A DNA stretch of 38,965 nucleotides from positions 1 to 38,965 of the IMG/VR virus record IMGVR_UViG_3300036781_000235; one strand, written 5' to 3'. Positions 1 through 38,965 of this stretch are shown in pieces (position 1 is the first letter of the stretch; each line of letters begins with the position of its first letter). The notes below the pieces were generated by a model. The model had not been told where the DNA came from. It did not search any database and was given only the letters and a program-made list of their open reading frames with translations. A program made the position numbers and the translations under genes. Origin of the DNA: a virus.

Positions 1-356
1 GGCTTTCGCAGGTTTTGCTTTCCTCGGAGATAAATACCTCTATGGGTCCGGTCGAGGTCTACGGATACGCCGACTTCGTGAGGGGTCCGGAAGTTATCGA
101 CGTGAAAACGACCGGCAATTACATCTTCGGGAAATACCTGCTTTCGCACCAGCGGCCCGTCTACCTTGAGGCCGTAAAGTCGATGGGTATCAACCAGTTC
201 ACCTTCCTTGTGACCGACTTTAAAGAGGTCTATGAGGAGGTTTACCACCGTACCCCCGAGGACCGGGAAAGGATGATCGAGACCGTGGAGAAGATTGTTC
301 AGTTCGCAGAGTTCAACAAGGATCGGATTACGGACAAAAAGTTTTTCGGTCAATAA
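1..356 (+). CDS. PD-(D/E)XK family nuclease, 5' truncated by the window edge
   Basis: The reading frame is open from base 3, so the start lies outside the window. The visible C-terminal part (about 117 residues) carries a GYADFV segment followed by VIDVKTT, matching the G-x-x-D ... (D/E)-x-K core of Cas4/RecB-like PD-(D/E)XK nucleases; the lysine sits in DVKTT. Such phage enzymes process DNA ends in recombination or replication. The window's right end stops inside a Sak4-like ATPase gene, a frequent neighbour of these nucleases, so the two may be adjacent in a circular map. The product ends shortly before a standardised ribosome-binding cassette serving the next gene. The superfamily call is fairly safe; whether it is an exo- or endonuclease cannot be told. 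Confidence 0.75.
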   Translation, partial: LSQVLLSSEINTSMGPVEVYGYADFVRGPEVIDVKTTGNYIFGKYLLSHQRPVYLEAVKSMGINQFTFLVTDFKEVYEEVYHRTPEDRERMIETVEKIVQFAEFNKDRITDKKFFGQ

Positions 357-364
357 ATCACATA

Positions 365-379
365 GACAAGGAGACAAGG
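365..379 (+). promoter_or_regulatory. Repeated ribosome-binding cassette, copy 1
   Basis: GACAAGGAGACAAGG lies directly against the ATG at 380. It is a 7-base unit (GACAAGG) written twice around one A, and the junction creates the Shine-Dalgarno core AAGGAG. The same 15 bases recur at 4722, 31918 and 35814, each time just before a start codon that follows a gap rather than an overlap. Confidence 0.8.
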
Positions 380-628
380 ATGAAGAAGCAGAGACCCGCG
401 TTCCATTACGCCGATGTCACCAAGAGCGCCCGCTTACAGAGGGTTGTAGCCCTCCTGAAGAAAAGGGGCAAGAAGGGTGCGACTACCCGGGAAATCCTGT
501 TCTACGCAAAGGTATGCTCCCCCTGCGGCCCGGAGCTGCGGAAGAACGGCCTCAAGGTGGTCTGTACCTTCGACCATACGGACCCGCAGACAAAATCCAA
601 AATCTACCGGCACGTTCTGGAGGTCTAG
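380..628 (+). CDS. Small basic phage protein, unknown function
   Basis: 82 residues, rich in lysine and arginine in the first half (VALLKKRGKKG, then TTREILFYAKV), suggesting a compact winged-helix-like nucleic-acid-binding fold, although no family is recognised. Two cysteines sit close together in VCSPCGPEL. The start is fixed by the repeated ribosome-binding cassette immediately upstream. The stop codon is followed directly by the ATG of the next gene, so the two are probably translated together. Function unknown; the winged-helix idea is an inference from residue pattern only. Confidence 0.7.
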   Translation: MKKQRPAFHYADVTKSARLQRVVALLKKRGKKGATTREILFYAKVCSPCGPELRKNGLKVVCTFDHTDPQTKSKIYRHVLEV

Positions 629-796
629 ATGGGAACCGCGTGGGGAAGCAACGAGATAAAAGCCATCTACTACGATAAGGCGGAATACAACGCCAAGCAG
701 GCGATTCTGGACGCCTACTACAAATGGCAGAAAGACGCGGAAGAGCAGGCTAGGCCGAAAACACCCGAAGAGGACTGGTTCGAGGGGTTGAAATGA
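629..796 (+). CDS. Small hypothetical protein (55 aa)
   Basis: An ATG directly abuts the previous TAG and opens a 55-residue frame ending in TGA, which overlaps the next ATG as ATGA at 793. The product is acidic and aromatic (AIYYDKAEY, DAYYKWQKD, EEDWFEGLK) and probably helical. The seamless junctions on both sides are the best evidence that it is a real gene. No family recognised. Confidence 0.6.
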   Translation: MGTAWGSNEIKAIYYDKAEYNAKQAILDAYYKWQKDAEEQARPKTPEEDWFEGLK

Positions 797-1167
797 TCGT
801 TGCCGACGAGGTTCCGGATGGAGCGATCCTAGTCCTCAAAAGTGGGGCAGCGGTACTTTGCCGCCAATGCGGAGGGGTCCCGTGCTTTATCGGTCCGTCT
901 AGAATTATTGGCGGGAATCGGTTTAGTACCGCTTGGCCGACAAGTATTCACGGGTACTTCCAGATCCATCACAAGAACAAGGGCGACTCCTCCGATAGTA
1001 TTTACGGGTGGTTCCAGCATAGCGGAGAGCTAGAAGAGGTTGAGCGTTTTGCGTCCTCTATCGAGGTCTCAATGTTTATGGAAGCCTACCCGACTATCAC
1101 TGACGTTTTGTCCCCGGACGAAAACGACCCGGCTACCTGGTGGGCGCTCATTGGAGGCAACGAATGA
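793..1167 (+). CDS. Hypothetical protein, possible paralogue of the 33877 gene
   Basis: 124 residues, starting in an ATGA overlap with the preceding gene. A CRQCGG pair of cysteines lies near residue 23. The C-terminal part contains EEVERFASSIEVSMFMEA followed by a proline-rich acidic tail. The 133-residue product of the gene at 33877 has EEVERYATPTEVVTVSLLL in the same relative position, after a similar N-terminal half with aromatic tyrosine and tryptophan motifs (SIYGWFQHSGE here, GYYRWYSPTEE there), so the two are probably diverged copies. Function unknown. GGAGG at 1153 inside its 3' end is the ribosome site for the next gene. Confidence 0.7.
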   Translation: MIVADEVPDGAILVLKSGAAVLCRQCGGVPCFIGPSRIIGGNRFSTAWPTSIHGYFQIHHKNKGDSSDSIYGWFQHSGELEEVERFASSIEVSMFMEAYPTITDVLSPDENDPATWWALIGGNE

Positions 1168-1619
1168 GCCAAAGATCGCACCACCTTGGGACAATGAAGG
1201 ACGGTAGGTTTATCCCTACAAACCCCGCCGCGTTCAGGGCTGCTTTTGAATATTTCGTAGATGGCAGTAACGTAGAGGTTACCGTTGGAAAGCCCGTCAA
1301 GAAGCGGAGCAACCCGCAGAACGCTTACTTATGGGGGGCCGTTTACGATCATATCTCCCGCAAAACTGGCGCGGAGCCGGACGAGATTCACGCTGCTATG
1401 AAGGCGATGTTCAACTACGAGACCAAGATTGTAAGCGTTGTACAGATGTCCAAAAAGACCGGCAAGCTGAGGACTGTACGCAAGCATATCAAGGTCCCTC
1501 TATCGACCGCAAACCTCTCTACCGAGGAGTTCTCTATCTACGTCGAGAAGGTTCGTGCGTGGGCTTCATCGTTCCTTTGCCTGTATATCCCGGACCCGGG
1601 AGAGGCGGGGTATCGGTGA
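1164..1619 (+). CDS. NinB-like recombination protein
   Basis: Read from ATG 1164, which overlaps the previous TGA and has GGAGG seven bases upstream; the open frame extends to 1140 but without a better start. The 151-residue product has the KKRSNPQNAYLWGAVYDHI segment near residue 45 and ends with TEEFSIYVEKVRAWASSF then YIPDPGE. Both are typical of lambda NinB (Orf)-like proteins, which help load recombinases onto single-stranded DNA. Its neighbours, a PD-(D/E)XK nuclease and a NinG-like protein at 3255, fit a recombination module. A perfect GTAAC-N6-GTTAC palindrome lies inside the gene at 1267. Family call good; biochemical role inferred. Confidence 0.7.
   Translation: MSQRSHHLGTMKDGRFIPTNPAAFRAAFEYFVDGSNVEVTVGKPVKKRSNPQNAYLWGAVYDHISRKTGAEPDEIHAAMKAMFNYETKIVSVVQMSKKTGKLRTVRKHIKVPLSTANLSTEEFSIYVEKVRAWASSFLCLYIPDPGEAGYR
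1267..1282. promoter_or_regulatory. GTAAC-N6-GTTAC palindrome (perfect), inside the NinB-like gene
   Basis: Arms GTAAC and GTTAC are separated by GTAGAG. It is one of seven perfect copies of this word in the window and lies in coding sequence far from any promoter seen, as stoperator sites do. Confidence 0.6.
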
Positions 1620-1861
1620 GGCTGTTTCTAAAAAACGTCTCCTACCAAACCAACGAGGACGATCTGCGCGCCTTGTTCGAGCAGTACGGAAAAGTCGCAT
1701 CCGTCCGCGTCCCGGTAGACCGGTTTTCCGGTCGCCCCCGGGGCTTGGCGTTTGTTGATATGCCAAATATGATCGAGTCGCGCCGCGCTATTGCGGAGTT
1801 GAACGGGAGGGTTATCCGGGAACGCGCCCTCAGTGTTGAGGTATCGAGGGAAAATGAGTAA
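1616..1861 (+). CDS. RRM-type RNA-binding protein
   Basis: GTG start overlapping the previous TGA (GTGA), giving 81 residues that amount to a single RNA-recognition motif. RNP2 is LFLKNV at residues 3-8 and RNP1 is RGLAFVDM at 42-49. Between them is TNEDDLRALFEQYGKVASVRV, the usual first helix and second strand, and ESRRAIAELNG supplies the second helix. Single-RRM proteins of this size are known in cyanobacteria and some other bacteria but are unusual as phage genes. The protein should bind single-stranded RNA; the target is unknown. The structured leader of the replication gene lies about 200 bases downstream in the same operon. Fold call is strong. Confidence 0.88.
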   Translation: MRLFLKNVSYQTNEDDLRALFEQYGKVASVRVPVDRFSGRPRGLAFVDMPNMIESRRAIAELNGRVIRERALSVEVSRENE

Positions 1862-2051
1862 TAAGACCTACAAGGATTTTCCGTATATCCCAGTCCAATG
1901 CCCGGACGGGTTTAGAAAAATCTGGATCCCCGGAGTTGGAGTTTTCAGGTACAAGGGATCATATCCGTCAAAATTGCAGTTTGGTGATCCCTGGAAAGGA
2001 TGGATTCGAGTAAAAGAGATTCGGACTAAATTCCCTCTTGACTTTTTGTAA
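1854..2051 (+). CDS. Small hypothetical protein (65 aa)
   Basis: ATG 1854 lies inside the 3' end of the RRM gene with GAGGG seven bases upstream. The 65-residue product is rich in aromatics, glycine and proline (KDFPYIPVQCPDGF, IWIPGVGVFRYKG, GDPWKGWIRV), consistent with a small beta-barrel or SH3-like fold, though no family is recognised. It is the last gene before the structured leader of the replication gene. Confidence 0.6.
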   Translation: MSNKTYKDFPYIPVQCPDGFRKIWIPGVGVFRYKGSYPSKLQFGDPWKGWIRVKEIRTKFPLDFL

Positions 2052-2068
2052 TAATGCCTTACTTTTGC

Positions 2069-2186
2069 GGAATGCGAAACCCTAACCTATTTGGCAATGT
2101 TAAAATCAAAAACAGATAACCCCTACCCCTCCGACTGGCATTGCCTGGTTGTGGGTTTCGCATTCTCCCATTTGCGGGGGGGTAGG
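2069..2186 (+). ncRNA. Predicted structured leader: three-part stem plus pseudoknot over the ribosome-binding site of the 2195 gene
   Basis: Three complementary segment pairs nest: GAATGCGAAACCC (2070-2082) with GGGTTTCGCATTC (2153-2165), AACC (2084-2087) with GGTT (2147-2150), and GGCAATG (2093-2099) with CATTGCC (2139-2145). The apical loop contains CCTACCCCTCCG (2122-2133), which pairs with CGGGGGGGTAGG (2175-2186) over 12 positions with one G-U, crossing the stem to make a pseudoknot. The 3' partner includes or touches the ribosome-binding region just before ATG 2195, so folding should change translation of the replication gene. Pairings are seen directly; regulation is inferred. Confidence 0.72.
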
Positions 2187-2194
2187 ACTTTTCC

Positions 2195-2866
2195 ATGAAC
2201 AAGCCAGTTTCAACTGTCCAACTTGGGATAGCACGTCTTGGGCTAATATGCTCGGATATTCCCGACAACGCTCAGCTCGGGTTATGGCTTAGAAAGTTCC
2301 ACCGCGCACTTACTCTCAAAGATATAACCCTCGATGAATACGCATCTGAGCTTTTGAGAGAAGTAGAAGAATACCGTGAAAACGAAAGAAACAGGAAGGT
2401 TTCGGCTAAAATTCCAACGTATTCCAACGGATTCCAACGGAAAGACGCGGCTTCCGCTACTAAGCTAGCTAGTCAGTTAGCTAAACAACAAAGAAAACAA
2501 CCCCCTACCCCCTTTCAGGGGGAGGTTTGGTTTTCAAATCCATTGTTCGCTGCGGCTTGGAAGGAGTGGGAGCAAGCCCGAAAAGTCAAGGGTGGGGACC
2601 GGCAGTTAAAAACCCTGAAAACCCTCTCGGGGGAAAACTTGGAATCCGCTACCCAAATCCTACTCCAATCTGCCGATAACCAGTGGAGAGGGCTTTTCCC
2701 GCTCAAGGGGTCTATACCGAACTTCAAACCCAAGCCCGAGCTATCAGGGAAAATGAGCTCGAAGTCATCCGCCGAGTATCTGCAATGGCTTGACCAACAG
2801 GGGAAGATTGCACAGGAAGAGCGAAAAAACGGATTTACATTCAACCCGCCGGGGATAGTGAAATGA
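2195..2866 (+). CDS. Replisome-organiser/helicase-loader-like replication protein
   Basis: 223 residues from ATG 2195. The C-terminal third contains WFSNPLFAAAWKEWEQARK, then RQLKTLKTLSG and ESATQILLQSADNQWRGLFPLKG. The W-x-x-W ... L-x-x-L ... A-x-x-I-x-x-S-x-x-x-x-W-x-G-L-F pattern recurs in the C-terminal domains of phage replisome organisers and DnaD-like helicase loaders. The N-terminal half is helical and charged, and residues 130-170 continue the conserved region after a Gln/Lys/Pro-rich linker. The linker is encoded by three tandem 10-bp repeats and an AT-rich stretch, a possible origin. Upstream lies a predicted pseudoknot leader. Downstream the ATGA overlap couples it to the next gene. 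The replication role is inferred from the motif. Confidence 0.6.
   Translation: MNKPVSTVQLGIARLGLICSDIPDNAQLGLWLRKFHRALTLKDITLDEYASELLREVEEYRENERNRKVSAKIPTYSNGFQRKDAASATKLASQLAKQQRKQPPTPFQGEVWFSNPLFAAAWKEWEQARKVKGGDRQLKTLKTLSGENLESATQILLQSADNQWRGLFPLKGSIPNFKPKPELSGKMSSKSSAEYLQWLDQQGKIAQEERKNGFTFNPPGIVK
2411..2500 (+). repeat. Three tandem 10-bp repeats plus AT-rich stretch: candidate replication origin
   Basis: ATTCCAACGT, ATTCCAACGG and ATTCCAACGG follow each other without spacing at 2411-2440. Because 10 is not a multiple of 3, each copy is read in a different frame, so the repetition is maintained at DNA rather than protein level. It is followed at about 2460-2500 by an AT-rich run with TAGCTA and TTAGCTAA palindromes. 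Iterons plus AT-rich DNA inside an initiator gene is the arrangement of the lambda O gene origin. Origin function is inferred. Confidence 0.5.
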
Positions 2867-3258
2867 GCGACGAGAAAAACGACTCCTTCAAATGCGGGTC
2901 TCAGGGCAGCTACGTTAACGACAAATTTGTAGGCGGCTACGGGTGCCTAATGACGTTTCCGGGCGCGCAGTTCGATTACCACGCTAGAGTCTGCAAAAGA
3001 TGCTCCTCTCGGATGTGCCAAGAGTTCGGCGTTGAACCGCTCGATTCTGGGGCCTTGGCTACGGCGATATCGAACGTCCACCGGTATGTCATAATGATCC
3101 CGAAGTTGGCGGACGTTCCCCACAAATCCCAAGTCCGGATGCTACTGCTTTCCGTAGGGGTTGAAGTTCAGCAACCGAGCGAGCGCGAGATTCAAGGTGG
3201 CTCTCGGATCAAGGCCCGTACCTCCGGTGGGAAATCAATCGTGGGGGAAATCCTATGA
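2863..3258 (+). CDS. Cysteine-containing hypothetical protein
   Basis: 131 residues, starting in an ATGA overlap with the replication gene. The N-terminal half has C11, C28 and a VCKRCSSRMC cluster near residues 43-52, a likely metal-binding knuckle. The remainder is helical and ends with basic Arg/Lys residues. No family recognised. Its position between a replication gene and a NinG-like gene, with overlaps on both sides, suggests a DNA-linked role, but this is guilt by association only. Confidence 0.6.
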   Translation: MSDEKNDSFKCGSQGSYVNDKFVGGYGCLMTFPGAQFDYHARVCKRCSSRMCQEFGVEPLDSGALATAISNVHRYVIMIPKLADVPHKSQVRMLLLSVGVEVQQPSEREIQGGSRIKARTSGGKSIVGEIL

Positions 3259-3791
3259 TGAAGTTCCCGAAGAAGCCACCCAAGGAGCGGGGGAGCGACC
3301 CGGCAAAGACGTGGGTCAGGAAGCTGGATGAAGCCTTCTCGGCATATATCCGGACGCGGGACACAACTCTCGTAGGGGCGGTGAGGCTCGGGAGGTGCAT
3401 CACGTGTACACGCCTCAAGCCTTACGCGGAGTTGGATTGTGGTCATTTTATCGGTCGTCAGTATTGGGCTACTCGGTGGGACCCGACGAATTGCGCGGCC
3501 CAGTGCCGGAAGTGCAACCGTTTTGAAGAGGGACTAAAAGACCTTTTCCGCGTTGCGCTATTGGCGAAGTGGGGAAGCCCGATTATCGAGAGAATGGAAG
3601 CTGGGCACAAACTTGGAAGAAAACCCAGGATTTATGAGTTCCAGATGATTTCGGACCGTATCAAGTCCCTAGGTGAATTGTTGAAACCGGAGCCTAAGAA
3701 AAAGGCGGCGAAAAAGATTTTTAAAAAACCGGTTGACAAAGGATTAATCTTTGATACCTTACGGGATACAGAAATAAAGGAACCCAAATGA
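3255..3791 (+). CDS. ninG: NinG/Rap-like recombination protein
   Basis: 178 residues. The core CITCTRLKPYAELDCGHFIGR (C48, C51, C62, H64) followed by DPTNCAAQCRKCNRFEEG (C80, C84, C87) is the zinc-binding arrangement of lambda NinG (Rap), a branch-point nuclease of the recombination pathway with an HNH-related fold. The start is ATG 3255 in an ATGA overlap; a second ATG follows at once at 3258. The C-terminus is a lysine-rich tail (KPEPKKKAAKKIFKKP). It belongs with the NinB-like gene at 1164 and the nuclease at the window start. Family call is confident; resolvase activity is inferred. Confidence 0.82.
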   Translation: MMKFPKKPPKERGSDPAKTWVRKLDEAFSAYIRTRDTTLVGAVRLGRCITCTRLKPYAELDCGHFIGRQYWATRWDPTNCAAQCRKCNRFEEGLKDLFRVALLAKWGSPIIERMEAGHKLGRKPRIYEFQMISDRIKSLGELLKPEPKKKAAKKIFKKPVDKGLIFDTLRDTEIKEPK

Positions 3792-4057
3792 CTTTCCTAG
3801 AACACTTCGCCCGACCCATCGCCTACGTTGTTTTGTTTGTAGCAACTTGCGATATCGCGGACTTCCGTAACCGCGAAAATAGACCGGGACAAGCTAAGCG
3901 GGCTATACGCCCGCTCTCGGTAGGATGCGCTGTTGTCGCGGTCGTATTTTTGTTTTCTAACTGCGCTCCCGCTCCCGTTCGCAACTACAAACACGGGCCG
4001 CGTTGCGAGGCGGACGGATACCATCGTCATATCGACTCAACGAAAGCGGGGAAGTAA
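3788..4057 (+). CDS. Small membrane protein, unknown function
   Basis: 89 residues, starting in an ATGA overlap with ninG. The first hydrophobic segment (PIAYVVLFVATCDIADF) lies near residues 9-26. A second (LSVGCAVVAVVFLFSNCAPAP) near 43-63 resembles a lipobox at LFSNC but is too far from the N-terminus for a normal lipoprotein. The tail is polar and histidine-rich. Probably a two-pass inner-membrane protein. No homologue recognised. Confidence 0.55.
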   Translation: MTFLEHFARPIAYVVLFVATCDIADFRNRENRPGQAKRAIRPLSVGCAVVAVVFLFSNCAPAPVRNYKHGPRCEADGYHRHIDSTKAGK

Positions 4058-4713
4058 TGGAAACCTATACCACCATCAATCGCGCCGAGCTTGGATGGCC
4101 TTCCGGGCCTTGGGACGGAGAACCCGATAAACTGGTTTGGAGGGACAAGGAAGCCGGCTACCCTTGTATGATCGTCCGGACCCCGTGGAACGGTCATCTG
4201 TGCGGATACGTTGGAGTCCCGCAGGGGCATCCCGATTTCGGGAAGAACTACGATGATGTGGACGTACAGGTTCATATGGGCTTGACGTTTTCGGATTCCT
4301 GCCAAGAGCCTACTCTGGAGCAGTACGAAAAATTCCTCAACCCCGACAAGGACGCGCTGTACAAGCAGTCGGTAGAGGCCGCTAATTTCCCGGACGGGGA
4401 TTCGGCCAGGTACGTTCGCGAGCGCTGCAAGCAGCTCGACAACTGCAAGACCTTCGAGGAATGGCGCGAGTACCAAATGCAGCGCCGTATCTGCCACGTG
4501 AAATGGCCCGGGGAAACCGAGGTATGGTGGCTCGGATTCGACTGCGCCCATTGCGACGATACCGCTCCCGGGGACGCGGCCCGCGATATCAAGTACGCCG
4601 ACAATCCGGATTGGCCTAAGTGGCCCGGAGGCCGTCACGGAACCTACAAGACCGTGGACTTTGTGAAGGCCGAAATTACGGCTTTGGCGATTCAGTTGAA
4701 AGAACACGTGTAA
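4057..4713 (+). CDS. Conserved phage protein of unknown function
   Basis: 218 residues from ATG 4057 (TAATG overlap with the previous stop); the frame is open further upstream but without a good start. Recognisable blocks are GYPCMIVRTPWNGHLCGYVGVP, then GHPDFGKNYDDVDVQVHMGLTFS, and near the C-terminus WWLGFDCAHCDDTAPGD. These blocks recur in a widespread family of uncharacterised phage and bacterial proteins. Conserved Cys, His and Asp residues could form an active or metal site, but no activity is known to me. The gene is followed by a gap and the second ribosome-binding cassette. Confidence 0.7.
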   Translation: METYTTINRAELGWPSGPWDGEPDKLVWRDKEAGYPCMIVRTPWNGHLCGYVGVPQGHPDFGKNYDDVDVQVHMGLTFSDSCQEPTLEQYEKFLNPDKDALYKQSVEAANFPDGDSARYVRERCKQLDNCKTFEEWREYQMQRRICHVKWPGETEVWWLGFDCAHCDDTAPGDAARDIKYADNPDWPKWPGGRHGTYKTVDFVKAEITALAIQLKEHV

Positions 4714-4721
4714 AATAATTC

Positions 4722-4736
4722 GACAAGGAGACAAGG
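4722..4736 (+). promoter_or_regulatory. Repeated ribosome-binding cassette, copy 2
   Basis: Identical 15 bases GACAAGGAGACAAGG placed directly against ATG 4737. It begins a new translational group after the 23-base gap behind the 4057 gene. Confidence 0.8.
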
Positions 4737-5159
4737 ATGAACGGTTCAATGTTTTCAGCCGACAACGGCCTCAAGACCGCGCTACTCAAAGAGGTTACGG
4801 ATATCGACCACCGCGTTCGTCGGGCGCAGGCAGCGATAGCCGCGATGAAGTCGGACCTCGAACGCCGAAAGCTGGTTACCGACCTTCTGGAGAAGTTGGG
4901 CGAGAAGGCCCCCCCCCAAGCGGATTTTCCTGCAGAGGAAAAGGCGGCACCGAAGCCTCGCCTGAAAACCGGCACCTTCGTCAAGGAGTTTATGTCGAAG
5001 CATCCCGGTATCGGATACTCGGTCGATCAGATTGTGGAAGGCATCGGTTGGGAGAAAAATCCCCAGAACCACAAGCTCGTCTACGTCTGCCTACGCGGGT
5101 CCCTTATGCCGGATCGCGTCAGGTGCAATACTCTCGGCCTCTACGAGTGGATCAAGTAA
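4737..5159 (+). CDS. Hypothetical protein with N-terminal coiled coil and C-terminal winged-helix-like domain
   Basis: 140 residues. Residues 12-55 are strongly helical with heptad spacing (LLKEVTDIDHRVRRAQAAI, then MKSDLERRKLV), suggesting dimerisation. A proline- and alanine-rich linker follows. The C-terminal 65 residues (TFVKEFMSKHPGIGYSVDQI, VYVCLRGSLM, then CNTLGLYEWIK) resemble a winged helix of the kind seen in HARE-HTH or replication regulators. The start is set by the repeated ribosome-binding cassette. DNA binding is an inference from pattern. Confidence 0.6.
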   Translation: MNGSMFSADNGLKTALLKEVTDIDHRVRRAQAAIAAMKSDLERRKLVTDLLEKLGEKAPPQADFPAEEKAAPKPRLKTGTFVKEFMSKHPGIGYSVDQIVEGIGWEKNPQNHKLVYVCLRGSLMPDRVRCNTLGLYEWIK

Positions 5160-5160
5160 A

Positions 5161-5877
5161 ATGATCATTCCGAATAAAGATAAGTGGACTAGTAGGGCAA
5201 AGGACGCCCAGTATGACCCGGGATTTGTCGCATACCTCGGGCTTATTTTCGACCCCACCCGAATAACAATCGACGTTGGAGCAAATATCGGTAAGCTAAC
5301 GAAATTTATTGCGGACCGCTCCAAAGAAATCGTGCTCTCGTTTGAACCGTCCCCGCAAAACTTCGCCGCCCTTACCGAAAATGTAAAAGGAATGAACAAT
5401 GTGTTTGTATTTAGGGAGGCAATCGGAAACAGAAACGGCGAAATGCCTTTCGTTGGCGACGGAACCCCTACTGGTCATCTATCAGATTCAGGTAGGGGGA
5501 TATCGATTACTGTACACGTCGCTACGCTTGATACGATAGTACCCGCCAATAGCGATATTGGGCTAATCAAAATAGATGTTGAGGGCGGCGAGTTGAACGT
5601 AATTCTCGGAGCGTTAAATCTTATAGATAGGTGTAAACCGTTACTAGCGATTGAGATGATCGACGGACATCTCAAGAGAGGCGGCTCTAGTCGATCCGAG
5701 ATATTTAAAATCTTGGAGACCCACGGATACACTCGGGCAGTCAACAAGTACGGCATGAGCGAGCACGCGAACAACTCTACCGGCGCGTCTGACGTATTCT
5801 TTCTGCCTGATCCAGGGTGGTACGCACCGAAACTTTATATCGGCTACAATCGAATGAAGGAGGGAACGCATGACTAG
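5161..5877 (+). CDS. FkbM-family SAM-dependent methyltransferase
   Basis: 238 residues from ATG 5161. Motif I is TIDVGANIGKLT (residues 36-47), the acidic end of strand 2 is SFEPSPQNF (60-68), and LIKIDVEGGELNVILGA (135-151) is the hallmark FkbM block. FkbM enzymes O-methylate sugars or small molecules. The gene is visibly richer in A/T, with more AAT/ATA codons, than its neighbours, hinting at separate acquisition. There is no clear Shine-Dalgarno, so translation may depend on the preceding gene, whose stop lies one base upstream. Two genes downstream is a glycosyltransferase, so a joint role in glycan or modified-base decoration is possible but unproven. Confidence 0.85.
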   Translation: MIIPNKDKWTSRAKDAQYDPGFVAYLGLIFDPTRITIDVGANIGKLTKFIADRSKEIVLSFEPSPQNFAALTENVKGMNNVFVFREAIGNRNGEMPFVGDGTPTGHLSDSGRGISITVHVATLDTIVPANSDIGLIKIDVEGGELNVILGALNLIDRCKPLLAIEMIDGHLKRGGSSRSEIFKILETHGYTRAVNKYGMSEHANNSTGASDVFFLPDPGWYAPKLYIGYNRMKEGTHD

Positions 5878-5917
5878 TCTCTGGAACAACCGCCCTGCGG
5901 TATGGGAGAAGATATGA
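5870..5917 (+). CDS. 15-residue ORF with a very strong ribosome-binding site
   Basis: AAGGAGGGAACGC precedes ATG 5870 at ideal spacing. The frame MTSLWNNRPAVWEKI ends in TGA overlapping the next gene's ATG (ATGA at 5914), and its start overlaps the end of the FkbM gene. The strong site and the overlaps on both ends argue that it is translated, either as a tiny protein or to deliver ribosomes to the next gene. Confidence 0.45.
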   Translation: MTSLWNNRPAVWEKI

Positions 5918-6210
5918 AGAAGCATATAACGTATGCGGCCTTGGTTAGAGATGCCAAGAAGGTTTTTGGGAAAAACGGGCCGGAACTTTTAGACTTCGTG
6001 CTAGACCCGTACAAAGACCTGGAAAAGCGTTGCCTAGCCGTTTCTCAGGAGTATTATGATCTTGAGAAAACTTTCGCCTTACGATGGAAGGCGGATATGC
6101 GCGCTATTAAGCGCTGGCAAAAAGCGACCGGTAAAACGCAGGTCTGGCCGGATCACGTAGACCTTGTTTGCTGGCTGATAGAACAGCTGGACGCCAAGGA
6201 GAAGAAGTGA
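5914..6210 (+). CDS. Small helical hypothetical protein
   Basis: 98 residues from ATG 5914, chosen over ATG 5902 because GGGAGAA sits a few bases before 5914 and the ATG overlaps the 15-residue ORF's stop. The product is charged and helical (DAKKVFGKNGPELLDFVL, DLEKRCLAVSQEYYDLEK, then VDLVCWLIEQLDAKEKK). No family recognised. Its 3' end carries the AAGGAG used by the glycosyltransferase gene, which starts with GTG inside its stop codon. Confidence 0.6.
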   Translation: MKKHITYAALVRDAKKVFGKNGPELLDFVLDPYKDLEKRCLAVSQEYYDLEKTFALRWKADMRAIKRWQKATGKTQVWPDHVDLVCWLIEQLDAKEKK

Positions 6211-7415
6211 GCGATCAGCTTGATCTTCTCGGGGAGGCTACCGAGGATTGGCGCGAGGTCTGGAACGGGATGCCGGACTTCGACCAACAGGACCTTACGC
6301 CTCACAAGTCCGTGCTTGTACACTTCGCGACCCTCAAGGATCAGCAGGAGTTCGCCAAACTAGTCGGCCAGCCGGTAACCGAGCTTACCCGCAGCCTCTG
6401 GTACCCCAAGGCGGAAATCGGTCGCTACGCAGACAAGCGTTTCCGCGCCGAGCGTCCGGTAAATCCCAAGTTCCCCATCTATATCGTCTCCAAGGGGCGA
6501 TTCGAGATACGGCTTACAAGTACCGCACTGTCGAAGATGGGCGTACCTCACTTCATCGTTGTTGAGGAGGCCGAGCGCGAGGAGTATGAAAGCCGCGTCG
6601 ATTCTTGGGCGAACGTACTAGTCCTAGACCCGGAATACCAGAGGACCTATCCGACCTGCGACGATCTTGGGGATACCAAGTCGAAAGGCCCCGGCGCGGC
6701 GCGAAACTTCGCGTGGGACCACGCCATCCAGAGCGGCCACAAATGGCACTGGGTTATGGATGACAACATCGAGCGGTTTTACCGGTTGTTCAACAACCTC
6801 AAGACCCCCGTAGCCGATGGGACGATCCTGCGGGCGATGGAGGATTTTGTCGAGCGATACGAGAACGTAGGGATGGCCGGACCCAACTACTTTATGTTCG
6901 CGTCACGGAAAACTGTGATGCCTCCGCTTACGACGAACACGCGCATCTACTCCTGCAACCTGATCAGGAACGATACCCCCTATCGTTGGCGCGGTCGCTA
7001 CAACGAGGACACCGACCTCTCCCTGAGAATGCTCAAGGATGGATGGTGTACGGTTCAGTTCAACGCCTTCCTGCAAGGCAAGGTTCGTACCTCTACGTTG
7101 CAGGGTGGGAACACGGCCGAGTTTTACGCCAAAGAAGGAACGCGCCCCAAGTCGGAGATGCAGGTAAAACTCCATCCTGACGTATCAAAGCTGGTCTACA
7201 AGTTCAAACGCTGGCATCATCACGTCGATTACTCCGGGTTCCGCAAGAACAAGCTGGTCCTGCGGGACGGGGTTACGGTTCCCCCCGGATTCAACAATTA
7301 CGGGATGGGGCTGGAAGTGATCGAGGGCTACTACGACAAGGCCCCGATAGAATATGCCGAAGTCCCGGACCTTGATGGAGAGGAAGAGATGGAGGAGCCC
7401 GATGCCGTTGCTTGA
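6207..7415 (+). CDS. GT-A glycosyltransferase of the TET-associated (TAGT) type
   Basis: 402 residues from GTG 6207 (GTGA overlap, AAGGAG upstream). An N-terminal region (residues 25-70: VLVHFATLKDQQEFAKLVGQP ending SLWYP) precedes the catalytic domain. That domain has IYIVSKGR (91-98), GPGAARNFAWDHA (161-173), WHWVMDDN (180-187, the metal/nucleotide-sugar acidic motif), NTRIYSCNLIRNDTPYRWRG, NEDTDLSLRMLKDGW (266-280) and RWHHHVDYS. These blocks match the phage family proposed to glycosylate hydroxymethylated pyrimidines made by TET/JBP dioxygenases. No TET-like gene is visible in the window, so the acceptor may be made elsewhere in the genome or may differ. Confidence 0.82.
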   Translation: MSDQLDLLGEATEDWREVWNGMPDFDQQDLTPHKSVLVHFATLKDQQEFAKLVGQPVTELTRSLWYPKAEIGRYADKRFRAERPVNPKFPIYIVSKGRFEIRLTSTALSKMGVPHFIVVEEAEREEYESRVDSWANVLVLDPEYQRTYPTCDDLGDTKSKGPGAARNFAWDHAIQSGHKWHWVMDDNIERFYRLFNNLKTPVADGTILRAMEDFVERYENVGMAGPNYFMFASRKTVMPPLTTNTRIYSCNLIRNDTPYRWRGRYNEDTDLSLRMLKDGWCTVQFNAFLQGKVRTSTLQGGNTAEFYAKEGTRPKSEMQVKLHPDVSKLVYKFKRWHHHVDYSGFRKNKLVLRDGVTVPPGFNNYGMGLEVIEGYYDKAPIEYAEVPDLDGEEEMEEPDAVA

Positions 7416-7686
7416 TTCCGAATTCCGGCAGATGGGATACCGTAACCTCAAGGATACTGCTGCCGGCAAGTGCGCGACGATGAAATTCATCTTCACGACC
7501 GGCCTTGTATTCGGGCTTGACGATTCGGGGTATCGTGGACGTTACTGCTACGAAACCGAAACCGAGGCGTTTATCGCATTGATGTTGTGGGACGGAACCG
7601 GGGACCCGCAAGGTCCTTGGATCAAATACAAAGGGGTCGGCGGAGAACGCCTTGGCCCGGGAGCAAAATCAAATGAAGGGGCGTAG
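7402..7686 (+). CDS. Small hypothetical protein carrying two operator-like palindromes
   Basis: 94 residues from ATG 7402, which has GGAGGAG six bases upstream and overlaps the glycosyltransferase gene by 14 bases. The product alternates short beta-like segments (MKFIFTTGLVFGL, GRYCYETETEAFIALMLWDG) and ends in a flexible Gly-rich tail. No family recognised. Two one-mismatch copies of the GTAAC-N6-GTTAC word lie inside it at 7442 and 7530, 88 bases apart. Confidence 0.6.
   Translation: MPLLDSEFRQMGYRNLKDTAAGKCATMKFIFTTGLVFGLDDSGYRGRYCYETETEAFIALMLWDGTGDPQGPWIKYKGVGGERLGPGAKSNEGA
7442..7545. promoter_or_regulatory. Two near-perfect GTAAC-N6-GTTAC sites inside a gene
   Basis: GTAAC-CTCAAG-GATAC at 7442-7457 differs by one base from the control-region copy at 29319, and even shares its spacer. 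GTATC-GTGGAC-GTTAC lies at 7530-7545. Each matches 9 of the 10 arm positions. Confidence 0.45.
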
Positions 7687-7687
7687 T

Positions 7688-7792
7688 ATGGTTCGCGTGT
7701 TCGAGTTTATCATTCTCGTAGGTTGCATAATCGCAGCGTGCGGGTTCATCGTGAAAGTCGTTAAAAAAACCAACCAAGGAGAAAAGTCATGA
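7688..7792 (+). CDS. Single-pass membrane microprotein (34 aa)
   Basis: The frame MVRVFEFIILVGCIIAACGF, then a lysine-rich tail, ends at a TGA that overlaps the ATG of the SPFH gene (ATGA at 7789). About 18 hydrophobic residues followed by KVVKKTNQGEKS make an inner-membrane anchor with a cytoplasmic basic tail. Translational coupling to the SPFH-like gene suggests that the two membrane proteins work together. Its tail codons hold the AAGGAG for that gene. Confidence 0.55.
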   Translation: MVRVFEFIILVGCIIAACGFIVKVVKKTNQGEKS

Positions 7793-8571
7793 ACTCAAAA
7801 ATCGTTGCATCAATCCTGGGGTTCGTCATCGCCCTATTTGCCCTTATCACCTTTTTCGGCACGTGGGGAACCATCGACGCCGGGCATCGCGGGGTAGTAG
7901 TCCGCATGGGCGCGGTTACCGGAGAAGTCAAGGGGGAGGGGGCCTATTTCAAGGCTCCGTGGATTACGGACGTGATCGAGATGGATGTCCGTACCAAGAA
8001 GGAGCAGGTCCAGACCTCGGGTGCCTCCAAGGACTTGCAGGTGGTGAATGTCGTTGTCGCCCTGAACCTCTCGCTCGACCCCTCCAAGGCCGCGCACGTT
8101 TACCAGAACATCGGGGAGGACTACCTGAATATCGTCGTTGCCCCCGCGATGCAGGAAGCGACCAAGGCGGGCGTAGCCGAGTATACGGCGGAGGAACTTA
8201 TCTCGAAGCGCGAAATCGTTAGGGAGAAGATCGCCCGACTGGTAGCAAGCAAGCTGAGCCCGCTCGGTATCCGAACCGAGGCGTTGAATATCGTGAACTT
8301 CAACTTTTCGCGGTCATTCAACGAGGCCATCGAGGCCAAGGTGACGGCAGAGCAGAATGCTTTGGCATCGAAAAACAAGCTGGAGCAGACCAAGTACGAG
8401 GCTGAGCAGGCTATCGTAACGGCGAGGGGTGACGCGGAAGCCTTGCGCGTCAAGGCGCAGGCTATCGCTCAAAGTCCTCAGGTGCTTCAGCTGAACGCTA
8501 TCGCCAAATGGGACGGTCACCTGCCCCAGTATATGGGTAGCGGCCCCGTTCCCTTCCTCAACCTCAAATAA
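7789..8571 (+). CDS. SPFH/Band 7 (prohibitin-like) membrane protein
   Basis: 260 residues. A transmembrane segment (residues 5-26, IVASILGFVIALFALITFFG) is followed by the SPFH domain with TIDAGHRGVVVRMGAVTGEV, GAYFKAPWITDVIEMDVRT, then VNVVVALNLSLDP and ISKREIVREKIARLV. A long alanine/glutamate-rich coiled coil (about 180-235: EAIEAKVTAEQNALASKNK and following) precedes a glycine/proline tail. SPFH proteins form ring- or cage-like oligomers on membranes and modulate proteases such as FtsH; phage copies exist but their role is unclear. Here it could protect a phage protein from host proteolysis or act at the envelope. Preceded by AAGGAG and coupled to a 34-residue membrane protein. Confidence 0.88.
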   Translation: MNSKIVASILGFVIALFALITFFGTWGTIDAGHRGVVVRMGAVTGEVKGEGAYFKAPWITDVIEMDVRTKKEQVQTSGASKDLQVVNVVVALNLSLDPSKAAHVYQNIGEDYLNIVVAPAMQEATKAGVAEYTAEELISKREIVREKIARLVASKLSPLGIRTEALNIVNFNFSRSFNEAIEAKVTAEQNALASKNKLEQTKYEAEQAIVTARGDAEALRVKAQAIAQSPQVLQLNAIAKWDGHLPQYMGSGPVPFLNLK

Positions 8572-8584
8572 CCAAGGAGAGCCG

Positions 8585-8812
8585 ATGTTCAACTTTTTCA
8601 GAAACCCGTTCCCGAGAACCGTTGACTCTATCATGGGTCCGGTCAACACCGCCATCGCTCAGCTTCGGGAGTTGAGCGGAGACAGGACCGAGGAGATTCA
8701 GGACAACAAGATGGCTATCGAGTCGTTGCAGGACCGCAATATCGACCTAACCGCCGAAGTGTCCCGCGCCGATTCGATCCGCAAGAAACTGGAAGGCTTG
8801 GTTTCGGGCTAG
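8585..8812 (+). CDS. Coiled-coil hypothetical protein
   Basis: 75 residues with AAGGAG before the ATG. The C-terminal 45 residues (ELSGDRTEEIQDNKMAIESL, then RNIDLTAEVSRADSIRKKLEG) form a probable coiled coil; the N-terminus is short and hydrophobic (MFNFFRNPFPRTVDSI). It is the last gene of the left plus-strand block and its TAG overlaps, tail to tail, the TAG of the minus-strand peptidase gene. It may act with the SPFH protein just upstream, but function is unknown. Confidence 0.6.
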   Translation: MFNFFRNPFPRTVDSIMGPVNTAIAQLRELSGDRTEEIQDNKMAIESLQDRNIDLTAEVSRADSIRKKLEGLVSG

Positions 8813-9171
8813 GCTTTTCCGCTATGGGTTACGGAGTAGTGATTTCCGTCTTTTATGCTAAAGTCTCCGCCCCACCTACATAGGGGATGGAGGGCCTTCC
8901 AGAACTGTCCGAAGTACTGGTGGTCCTCCGTCTTATCAAGCCAAGTAGCACCCTTGAACAAATTGACGTCCACGGCCAACCGGATATGATGAACCGAATT
9001 CTTCATATGCCCACCATCCCCGTCAGCGTCCCATGCGTCTCCGAAAGTTACCGCGTACCCGAGGCGATAGAACTCCTCGATCAGCTGGGAAACCAGAAAC
9101 GAAAACAGACGCTGTTTCGCGCCAAGGGTTGACTTGGAGGTTACTACTCCGAGCTGCGCTGGTAGTTTCAT
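8809..9171 (-). CDS. M15-family peptidase, predicted endolysin
   Basis: 120 residues from ATG 9171, which overlaps the stop of the DUF1353 gene (ATGA); longer frames upstream are not supported. The SVHHIRLAVDVNLF block gives the S-x-H-x-x-R-L-A-x-D metal site (H61, D68), and WGGDFSIKDGNHYS supplies the third ligand (H111). Length and motif order match single-domain phage L-Ala-D-Glu or D-Ala-D-Ala type M15 peptidases, which cut peptidoglycan stems at lysis. There is no signal peptide, so release would need the holin-like protein at 9605. Gene order holin-like, DUF1353, peptidase forms a lysis cassette at the end of the late operon. Confidence 0.85.
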   Translation of the reverse strand: MKLPAQLGVVTSKSTLGAKQRLFSFLVSQLIEEFYRLGYAVTFGDAWDADGDGGHMKNSVHHIRLAVDVNLFKGATWLDKTEDHQYFGQFWKALHPLCRWGGDFSIKDGNHYSVTHSGKA

Positions 9172-9608
9172 AGCGGAGCTACGAGGGTCTGCTTGTAGCG
9201 GTTGAGGTCCCGCGCTCGCGCAAGTCCGAACCAATGAACGAACCGCCGTGTCAGGAAACGCTTGACGCGGGAAGATCCATCCTCGTTGCAGAGACGGTTG
9301 AGCAGGGTATCGGCACGCTCTTTCCAATCGTCCGGTACCGGGAAGCCTTCTTGCTTCAGGCGGTATAGAGCATCGTGCGCGAGGCTAGGTCGCATGAAAT
9401 CCGGGCTATCGGGGGCGCACGTTGCGCCATCCCAAGGGTACCCGGCCTTTATCTCCAGCCAGCCGTCCGCGTGCAAGGTACAGAGCTGCCCGTAGATCGC
9501 CTCTTTGGGGCAGCAGCCCGTGTTGAAAAGCACGTCCGTTTTCAGAAAATACTTGAACGGCGGCAAAAGCCCGTACTCGATGAATTTGGACTCTTGGATT
9601 TCGGTCAT
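9168..9608 (-). CDS. DUF1353-family phage protein
   Basis: 146 residues. The blocks LEIKAGYPWDGATCAPDSPDF and RPSLAHDALYRLKQEGFP match the DUF1353 family, with conserved Asp and His residues that suggest a hydrolase-like site. Members sit near lysis genes in many tailed phages and their role is unestablished. Here it lies between the holin-like gene and the M15 peptidase, overlapping both by four bases (ATGA), so the three are translated as a unit. The C-terminus is basic (RVKRFLTRRFVHWFG). Confidence 0.8.
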   Translation of the reverse strand: MTEIQESKFIEYGLLPPFKYFLKTDVLFNTGCCPKEAIYGQLCTLHADGWLEIKAGYPWDGATCAPDSPDFMRPSLAHDALYRLKQEGFPVPDDWKERADTLLNRLCNEDGSSRVKRFLTRRFVHWFGLARARDLNRYKQTLVAPL

Positions 9609-9913
9609 TCCCTCCCCCTTCCGATTACCCGTCTGCGGACGTAAGCCAGTTTGATAGTATCCTGCTCCAACTTTACGATGCGGGACTCGTGGTTTTCCGA
9701 GGTTTCCTCCAAAAACAGAATGCGCTCGGAATCCGGCTTGGATTCGCGTACCGCATCGGTTAGAGTATCCAGCTTGGCGTTGACTCCTTTGTTGGCGTAG
9801 TAGTTCCCTCCAGCTCCACCAATTAACAAGCTGATAGCGCTGGTTATGATAGGACTTTTTAGGGCTATCATAAGGGTACGGCCAACGGCCTCTTCGTCAT
9901 TAATGGGTGCCAT
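9605..9913 (-). CDS. Holin-like membrane protein
   Basis: 102 residues from ATG 9913, with GAGGAA just before it; the longer frame to 9988 overlaps the neighbouring gene and lacks a site. After an acidic N-terminus a single hydrophobic segment (SPIITSAISLLIGGAGGNYYA, about residues 18-38) is followed by a charged coiled coil (DTLTDAVRESKPDSERILFL and on) and a basic tail (VRRRVIGRGRE). Size, topology and position immediately upstream of DUF1353 and the peptidase fit a class III-like holin or a lysis accessory. The call is from context and topology, not from a recognised family. Confidence 0.5.
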   Translation of the reverse strand: MAPINDEEAVGRTLMIALKSPIITSAISLLIGGAGGNYYANKGVNAKLDTLTDAVRESKPDSERILFLEETSENHESRIVKLEQDTIKLAYVRRRVIGRGRE

Positions 9914-9932
9914 TTCCTCATTTTCCTTCAGT

Positions 9933-10496
9933 TTAGCGAGGGTCCTTGAAAAATTCCTTGCGCCGCTCCTCGGCCAGCCGCCGGTCAAACTTGCGCTTGG
10001 GCCTCAATAGCACCAAGGTGTCGACGGCCTCCTGAACCTCGAAGAACTCCAGCATTGGATCGTAGTGGGGGCGGAACGAGAAGTCATGTACCATGACCCG
10101 ATTGCAGCCCATCAGAAGGGCCGTAATCGCGCAGGCGACCCGGAACCTTCCGTCAATCAAAGCGAGGTCTGGGACCGACCGCATGGTCGGCATAGAGTAG
10201 GCTTCCCCGGTCGGCTCCCAGCGGGGATGAGGCTCCTCGTAGGGGCCGGAATTGCCGGTATCCGCGAACGCGACCCGGAGACGCTTCCCCCGGATGGCCT
10301 TGGCAAGTTCAGGCTGCTGTTCGGCCCATTCCTCTAGGAACGGCTTGCATCCCTCGACGCTTACCACCCGGTCCGAAAGCTCGACCCCCCAGAGGGTGGA
10401 TTTGCCCATCCCCCACTCCAGATAGTTCTTGGCCTTCCCCATCTCCCTGCGCATTAGGGCTTCCTCGCCCTCGGTTGTATTTCCCCACGGAATCAT
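9933..10496 (-). CDS. Rossmann-type SAM methyltransferase-like protein
   Basis: 187 residues, ATG overlapping the glycosyltransferase stop (ATGA). KNYLEWGMGKSTLWGVELSD near residue 23 looks like the glycine-rich first loop of a class I methyltransferase; VVSVEGCKPFLEEW matches the acidic second strand, and PDLALIDGRFRVACAITALL the fourth strand and helix. The pattern resembles an uncharacterised family often found next to sugar-handling genes. Paired with the glycosyltransferase upstream, it may modify a glycan on virion or host envelope. The C-terminus is strongly basic. Fold call is moderate and the substrate unknown. Confidence 0.55.
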   Translation of the reverse strand: MIPWGNTTEGEEALMRREMGKAKNYLEWGMGKSTLWGVELSDRVVSVEGCKPFLEEWAEQQPELAKAIRGKRLRVAFADTGNSGPYEEPHPRWEPTGEAYSMPTMRSVPDLALIDGRFRVACAITALLMGCNRVMVHDFSFRPHYDPMLEFFEVQEAVDTLVLLRPKRKFDRRLAEERRKEFFKDPR

Positions 10497-11215
10497 AGGG
10501 CCTCCAATGCTCGGCGCATCGCCAAGGCTATCCGGGTTTTACCGCCCTTGGTTCGGGGGTACCCCGTAAAGTGTAGAACTACGCACTCCGGGTGTGGTGC
10601 TCGTTTCGTGCCGGCAGGGAAGTGCATCAGATATGATGGAAGCATTTCCGCCCTCAATGCGCCCCGAATCAAAAGTGCTTCCAGAGCCGGTTGGTCCTGC
10701 AAGCACACGTATTCGTCGGCGGACTCCCCCCGAACTTCGAGATGGAATTCCGACCAAGCGCGAGCAAAATCCCCGGCCAAGTCGCCACGCATTACCATCA
10801 ACCCGGTATTGATGCACCTGCGGGTTTTCGGGATGCGATCCAGCTCCCACGATTCCAAGTAGACGCGGTTGAAGTCGAAAACCGTTCCGACCACGGGGAT
10901 TCCGGTAGTCGCTACGCGAACCTCTCCGGCGAATAGGTAGTCTGGGTTTTTAATGAAGATGATATCCGAGTCTACCAGCATTAGGTAGTCCTCGTCGGAT
11001 AGGTTCATCTTTAACGGGGCCGAAGCCTTCATCGTCACCGACTTTGGTGAGACCAAACACCGTACCCCGAGGTGGGCCGGGAAGGCCCACTCTCGGTCCG
11101 AAAGGCATACCCTATCGGCGGTTGATCCGGTTTTGTAAAGCGACTCGAACATCATCTCCGCGAGCATGAAATACTCGTCGCTTCCGAAGGCCACGGTCGC
11201 TATGACGCGACCCAC
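10493..11215 (-). CDS. GT-A type glycosyltransferase
   Basis: 240 residues. EDYLMLVDSDIIFIKNPDYLF (near residues 75-95) contains the metal-binding D-x-D (DSD, 82-84) at the end of a hydrophobic strand. CINTGLMVMRGD and QDQPALEALL are typical of the acceptor side of GT8-like enzymes, and VVLHFTGYPRTKGG provides the C-terminal H-x-x-G. The enzyme should transfer a nucleotide-activated sugar. It sits between tail-fibre and lysis genes, which suggests decoration of a virion component or of host glycans late in infection. It is unrelated in motif order to the glycosyltransferase at 6207. Confidence 0.78.
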   Translation of the reverse strand: MGRVIATVAFGSDEYFMLAEMMFESLYKTGSTADRVCLSDREWAFPAHLGVRCLVSPKSVTMKASAPLKMNLSDEDYLMLVDSDIIFIKNPDYLFAGEVRVATTGIPVVGTVFDFNRVYLESWELDRIPKTRRCINTGLMVMRGDLAGDFARAWSEFHLEVRGESADEYVCLQDQPALEALLIRGALRAEMLPSYLMHFPAGTKRAPHPECVVLHFTGYPRTKGGKTRIALAMRRALEAL

Positions 11216-11217
11216 GG

Positions 11218-11625
11218 CTACTTCTCCTGAATGTCGAAGATGATTTCAGCCACGCGGAGCTGGGGCAGAGAGATTTTCTCGGCCATCTCCTTCTTGATCG
11301 ACACGGGGATGCGTTCCCAGTCCAGCTCGATGGAGCGGTTGCCCAAGGCTTCCTCTTCCTCGATAAACCGGGTATGTTCGTCCTCTTTCATGAGTACGGG
11401 CTCCAGAACGATCTGCCCGGCCTGCGGCCAGTTCTCGGGGGCCTCGGTACCGTACAAGAACAAGAGGCGGTTCGCCTCCTTCTTGCACACCTTCTCGAAA
11501 GTCTCCAGCTGCTCGATAAGCGGCAGCAGAAGCTTGCGCTTGGCGAGCGGAAGGTTGACGCCCAGGGCATTGACAAGGCTGCTCATCAAATTGCCCTTCA
11601 TCTGTTCGTATGTAACCGTGATCAT
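11218..11625 (-). CDS. Hypothetical late protein
   Basis: 135 residues from ATG 11625, with AAGGA upstream; the longer frame to 11667 crosses a hairpin and has no site. The product is helical and charged, with leucine-rich repeats of hydrophobics (LPLAKRKLLLPLIEQLETF, KKEANRLLFLYG) and an acidic middle (KEDEHTRFIEEEEALG). No family recognised. Its place between the fibre and the glycosyltransferase suggests a fibre-assembly or chaperone role, which is only a guess. Confidence 0.6.
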   Translation of the reverse strand: MITVTYEQMKGNLMSSLVNALGVNLPLAKRKLLLPLIEQLETFEKVCKKEANRLLFLYGTEAPENWPQAGQIVLEPVLMKEDEHTRFIEEEEALGNRSIELDWERIPVSIKKEMAEKISLPQLRVAEIIFDIQEK

Positions 11626-11643
11626 TGTCGTTCCTTTGGTTGA

Positions 11644-11660
11644 CCCCGAAAAAAACGGGG
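11644..11660 (-). terminator. Weak hairpin between fibre gene and downstream genes
   Basis: CCCCG and CGGGG flank a run of seven A (seven U in the minus-strand transcript), giving a 5-bp GC stem with a U-rich loop in the 50-base gap after the 11676 gene. No U-tract follows the stem on the minus strand, so it is at best an attenuator or an RNA-stability element. Confidence 0.3.
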
Positions 11661-11675
11661 CCTTCAAAATTTAAT

Positions 11676-12896
11676 TTACGTCAGGTTCAAGAGCCCGTAT
11701 CCGGTATCGTTTCCGAGGCCGCTCTGCATCTGCTGGATCCACGTGATCAGGTGCCCCATTTGGGTGTTGAACGAGGCCGTCTGCGTGACAGGATTCGCGA
11801 AGGCCGTATCCGTCCATTCGGTAACAGCCTTGAATCCCACGGGCGCTACGCCGAAGAAGCCGAGCAGGGGCGTCCCACCGTTCGGGTCCGCCTTCACGAC
11901 ATAGCTGCCGCCTCCGTAGTTCGCCAGTTGGGAAACAGCTGCCGAAGAGAATTGCCCGGTCACGTCCAGAGCATTGGCGAACGTCGCCGCCCCGCTTACT
12001 CTGGAGATGGAAAGAACAGTGGCGGACGTTCCGTAGGAATACACCTGCCACGTGTCACCGTCCGAACTAACACCCATATCGAATGTGTCGGTTCCGTTTT
12101 GCTTGAAAAAGATGGGGGATGGGGTTCCAGTTCCCCCGTTGATGGTGATCGAGTTGGCTCCCGATCCCGCTCCAATCAAAACGGCTCCGGTTAGCGTGGG
12201 GGCCGCAGCCCGAACGATGTTCCCGGTGCCCGTCGAGCTTGTATAAGCCCAAGTCGAGCCGTTGGAGGTAATAACCTGGTCGCTCGTACCAACCGTGGTC
12301 AAACCTGAGATGGTCACGTTCGGGATCGGGCCGGTGCCGCTCGAAACGATGATCGGCGTGGTCCCGGTAACCGCCGTGATGTCGCCGGTATCCGGAGTGA
12401 AGTATTCCCAGCCGGTGGCAGCGCCGTTGATGCGCAGCGCTTGTCCAGCCGTGCCGAAGCCCAGCGTCGAAAGCTCACCGTTGGACGCAGCCTGAACCAT
12501 CCGGAACGCCGTCCCGGCGAGGGACGTAAGCGTTTGCGTACCGCTCCAGGTAAGGTTGCCCGCGACCGTCCCGGAAAGGGTAGGTGAAGCGGAGCGAACG
12601 ATATTCCCGGTGCCGGTAGTGGACTGATACCCCCAAACAGTGCCGAGATTAACAACGACCTGCCCCGGCGTGCCGAATCCGGTCAATCCTGCAAGTCCGA
12701 TAGTACGAGTAGTCGTACCGCTTACGAAAAGCGGAGAGGTCGCGGCGACCGCGAGGATACCGTTGCTCGACCACTCCAGGCCGGTCTCGTCGGACTTTAC
12801 ACGGATAACCTGCCCGGCAAGGCCGAGAAGGCCGTCCTCAAGGCCGATACCCTGAATATCGGTTTCCCAGTCATAGAGATTGATTTGCTGTGCCAT
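11676..12896 (-). CDS. Tail-fibre-like repeat protein
   Basis: 406 residues, almost entirely Gly/Thr/Ser/Ala-rich beta repeats. Units such as STTGTGNIVRSASPTLSGTV and SSTGTGNIVRAAAPTLTGAV, separated by GxGTxGQ.hhhN segments (GFGTPGQVVVN, GFGTAGQALRIN), are typical of phage fibre shafts. Residues 368-390 (NPVTQTASFNTQMGHLITWI and following) match a motif found three times in the gp10-like protein. The ATG at 12896 has GAGGG upstream. The same STGTGNIVRSASPT unit occurs in the neighbouring gene, so the two share modules by duplication. Probably a distal fibre or its attachment piece; receptor unknown. Confidence 0.72.
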   Translation of the reverse strand: MAQQINLYDWETDIQGIGLEDGLLGLAGQVIRVKSDETGLEWSSNGILAVAATSPLFVSGTTTRTIGLAGLTGFGTPGQVVVNLGTVWGYQSTTGTGNIVRSASPTLSGTVAGNLTWSGTQTLTSLAGTAFRMVQAASNGELSTLGFGTAGQALRINGAATGWEYFTPDTGDITAVTGTTPIIVSSGTGPIPNVTISGLTTVGTSDQVITSNGSTWAYTSSTGTGNIVRAAAPTLTGAVLIGAGSGANSITINGGTGTPSPIFFKQNGTDTFDMGVSSDGDTWQVYSYGTSATVLSISRVSGAATFANALDVTGQFSSAAVSQLANYGGGSYVVKADPNGGTPLLGFFGVAPVGFKAVTEWTDTAFANPVTQTASFNTQMGHLITWIQQMQSGLGNDTGYGLLNLT

Positions 12897-12905
12897 TGTT
12901 CCCTC

Positions 12906-13601
12906 TTAGGTTCCCGTAATGTCGGTGACGATGCCGTTTTCCACCGTGATGGAAGTGATGACCGTGAACGGTCCGCCGGAGGCTCCGGCGTTGCCGCCCA
13001 CGGAGAACGAGTCGGCGTCGATGTTACCGGAGAAGATTCCGGCGGCTCCATTGACCGTACCGGTAAAGGTCGGGCTTGCCGAGCGCACGATGTTTCCGGT
13101 GCCGGTGGAGGAGACCCATTCGAGCGCGGTCCCACCGGCGTTCATGAACATCCCCTGTCCGGCGGTTCCGAGCCCGGAGATGCCGGACAAGGAAAGCTCC
13201 GGCTCCGTACCCCCGGAGGAAAGGAGGGGCAGGACTGCGGTAACTTCGGAAACGATTCCCATGATTGAACCTCCTTCAAAGAAAAATGCGGGCGTGACGT
13301 TCGCGAGAACATTCAAGGTGCCCACAAAAGTGTTGAGCGTCAGACGGACCTCGGTATAGCCGACCACGTTGACCAGATAGTTTCCGGTCGTGATAATCAG
13401 GTTCCCGGAAAGCGTTGCCCCCGCCTTGCGCGGAACGAGCAGCGTCCAGGTATTTCCATCGACCGTCCCCTCGACGGTGATATTGCCGGACGTGAAAGTT
13501 CCCGCCAAGCTAAAGCCCAGCGTACCGTACCCCAAGGTGGAGTAACTGACGCTGTCCGCCGGGATGTAGTTGACTTGGGTGAATGCTGCGATACCGCTCA
13601 T
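12906..13601 (-). CDS. Fibre-associated protein with a probable internal start
   Basis: 231 residues from ATG 13601 (AAAGG upstream). Residues 1-110 look like a beta-sandwich carbohydrate-binding-like domain (GTFTSGNITVEGTVDGNTW, ITTGNYLVNVVGYTEVRLTL). Residues 114-231 are fibre repeats with SSTGTGNIVRSASPTFTGTV, shared with the 11676 gene. Exactly at the domain boundary, GAAGGAGG lies seven bases before an in-frame ATG at 13262, the best ribosome site in the vicinity, so a 118-residue C-terminal product is likely made too. The full-length protein may tie a sugar-binding domain to the fibre while the short form adds extra shaft subunits. Confidence 0.68.
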   Translation of the reverse strand: MSGIAAFTQVNYIPADSVSYSTLGYGTLGFSLAGTFTSGNITVEGTVDGNTWTLLVPRKAGATLSGNLIITTGNYLVNVVGYTEVRLTLNTFVGTLNVLANVTPAFFFEGGSIMGIVSEVTAVLPLLSSGGTEPELSLSGISGLGTAGQGMFMNAGGTALEWVSSTGTGNIVRSASPTFTGTVNGAAGIFSGNIDADSFSVGGNAGASGGPFTVITSITVENGIVTDITGT

Positions 13602-13615
13602 GATGTTGCCTTTCG

Positions 13616-15355
13616 TTAAGTCACCGGATAAATTTCGTACATGGTCAGCTCCTTTGTGGCGCTGGTCCCTGCGTGAGTAATTGCGTTCGTGTTCGCCCAC
13701 GTGATGTTGCCGTTCGTCGGGCTGACACGGTTGTTCGCGGCGGCGGAGTATGAACCCGTGCCTGCGGTAGCCATCGTGACCGTCCCCGTCGAGTAGTAAG
13801 TCGTGGCTCCGGTACGGAACAAGTACACGACGATCTGGTACGACCACGGAGAACCGGTAGCCGCGAATGTGTTGAGTGTGGCGGAAAAAATCTGTGCCGC
13901 GCCGACCGTGACCGTATAGTTCGGTCCGGTTGTCGCCGTGATGAATCCCGAGCAGACGATCTTGATATAGTCTCCGTTGTTCCCGAGAGCGCCTGCGCCA
14001 AGGGAAGCGCTGCCGTTTCCAAGAGCAACCTGACCGTTTCCTCCAGCCTTGAAAAAGGTCGCGGACGATCCGGCGCGCTGCGAGAGGTACCCGAGGTCAC
14101 CGAATCCCGCGATCACGTTTCCGGTGCCGTGGACTTCTCCGCCCTGAACGATATTCGACGCGGAAACGTCGCTAAGGCTCGTCAGTCCGCCGACCGTAGC
14201 CAGCCCGGAAAGGATAAGGTCTCCGGTGATATTCTGATTGCCGGTCTGGGTCAGATTTCCGACCAGAGTTGCGTTTCCGGTAAGGCTGATCGGACCCGTA
14301 AGCCCGAAGGTTCCCGTCAGCGTCAGCGAGAGGTTTCCACTGAGAAGCGAGGCCGGACCATAGAAAGTCCCGGAGGGCCGGTCACCGACCGATCCGATAA
14401 AGATGGTGATGCGATCCGCAACCGGAGTAAAGGTTCCGGTATGAGGCCAGGTTCCGGGGGGGACAACGAACACTCCGGCGTTGGACGCTTTCCACTTCGC
14501 GAAAGCCGCCGCGTTGGCGGTAGGGTCCGCCGATAGCGTAGCACCCAGCCATTCGGGCCGAGACTCCTGGTTGTACGAGAGGGTGACGGAGGTCCAGCTG
14601 GAGAAGAGATTCCAGCCGCCCGCTTCCACGACTCCGTATACAACGAGCGTAGCCGTCCCGTTGGCGTTGAGCGCGGCGGTCTGGTTGAATACCAACGAAG
14701 AGCCGAGCATGATCGAGCTGGAGGTACAAACGTCAAGCTGAATCCGGAGGCGCGCACCGATACTCACAGCGTAAGCATCGGCTGCCAAGAGTTCGTCCGT
14801 TCTTACTCCGGCCCCGCAGTATCCGAAAGAGGCGGCGCGCACGTCGCCGTTCTCGTCGGGAACGCGAAGCCATCGCCTGCTGGAATCATCGGAGGATTGA
14901 ACGTACCCGCCATCGGGCGAAGCCGAGGAGGTGGCCAGATAAAACATCCCCTCTCCGCCGTCACCGGACGTATAATACCCCGGAATATAGCAGAAGGAAT
15001 TCAGCGCGGTGTTCACCGAGGTCAAGGCCGCGAAGTTCGCCGCGAATCCGGTTCCGAAATTGTTGCCACCGTTGATGTTGTCTTGGGTGTAAACCGGAGA
15101 ATCGAGCGGGGTCGTAACGACCATCTTGTATCCACCGGCTGACAAGTAGATAAGGGCTCGGCCCTCGTCATCCAGCACTGCGGTATTCGACGGGGCCGGA
15201 TACGGAACGCTCAACGCGGCGTCGGTATAGATGATCTTCGGGGTGGTAGTTCCGGCTTCATACCACTTAACCTTGTACCCTACGGCGGGGACAAGTCCGA
15301 CTCCGGACTGAGCGGGAGTCAGCCACTGAAACGGGGTTTGCGGTGCGAGGCTCAT
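13616..15355 (-). CDS. Tailspike/tail-fibre protein
   Basis: 579 residues. The N-terminus (PAVGYKVKWYEAGTTTPKII, then DEGRALIYLSAGGYKMVVTT) is the usual phage fibre head-binding or carbohydrate-binding beta domain. The middle (EWLGATLSADPTANAAAF, VFVVPPGTWPHTGTFTPVAD) resembles the entry to a right-handed parallel beta-helix as in tailspike depolymerases. Repeats of LTGxxxLTGNxxLxGNL follow, and a C-terminal beta-rich knob ends in TKELTMYEIYPVT. It follows the ejection-type genes, as the spike does in P22-like phages. Enzymatic activity cannot be judged by eye. The start overlaps the upstream stop (ATGA at 15355). Confidence 0.75.
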   Translation of the reverse strand: MSLAPQTPFQWLTPAQSGVGLVPAVGYKVKWYEAGTTTPKIIYTDAALSVPYPAPSNTAVLDDEGRALIYLSAGGYKMVVTTPLDSPVYTQDNINGGNNFGTGFAANFAALTSVNTALNSFCYIPGYYTSGDGGEGMFYLATSSASPDGGYVQSSDDSSRRWLRVPDENGDVRAASFGYCGAGVRTDELLAADAYAVSIGARLRIQLDVCTSSSIMLGSSLVFNQTAALNANGTATLVVYGVVEAGGWNLFSSWTSVTLSYNQESRPEWLGATLSADPTANAAAFAKWKASNAGVFVVPPGTWPHTGTFTPVADRITIFIGSVGDRPSGTFYGPASLLSGNLSLTLTGTFGLTGPISLTGNATLVGNLTQTGNQNITGDLILSGLATVGGLTSLSDVSASNIVQGGEVHGTGNVIAGFGDLGYLSQRAGSSATFFKAGGNGQVALGNGSASLGAGALGNNGDYIKIVCSGFITATTGPNYTVTVGAAQIFSATLNTFAATGSPWSYQIVVYLFRTGATTYYSTGTVTMATAGTGSYSAAANNRVSPTNGNITWANTNAITHAGTSATKELTMYEIYPVT

Positions 15356-16704
15356 TCGTCGTCTCCGAAGATCATCGTTCTTAATCCTATCTGCCCCATT
15401 TTTCCGGCTTTTCTAGCCAACGGTTTCTCAGCCGCTTTCCCCGCGTTGTAGGCGATCTGAGAGATACCGGGATACCTACGGGCGGCGATTGTAGTCAAGG
15501 GGATAACGCCGCCTGCAAGGGCGGCCCACGGGTTTCCAGTAGCCATCCCGGTTCCTAGCGCGGTCATGCCGCCCCCTACCGTAGAGAGTATCTCCGGAAG
15601 CGGGGAGTAGTTTTTATTCCCCTTGTCCCCGAAAGCCGCAAGAACGGGAGCCAGCTCCGCCATATCCTTTTTGACTTTGCGGTAGTCCATCTCGTTTGGT
15701 TTTCCGGTTACCCGAATATCAATATCATTTTCGACGGCCCGTCTAGCGGCGCGGGATGCGATAGCTTTCGCGTTGGTAACCTTTTCCGCCTGAGGCTTCG
15801 TAGTTTGGTCGAGCATCTTGCGGAACTCAATAGCATCAGGAGCGTCCATCCATCCCCCGGCATCCATATGCTTACGAGCAGGAAGGCCAGCCCCTTTTGC
15901 CGCTTGGCGAATATTCCCTAGCTCTAGTTGGGCGGCCTTTAGCTCGTCCGGCAAAAGCCCCCTAGACCCCGTAGTACGAGAGTCTATATCGTTCTGCGCG
16001 GCCTTCATCGCGCCGCGAACGTTCGTTCTTACACCATCATCCCAGAGCAAGTTTGCGCGCTTTGCGTCCCGAGGAACTTGTACGTCCTTTATCCCCCTAC
16101 GCTCCGCTTCGGCAAACGCTTTTCTCCCGGTCTTATTTATCGGGATTAACCCTAGCTCAAGGGCCTGCTGATACCCGGCCTCGGTAGGGGGATGAATGCC
16201 CCCCTCGATTTTAACCGGCGCGTTCGTAAACAACTCCAGGCTTTTCCGACCAAACGCCTTCGGTAGCTTGGAAAAAAGCGACTTGCCGATCCCCGGAAGA
16301 ACGGCTCCCAGCGAAGCGTCTACGGCAGCTTCGGGGATAGAGGCTTTCTCACCCCTGCCAACAGCCTGAACCTGGTGCTGCGCTGCTCCTTGAAGCGCGA
16401 TCCTTAACGGACCCCCCTCCCCTAGTGTCGCCATATCAAAGCCCATTTCCCCGGCTTTGCCGAAAAAACCTTTGGCGGGGTGCTGCTGACGATCCTTGTC
16501 GAACTGGTCTACAGCTGGGCTCGGTTCTCCGGTAGCCTTGGATAGGAGCCTAAGCGCGGCCATCGGAATAGAAGCCGCCGCGTAACCGGCACCGCGCAAG
16601 AAGTTCGAGGTAGCGGGCGCGGCGTTCTCAAAGCGATCCAAGAAGGAGACCGAAGATCCAGAATCAACCTGTTTGGCTTTGCGTAGTTCGGAGGCTTTGC
16701 GCAT
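15352..16704 (-). CDS. Putative internal virion/DNA-ejection protein (450 aa)
   Basis: 450 residues, basic and Ala/Gly-rich. Residues 35-60 (NFLRGAGYAAASIPMAALRLL) and about 395-420 (GGGMTALGTGMATGNPWAAL) are amphipathic or membrane-seeking, as in podoviral ejection proteins that line the trans-envelope channel. The middle is charged and helical (TNAKAIASRAARRAVENDID). The position directly after two other ejection-type genes and before the tailspike matches P22 genes 7-20-16. No enzyme motif seen. The role is inferred from synteny and composition. Confidence 0.55.
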   Translation of the reverse strand: MRKASELRKAKQVDSGSSVSFLDRFENAAPATSNFLRGAGYAAASIPMAALRLLSKATGEPSPAVDQFDKDRQQHPAKGFFGKAGEMGFDMATLGEGGPLRIALQGAAQHQVQAVGRGEKASIPEAAVDASLGAVLPGIGKSLFSKLPKAFGRKSLELFTNAPVKIEGGIHPPTEAGYQQALELGLIPINKTGRKAFAEAERRGIKDVQVPRDAKRANLLWDDGVRTNVRGAMKAAQNDIDSRTTGSRGLLPDELKAAQLELGNIRQAAKGAGLPARKHMDAGGWMDAPDAIEFRKMLDQTTKPQAEKVTNAKAIASRAARRAVENDIDIRVTGKPNEMDYRKVKKDMAELAPVLAAFGDKGNKNYSPLPEILSTVGGGMTALGTGMATGNPWAALAGGVIPLTTIAARRYPGISQIAYNAGKAAEKPLARKAGKMGQIGLRTMIFGDDE

Positions 16705-16705
16705 T

Positions 16706-17815
16706 TTAGTCCATCTCCGTAGGTTCGCCGTCGATGATCACAATCGTTCCGGGAGGGACCCCTGCCGCGTCCGCTTCCTCTACGGAGTTAAACGTAGGCC
16801 ACGCCTGCGCGGGCTGAATATCCCCGAGGTTGTACCCGGCGTTGCCTAAATCGGAAAGCTCATTGTTTTTCTTTGAAAGCAACAGGTCGCGCAACTGCAG
16901 GGCTTTTTTGTTCAGAACGTCCTGTGTATCCCCCGGCTTGGGGAGAATTTTGTCATACTTCTTTTCGTCCTCAAGCCGGAGAACGCCACCCTCCAAAGCC
17001 TTACCGATAATCTGCTTGGTAGCGGCCACATACTGGACGAAAGCCTGAGCATCAGTATCCAAAGGATTTCTGGTTCTGAACCACGCGTTGTACGGACTTA
17101 GCCCCTTCGGGACGTTCTTCATCAGCTTGTCGAGCATATCAATACCAGACTGCTGATCCGCAAGGTCTACGACTCTCTGAGAGGGGAGGATTTTCCCTTT
17201 CGCCGCTGCATCGGTTTTCGCGGTCGCTGCGATACGAGCGGTATTGGCCGTATGCCACGCGAGAGCGTTGGCGATCTTTTGCTGCGCCTGGGTATCAGAA
17301 AGCTGCTGACGCTGAATAAGCTGATCGTCATCGTTCCGGGCCTCCTGCGATGCGTCATAACGATGCTTGAGGTCGCGATCTTCATCTCCCTGATGCTCGG
17401 TCTTGAGGTCCTTTCGATAAGCCTCCGCCTGCTCCGGAATTCCGCGTGACGCCAAATCTTGATAAAGCATCCGGTCGTTCTGGGGGCCAAAGTCGGGTTT
17501 TTCGACGGGACCAACTCCTTGTTCGGCAGGTTTGCCTTGAGGTACAAGAGACGGGTTTCGTATACCCTGAGGAATATCCTGAGCAGCGCCTCTTTGAATA
17601 AAAGCCTGCAAGGCTTCGCGCTTTGCGCCTAACTCGGATAAGCCTCTTTTTTTCTCTGCAAGATCAAACTCTCCGGACATCAAAGTCTGCGCGGCTTGAC
17701 GAAGCTGCGCCTGCGCCAATAGCTGGGCAACTCGATGCTTTTGGGCATCTCTCATTACGGTGCCGGGTACGTTTTGTTGCCCCTGTTGTCCGACTAGAGA
17801 GAAGTCCAGAGCCAT
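16706..17815 (-). CDS. Putative internal virion/DNA-ejection protein (369 aa)
   Basis: 369 residues starting in a TAATG overlap. It is strongly helical and glutamine-rich (HRVAQLLAQAQLRQAAQTL, DDDQLIQRQQLSDTQAQQK), with coiled-coil character through residues 20-220 and a small C-terminal region (VEEADAAGVPPGTIVIIDGE) that resembles short motifs ending many phage internal proteins. It sits between the 271- and 450-residue genes in the cluster corresponding to P22 ejection genes. Function by position and composition only. Confidence 0.55.
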   Translation of the reverse strand: MALDFSLVGQQGQQNVPGTVMRDAQKHRVAQLLAQAQLRQAAQTLMSGEFDLAEKKRGLSELGAKREALQAFIQRGAAQDIPQGIRNPSLVPQGKPAEQGVGPVEKPDFGPQNDRMLYQDLASRGIPEQAEAYRKDLKTEHQGDEDRDLKHRYDASQEARNDDDQLIQRQQLSDTQAQQKIANALAWHTANTARIAATAKTDAAAKGKILPSQRVVDLADQQSGIDMLDKLMKNVPKGLSPYNAWFRTRNPLDTDAQAFVQYVAATKQIIGKALEGGVLRLEDEKKYDKILPKPGDTQDVLNKKALQLRDLLLSKKNNELSDLGNAGYNLGDIQPAQAWPTFNSVEEADAAGVPPGTIVIIDGEPTEMD

Positions 17816-18630
17816 TACATCCCTCCTAGTAGGGCGGCGAATACTTTCATCATCTGCGGGTCTTTACCGAGCGCGCCAAGGGCCTGCGTTAAGTACTGCT
17901 GCCCCGCGTCCTTGCCGATAGACCCTACCGAGGACTCCAAGGCATTTCCGGCGGTACCGAAAGCCTGCTCATAATTTCCCGCCCTTGCGCCCGCTACGCC
18001 GAGGTCGGCGTTGGCGTGGTTCTGTCCCTGCTGGGTAGCCAAATCCGAGAGATTTCCGGCGGCTCCGGATAGGCCCGAAGATAAAGAAAGGCCCCGACTA
18101 AAATCTTGATTCTTCAACGTGTTGTTTTGGTCGAAAGCCTGATTCTGAGCATTGAACCCGAAGTCGCGGTCGTTCTCGAACTGCCCGCGCTGGCGGTTGT
18201 ACAGTTCGTCGGAGCGGTTCGCGAAAAGGTCCGACCCATATTTCTGAAGGTCCTGTGCGGTTTTTCCCGAGAACAAAGTCCCCTGCGAGGACGCTCCGCC
18301 TTCGATGGCGTTTCTTCCGCTCTTGAGCTGGGACTGATACTCGGGATCATCGAACACGGACTGGGAGTTCCAGTTGAACTGTCCGGGCTGGTAAGCCTGC
18401 TGCTGCGGCTGGGAAAAATCTCCCGCTTGGTTTCTCTGCGAAAGGGTTTGCGAGTTCTGCAAAGCCTGATCATAGATCGGCTGCTGATACCCTTGGGCCT
18501 GCTGAAAGCCTTGGTCCATCTTGCCTTCGGCACTTCTGATGCCACGACGGCGAATATTCGTGGCCTTGTTCCCGCCGAGAATACTCAGTCCGCCCGAAGC
18601 GATGGGCGCGGCCATATCCAAGAGTCCCAT
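17815..18630 (-). CDS. Putative DNA-transfer/ejection protein (271 aa)
   Basis: 271 residues. The N-terminus MGLLDMAAPIASGGLSILGG, followed by a basic segment and a long Gln/Asn/Gly-rich helical body with LFSGKTAQDLQKYGSDLFAN and QFENDRDFGFNAQNQAFDQ, is characteristic of a widespread podovirus/siphovirus DNA-transfer protein family. The C-terminus (LGALGKDPQMMKVFAALLGGM) is hydrophobic. It is the first of three consecutive ejection-type genes; the next starts within its stop (TAATG). Family recognition is moderate. Confidence 0.6.
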   Translation of the reverse strand: MGLLDMAAPIASGGLSILGGNKATNIRRRGIRSAEGKMDQGFQQAQGYQQPIYDQALQNSQTLSQRNQAGDFSQPQQQAYQPGQFNWNSQSVFDDPEYQSQLKSGRNAIEGGASSQGTLFSGKTAQDLQKYGSDLFANRSDELYNRQRGQFENDRDFGFNAQNQAFDQNNTLKNQDFSRGLSLSSGLSGAAGNLSDLATQQGQNHANADLGVAGARAGNYEQAFGTAGNALESSVGSIGKDAGQQYLTQALGALGKDPQMMKVFAALLGGM

Positions 18631-18640
18631 ACGTTCTCCT

Positions 18641-19042
18641 TTATTCTGCGGCCTGGCCGGTGATAACGACTTCGTTCAACGAGCTGAAGCTGGGCAGCAT
18701 AACGGTGGAGCTATCCACCACTGCGGGCAACAGGGTTCCGTCCACTCTCACGAGAAAGGTCCACGGCGCGAACGACTTGAAGGGAAGCTCGAACGAGCCG
18801 CCCGACGATACGATGGGCGTGCTCGGAACGATGGGGCGGATAACGATGCTGACGAACCAGCAGCGACCCTGACGCAAGTATCCCGCCGATACTGACGCAT
18901 TGCTCACGTTGGAGATCACCGGGGTGTACGATTGAATGCGAGGATAGATATCCTCGTGAACCAGCTTCAAATACGACTTCGTATCCTGCTGGGACTTGAT
19001 GCCGTCGGGTGACGGAGGTCTGACTCTGGTAGGGTTCGTCAT
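18641..19042 (-). CDS. Hypothetical virion protein
   Basis: 133 residues from ATG 19042, chosen over the upstream GTG because AAGGAGG ends eight bases before it. After a polar N-terminus (PPSPDGIKSQQDTKSYLKLV) it is beta-rich (WFVSIVIRPIVPSTPIVSSG, FLVRVDGTLLPAVVDSSTV). It lies between the gp10-like and the ejection genes, so it is probably a small tail-hub or decoration component. No family recognised. Confidence 0.6.
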   Translation of the reverse strand: MTNPTRVRPPSPDGIKSQQDTKSYLKLVHEDIYPRIQSYTPVISNVSNASVSAGYLRQGRCWFVSIVIRPIVPSTPIVSSGGSFELPFKSFAPWTFLVRVDGTLLPAVVDSSTVMLPSFSSLNEVVITGQAAE

Positions 19043-19056
19043 ATTATCAGCCTCCT

Positions 19057-20781
19057 TCACTCCGCGTTCAGTCTCAAACTACGCCAAGAAACGTAACAAT
19101 CGGCAACAATGGCCAACCAGAAAACGAAACCATATGCGGAGCCGAGACCGGTCCAGCGAACGCGCGTCTCGTAAGTAGAGTTGCCGGCAGTCTTCTGCCA
19201 GAGTTCTTCGTCCCACGTCATTCCCCGGTCGCGCGAGGTGCGCAGCATAACCTCGGGATCGGCGTAGGGCGGGTAGAGGGCATCGTGCGCTATGGCCATC
19301 GCCTTGTCCAGGTTTTCCAAGAAAGGAAGGGTCTGGGTCATCGGGTTCGGAGAGTCATCCGAATAGTCGCCCGGGAAGTTCGCGAGCATCCACGTGAGGA
19401 AGTCGTTGAGCTGCGCGATAAACGCCGCAGTATTCATCGCCGGGTTCGGGAACGGGTTGAAGGTCGGATTCATCTCCGCTACGAACAGGCGCAGGTTTTC
19501 CCGGAAGTCGGGCGTCTCGGTCGCGGGGTTCGGGCTGGTAAAGGACCACGCCGACTGCTGCTGGTTCGGGCTCGAAATCCCGACCTGCCCAAAAAGCTCC
19601 AGCGAGGCGAGGTAGGTCATCCAGTCCCCCTCGTCGGGGAATACGGAGGTAACTCTTTCCCGGCGGATCGGAGCCCCGGCATCCGAGTAAACCTGATCCG
19701 AAATCTCCCATACATCGCCGTTTTGGGCCGAAAGCGCGAGGATAAGCCCCTGATGGAATTCCACCGCGATGTACGGCATCTGGTTCAGAACGCCGGTAAG
19801 CCGGTCGCGGATAGCCTGCTCGTGCCAAAGCTGCGTAGAGCGGTCCCAGGCAATGCTGGTATTCCCGTTCGGGAACGTCAGCACATAGAAAGGGTGGCCG
19901 AGGGTCTGGTACGCTATTCCCACCGCGTCGGACTTGTCGGAAAGCGCGGCGATCTGCCGCTCCAAAGCGTGGTCGCTAATTCTCTGAGGAGTTCCCCCCT
20001 CGGTATGACGGTAGACTACCCCGCCGCCGTCCGGGTTTGCGCCAAGCCAATGGACGGATTTCTCAAAAACAACCACTGAGTGAGGAGCCTGACATCCGAT
20101 CTGATCCCCCCGGATGATAGGGGTATACGGGAAGAGGTCGTAGCCTTCGTCCTTCCAGACTTCAAATGAAGAAGTACCGAACAGATAGATCAGGTTCCCG
20201 GTGGAAGCGAGCGCAACCAGGTTGTCCGGGAATGACTCCGCCGTCAAAAAGTTTGTACCGGGCCACGAGTAAAAATCGTAGAGGTCCGAGAACTGTGCTT
20301 GTCCGGTCCCCGGCTTGATAGCGACCGCGCGACCCGCGCAGAAAACCGCTTGGGAAAGCCCCCCTACGAATCCGTGATCCGCTTCCGTAAGGAGGGTGAA
20401 TACGTTGGTCTGAATATCCAGAACGTACCCGTGAGCGTCATCCACAATCAGTAGTTGGCCCGAGCCGTCCGGGGGAAGGTTGCCGACCATGGCCACCTTA
20501 CCTTGGGTTGTCATCAACGCTCCGCGAACGACCGAGGACCCGTCAGGTAGTATCTCCTGAAGGTAGGCCCCACGGACACCGAATAGCCTTCCGCCGAGCG
20601 AGAGGAGGTTTCTGCCCCCTCCATTGATCGCGAACCGCCATTTAAGCGTAGTACCGGGGCGAGGCTTGAGGGTAAGGGTCTTGCCGGTTTTTTCGGGATA
20701 CCAGTTCAAGGTCCGTTGAGGATCGTCCTGCGGACGCTTTGACTGAGCCCCGACGATGGGCATATCTACCGTTTTGATCAC
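19057..20781 (-). CDS. P22 gp10-like packaged-DNA stabilisation protein with a repeat insertion
   Basis: 574 residues from GTG 20781, which overlaps the gp4-like stop (GTGA) and has GAGG eight bases upstream; the frame is open to 20811 without a site. Family hallmarks include RTLNWYPE near residue 30, FSDLYDFYSWPGTNFLTAE (164-182), LIYLFGTSSFEVWKDEG, GCQAPHSVVVFEKSVHWLG and the late PEVMLRTSRDRGMTWDEE. This protein plugs the portal vertex and forms part of the P22 tail hub. Between about residues 404 and 507 is an insertion with three degenerate units (PNPATETPDFRENLRLF, PNPAMNTAAFIAQLNDF, PNPMTQTLPFLENLDKA); one more copy ends the fibre at 11676. Confidence 0.82.
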   Translation of the reverse strand: MIKTVDMPIVGAQSKRPQDDPQRTLNWYPEKTGKTLTLKPRPGTTLKWRFAINGGGRNLLSLGGRLFGVRGAYLQEILPDGSSVVRGALMTTQGKVAMVGNLPPDGSGQLLIVDDAHGYVLDIQTNVFTLLTEADHGFVGGLSQAVFCAGRAVAIKPGTGQAQFSDLYDFYSWPGTNFLTAESFPDNLVALASTGNLIYLFGTSSFEVWKDEGYDLFPYTPIIRGDQIGCQAPHSVVVFEKSVHWLGANPDGGGVVYRHTEGGTPQRISDHALERQIAALSDKSDAVGIAYQTLGHPFYVLTFPNGNTSIAWDRSTQLWHEQAIRDRLTGVLNQMPYIAVEFHQGLILALSAQNGDVWEISDQVYSDAGAPIRRERVTSVFPDEGDWMTYLASLELFGQVGISSPNQQQSAWSFTSPNPATETPDFRENLRLFVAEMNPTFNPFPNPAMNTAAFIAQLNDFLTWMLANFPGDYSDDSPNPMTQTLPFLENLDKAMAIAHDALYPPYADPEVMLRTSRDRGMTWDEELWQKTAGNSTYETRVRWTGLGSAYGFVFWLAIVADCYVSWRSLRLNAE

Positions 20782-21515
20782 GGGTTCTGCCTCGTCTGCA
20801 AAATGGTCCACGGATAAACGATGGGAGCCTGTTCGGAGCCCCAGCTGGTTTGCGAGTTGACTTGAGCCCCGATAGACGCCATTGCGTCACGGTTGGCGTC
20901 TTTTAGCTCTTGGGTGAGGAGGCGGTTCTTTCGGGCCAGCCGATAGGCGAGTAGCATCACCAGCGCGTTGGTATACCCTGAGGGGACTTGCGCCACCGCG
21001 AAAGGGTTTACCGCCGGGGACCCAACCGTGTCGACCCACCTAAGTTTGGCGGTGACGTTGATCGGCCACGCCTGCGTAGGGTTCGGGTACAGGTAAAACT
21101 CGGACTGGGGCCACCGCTCGTTGATCGAGTAATTGTAGGGCTGGCCGCCGTTCTCCGGGTTGGAGATGTCGCCCTTGTAGGTCGCGAAGGGGACAAAGGA
21201 AAGCCGTTGGTTGGTCGGGTTGGGGGACGGAGAAACGGTGATGGTTACCGCCTCGATGCTCTCCGGGCGAAGCGGGAAAGCCGCCGTCTCGGTACCGGTC
21301 CCAAGGAAATACTTGGTCTGGCTCGCAACGGTCAAAAACGTAAAGTCGTGAGTAAAGGCCGGAAGGGCCAAGCCTTCCCCGTCGAGGTAGTCCAGCAACC
21401 GCATAAGCTGATCGCTGGCCTCCTCGTACAAGGACGCAGTGACGATTTGCCCGCGACCTAGGACGCCGGATTCCTTGAGCGCATCGCGCTCTATGGCTTC
21501 CCACGTCCAGGCCAC
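20778..21515 (-). CDS. P22 gp4-like head-completion/tail adaptor
   Basis: 245 residues. The N-terminal 50 residues (ERDALKESGVLGRGQIVTAS, EEASDQLMRLLDYLDGEGL) resemble the helical gp4-type adaptor that binds below the portal. The beta-rich middle and the C-terminal PSGYTNALVMLLAYRLARKN with a following helix complete the fold commonly seen in phage tail-accessory-factor families. The order portal, scaffold, coat, gp4-like, gp10-like matches P22. The stop overlaps the next GTG. Confidence is moderate because the similarity is by pattern. Confidence 0.68.
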   Translation of the reverse strand: MAWTWEAIERDALKESGVLGRGQIVTASLYEEASDQLMRLLDYLDGEGLALPAFTHDFTFLTVASQTKYFLGTGTETAAFPLRPESIEAVTITVSPSPNPTNQRLSFVPFATYKGDISNPENGGQPYNYSINERWPQSEFYLYPNPTQAWPINVTAKLRWVDTVGSPAVNPFAVAQVPSGYTNALVMLLAYRLARKNRLLTQELKDANRDAMASIGAQVNSQTSWGSEQAPIVYPWTILQTRQNP

Positions 21516-21520
21516 TGGGA

Positions 21521-21973
21521 CTAACCTTCGAGGTTCTGGATTTCCAGCAGAAGCTCGCCCGCACCGGCCGTGAAGACCGTGCCGCCCGAAGCCACCTCGA
21601 TGGAGATGGTATCCGTGGCGGAGCCTTCGTTGAGCGCGGTAATGGCGGTCGCTTGGGTCACCTTGCCGAGAGGGGTCGTATCCGCCAGCAGAAGCGTCAA
21701 GACGCCGCCGGTGACGTTGGTCGAGCCGATCTCAAGGTTGATGACTTGCGATGCGCTGGCACCCGTTCCCAGGGTCGTGACGTGGAACGCCAACGACAGC
21801 AGCTTGAAACGATACCCGGGGGTATAGTTCGTCAGAAGGTCGGCGGCGGCCGTGGTCATCGAGGCCAACTGGATCGCGAACGGGATGGTCGTGATCGCGG
21901 CGGTGGCCCGGACATCGATGTTGTCCGGGACCAGAGCCTTGGTATCGCTCTCGGGCGAGTATTCGAGGGGCAT
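21521..21973 (-). CDS. Probable head decoration or fibre-like beta protein
   Basis: 150 residues with CAGGAG upstream of the ATG. Almost wholly beta-prone and Thr/Ala/Gly-rich (TIPFAIQLASMTTAAADLL, FKLLSLAFHVTTLGTGASA, VINLEIGSTNVTGGVLTLL). It sits directly downstream of the coat gene, the usual place for capsid decoration or stabilisation proteins. No family recognised. Confidence 0.6.
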   Translation of the reverse strand: MPLEYSPESDTKALVPDNIDVRATAAITTIPFAIQLASMTTAAADLLTNYTPGYRFKLLSLAFHVTTLGTGASASQVINLEIGSTNVTGGVLTLLLADTTPLGKVTQATAITALNEGSATDTISIEVASGGTVFTAGAGELLLEIQNLEG

Positions 21974-21997
21974 GTTGTTTCTCCTGTTTTCTGTCGG

Positions 21998-23242
21998 TTA
22001 ATCGACGCGGGCGGTGAAGGCGCGCCACTGGTGGCGCCACTGGAGGTTCAAGGCGGCCCCGAGGAAGTCGGAGCGACCCTGGTTCTGACGGTTCGTGATG
22101 TCGCCCGCGAAAGCCGACTGGACCGGAAGGCCGTCATAGAAGGCCGTCGAGTTGATGGCTCCGCCGATCAGGTCCTCCTGCTCCACGCCGATCAGCGCCG
22201 AGGAGTTCTTCTTCATGAAGAGCATCTGGCGGTAGGTCGCGGAAGCCGCGCCCTCGATTCCCACGTAGTCCGTGGTCGGCAGGGCCGAGATGGTCTGCGA
22301 CTTCGGGTTTTCGGGGCCGACGATGGGCGGGAAGATCGAGATGGTGCCGACGCCCGAGCCCGAGAGCTGGACCGTCTCCGTCACCCGGAAGGTACGAAGC
22401 TGGCCGACCGTCTGCTTGGTCTGGGGCTGGACCGCGAACTTGCCCGGGAAGTAGATCAGGGAGTTCTCCGTGATCACGCCGTTGGCCGTACCGCCGGAAA
22501 CCGTGATGGAGGTCGCGCCGGAAGCGGGGGCCGCCGAAAGGGCCATGCCCGCCGCGCCGGTACCGACCGCCGAACCGTTGGAGTGGTACGGGATCTGCGT
22601 GGACTCGAACATCTGGAAGCCCGCCGCCTGATTCACGACGCCCTTGAGGTACGCGGTCGAGGAGTCGGAGGTCGGGTTGAACTTGCCCGCGAGGTCACCG
22701 GAGACCTGCGCCATGTCGTCCGGCTGCATTCCGCAGTACAGGTAACCCTTGGCGAGCTGGTTGGTAAGCGCGGCGCGCGCGGTACCGAAGTCGGTGGCCG
22801 TCTTGACCGCCGTTCCGGCCGTGCCGATGAAGTTGGGGCAGGTCATCAGCTGCGTGTACGCGATTTCCGCGATCTGCGCGGCCATCGTTTCCACGCGGGG
22901 CATGATCACGGTCTTCTTGACCCAATCCTTGCCGCCGAGGACAAGAGCCTCGAAAATGGTCTGCAGGTTCTGGCCGGTGGTCCAGTTGAGGACCGTCACC
23001 GAGATTTCCGACTGCACCACGGGATCGACCCGCAGCTGGGTCTGCTGCACGGGCATCAGGGGCTGGTCGTTGATCTTCACGTTGACGGTGGTACCGCTCT
23101 GGAAGGTCTTGTTCGAGAACGTCTTGGAGATGTTCTTGTCCATGATCTTGGTGATCGGGTCCAGGTCCGCGATGAGCGCGTCCACCTGGGTTTCCGACAC
23201 CAAACGGCTGACTACGCCGACCTGTTCATTTGAGAGTGCCAT
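21998..23242 (-). CDS. Major capsid (coat) protein, P22 gp5-like
   Basis: 414 residues, close to the P22 coat length. MALSNEQVGVVSRLVSE, ITKIMDKNISKTFSNKTF, GTTVNVKINDQPLM and LRVDPVVQSEISVTVLNW are typical of the HK97-fold P22-type N-arm and E-loop region. A Gly/Ala/Thr-rich stretch near residues 225-260 (ALSAAPASGATSITVSGGT) corresponds to an inserted domain. The C-terminus is NLQWRHQWRAFTARVD. It is the most GC-rich, codon-optimised gene of the window, as expected for the most abundant virion protein. Position after the scaffold supports the call. Confidence 0.9.
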   Translation of the reverse strand: MALSNEQVGVVSRLVSETQVDALIADLDPITKIMDKNISKTFSNKTFQSGTTVNVKINDQPLMPVQQTQLRVDPVVQSEISVTVLNWTTGQNLQTIFEALVLGGKDWVKKTVIMPRVETMAAQIAEIAYTQLMTCPNFIGTAGTAVKTATDFGTARAALTNQLAKGYLYCGMQPDDMAQVSGDLAGKFNPTSDSSTAYLKGVVNQAAGFQMFESTQIPYHSNGSAVGTGAAGMALSAAPASGATSITVSGGTANGVITENSLIYFPGKFAVQPQTKQTVGQLRTFRVTETVQLSGSGVGTISIFPPIVGPENPKSQTISALPTTDYVGIEGAASATYRQMLFMKKNSSALIGVEQEDLIGGAINSTAFYDGLPVQSAFAGDITNRQNQGRSDFLGAALNLQWRHQWRAFTARVD

Positions 23243-23274
23243 TTAAGTTGCTCCTGTTTTTGGCTGGGTTTCAA

Positions 23275-24093
23275 TCAGCCGTGGTAGAACTTGAACACCT
23301 CGTCCCGGTTGCGGGACGGAGCGGATGAGGAAGTGGAATTGAACGGACCGGTGCGCGGAATGCCCGCGAACGGACGCTCCGAATCTTCCTTGCGAGCCCT
23401 CAAGGCCCCACGGATGGTACCCAGAAGCTCGATGACGCCTTCAGCGCCGTCTTCTTCCCAGGCATCGTTGAGTTCGTCGGCCAGCTTGGGATTCTTGGCG
23501 ACGTGATGGGCCAGCTCGGGTCCGTTCTTGCGGCCCATGATCACCATCTTCACGCCGTCTTCCAGAGCCGCCTCGGTCTTGGCCAGGTCGTCATCGAAAG
23601 TCGGGTTGGCCTTCTTGTATTCGCGGGCCGCCTTGTTGTAGTTCTTCAGCATCGACTCGGCGGCCTGCTCCCGGGATTGCCGGGACTGGGTTTCGCGCTG
23701 AGCCTGCGCCTCGGAGACCTTCTCCTGATGGCGACGGTACTTGTAGGAGTCCTCGTGGTAGCGGTCCCATTCGGATTCGCCGCCCTTGTCGAAGTCGTAG
23801 TCCGAAAGCCGGGGCTTGACGGGATCGTTCGAGTTGCGCTCCGGAGCCTTGGGCTTGGGGAGGCGGGATTCGAGTTGTTGGAAACGCTGATCGTATTCGC
23901 CCAGCTTTCCGGAGGTCTGGTTCAGCCGCGCTTCGAGGGCGGTATACTTTTCAAGGGGAACGAACTGGCCTTGCGAGCCCTGTGATCCTTGCTGGCCCTG
24001 GCCGCCCGAGCCGCCCGAACCCCCTTCTCCACCACCACCGCCTTCACCCCCTTCGGGGGACCGCTTGATGTTGTTGAATCTGTTCCAGTTCAT
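23275..24093 (-). CDS. Scaffolding protein
   Basis: 272 residues. A Gly/Glu/Gln-rich disordered N-terminus (SPEGGEGGGGGEGGSGG) leads into coiled coils (LEARLNQTSGKLGEYDQRFQ, then a highly charged helix around residues 120-150) and a basic C-terminal helix-turn-helix-like end (AGIPRTGPFNS to RDEVFKFYHG). This composition and the position between portal and coat are those of P22-type scaffold proteins. GACAAGGAG precedes the ATG, partly resembling the ribosome-binding cassette used elsewhere. Confidence 0.8.
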   Translation of the reverse strand: MNWNRFNNIKRSPEGGEGGGGGEGGSGGSGGQGQQGSQGSQGQFVPLEKYTALEARLNQTSGKLGEYDQRFQQLESRLPKPKAPERNSNDPVKPRLSDYDFDKGGESEWDRYHEDSYKYRRHQEKVSEAQAQRETQSRQSREQAAESMLKNYNKAAREYKKANPTFDDDLAKTEAALEDGVKMVIMGRKNGPELAHHVAKNPKLADELNDAWEEDGAEGVIELLGTIRGALRARKEDSERPFAGIPRTGPFNSTSSSAPSRNRDEVFKFYHG

Positions 24094-24111
24094 ATCGAAC
24101 TCCTTGTCTGT

Positions 24112-24129
24112 GGTTAAATCAACCCGGTT
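24112..24129. promoter_or_regulatory. Inverted-repeat cluster upstream of scaffold and coat genes
   Basis: GGTT-AAATC-AACC (24112-24124) and the overlapping AACC-C-GGTT (24121-24129) lie in the 75-base gap between a small HTH gene and the scaffold gene. The half-site GGTT/AACC is symmetrical and could be an operator for the HTH protein. Two AACGGAAA copies lie next to it. Function inferred only. Confidence 0.25.
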
Positions 24130-24168
24130 TGGGCTGAAGGGTAAACGGAAAAAAACGGAAATATTGCG

Positions 24169-24366
24169 TCATACTTGGTCTCTCCCGGTAAAAGCCCCGG
24201 GGAAAGCCTTCTCAATCTGCCTCATCGTCCGATCACTGGTCGACTTCCCGGCCAGTACGTTGTGAAGAGTCTTGTCCGACCTGCCGATCATCGCTGCCGC
24301 CTCCTTGATTCCAAGGTCGCGGTCGTTAATTTCTCTCCGAAGAGATGTCGACAGGTCGATACTCAC
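24169..24366 (-). CDS. Small Cro/CI-type helix-turn-helix protein inside the late operon
   Basis: 65 residues from GTG 24366, which overlaps the portal stop (GTGA); the much longer open frame upstream is an antiparallel-frame shadow of the portal gene. LGIKEAAAMIGRSDKTLHNVL, then AGKSTSDRTMRQIEKAFPGAF is a classic Cro/CI HTH (A-A-x-x-I-G-x-S-x-x-T-L-x-N-V-L). It should bind DNA as a dimer. A transcription factor between portal and scaffold is unusual, and an inverted-repeat cluster follows in the next gap. It may adjust coat/scaffold expression or act on another promoter. Confidence 0.7.
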   Translation of the reverse strand: MSIDLSTSLRREINDRDLGIKEAAAMIGRSDKTLHNVLAGKSTSDRTMRQIEKAFPGAFTGRDQV

Positions 24367-26390
24367 TGCCCGGCTCCAATAGCTCCGTTCGGCTGGAGGA
24401 TGGAGTTGGGCGTTTGCTTCATCCCATCCACCTTCTCCCTTTGGGTCTCGGCATTGAACGCCGCCACCGTTGCCGCATCGGCGTTCTTGGCGACATCCGC
24501 GTGGATGGTCAAGATGGCCTCGTCGTGACGGTTCTTCTCCTTCTCGACTTCCAGCGCGGTCTTGTCCTGCCACTTCTTCAGCTCTTCCTGGAGTTGCCCG
24601 ATCATCTGTTGAGCCTGCTGCATCTCCGGATTCTGCGTCTGTGCTTTAAGGAAGTCCGAGATTTCCTTCGCGTATCGTCCGGGCTGCGCCGCGACAATGG
24701 CCGCAAGGATACGGGGATCGCGGGCGAGCGCGGGACCGATGGCCGGGTTCTCCGCCATCTTCTGAAGCATCTCCGCTTCCTCCATACGCGCGGTCTCGGC
24801 CATCGGGCCGACTTCAATCGCCAACTGATACTCTTCGTCGGCATCGAAAGTGACGCCGGGTGATCCATCCTCCTCTTCTTGGTTCAACCAGCGAACCACT
24901 GCCTTATCGTCCCGGTCCACAAAGGCCATCTGCTGAGGCTCGGTGAGGTACTTGGGGATAAGGTCCAGCGTCACGCGGCCCATCTGCTCAATGGCCTCAT
25001 TCTGGTTGAACACGTAGTGGAAGTTGGAGGTCCTTCCCTGACGGTTCAACTCCTTCAGCGCCACGCCGCTCTGCTCGTTCTCGTTCTGACCTAGGAACGC
25101 ATCGAAGATGCCCAGGATCTGCTTGATCTTGGTTTCCTGAACCTGCTGGAACTGGATAAGGGTAGGATCAATCTGATAAGGCTGAACCTCTTGCGGAGGC
25201 GGCAGCTCTTTTCCCGAAGCATCCCTGGCCTTGTACCGAACGACGTTCCCGCCGAACTGCGATGACTGTTGCAGGTCTCCGTTCTGCTTGATACTCAACG
25301 ATTCATCCGCCACGATCCACTTGGAGTACGGAGATGAACCCAAGCGGAGCATGATAATGTTGTCGATGATGGTGTAAACCTTCTGCGGGTACTCCGCAAA
25401 CTCGGTCATCGACTGGAAGTGAATTTTTTCATCCTTGGAAACCTTGGGTCCGGTCCAAGCGATAAAGGGCGCGTACTCGCCCAGCCAGACTTCTTCATCC
25501 AGCAGCTTGCCTTCCTTGTCGAACTTTCTCCAGACCCACTCGTACTCCGTCACAGGCCTGTACGCGGGCTGTCCGTCACGTCCGATCACGACGTTCTGAG
25601 GCACTTCCTCCTCTTCGCCCAAGGTCATAGAGCCGCCGCCGGATAGCTTGTACTGCTTCCTGAGACTCTTTACTTCTCGGACCCAGTGCTGCCAGACTTC
25701 CTTGCGCTCGCCGGGATTCCAGAAGTCGTCCGGCTCCTCACCGGTTTCCGTCTGCCAGTCCTCACGCGAAACTTTTTTCAGGTACAGCCACTCGTTGGCG
25801 GAGGAGAACGTGCAATTTCCAATGCCGGCAGGATCGGGGAACACGTTGTAGGTGTCCTCCACGTCCTCGAAGATGATGGTTTTTCCAAACCCCCGCTTGC
25901 CCGCGTAGTCCACGCGCACCGCAGTATAAGCGATGCCCGCACCCAGTTGTTTCCTGCGGGCCTGGTTGTAAACCTGGGATGCGTTCCCGTGCCGTTGCAG
26001 TCCCCTTAGAACTTGCTCACGAGCACGCGCCATCTCTGCGGTAGCTCCTCCACCGTTCGGCGTGACCTTTGCATAGAAATCGTTTTGCAGCTGCTCGTTC
26101 GCGATCTGGTTCAGGTACGCCAGAAGCAGGTTGTCGATAACCGGAGTTACCAGCCCGTACTGCGCCGCCTCTCCGTTCGGGAATTGCTCACCGAGGAATA
26201 CGAACGCTGCCCGTTGCTTGGCCCGCTCATAGATGGGGTCCCAGAATGCGGTAAACCTGCCCTTCCTCTCCAAGAAGTTTTGGCTGGCCTTTGCGTCACG
26301 GTCCGCCTTCTCGCTTTCGTCGGTCACCTTGTCGGCCATAGGGGACTCGCTCAAGTATGTCGACAGGTCGATGTCTTCCGCGCCGTTCAT
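24363..26390 (-). CDS. Portal protein, P22 gp1-like
   Basis: 675 residues, near P22 portal length. Hallmarks: RFTAFWDPIYERAKQRAAFV, YLNQIANEQLQNDFYAKVTP, REQVLRGLQRHGNASQVYNQ, AGIAYTAVRVDYAGKRGFGK, SKWIVADESLSIKQNGD and the GVALKELNRQGRTSNFHYVF helix, ending in a long Gln/Glu-rich C-terminal barrel helix. The protein forms the dodecameric DNA channel and the motor docking site. ATG 26390 overlaps the stop of the 55-residue gene upstream, and its own stop overlaps the HTH gene, so terminase, portal and HTH are translationally linked. Confidence 0.9.
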   Translation of the reverse strand: MNGAEDIDLSTYLSESPMADKVTDESEKADRDAKASQNFLERKGRFTAFWDPIYERAKQRAAFVFLGEQFPNGEAAQYGLVTPVIDNLLLAYLNQIANEQLQNDFYAKVTPNGGGATAEMARAREQVLRGLQRHGNASQVYNQARRKQLGAGIAYTAVRVDYAGKRGFGKTIIFEDVEDTYNVFPDPAGIGNCTFSSANEWLYLKKVSREDWQTETGEEPDDFWNPGERKEVWQHWVREVKSLRKQYKLSGGGSMTLGEEEEVPQNVVIGRDGQPAYRPVTEYEWVWRKFDKEGKLLDEEVWLGEYAPFIAWTGPKVSKDEKIHFQSMTEFAEYPQKVYTIIDNIIMLRLGSSPYSKWIVADESLSIKQNGDLQQSSQFGGNVVRYKARDASGKELPPPQEVQPYQIDPTLIQFQQVQETKIKQILGIFDAFLGQNENEQSGVALKELNRQGRTSNFHYVFNQNEAIEQMGRVTLDLIPKYLTEPQQMAFVDRDDKAVVRWLNQEEEDGSPGVTFDADEEYQLAIEVGPMAETARMEEAEMLQKMAENPAIGPALARDPRILAAIVAAQPGRYAKEISDFLKAQTQNPEMQQAQQMIGQLQEELKKWQDKTALEVEKEKNRHDEAILTIHADVAKNADAATVAAFNAETQREKVDGMKQTPNSILQPNGAIGAGQ

Positions 26391-26554
26391 TTGGCTACCC
26401 CGGAATCCAGCTCAAGCAGATACCACTTGTCCAGTACAAGCATCCAGGTTTCCCCCGTTGTCGGGTTGAATTTGTATACCGTACCGTTAGGGCCAAAGAT
26501 GATTTCAAAATGCCTGGCGTTGTCGGGTTTATATACGATGGGATTCTCGTTCAC
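26387..26554 (-). CDS. Small conserved phage protein between terminase and portal (55 aa)
   Basis: GTG 26554 overlaps the large terminase stop (GTGA), and the TGA overlaps the portal ATG (ATGA). The 55 residues contain HFEIIFGPNGTVYKFNPTTG, then ETWMLVLDKWYLLELD. The R/K-x-[DN]-x-x-T-G-E-T-W-x-L pattern with a trailing W is seen in many short phage and bacterial proteins of unknown role. GAGG precedes the start. Tight coupling on both sides supports it as a real gene. Confidence 0.65.
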   Translation of the reverse strand: MNENPIVYKPDNARHFEIIFGPNGTVYKFNPTTGETWMLVLDKWYLLELDSGVAK

Positions 26555-27948
26555 ACGAACCTCACTCTCTGTTGGAACTGAGCCAAGCCCGAGGGCTCAT
26601 CCTCGTTGAAATCTTCCTGCCCCCGCGTGGCGATACCGGCATACGCGATACGCAACGCATCGGAGGCGTCCTTGTACTTCTCGGACTCCTTTTCGGAATC
26701 CTCCTCCAGCCGGTGGTTGACCAGCGAGGCGATCAAGTTTTTACACGACGGGTCCACGCTGAATGACGGCTCGTTGAGCGGGCCTCTGCTAGCACGAAGG
26801 TCAAAGAGCATATCCGAGTGGATGGCTTCCCGTTGCACGTCGATAATTCTTTCAGCGGGCATCTGGAACAACAGTCCACCATTCTCCCGCTTCGCGAACT
26901 GCGCCACCACTCCCTCGGTGCTAGTCGACCAGTTACTGCCGCCAGCTCCCTTTGCAAAGCGCGTGTCGATGAAGCGAGCCTTAACGCCAACTCCATACGC
27001 GGCGCCATCCTTCATCTGAATCTCGCGGGCCATATCCGCAAGGGAATCCGTGTACAACATCTTGTGCCGCAACTCGTGGTAAGGTCCGCCCAAGTCCTCT
27101 TGTGTAGGCCACTCAGCGTACACATGCTTGTGGAAGTCCTCGGGCCAACGTCCTCTCCGGTTCTTTGGCAACACGGCCACCCAGAGGCAGAACGGATAGT
27201 ATTTCGAGTGCGGGTCCATCCCCATATAGCAGGTTGCCTGGTCCCGGATAACGCCCATCGGAATCTCTTGGATCAAATGCTCACGGTGGAACGCGGACCA
27301 GATTCTGCGCCCCGCTCCCTTGGGCCTACCCAACCACTTCTGCTCGTACAGTACCGGGTCTCGCGCTTTGTCCTGCTCCATCTCCTGACGTAGCACCTCG
27401 GGGAACCAAGGGTTGTCCACATAGTTGACTTGCACAACCATCGCGCCGTAGGGAGGAGAGACAACGAACATCTGGTAGGTCGGGTCATCCTCGAATTGCG
27501 GATTGAACGTCACCCAAATCTCGGAGCCCTCCTTGCGGATGGTCGGCGTCAGCTCCTTCCAAGACTCGGCAGATACCTTCTCGGCCTCTTCCACCCAACA
27601 GATCGTCACGCCTTCCATCGACTTGATACGATTGACGTTGCGGAACAAGCCCTCGAAAATGAATTCACTCCCCGTACTCAAGCACCGGATGCTTCTCTCT
27701 TGAACCTCAAAATCACTACCCATCCCCATCAACTCTATCTGGTCCTTCAACAGTCGGTGGCTTGACTCCTTGATGGAAGATTGAATCTCGCGGCAGCAAA
27801 GGATCAGGTGGCGCTCGGTACTGGCTTTGATCAGCAAGGCTTTCGCCACGCTCCAGCTCTTTGCGCTACCTCGACCACCGTGCGCAACCTTGTATCGAGC
27901 GGGTTGGAAAAGGAAATTGAGCTTGCGGGGGAACTGTACATTAGGCAC
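26551..27948 (-). CDS. terL: Terminase large subunit
   Basis: 465 residues from GTG 27948 (TAGTG overlap). The ATPase domain has Walker A GGRGSAKS (24-31) and Walker B ICWVEEAE (116-123), with the adenine-binding Q in LNFLFQPARYK and the coupling motif WVTFNPQ. The nuclease domain shows GMDPHS, the first catalytic Asp, and the late KDASDALRIAY with the third. It is a PBSX/Terminase_3-like packaging motor. Gene order terS, small gene, terL, portal is standard. Whether packaging is headful or cos cannot be read from the protein alone. Confidence 0.9.
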   Translation of the reverse strand: MPNVQFPRKLNFLFQPARYKVAHGGRGSAKSWSVAKALLIKASTERHLILCCREIQSSIKESSHRLLKDQIELMGMGSDFEVQERSIRCLSTGSEFIFEGLFRNVNRIKSMEGVTICWVEEAEKVSAESWKELTPTIRKEGSEIWVTFNPQFEDDPTYQMFVVSPPYGAMVVQVNYVDNPWFPEVLRQEMEQDKARDPVLYEQKWLGRPKGAGRRIWSAFHREHLIQEIPMGVIRDQATCYMGMDPHSKYYPFCLWVAVLPKNRRGRWPEDFHKHVYAEWPTQEDLGGPYHELRHKMLYTDSLADMAREIQMKDGAAYGVGVKARFIDTRFAKGAGGSNWSTSTEGVVAQFAKRENGGLLFQMPAERIIDVQREAIHSDMLFDLRASRGPLNEPSFSVDPSCKNLIASLVNHRLEEDSEKESEKYKDASDALRIAYAGIATRGQEDFNEDEPSGLAQFQQRVRFV

Positions 27949-28289
27949 TATCGCCCCCCTCTTAGCCGTAACGCCCTTAAGGAATCAAGCAGCGCCGGAA
28001 GCTGAGACTGCTCTTCGTGTAGCCTCTTAGCGTAAGCGGTAGCATGCTCCGGAGTATCGAACATCCCTAAGTGTCTACCGGTTTTTCTATAAAGGCTGAT
28101 AGCCTCCTGCGGAGATAGAAGTGTCCCACTGTCGCTTACCGTAGGTATAAGTACCTCTCCACTATCGTCGCCAAATGACATAGACCTTACCGTACTGAAA
28201 CCGTTCCCATTTCTAACTACCGGGCGTGTCTGTAGATTGATATTCCCTTTTACCCTAGGGGCTAGGCTATCGTAGTCCATCATTCCCAT
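27948..28289 (-). CDS. Conserved small phage protein between terS and terL
   Basis: 113 residues. The block GFSTVRSMSFGDDSGEVLIP, then TVSDSGTLLSPQEAISLYRK and TGRHLGMFDTPEHATAYAKRL is a module found in many phage proteins, sometimes as the C-terminal part of internal virion proteins. Here it stands alone and overlaps the large terminase start by one base. It is probably a virion or packaging accessory. The family is recognisable by pattern; the function is unknown. Confidence 0.7.
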   Translation of the reverse strand: MGMMDYDSLAPRVKGNINLQTRPVVRNGNGFSTVRSMSFGDDSGEVLIPTVSDSGTLLSPQEAISLYRKTGRHLGMFDTPEHATAYAKRLHEEQSQLPALLDSLRALRLRGGR

Positions 28290-28574
28290 ACACGACCTCT
28301 TTGTTGGTTAGGCACGTAACCCCCCGGTTACCGTACCATCTACGTTACGGATAGTCTCGAACGGTTCCTGCTCCTCTTCATCGGACAGCGAGGCGGGAGA
28401 CAATCCCCAAACCTCGGGAGGTACGAACAACCAGAGCGGGAGGGGAGACAGGCCTGCCTACGGGGCGCCAGAGGTCGCCAGCCCGCCACGCCTCGGTAAC
28501 TCGCACGATACGGTAACCCGCCGGGTAGCTCCTCGGTTACGGTAACCCGCATGATACCCCTAGGCTGGCGCAAT
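28290..28574. other. Non-coding terS-terL gap packed with GTAAC/GTTAC palindromes
   Basis: 285 bases with no convincing gene. Contains GTAAC-N6-GTTAC (perfect, 28316-28331) and four 9-of-10 sites: 28333-28348, 28496-28511, 28525-28540 and 28542-28557, the last two bordering an 8-of-10 site at 28513. It could hold the pac or cos sequence, operators for the late operon, or both. GC-rich throughout. Confidence 0.6.
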
Positions 28575-29117
28575 TTATTTCTCCAAGCCCGGGTTTTCTG
28601 AGCCAGACGTATCGTGCACGCTACGCAACCCGGCGGTTACGGTAGCGTGCAGGTTACCCTTACCGTCTCCCGGTCCGTCCACAAACTCAATCTTTAGCAC
28701 GTTGTCCGTGCGAATCGGACCCCCGTTAAGTCCCGTGGTTTCAACGTGTTGCGGGTTGCGGTAGGGATTGGCGCTGCGGCGCGTGAGGTTCACGAGTTGC
28801 ACGAGGGCTCCGGCGGTCCTATCGTACAGGCGTCCCTCGGCGTAGGCAAGGATCACGCCCCGTCCGTCTTTTACAATGTCGGAGAATTTGCATTCGGGCG
28901 TGTCGTATTTGCCGGACTCGTATTCGTAAAGCGTGTCTGCGTGGACACTTAGGTAGGCTGCGAGGCCGTAGAACCCGGGGGGCTTTAGCTTTGCTTCGCA
29001 GTCTTGGAAGTAGTCTGCGATTTTAGCGGCGAGGAGGGCGGGATCTTTGAAAGCCTTGGGTTGCCCTGGGCGTACTTTGTCGGTTACGGGTATCGCGGGT
29101 GTTACTGCCTCGTTCAC
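28575..29117 (-). CDS. terS: Terminase small subunit
   Basis: 180 residues. GQPKAFKDPALLAAKIADYF, then QDCEAKLKPPGFYGLAAYLS, DTLYEYESGKYD and FSDIVKDGRGVILAYAEGRL match the DNA-packaging small-subunit family, in which a helix-turn-helix in the first 80 residues recognises the packaging site. GALVQLVNLTRR continues the helical core. The C-terminus is disordered and is encoded over a string of palindromic sites (28609-28657). The ATG overlaps the stop of the 60-residue gene (ATGA). Position ahead of terL supports the call. Confidence 0.8.
   Translation of the reverse strand: MNEAVTPAIPVTDKVRPGQPKAFKDPALLAAKIADYFQDCEAKLKPPGFYGLAAYLSVHADTLYEYESGKYDTPECKFSDIVKDGRGVILAYAEGRLYDRTAGALVQLVNLTRRSANPYRNPQHVETTGLNGGPIRTDNVLKIEFVDGPGDGKGNLHATVTAGLRSVHDTSGSENPGLEK
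28609..28657. promoter_or_regulatory. Three head-to-tail palindromic sites inside the 3' end of terS
   Basis: GTATC-GTGCAC-GCTAC (28609-28624, 8 of 10), GCAAC-CCGGCG-GTTAC (28625-28640, 9 of 10) and GTAGC-GTGCAG-GTTAC (28642-28657, 9 of 10) lie side by side every 16-17 bases. Regular spacing suggests cooperative binding. Confidence 0.5.
29072..29105. promoter_or_regulatory. Two palindromic sites at the start of terS
   Basis: GTACT-TTGTCG-GTTAC (29072-29087, 8 of 10) and GTATC-GCGGGT-GTTAC (29090-29105, 9 of 10) are 18 bases apart and span the terS start region, the same 18-base spacing as the pair at 32981 and 32999. Confidence 0.4.
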
Positions 29118-29296
29118 GGCTCCTCCTCTTGCTCTTGGTCTGCTACGTGAGCATCCCTTGAGGCGGCGTGGGCGTTGAGTTTGATAATCTCAAGGGCTCC
29201 AATGACCTCGCAGAGCGTGAGCCCTTGCCCCGAATATTTGGCGAGGACGTTTTCCACGTCGCTCATAAACACGCTGGTAAGAGGTTCGCCGTCCAT
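29114..29296 (-). CDS. Small hypothetical protein, first gene of the late operon
   Basis: 60 residues from ATG 29296, with a modest AGAGA upstream. VENVLAKYSGQGLTLCEVIG, then ALEIIKLNAHA forms two helices of a kind seen in small phage proteins that precede terminase genes. An acidic tail (DQEQEEEP) follows. It is coupled to terS by ATGA. It is the first gene read leftward from the divergent control region. An internal ATG at 29266 is less likely because it lacks a ribosome site. Confidence 0.55.
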   Translation of the reverse strand: MDGEPLTSVFMSDVENVLAKYSGQGLTLCEVIGALEIIKLNAHAASRDAHVADQEQEEEP

Positions 29297-29318
29297 CTAG
29301 ATTCTCTTTGATTTCACG

Positions 29319-29334
29319 GTAACCTCAAGGTTAC
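29319..29334. promoter_or_regulatory. GTAAC-N6-GTTAC operator (perfect) overlapping a promoter -35 region
   Basis: GTAAC-CTCAAG-GTTAC. A perfect TATAAT lies at 29353-29358, so the -35 box of a rightward promoter would fall at about 29330-29335, inside this site. A bound protein would block polymerase. Confidence 0.6.
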
Positions 29335-29358
29335 GGGGTTGTCTGTAGGGAATATAAT
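29330..29358 (+). promoter_or_regulatory. Candidate rightward promoter
   Basis: Perfect -10 TATAAT at 29353-29358. The 17-base-spaced -35 window reads GTTACG, a poor match to TTGACA, so it would need an activator or be intrinsically weak. It points at the HTH gene and the right operon. Confidence 0.4.
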
Positions 29359-29394
29359 CTCGTTGTGTTGCGCTTGGTATCGTTTTATTAAAGT

Positions 29395-29455
29395 GTTGCA
29401 CAAGCAACAAATTGTATTTGGCGGGGTAACCTGTGGGTTACGTTGCACGAGCAAC
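29395..29455. promoter_or_regulatory. Twin GTTGC-N4-GCAAC palindromes plus a second GTAAC-N6-GTTAC site
   Basis: GTTGC-ACAA-GCAAC (29395-29408) and GTTGC-ACGA-GCAAC (29442-29455) are 47 bases apart. Immediately before the second lies GTAAC-CTGTGG-GTTAC (29426-29441, perfect). All lie between the divergent first genes, 23 bases or more before ATG 29478. Two different palindrome families suggest two regulators, one of which may be the HTH protein encoded next. Confidence 0.6.
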
Positions 29456-29477
29456 GGTTTATTTTACCTTCCCGATT

Positions 29478-29678
29478 ATGAGCACCAAATATCTTACCCT
29501 CGGGGAATTCGCAAAGGTCAAGGGAGAACACCGCCAGCAGGTCCAGCGTTGGGTCAAGGCGGGGCGGGTTTTCCCCCGTCCTAGGGTTGGGAGGAGCCCA
29601 ACGGGGCGGGTTGCCCTCTTATTCCAAGAGGATAGCGCAATTTTGCCCCGTTTAAAACAGGGTAAAAAGGCCAATTAG
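29478..29678 (+). CDS. Small HTH (excisionase/MerR-like) DNA-binding protein
   Basis: 66 residues from ATG 29478. STKYLTLGEFAKVKGEHRQQ, then VQRWVKAGRVFPRPRVGRSP has the T/S-L-x-E-x-A-x-x-x-G-x-x-x-x-x-V-x-R-W-x-x-x-G pattern of winged-helix excisionase/MerR N-termini. The tail is basic (PRLKQGKKAN). As the first gene to the right of an operator-rich divergent region, it is a natural candidate to bind there and switch early and late transcription or control itself. No dimerisation domain follows. Confidence 0.72.
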   Translation: MSTKYLTLGEFAKVKGEHRQQVQRWVKAGRVFPRPRVGRSPTGRVALLFQEDSAILPRLKQGKKAN

Positions 29679-29835
29679 TTGAAACATATGTAAAGAATAT
29701 AGCCAAAACAGCTGAATTTACGTTTTGCCTCAAATATCGGTAGACGGGAACTAGGATACCTCTTAGTTTAGAGAAGTCGGCCCGGGTACGGTTGACACCT
29801 CCCCTTGGTTTTAAGGGGAACAAAGGAGATTCCAA
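29679..29835 (+). other. Leader of the first AAA+ cassette
   Basis: 157 bases without a gene. An AT-rich half (29680-29730) precedes TTGACA at 29792, which has no -10 at proper spacing. CCCCTT-GGTTTT-AAGGGG (29801-29818) makes a hairpin just before AAAGGAG (29822-29828) and ATG 29836, and CTCC at 29799 could pair with that GGAG, so translational control is possible. Confidence 0.4.
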
Positions 29836-30957
29836 ATGCGCGTTATTGACCTCAATATCTACGAATTGCGGCGGGTTGTTCGCCGGAACAAGCTACTTGC
29901 CCCCGGGCAGGGCTCCCCTACCAAAGACGAATGCCTTGCCCTCCTCTCCAAAGCGGGGGTTACCGAGGTTCAGGACGAGCAGGCCAAAGCCCCCGAAACC
30001 CCGTTTGAGGGCGTCCCGGGAGGAGCGCAGACGGCCCGTACAGCTCTTGAAAGCCTCCTCAAAGGGGCCGAATTCGGGGAATCCCTCGCCAATCGCTTGG
30101 GGGACTTGGAAAACGCCTTTGGAGCCTCCAAGGCCCGGGTTGAGGCTGCTATTGATAGCGCTGCCCGGGAGTTGGAAAAAAAGTTGGGCGTTGCCCGTAG
30201 GGTTGAATACGTCCCCGCCCCCGACAAAGCCCCCAAGGACTTGGGAGCCCAACACGAGGCTTTCCCTACCCTCCTCAAGACCCTTGCTGCGGGCCTGCAC
30301 GCCTTTATCGTTGGCCCCGCAGGGTCCGGTAAAACCTACGGTGCCGAGACGGCAGCCAAAGCCTTGGACCTCCCCTTTTACCCTCAATCCTTTGGCCCTC
30401 AAACAACGGCCACGGCCTTGTTCGGCTATCAAGACGCCAACGGGAACTATGTCCGCACAATCTTTCGGGAAGCTTTTGAGCACGGGGGCGTCTACCTCTT
30501 GGACGAGGGTGACCGTGCCTCCTCGCACGTTATCACGGGGCTCAATGCGGCCCTCGCCAACGGTTTCTGCTCCTTTCCGGACGGGGTAATCAAGCGGCAC
30601 GCCTCGTTCCGTTGCGTCCTCGCCGGGAATACTTGGGGCAACGGGGCAACCCGCGAATACGTTGGGGCGCAGCAGTTGGACGCCTCCACCCTCTCCCGCT
30701 TTGTCTTTATCGCTTGGGGATACGACGAAGCATTGGAGCGCAGTATTGTTCCGGACACGGCTTGGGTCAAGCGGGTACAAGCTATTCGCGCCTCGGTCCT
30801 CGCCTTGGGCGTCCGGATGATCGTCTGCCCCCGCACATCCGCGCACGGGGCTCGCCTTATCGCAGCCGGGTTTACCCGGGAGGAGGCCGAGGATATGACG
30901 ATCTGGCGGGGTGCCGATTCCGCAACCCGGGCCAAAGTCTTGGGAGGTGTCAAGTGA
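29836..30957 (+). CDS. MoxR-like AAA+ ATPase, copy A
   Basis: 373 residues. Walker A GPAGSGKT (160-167), Walker B VYLLDEGD (219-226), sensor 1 in CVLAGNTWGNG, arginine-finger region LDASTLSRFVFI. The N-terminal 130 residues include a coiled coil (VEAAIDSAARELEKKLG). MoxR-type ATPases remodel or activate a partner protein, usually encoded next door. The partner here would be the 30954 gene. A diverged second copy with the same neighbour order lies at 35829. Codon choice is distinctive (Val mostly GTT/GTC, few Leu CTG). Family call is firm; the target is unknown. Confidence 0.85.
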   Translation: MRVIDLNIYELRRVVRRNKLLAPGQGSPTKDECLALLSKAGVTEVQDEQAKAPETPFEGVPGGAQTARTALESLLKGAEFGESLANRLGDLENAFGASKARVEAAIDSAARELEKKLGVARRVEYVPAPDKAPKDLGAQHEAFPTLLKTLAAGLHAFIVGPAGSGKTYGAETAAKALDLPFYPQSFGPQTTATALFGYQDANGNYVRTIFREAFEHGGVYLLDEGDRASSHVITGLNAALANGFCSFPDGVIKRHASFRCVLAGNTWGNGATREYVGAQQLDASTLSRFVFIAWGYDEALERSIVPDTAWVKRVQAIRASVLALGVRMIVCPRTSAHGARLIAAGFTREEAEDMTIWRGADSATRAKVLGGVK

Positions 30958-31826
30958 ACTACTCAAGCCACGATATGGAGGCGCAGCCCCGGGAGGGCGT
31001 CAAGGGTTGGATTATGGAGGGCGGCATTGAAGAGGTCCTGCGCGCCTCCTCGCACGCCAACGTCCGTAAATCCGACTCCTCCCAAAAAGCGGGGGACGGC
31101 AGCTTTCAGGCTTGCAAGTCCTTTGAGGCGGCAGACAACCTCGCCCGTTACGGTTGGACCGAGGGCCGCACGTCCATAGAGGCGGTTGTCACCAGCGTTG
31201 GCCTTGGGAGTTACGCAAGGGTCCAAGAGTTTGTCCCGGACGTTTCCGGGGCGGTTGTGGACGTTGCAGCGGCTATCGCGGGGGTTCCGGAATCAATGCT
31301 GGAATTCGTTGAGGTAGACAAGCGGGGAGCGGGTAAGTTGATCCGCCTCGTTGTCAACTGCGTGGCGCACGCGGGGATTCACGCGGATACCCTCAAGCGC
31401 AGGGGCGCAGCGGTCCTCGCCTTGGTAGACGCCTTGGAATCTGCGGGCCTCGTTGCCGAGGTTGACATTGTTTTCTTTGAGCACTCAACGGGCGACCACG
31501 TGACGGTTGTTCACGTCAAACGGGCCGGGGAAACCTTTGATCCGGACCGCCTCGCCTATGCCGTTGCGCACCCCGACTTTTTCCGGCGGCATATCTTTGC
31601 GACTTGGGAGCGGCAGGCCCCGCAAGTCCGCAAAGAGCTGGGCGTAGAGGGGGGTTCCTACGGTTACCCCAAGGACGCCGAGGACGTAGGGTTTGAAATC
31701 GCAGAGGGCGATATCTACCTGCCCCGGGTACAGGACAACGGGGGCGATTGGGCCAACGAAAAGACGGTTAAGGCTTGGGTCCTCCAACAGCTCGCAGAGC
31801 AGGGCGTGGAGGCCGAGGCGGTCTGA
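30954..31826 (+). CDS. Partner of AAA+ copy A, unknown phage family
   Basis: 290 residues from GTG 30954 (GTGA overlap with the ATPase). Shared blocks with the 37133 product are NLARYGWTEGRTSIEAV (there EMIRRGWPEGTKSVRKL), IRLVVNCVAHAGI (VHFVVNAGMSCAQ), DTLKRRGAAVLALVDALESAG (DTLRRRGAAICAAIDVLEAMG) and a C-terminal FFRRHIFATWE (MMRRLVFAYFE). The fold has alternating alpha and beta and resembles, in layout, the VWA-like partners of MoxR ATPases, but no MIDAS motif is obvious. The unit ATPase plus partner is duplicated in this phage. Confidence 0.7.
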   Translation: MNYSSHDMEAQPREGVKGWIMEGGIEEVLRASSHANVRKSDSSQKAGDGSFQACKSFEAADNLARYGWTEGRTSIEAVVTSVGLGSYARVQEFVPDVSGAVVDVAAAIAGVPESMLEFVEVDKRGAGKLIRLVVNCVAHAGIHADTLKRRGAAVLALVDALESAGLVAEVDIVFFEHSTGDHVTVVHVKRAGETFDPDRLAYAVAHPDFFRRHIFATWERQAPQVRKELGVEGGSYGYPKDAEDVGFEIAEGDIYLPRVQDNGGDWANEKTVKAWVLQQLAEQGVEAEAV

Positions 31827-31835
31827 GCGGGGGAG

Positions 31836-31897
31836 CGGGGCACTCCTTGCCCCGTCCCTTACCTACCGGGGAATCCAGCGGTGCTCAATCTGGATTC
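31836..31897 (+). terminator. Two successive stem-loops in the 108-base gap after cassette A
   Basis: CGGGGCA-CTCCT-TGCCCCG (31836-31854) is a 7-bp GC-rich stem, followed by GAATCCAG-N11-CTGGATTC (31871-31897), 8 bp. Neither has a long U-tract, although ACTTTTAAAAAC follows the second. They may attenuate transcription between cassette A and the small-gene block, or stabilise the RNA ends. Confidence 0.4.
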
Positions 31898-31917
31898 ACA
31901 ACTTTTAAAAACTCTAG

Positions 31918-31932
31918 GACAAGGAGACAAGG
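31918..31932 (+). promoter_or_regulatory. Repeated ribosome-binding cassette, copy 3
   Basis: GACAAGGAGACAAGG followed by AA and ATG 31935. The preceding CTAG is shared with copy 4, extending the identity to 19 bases. Confidence 0.8.
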
Positions 31933-31934
31933 AA

Positions 31935-32204
31935 ATGGAAAACGCAACAGCAACGCAGAGCAGGTCCAAGGTCGGCACGATAAAGGCCCTTTGGAAACTT
32001 GCGGTCATCGCTTTTACCTCAAACCGCTATACAATTTTTGCGCTCTCCGAAGGCAACGAGGATACCGACATCGTGTTCTCCTATCGGGGCCTAAAGGATA
32101 AAATTCCCCTTGAGTATCTAAAGGGTGCCGTAAAGCAACTGGAAGATGCAGCCAACAGAATCAAACTCTCCCAAGAGATTGAGCAGATGACAGGAGCGAA
32201 GTAA
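31935..32204 (+). CDS. Small hypothetical protein
   Basis: 89 residues from ATG 31935 behind cassette copy 3; a longer frame from 31881 crosses the stem-loop and is unlikely. The sequence (IKALWKLAVIAFTSNRYTIF, then FSYRGLKDKIPLEYLKGAVK and LEDAANRIKLSQEIEQ) is helical with a hydrophobic first part. No family recognised. TAATG couples it to the next gene. Confidence 0.6.
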   Translation: MENATATQSRSKVGTIKALWKLAVIAFTSNRYTIFALSEGNEDTDIVFSYRGLKDKIPLEYLKGAVKQLEDAANRIKLSQEIEQMTGAK

Positions 32205-32509
32205 TGCAAACCCACGATATTGTTCGGCAGATCCTTATGAATGAGCTGGGGTTTACCCGCGACGAGGTACGCGCCGAGATGAGAAAAATTATTGAGGCGG
32301 AAACGCCTAAAATCGTCGCAGCCCTTTTCGAGAAAGGCGGTATCCAGGTAATGGTAAAAGCCGAATTCGACCGCCTCCTGAAATCCGGATATTACGGCCC
32401 CAACGGAATAGAGAAGATTGTACGGGAGGAGGCAGCGAAACTCGCGGGGGACTTTATGGCTAGTCACTTTAAGATTGTTCCGCTAGCGGACAAGGTAGGC
32501 ACAAGATGA
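32204..32509 (+). CDS. Small charged helical hypothetical protein
   Basis: 101 residues starting in the previous stop (TAATG). Long charged helices (DIVRQILMNELGFTRDEVRA, EMRKIIEAETPKIVAALFEK) and a short GGIQVMV strand. No recognised family. The ATGA at its end couples it to a small membrane protein. Confidence 0.6.
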   Translation: MQTHDIVRQILMNELGFTRDEVRAEMRKIIEAETPKIVAALFEKGGIQVMVKAEFDRLLKSGYYGPNGIEKIVREEAAKLAGDFMASHFKIVPLADKVGTR

Positions 32510-32682
32510 TCGCGCTCAATATCGGTGCAATAATCGTTGGCTCTATCTCGTTGGGCTCCTGCCTTACGTTCGCATACTGCTCGTATAGCGAGGGATGGCC
32601 GTGGAAAAAATCCCTCCTCATCGGGCTTTGCAACGCGCCCTTTATCGCTTTGAATGTAGCGTTTCTTTTGGGGAGGCTCTAA
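32506..32682 (+). CDS. Two-pass membrane microprotein (58 aa)
   Basis: ATG 32506 overlaps the previous stop (ATGA). IALNIGAIIVGSISLGSCL (residues 2-20) and SLLIGLCNAPFIALNVAFLL (36-55) are hydrophobic helices around a polar SYSEGWPWKK loop. TAATG joins it to the next gene. No homologue is recognised; membrane location is from sequence. Confidence 0.6.
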   Translation: MIALNIGAIIVGSISLGSCLTFAYCSYSEGWPWKKSLLIGLCNAPFIALNVAFLLGRL

Positions 32683-32891
32683 TGCCGTATAAACTCAAGA
32701 TGCGTGGGCCTGAAGGCCCGCTCTTCTATGACGGGGAGGCCCGGGACTTCAACGAGACGGGGACCGCTGTACCGACTTGGGAAGAAGCCCGGGCCGCTGC
32801 CGACCACGTGAATATTCTCGCGAGCGAATCAGGATCTGACCTTCCCCCGCTCGAAATCGTGCCCGTACCGTGGACGGGGGTACTCAGATGA
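32682..32891 (+). CDS. Small conserved phage protein
   Basis: 69 residues. KLKMRGPEGPLFYDGEARDF, then TWEEARAAADHVNI and LPPLEIVPV recalls a short phage protein family in which a beta hairpin precedes an E-A-R-A-A-A helix. Function unknown. It overlaps its neighbours by TAATG upstream and ATGA downstream. Confidence 0.6.
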   Translation: MPYKLKMRGPEGPLFYDGEARDFNETGTAVPTWEEARAAADHVNILASESGSDLPPLEIVPVPWTGVLR

Positions 32892-33124
32892 AACCCAAAG
32901 AGATAATCGTGAAGATTCAGGTGCCGTTGGCAACGAATATGAAAGAGGCCCCGGCACTCGTTTACGACGAGACGCGGGCAGTAACATCTACGTTACCGGT
33001 AACCGAGGAGTTACTGCAGATAATGGAAGGAGACCTCAAGGCTTTTTTTCACGCCGAGGTTGAGGAAGGCGAAGAAGAGGACACAATAACAATCGGGGAC
33101 CGTGCGCCCTGGCAGGAGTGGTAA
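32888..33124 (+). CDS. Conserved small phage protein carrying two operator-like sites
   Basis: 78 residues from ATG 32888. KIQVPLATNMKEAPALVYDE, then PVTEELLQIMEGDLKAFFHA and TITIGDRAPWQEW match a widespread uncharacterised phage family with P-A-L-V-Y and a terminal W-Q-x-W. Two perfect GTAAC-N6-GTTAC sites (32981, 32999) lie inside its codons, joined by the 12-base palindrome GTTACCGGTAAC. Confidence 0.68.
   Translation: MKPKEIIVKIQVPLATNMKEAPALVYDETRAVTSTLPVTEELLQIMEGDLKAFFHAEVEEGEEEDTITIGDRAPWQEW
32981..33014. promoter_or_regulatory. Tandem pair of perfect GTAAC-N6-GTTAC sites
   Basis: GTAAC-ATCTAC-GTTAC (32981-32996) and GTAAC-CGAGGA-GTTAC (32999-33014), 18 bases centre to centre, inside a coding sequence. 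The densest perfect pair in the window. Confidence 0.6.
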
Positions 33125-33654
33125 TGAAAAAGCAAGACCAGATGAACGAAAAATCCGTCCTCCTTTTGATCGAGGGCGTGAAGCAGAATATCCGCGAGCA
33201 GCGGGAGTTCTTGTTGGTTCTCCCGGAAATCGAAGCCTGTCCGTCCCCGTTCGAGGTTCCGAATATCCCGGGCGTCAAGGGTGCGATGATCGCAAGCCAC
33301 GCAGCTACGTGTATCGTGGCGGACGTTCCCAGCATCTATGTGGCGGCAGACGCGTGGTTTCGGAGCGTTGACGAGGAGCAGGCCAAAAAGGAACAATCCG
33401 AAAATGGAGAATGCATCCGGCCTTCTGACCTTCCTCTGGATGATCGGCAATCGGCCATCTTCATCTTTCACTTCGATATCGCGACCAAGAAGGCAACGGG
33501 GCGACTGTACTCCTACAAGACCGGTAACGGTCCCGATACCCTTGAGCGGATGGATATGGACAGCGATGACGCGCAAGGGATGATTATCGACGCCCTGCGC
33601 GAAGGGGTTGAGATGGGCCACAAGGTCCGGGACTTGGTAAAGGGGGCGAAATGA
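33124..33654 (+). CDS. Hypothetical protein
   Basis: 176 residues from ATG 33124 (TAATG). The N-terminal helix (KSVLLLIEGVKQNIREQREF) precedes a mixed core (IASHAATCIVADVPSIYVAA, SAIFIFHFDIATKKATGRLY) and an acidic C-terminal helix. No family recognised. One 9-of-10 palindromic site lies inside at 33524. Overlaps the next gene by ATGA. Confidence 0.6.
   Translation: MKKQDQMNEKSVLLLIEGVKQNIREQREFLLVLPEIEACPSPFEVPNIPGVKGAMIASHAATCIVADVPSIYVAADAWFRSVDEEQAKKEQSENGECIRPSDLPLDDRQSAIFIFHFDIATKKATGRLYSYKTGNGPDTLERMDMDSDDAQGMIIDALREGVEMGHKVRDLVKGAK
33524..33539. promoter_or_regulatory. GTAAC-N6-GATAC site (one mismatch)
   Basis: GTAAC-GGTCCC-GATAC, the same variant right arm (GATAC) as at 7442, 28496 and 28542. 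Confidence 0.4.
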
Positions 33655-33875
33655 CTACCCGGCAGAAAGTCTGCGAGACGGACGAGGAGCAGTGCGTGCC
33701 GGTTGAACCGGATTCCGAATATACGCTCTGTACCGTTTGTCTCGCGGTACTTACCGAGAGCGAGCGGGCCGAATACTTGACGGAGGACGCCAAGCGGCAG
33801 CTGCAGGAAGAGCTGGAACAAGAGCAGCAGGAGTGGGATGATTTCGAGCGCGAACACGGGCCGGGGATGATTTGA
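33651..33875 (+). CDS. Small acidic protein with a cysteine pair
   Basis: 74 residues. RQKVCETDEEQCVPVEP and TLCTVCLAVLT hold four cysteines (C-x6-C, then C-x2-C), a possible zinc ribbon. The second half is a Glu/Gln coiled coil (DAKRQLQEELEQEQQEWDDF). Function unknown. Begins in ATGA. Confidence 0.6.
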   Translation: MTTRQKVCETDEEQCVPVEPDSEYTLCTVCLAVLTESERAEYLTEDAKRQLQEELEQEQQEWDDFEREHGPGMI

Positions 33876-33876
33876 A

Positions 33877-34278
33877 ATGCTCATAAAGAACGTATCCCGG
33901 GGTCAGCTAGTCTACGTCAAGGGGCGCGGTGTTTGCGTCGTCGCGGACCACAAGGAATGCGATAGCATCTTTGACGGTAGACGCAACCTGATAAGCCTCA
34001 ACCCGGGAGGCGGGGCCGATAGATTTCGTGCGGGCGACTATTCCGGAGAGCGCGGTTTTATCCCGTTCGCTGGAACGGACTTTGTGGGATATTATAGATG
34101 GTACTCCCCTACGGAGGAGGTAGAGCGGTACGCAACGCCTACGGAAGTGGTAACCGTCTCGTTACTGCTTATAGAGAAGGGAATAGACCCGGCAGAGCTG
34201 GGTATCCCGGAAACCGAAGCAGTAAAGTATGCTGCGCGGTGGTGGAAAAAAATCGAAAAGGAGCACAAAAATGTTTGA
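33877..34278 (+). CDS. Hypothetical protein, possible paralogue of the 793 gene
   Basis: 133 residues. The beta-rich N-terminus (VSRGQLVYVKGRGVCVVADH) and YYRWYSPTEEVERYATPTEV are followed by helices (VVTVSLLLIEKGIDPAELGI). The central EEVER-[FY]-A region aligns with the 124-residue product at 793, suggesting duplication between the left and right operons. A perfect GTAAC-N6-GTTAC site lies inside at 34150, in the codons for VVTVSLL. Confidence 0.6.
   Translation: MLIKNVSRGQLVYVKGRGVCVVADHKECDSIFDGRRNLISLNPGGGADRFRAGDYSGERGFIPFAGTDFVGYYRWYSPTEEVERYATPTEVVTVSLLLIEKGIDPAELGIPETEAVKYAARWWKKIEKEHKNV
34150..34165. promoter_or_regulatory. GTAAC-N6-GTTAC palindrome (perfect)
   Basis: GTAAC-CGTCTC-GTTAC inside the 33877 gene, the rightmost perfect copy in the window. 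Confidence 0.6.
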
Positions 34279-34990
34279 AGATGACAACAACGACGAAGAG
34301 CCGAAGCTGCCCGGGTTTTTCGCAGGAATGCTCCAGATCGGCGGCGGGGGATGGGAGGCCGACAAGACGCGGTCCATCATCTGCTACAACGGGGAGCATT
34401 ACGTCCTGCTCGCCAAGGACAACAAGGGGGCCGGGGTAATCGTAATGCCCCGCGCCGAGTACGCGCAGCGCAAGGCGGTCTCTCTGGTTTTTATCCCGGC
34501 GGAGTTTATCGCTGACGCCTATCCCGCAGTCAAATACTCGTGCGGCGACTTCCACAACGTCTCGTTCACCAGCTTCGGGTGCGCGGCGCGGGAGGACTTG
34601 GATACCGTACAAGCAGATCTGGATATCCGGCTTCATCGTCAGGGCTACAAGCACGGTACCGACGAGAACGCCAATGCCATCGAAGCGTTCCGGAAAACCA
34701 AGTACGAATATCCGGACCTCGGGCAGCGCGGGATGGATTTCCTGGATCTGGACGAACGGTTCACCGCCGTTACGGGGGTCATCGAGGCGATGGACCAAGG
34801 CTCGGACTTCGAGGACGCGGCTGCCACCGCCCACAAGAATCAGGAGCGGAAGGAAAAGCTGACGTTCAAGCGCAGGCTGAATAAGCTCCGCGAGAACGGG
34901 GAGGATATCGACCATATCCCCGAGGAGATGCAGCAGGAGTTGGACGAGCTGGAAGATGACGGACCGCAAGACGACAGGGGGATGAATTGA
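34271..34990 (+). CDS. Hypothetical protein of the AAA+ block
   Basis: 239 residues from ATG 34271, overlapping the previous gene by eight bases. Beta-rich first half (RSIICYNGEHYVLLAKDNKG, AVSLVFIPAEFIADAYPAV) and a charged helical second half (ERKEKLTFKRRLNKLRENGE, MQQELDELEDDG). No family recognised. Lies between the two AAA+ cassettes and ends in a TTGA overlap with the low-complexity gene. Confidence 0.6.
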   Translation: MFEDDNNDEEPKLPGFFAGMLQIGGGGWEADKTRSIICYNGEHYVLLAKDNKGAGVIVMPRAEYAQRKAVSLVFIPAEFIADAYPAVKYSCGDFHNVSFTSFGCAAREDLDTVQADLDIRLHRQGYKHGTDENANAIEAFRKTKYEYPDLGQRGMDFLDLDERFTAVTGVIEAMDQGSDFEDAAATAHKNQERKEKLTFKRRLNKLRENGEDIDHIPEEMQQELDELEDDGPQDDRGMN

Positions 34991-35628
34991 GCAAGCAAGA
35001 ACTAGATATGCAGGCCGACGTGGAGGGGCGTATCGCCCAAATCTGGCGCGACCAGGATGGGGGCGAAGGGGGCGAAGGCTCCGGCGATGCCCAGGATGGG
35101 GAGGGCGAAGGTTCCCCCGGAGGCGGTAGCGGCCAAGGGGAGTCCAAAGGGAAACCCCAGAAAGGGCAGGGGAAACCCTCTCAGCCCCAGAAGGGTCAAG
35201 GGGGTACCCCGGCCTCCCCTGTTGAGCAGGAGCTGGAGGAGGCGGCTCAGAAGGCTTCTGAAACCCTTGGCGGGAAGAGCCAAAACGCCAAGCTGGAAGC
35301 CGCGCCCGAAAAGGGGGAGGGTGAAGACGGAGATGGGGAGCCGGAAGGGGAAGAGGTCGAGGAAAAGGCTCTTGCCACGACCCACGAATTGTCCCAGCCG
35401 ACTACTGACCAGACGGTCTTTTCCCGAGACAAACTCCTTTACCCCGGGTGCTACGGAAGGCTGCGCAATGGTCGGGAAGTGGGGCCTATCCGATTCGACA
35501 AGGATTACGGAGAGTTCCCGTTCCGCGCCGATACCCCCGAAACCGGCGAAGAGTCGTGGCGTCCCGACGGAACCTGGTCGGTGGAAGATTCGGAAGATCA
35601 CTTTATGGACGTGGTGGCCGTCAAATGA
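34987..35628 (+). CDS. Low-complexity Gly/Glu/Lys-rich protein with a C-terminal folded domain
   Basis: 213 residues from TTG 34987 (TTGA overlap, GGGGGAT upstream). Residues 25-80 are Gly/Glu/Gln/Lys repeats (GGEGGEGSGDAQDGEGEGS, then KGKPQKGQGKPSQPQKGQG) and likely disordered. A helix (VEQELEEAAQKASETLGG) and an acidic run follow. The last 75 residues (LLYPGCYGRLRNGREVGPI, RPDGTWSVEDSEDHFMDVVA) form a small beta domain. Could be a scaffold-like or phase-separating RNA/DNA organiser; unknown. Confidence 0.6.
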   Translation: MSKQELDMQADVEGRIAQIWRDQDGGEGGEGSGDAQDGEGEGSPGGGSGQGESKGKPQKGQGKPSQPQKGQGGTPASPVEQELEEAAQKASETLGGKSQNAKLEAAPEKGEGEDGDGEPEGEEVEEKALATTHELSQPTTDQTVFSRDKLLYPGCYGRLRNGREVGPIRFDKDYGEFPFRADTPETGEESWRPDGTWSVEDSEDHFMDVVAVK

Positions 35629-35813
35629 CGCGCCGCAAGGATTACGGGTTGGAGGTATTCATTCTGCTCTACCTCCTTCTCGTTCTCTCCCTCGAACTGG
35701 CCGGGAATCCGCGCGACCCGGCTATTGACATCAAGGCGGAAATGGACTACCTTACATTTCCGGATAGCGTTTCAAGGTACAGCAATCACTCAAACCAAAT
35801 CGTAAACAACTAG
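35625..35813 (+). CDS. Single-pass membrane microprotein (62 aa)
   Basis: ATG 35625 overlaps the previous stop (ATGA). A basic start (MTRRKDYGLE) leads into one transmembrane helix (VFILLYLLLVLSLELAG, residues 11-27) and a polar tail. Precedes ribosome-binding cassette copy 4. No family recognised. Confidence 0.58.
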   Translation: MTRRKDYGLEVFILLYLLLVLSLELAGNPRDPAIDIKAEMDYLTFPDSVSRYSNHSNQIVNN

Positions 35814-35828
35814 GACAAGGAGACAAGG
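35814..35828 (+). promoter_or_regulatory. Repeated ribosome-binding cassette, copy 4
   Basis: GACAAGGAGACAAGG directly against ATG 35829 of the second AAA+ gene, with the TAG stop of the previous gene touching it (CTAG shared with copy 3). Confidence 0.8.
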
Positions 35829-37136
35829 ATGAAAAAAATTGACTTTGAAGCGCACGACATTCACGAGTTGCGTAGAATGGCCTGGGATCAGTTCAACGAG
35901 AACGAGCTACCTACCGGGTGGTGTTCCGTTGCCCGCCGGGACGAGGTTATAACCGCAATCGAGAGCGGGAGAATTCCCGAGCGGTTTACCGCCGATCACC
36001 TTACCCCCGAAGCGCGGGCCGTCAAGGAGTCCGGAGGCAATATCGGTGATATCGTTGAGGACAAGGACCTGCGCAAGCACGTCCAGAAAATCCTCAACGA
36101 TATGTCGGGGATCGTCAAGACCAACAAGGGCGAAGCGGACGCCAAGCTGGATTTCCTTGGCAAGAAACTTATCTCCACCATCCAGATGCTCAACAAGACC
36201 GGGGAAATTGTGGTCGCCGCGAAGGAGGCTGCGGACAAAGCCCTGGCGCAAGTCGAGAAGCGGATCATGGAATCCTCTCCGGTCAAGCTGGTAACTCCCG
36301 AGGGGGTAGAGGTGGACGCGGGACGGCAGCACAAGGCTTTCCCGATGCTCTGCCGCCTCCTCGCTCTGAAGCAGCACGTCTTTATCTGCGGCCCCGCCGG
36401 CACGGGCAAGACTCGCGCCTGCTTCGAGTACGCCAAGGCGGTCAAGACGCCTATCCACGTGCAGAGCTTCTGCATGCAATCCACCAAGGCTGACGTTGTG
36501 GGCTACCGCTCCCCCCATGACGGCTCCATCGTTCGCACTCCTTTCCGGGAGGCCTACGAGAACGGTGGCGTGTACGTTGCCGACGAAGGCGATTCCGCCA
36601 ACTCCAACGTGTTCCTTGTCCTCAACTCCGGTCTGGAACAGGACGGCTATACCTTCCCCGATGGGTGGGTAAAGCGTCACGATACCTTCCGTTGCGTCCT
36701 TATCGGCAACACCTGGGGCGGTGGAGCGGACCGGCAGTATGTCGGACGCGCACAACTTGACGCGGCAACCATCTCGCGCTTCTCGAAACTCTGGTGGGGC
36801 TACGACGAACCGTTTGAGTCCTATATCTCGGGGAATCATCATTGGGCCAAGCGGGTTCACGAAATCCGCGCCGCCGTCGAGAAGAACGGGGACCGCGTTC
36901 TGGTTACGGCCCGTGCGGCTATCCTCGGGGCGCAGTGGCTGGCCGCCGGTGGAACCTACGAGGAGGCCGAGGTCTTGTATATCTACGAGGGGCTTCCCGT
37001 CACCGTGGTCAACAAGATCAAGGAGAACATTCGCAAGGTCGCGGACGTTCAGAAGGAGGCCGACAAAATCAAGGCCGAGGGTCCGAAGGCCAAGACGGGC
37101 GGCAAGATCCACACGATGGAGGCGGTGGCCGCATGA
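35829..37136 (+). CDS. MoxR-like AAA+ ATPase, copy B
   Basis: 435 residues. Walker A GPAGTGKT (188-195), Walker B VYVADEGD (248-255), sensor region CVLIGNTWGGG and LDAATISRFSKLWWGYDE. The N-terminus (DFEAHDIHELRRMAWDQFNE) aligns with the start of copy A, and the middle has a longer coiled coil (VVAAKEAADKALAQVEKRI). The C-terminus adds a lysine-rich helix absent from copy A. Identical motif order and the same kind of downstream partner (37133) show that the pair was duplicated as a unit. Ordinary phage codon usage, unlike copy A. Confidence 0.85.
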   Translation: MKKIDFEAHDIHELRRMAWDQFNENELPTGWCSVARRDEVITAIESGRIPERFTADHLTPEARAVKESGGNIGDIVEDKDLRKHVQKILNDMSGIVKTNKGEADAKLDFLGKKLISTIQMLNKTGEIVVAAKEAADKALAQVEKRIMESSPVKLVTPEGVEVDAGRQHKAFPMLCRLLALKQHVFICGPAGTGKTRACFEYAKAVKTPIHVQSFCMQSTKADVVGYRSPHDGSIVRTPFREAYENGGVYVADEGDSANSNVFLVLNSGLEQDGYTFPDGWVKRHDTFRCVLIGNTWGGGADRQYVGRAQLDAATISRFSKLWWGYDEPFESYISGNHHWAKRVHEIRAAVEKNGDRVLVTARAAILGAQWLAAGGTYEEAEVLYIYEGLPVTVVNKIKENIRKVADVQKEADKIKAEGPKAKTGGKIHTMEAVAA

Positions 37137-38143
37137 GCGTGGTTACCCTCAAGGAAATCCCCATCAAACCCTTCAAGGAAAGGAACAAGCAGGATGTCAC
37201 CAGACTCCTGATTGGCTCCCCTACCTTGGAGGAGATTATCACCGCCGCGACTACCCCCCTTGAGCAAGAGTGCAAGGGGCCGGACTTTGACGAGAAGGAT
37301 CGTGCGGCTCCGGAGAAAATGTACCGGCAGGATTGGTACGGAAATACCAGCATTGAGAAATCGGTGGAGATGATCCGCCGGGGGTGGCCCGAGGGAACCA
37401 AGTCGGTCCGCAAGCTGTCGGAGGCTATCAGCGCCCCGATACTGCGCCAAGCCCGCAAGGTCGTACACCACGACGTTTGCCCGGGGCATTGGATTGACGA
37501 GGACCGCTATCTACGCGGAGAGCCCGAGGTCTGGGGGGAAATTGTAGACTCGGACGAACTGGTGGACCAAGTAGGCGGGAAGTTCGTTCACTTCGTGGTC
37601 AACGCGGGAATGTCCTGCGCCCAGTGCAACTCGCTCAACTGTACTACCGAGCCGGTACGCATTGATACCCTTAGACGCCGGGGCGCGGCGATCTGCGCGG
37701 CTATCGACGTTTTGGAGGCGATGGGATTCCGCACCCGGGTAACCTACTTGGTATTGATCGAAACCCCGAACCGAGGCACCAACTCTACGATGATGGCCCT
37801 GCGGTTTCCGGTCAAGGAGTACCACGACTACTTGGATATGGACGCCCTTACCTTTCGCCTTGCCCATCCCGCGATGATGCGCCGCCTCGTTTTCGCGTAC
37901 TTTGAGCATATGGACTTGGCGACCAAACGGGCTTTTTTGTTTCGGGGAAACTCCGGAACGGTCGGAACCTACGGCCTGATCCGGAACAACTTCCCCAAGG
38001 AACTCGGACTCGAAGATGACGGAGATGCGATTGTGTACATCCCCTCGGTCACGGGGAATCCCGGCAACTTCCAGTCTGACGCAAACGCCGAACGCTTCTG
38101 CAAGGACATTCTTGCCAAGCAGGGTATTCGGTTCATCAGTTAA
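37133..38143 (+). CDS. Partner of AAA+ copy B, unknown phage family
   Basis: 336 residues from ATG 37133 (ATGA overlap). Longer than its paralogue at 30954 by an N-terminal extension (KEIPIKPFKERNKQDVTRLL) and a CAQCNSLNC cluster (three cysteines) after the VHFVVNAGM strand, a likely metal knuckle missing from copy A. DTLRRRGAAICAAIDVLEAMG and MMRRLVFAYFEHMDL are shared. Probably the substrate or effector of ATPase B; no enzyme motif recognised. Confidence 0.7.
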   Translation: MSVVTLKEIPIKPFKERNKQDVTRLLIGSPTLEEIITAATTPLEQECKGPDFDEKDRAAPEKMYRQDWYGNTSIEKSVEMIRRGWPEGTKSVRKLSEAISAPILRQARKVVHHDVCPGHWIDEDRYLRGEPEVWGEIVDSDELVDQVGGKFVHFVVNAGMSCAQCNSLNCTTEPVRIDTLRRRGAAICAAIDVLEAMGFRTRVTYLVLIETPNRGTNSTMMALRFPVKEYHDYLDMDALTFRLAHPAMMRRLVFAYFEHMDLATKRAFLFRGNSGTVGTYGLIRNNFPKELGLEDDGDAIVYIPSVTGNPGNFQSDANAERFCKDILAKQGIRFIS

Positions 38144-38155
38144 CAAGGAGAAGCA

Positions 38156-38401
38156 ATGAAAACGCAGAGAGAAGTATCACTGGAAACCGCCAACAAGCTG
38201 CGGGCGTGGTACGAGAAAAATGAAGGGAAGGTCCGAAAGTGGGGCGCGGTGACCGTGGAGAATTTGGCCGCGCAGATCGGAGTTACCCACAATACCATCT
38301 ACCTTTGGTTCCGCGCAGCCCGCACGGACGCCGAAGAGGGCAAGCTGCCGCAGGGCCTCTCCGTCAAGGCCATCAACAAGTTTCTTTCGTCCAACAAATA
38401 A
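38156..38401 (+). CDS. Small helix-turn-helix protein
   Basis: 81 residues after AACAAGGAGAAGCA. AVTVENLAAQIGVTHNTIYL, then WFRAARTDAEEGKLPQ is a clear HTH (L-A-x-x-I-G-V-T-x-x-T-I-x-x-W) with a short C-terminal extension. It should bind DNA. As the last gene before the recombination ATPase it may regulate that operon or recognise one of the palindromes described here. No effector domain. Confidence 0.7.
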   Translation: MKTQREVSLETANKLRAWYEKNEGKVRKWGAVTVENLAAQIGVTHNTIYLWFRAARTDAEEGKLPQGLSVKAINKFLSSNK

Positions 38402-38414
38402 CAAGGAGCGTTCT

Positions 38415-38965
38415 ATGTCTCTCATCAAGCAACCGCACGAGGTCGTACAGCCTCGTACAATCAAAATCCTGCTATACGGGCAGCCGGGGTTGGGCAAATC
38501 CACCCTCGGGATGTCCGGACCCAACAGCGTAACGCTGGACTTCGACAACGGAGCGCACCGCGTCAAGCTGCGCGACCGCTCGCCGGTCGTATCGGTCGAT
38601 TCGTGGCCTACGGTCCTCCAACTTCTGGACTCCGGCGAAATGACCGGCAAGCAGACCATCGTTCACGATACCGTGGGCAAGATGCTCGACCATATGGGCG
38701 CGGCCATTATCGCCGGGAATTCCAAGTTGGGATTCGGGGGCAACTTGAGCCTTAAAGGGTTCGGGGAACGCAAGACGATGTTCCGCAACTACTTCCATCG
38801 TCTCACGACTTTGGGGTTTCGGGTGATCGTCTTTATCGCCCACGACCGGGAAGAACGGCGCGGAGATGATATCATCATCCGTCCTGAAATCGGCGGCTCC
38901 TCCGGAAGCGACCTGATCCGCGAGCTGGATCTGGTCGGCTACGTCGAGGCCCAAGGGAACAAGCG
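38415..38965 (+). CDS. Sak4-like RecA-family recombination ATPase, 3' truncated by the window
   Basis: ATG 38415 follows AAGGAG. About 183 residues are visible: IKILLYGQPGLGKSTLGMSG (Walker A near 22-29), VTLDFDNGAHRV, KQTIVHDTVGKMLDHM (Walker B strand), then FRVIVFIAHDREERRGDDII. The family (AAA_24/Sak4) comprises small RecA-like ATPases that anneal single strands together with a phage SSB. The frame is open at the window end. A PD-(D/E)XK nuclease at the window start may be the next gene on a circular map. Confidence 0.82.
   Translation, partial: MSLIKQPHEVVQPRTIKILLYGQPGLGKSTLGMSGPNSVTLDFDNGAHRVKLRDRSPVVSVDSWPTVLQLLDSGEMTGKQTIVHDTVGKMLDHMGAAIIAGNSKLGFGGNLSLKGFGERKTMFRNYFHRLTTLGFRVIVFIAHDREERRGDDIIIRPEIGGSSGSDLIRELDLVGYVEAQGNK

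Follow-up and report, generated by a model that had tools for sequence, protein, structure and literature searches.

The gap between cistrons upstream of a putative phage replication gene encodes a long stem whose apical loop is complementary to the Shine-Dalgarno (SD) sequence of that gene. The gap lies in a 38,965-bp virus sequence that was analyzed over its entire length and is referred to here as the window. Both the stem and the loop helix are present, the 3' strand of the loop helix is the SD itself, structures of this kind are rare in the window, and a short open reading frame runs into the stem from its 5' side (Table 1). The element is probably, if unproven, a leader of the SD-sequestering type. 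We tentatively favor the reading that it acts in cis as an RNA leader, which limits translation of the replication initiator by pairing of the loop with the SD until this pairing is opened. We infer that the two helices form in vivo and that they repress the gene, and we propose below how they may be opened.

Table 1. Coordinates of the leader, of the neighboring genes and of the candidate origin in the window
Feature	Position	Strand	Pairing or context	Source
NinB-like gene	1164-1619	+ (rightward)		ORF list, profile matches
RRM RNA-binding protein, 81 aa	1616-1861	+	two genes 5' of the replication gene	Pfam RRM_1, 2.9e-19
65-aa ORF	1854-2051	+	adjoins the leader on its 5' side	ORF list
Gap between cistrons, 143 nt	2052-2194	+	holds the element	ORF list and sequence
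Putative leader ORF, 21 codons, MPYFCGMRNPNLFGNVKIKNR	2054-2119	+		translation of the sequence
Lower stem, 5' arm	2069-2082	+	pairs with 2153-2166, 13 Watson-Crick + 1 G-U	
Middle stem, 5' arm	2083-2087	+	pairs with 2147-2151, 4 Watson-Crick + 1 G-U	
Upper stem, 5' arm	2093-2102	+	pairs with 2136-2145, 8 Watson-Crick + 2 G-U	
Loop segment, A-rich, then CCCCTACCCC	2102-2129	+	second copy at 2484-2511	
Loop-helix strand, anti-SD-like, in apical loop, CCTACCCCTCCG	2122-2133	+	12 pairs with 2175-2186	
Upper stem, 3' arm	2136-2145	+	pairs with 2093-2102	
Middle stem, 3' arm	2147-2151	+	pairs with 2083-2087	
Lower stem, 3' arm	2153-2166	+	pairs with 2069-2082	
Linker from stem to SD strand, 8 nt	2167-2174	+	too short for the whole stem	geometry estimate
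Loop-helix 3' strand and SD region of the replication gene, CGGGGGGGTAGG	2175-2186	+		16S anti-SD pairing
Replication gene, 223 aa, ATG 2195	2195-2866	+	C-terminal part lambda-O-type-like	
Candidate iterons, three tandem 10-bp repeats, ATTCCAACG(T/G)	2411-2440	+	inside the replication gene	
Second copy of the loop segment	2484-2511	+	inside the replication gene, beside the iterons	sequence match
NinG-like gene	3255-3791	+ (rightward)	one gene after the replication gene	

The left end of the window is occupied by rightward genes, most of which overlap by a few bases. The 143-nt gap stands out in this operon, as its other genes mostly overlap or abut. Strong SDs precede nearly every gene of the genome, and G-rich SDs are common. 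Bacteroidota make little use of SDs, and the strong SDs of the genome thus argue against a host from this group. An initial annotation of the sequence had recognized an RRM protein encoded upstream of the element, and the Pfam match listed in Table 1 bears this out. The protein also matches NCBIfam Rbp_regulator at 9.7e-25, under the cut-off of that family, and has matches in just three annotated phage records.

The stem had been described as three segments of 13, 4, and 7 bp, which is exact for Watson-Crick pairs; with wobble pairs included, the segments grow to 14, 5, and 10, giving 29 pairs. In the lower stem, GAATGCGAAACCC at positions 2070-2082 makes a perfect 13-bp pairing with 2153-2165. 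The middle stem contains four Watson-Crick pairs (2084-2087 with 2147-2150) and a wobble between U2083 and G2151, and the core of the upper stem (GGCAATG, 2093-2099 with 2139-2145) contributes seven Watson-Crick pairs, extended by two G-U pairs and one A-U pair. The stem contains a 5-nt bulge and an internal loop and ends in a 33-nt apical loop. We scanned the + strand for folding in 1,556 100-nt windows against dinucleotide shuffles, where a window centered on the stem ranks first with a z-score of -7.5; this window was positioned on the stem afterwards, and the fixed-grid window over the stem has a z-score of -4.4 and ranks third. That this is the strongest fold holds for the + strand, which is the strand scanned, and none of the other gaps of the operon ranks high in the same scan. 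When the 143-nt gap was shuffled 1000 times with its dinucleotides preserved, a perfect 13-bp stem never appeared; another perfect 13-bp inverted repeat occurs in the window at positions 36049-36103, within the second AAA ATPase gene. The two complementary strands of the stem region fold about equally well, and thus a role as RNA or as DNA is not told by the fold alone. A terminator was excluded, as no U-tract follows the stem on its 3' side. We likewise rejected a small inverted-repeat mobile element, as the stem lacks an adjacent flanking duplication and its arm is not copied elsewhere in the window above chance. No Rfam family reaches its gathering score in the window, where the best sub-threshold matches are at chance level, and a known RNA family was excluded on this ground.

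The initial annotation had further noted 12 complementary bases with one G-U between the apical loop and a downstream strand. We find these bases to be contiguous (2122-2133 with 2175-2186, the wobble being U2130-G2178), with a calculated duplex energy of -26.8 kcal/mol. The downstream strand had been said to overlap the ribosome-binding region in front of ATG 2195. It is in fact the SD itself: its G-run at 2176-2183 matches the 16S anti-SD with -11.3 kcal/mol, among the strongest values in the genome, and the loop strand would thus act as an anti-SD mimic. Helices of 12 pairs were found in 0.24% of random segment pairs of the same size drawn from the 38,965-nt window, and in 0.86% of trials when the loop and the downstream segment were each shuffled internally. 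A survey of the whole window for hairpins with loop-to-downstream pairing returned six cases with at least 9 pairs, the leader being the strongest, and the combination of a 13-bp stem with a 12-pair loop helix was reached in none of 12 shuffled windows.

An H-type pseudoknot had been proposed for these two helices. Both of them are present, but the simple form, in which the whole stem stays intact, does not hold, as an 8-nt linker faces 29 bp of stem. Formation of both helices would require either that 3-5 basal pairs be opened or that the stem be bent, for which the 5-nt bulge is a candidate site. In a crude sum of energies, an estimate rather than a measurement that includes the linker length constraint and a penalty of 9.6 kcal/mol, the pseudoknot is still favored, with -55 to -56 kcal/mol versus -48.8 kcal/mol for the nested fold. 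When the 5' arm of the stem is removed, the remainder is predicted to refold as an ordinary hairpin (-33.3 kcal/mol) that contains the same 12-bp SD helix. Hiding of the SD thus does not depend on a pseudoknot.

The putative leader ORF starts 2 nt past the stop codon of the preceding 65-aa ORF, continues through the 5' arm of the stem, and terminates 2 nt before the loop pairing strand. We looked for an SD of its own and found none, and it would thus be fed only by termination-reinitiation; the stop of the 65-aa ORF could be coupled to the leader ATG at 2054.

Together, these features suggest a mechanism for a translation-limiting leader. The long stem would present the anti-SD-like loop, which would pair with the G-rich SD ~42 nt downstream, either as a pseudoknot with its basal stem pairs opened or, after unfolding that starts at the 5' side of the stem, as a plain hairpin that retains the SD helix. 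The start site would be hidden in both forms, and the default state would be low expression of the initiator. Release may come from a ribosome on the leader ORF, from a protein, or from cleavage of the stem by RNase III. We prefer the ribosome because of the position of the 21-codon ORF: after terminating on the upstream gene and reinitiating, it would unfold the 5' arm of the stem and, on reaching the stop codon, mask the loop strand so that the SD becomes accessible. The missing SD of the leader ORF is a real weakness of this route. Against a translation-limiting leader as such speak the strain in the complete pseudoknot, the equal folding of both strands, the absence of homologues from the collections searched, the stronger pairing of a second loop copy (2484-2511) with the SD strand, and the repetition of the loop motif beside the candidate iterons, which a function at the DNA level would explain equally well.

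The product of the downstream gene had been termed a replisome organizer. It is plausibly a lambda-O-like initiator, as suggested by the iterons in the gene and by a weak match of the C-terminal part alone to phrog_678 'replication initiation O-like' (E value 0.00098, about 1e-3). No match to the protein was found in Pfam or NCBIfam, and a single-sequence structure model (pLDDT 43.5) was too poor for use. The iterons are out of the reading frame, and selection at the DNA level is likely because their period is not divisible by 3. They are followed on the 3' side by an A-rich stretch and then by a C-run, and we regard this arrangement as a candidate lambda-type origin. The loop segment of the leader recurs here: 20 of 28 positions are identical between the two copies, no other segment of the 39-kb window matches better, and shuffles of the gene give a P of 0.001. 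For the C-run of the second copy, the calculated pairing energy with the SD strand is -31.7 kcal/mol, which is stronger than that of the loop. A small hairpin, CCCCCTTTCAGGGGG, is located within the coding region directly 3' of the second loop copy (2484-2522).

These repeats bring up the main rival to an RNA leader, in which CCTACCCC works together with the iterons in a DNA-level origin, as a motif for binding or unwinding, and the complementarity between loop and SD is a by-product of its inverted copies. CCTACCCC has only three occurrences in the 38,965 bp, and a stretch of 390 bp around the replication gene contains them all, as two direct copies and one inverted copy with sites that include 2122 and 2504. 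Such clustering is seen for 4 of the 5,143 8-mers that have at least three copies, and the iteron is another of these four. The duplication of the 28-nt loop segment beside the iterons points in the same direction, as does the location of lambda-type origins within the initiator gene. However, the 12 pairs run past the 8-mer and fall on the SD, and a DNA-binding site would not need a nested 13 + 4 + 7 stem with a 33-nt loop. We consider an origin element as the sole explanation unlikely; the two roles are not exclusive, and an RNA leader could coexist with a DNA-level origin. It is less likely still that the stem is real and the loop helix is a coincidental match of a C-run to a G-rich SD, with the stem alone contributing to mRNA stability, insulation, or spacing. 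The genome is indeed rich in G-rich SDs, and the neighborhood contains other C-rich stretches with calculated pairing energies of -23 to -32 kcal/mol to the SD strand, but 12 contiguous pairs are expected in less than 1% of cases for segments of this size and composition.

RNase III sites are found between cistrons in the early transcripts of T7 and in lambda leader transcripts, and our stem, with its 29 pairs, its internal loop, its place between cistrons, and the strongest fold of the + strand, would suit a processing site. Cleavage there would define the ends of the mRNAs or make the SD accessible, and the complementarity of the loop would be secondary. We rank this reading slightly below a chance loop helix. 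The absence of other operon gaps high in the fold scan argues against a genome-wide processing scheme, and the 12-bp SD helix would be left without an explanation. A direct role for the RRM protein, which the initial annotation had put forward, or for the initiator as candidate ligand that binds the single-stranded A-rich/C-rich loop and switches the leader appears least probable. The RRM gene belongs to the same operon, the loop copy sits at the putative origin, and for a related RRM protein of the RbpB type, the main target in Bacteroides is single-stranded RNA (PMC11697453); yet co-occurrence of the RRM gene with the element was looked for in other phages and not found. We also thought of the loop as an origin mimic in the initiator mRNA, that is, an RNA copy of the A-rich/C-rich segment of the origin (2484-2511), which the initiator or an RRM-type partner would bind like the melted origin and which would tune translation via the loop:SD pseudoknot. 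The chances of this appear very low as well, only just above those of the ligand reading. An RNA leader that limits initiator translation remains the reading we prefer.

We compared this leader to known systems. The initial annotation had drawn a parallel to the pseudoknots that control rep translation in IncB/ColIb-type plasmids. In the leaders of IncI-alpha (ColIb-P9) repZ and of rep in IncB and IncL/M plasmids, a pseudoknot upstream of the ribosome-binding site is needed for translation and is blocked by an antisense RNA (PMC8383071). Like the phage leader, they combine an initiator gene with a loop pairing just before it, and a short ORF overlaps the structure. The parallel is inverted in sign, however: the activating plasmid pseudoknot leaves the SD free, whereas the phage loop helix contains the SD (2176-2186), would bury it, and should thus repress. 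In the plasmids, translation of the leader peptide opens an inhibitory structure; the putative phage leader ORF is present but has no SD. A search of the - strand over positions 1-5000 with a sigma-70 model, which may not be that of the host, gave no match to an antisense promoter. We know of no sequence relation between the phage leader and these plasmid leaders.

The SAM-II and preQ1 riboswitches resemble the phage leader in that their pseudoknot helix includes the SD, but the phage helix is longer, has no Rfam match, and shows no recognizable ligand pocket. With lambda O and its ori, our phage has in common an O-like C-terminal region and iterons that lie in the gene, out of frame, and are followed by A-rich sequence, but it differs in having three iterons of 10 bp. 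To our knowledge, no leader pseudoknot precedes lambda O. The operator of T4 gene 32 is a pseudoknot of ~28 nt located 5' of the SD that nucleates gp32 binding (PMC535899). There too, a pseudoknot precedes the start of a replication-related phage gene, but the SD lies outside the small T4 pseudoknot, whereas the ~120-nt element described here includes it and the product is initiator-like.

Relatives with the replication gene or the element were found in none of the viral contigs, GTDB genomes, and annotated phage records searched, collections from which near relatives may be missing. As queries we used the replication protein, NinB, NinG, the RRM protein, terminase, and portal, together with the 5' arm of the stem and a wobble-tolerant pattern for the loop helix. 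The nearest relative of the terminase, encoded on a 13-kb fragment, is 47% identical to it across most of its length. In contig L082, which carries NinB, we recognized no comparable replication gene next to it.

Control of the initiator in lambda-type phages is thought to act mainly through transcription and proteolysis. If our reading is correct, translation of an O-like gene is locked by an anti-SD loop, which adds an RNA layer to the control of phage replication and gives phages an equivalent, with the sign reversed, of the plasmid rep pseudoknot leaders. The duplication of the loop sequence at the putative origin would make the link between origin and leader concrete and testable.

We made three further observations in other parts of the window. 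At 29836-31826 and again at 35829-38143, a gene for an AAA_5 (MoxR-like) ATPase precedes a similar partner gene, in what looks like a duplicated module; the profile scan refers to the first ATPase, and the likeness was judged by eye. What looks like a phage-encoded membrane protein of the SPFH/prohibitin family, again judged by eye, is located at 7789-8571. Three different genes have the leader sequence ACAAGGAGACAAGGATGA in common, which is found upstream of positions 380, 4737, and 35829.
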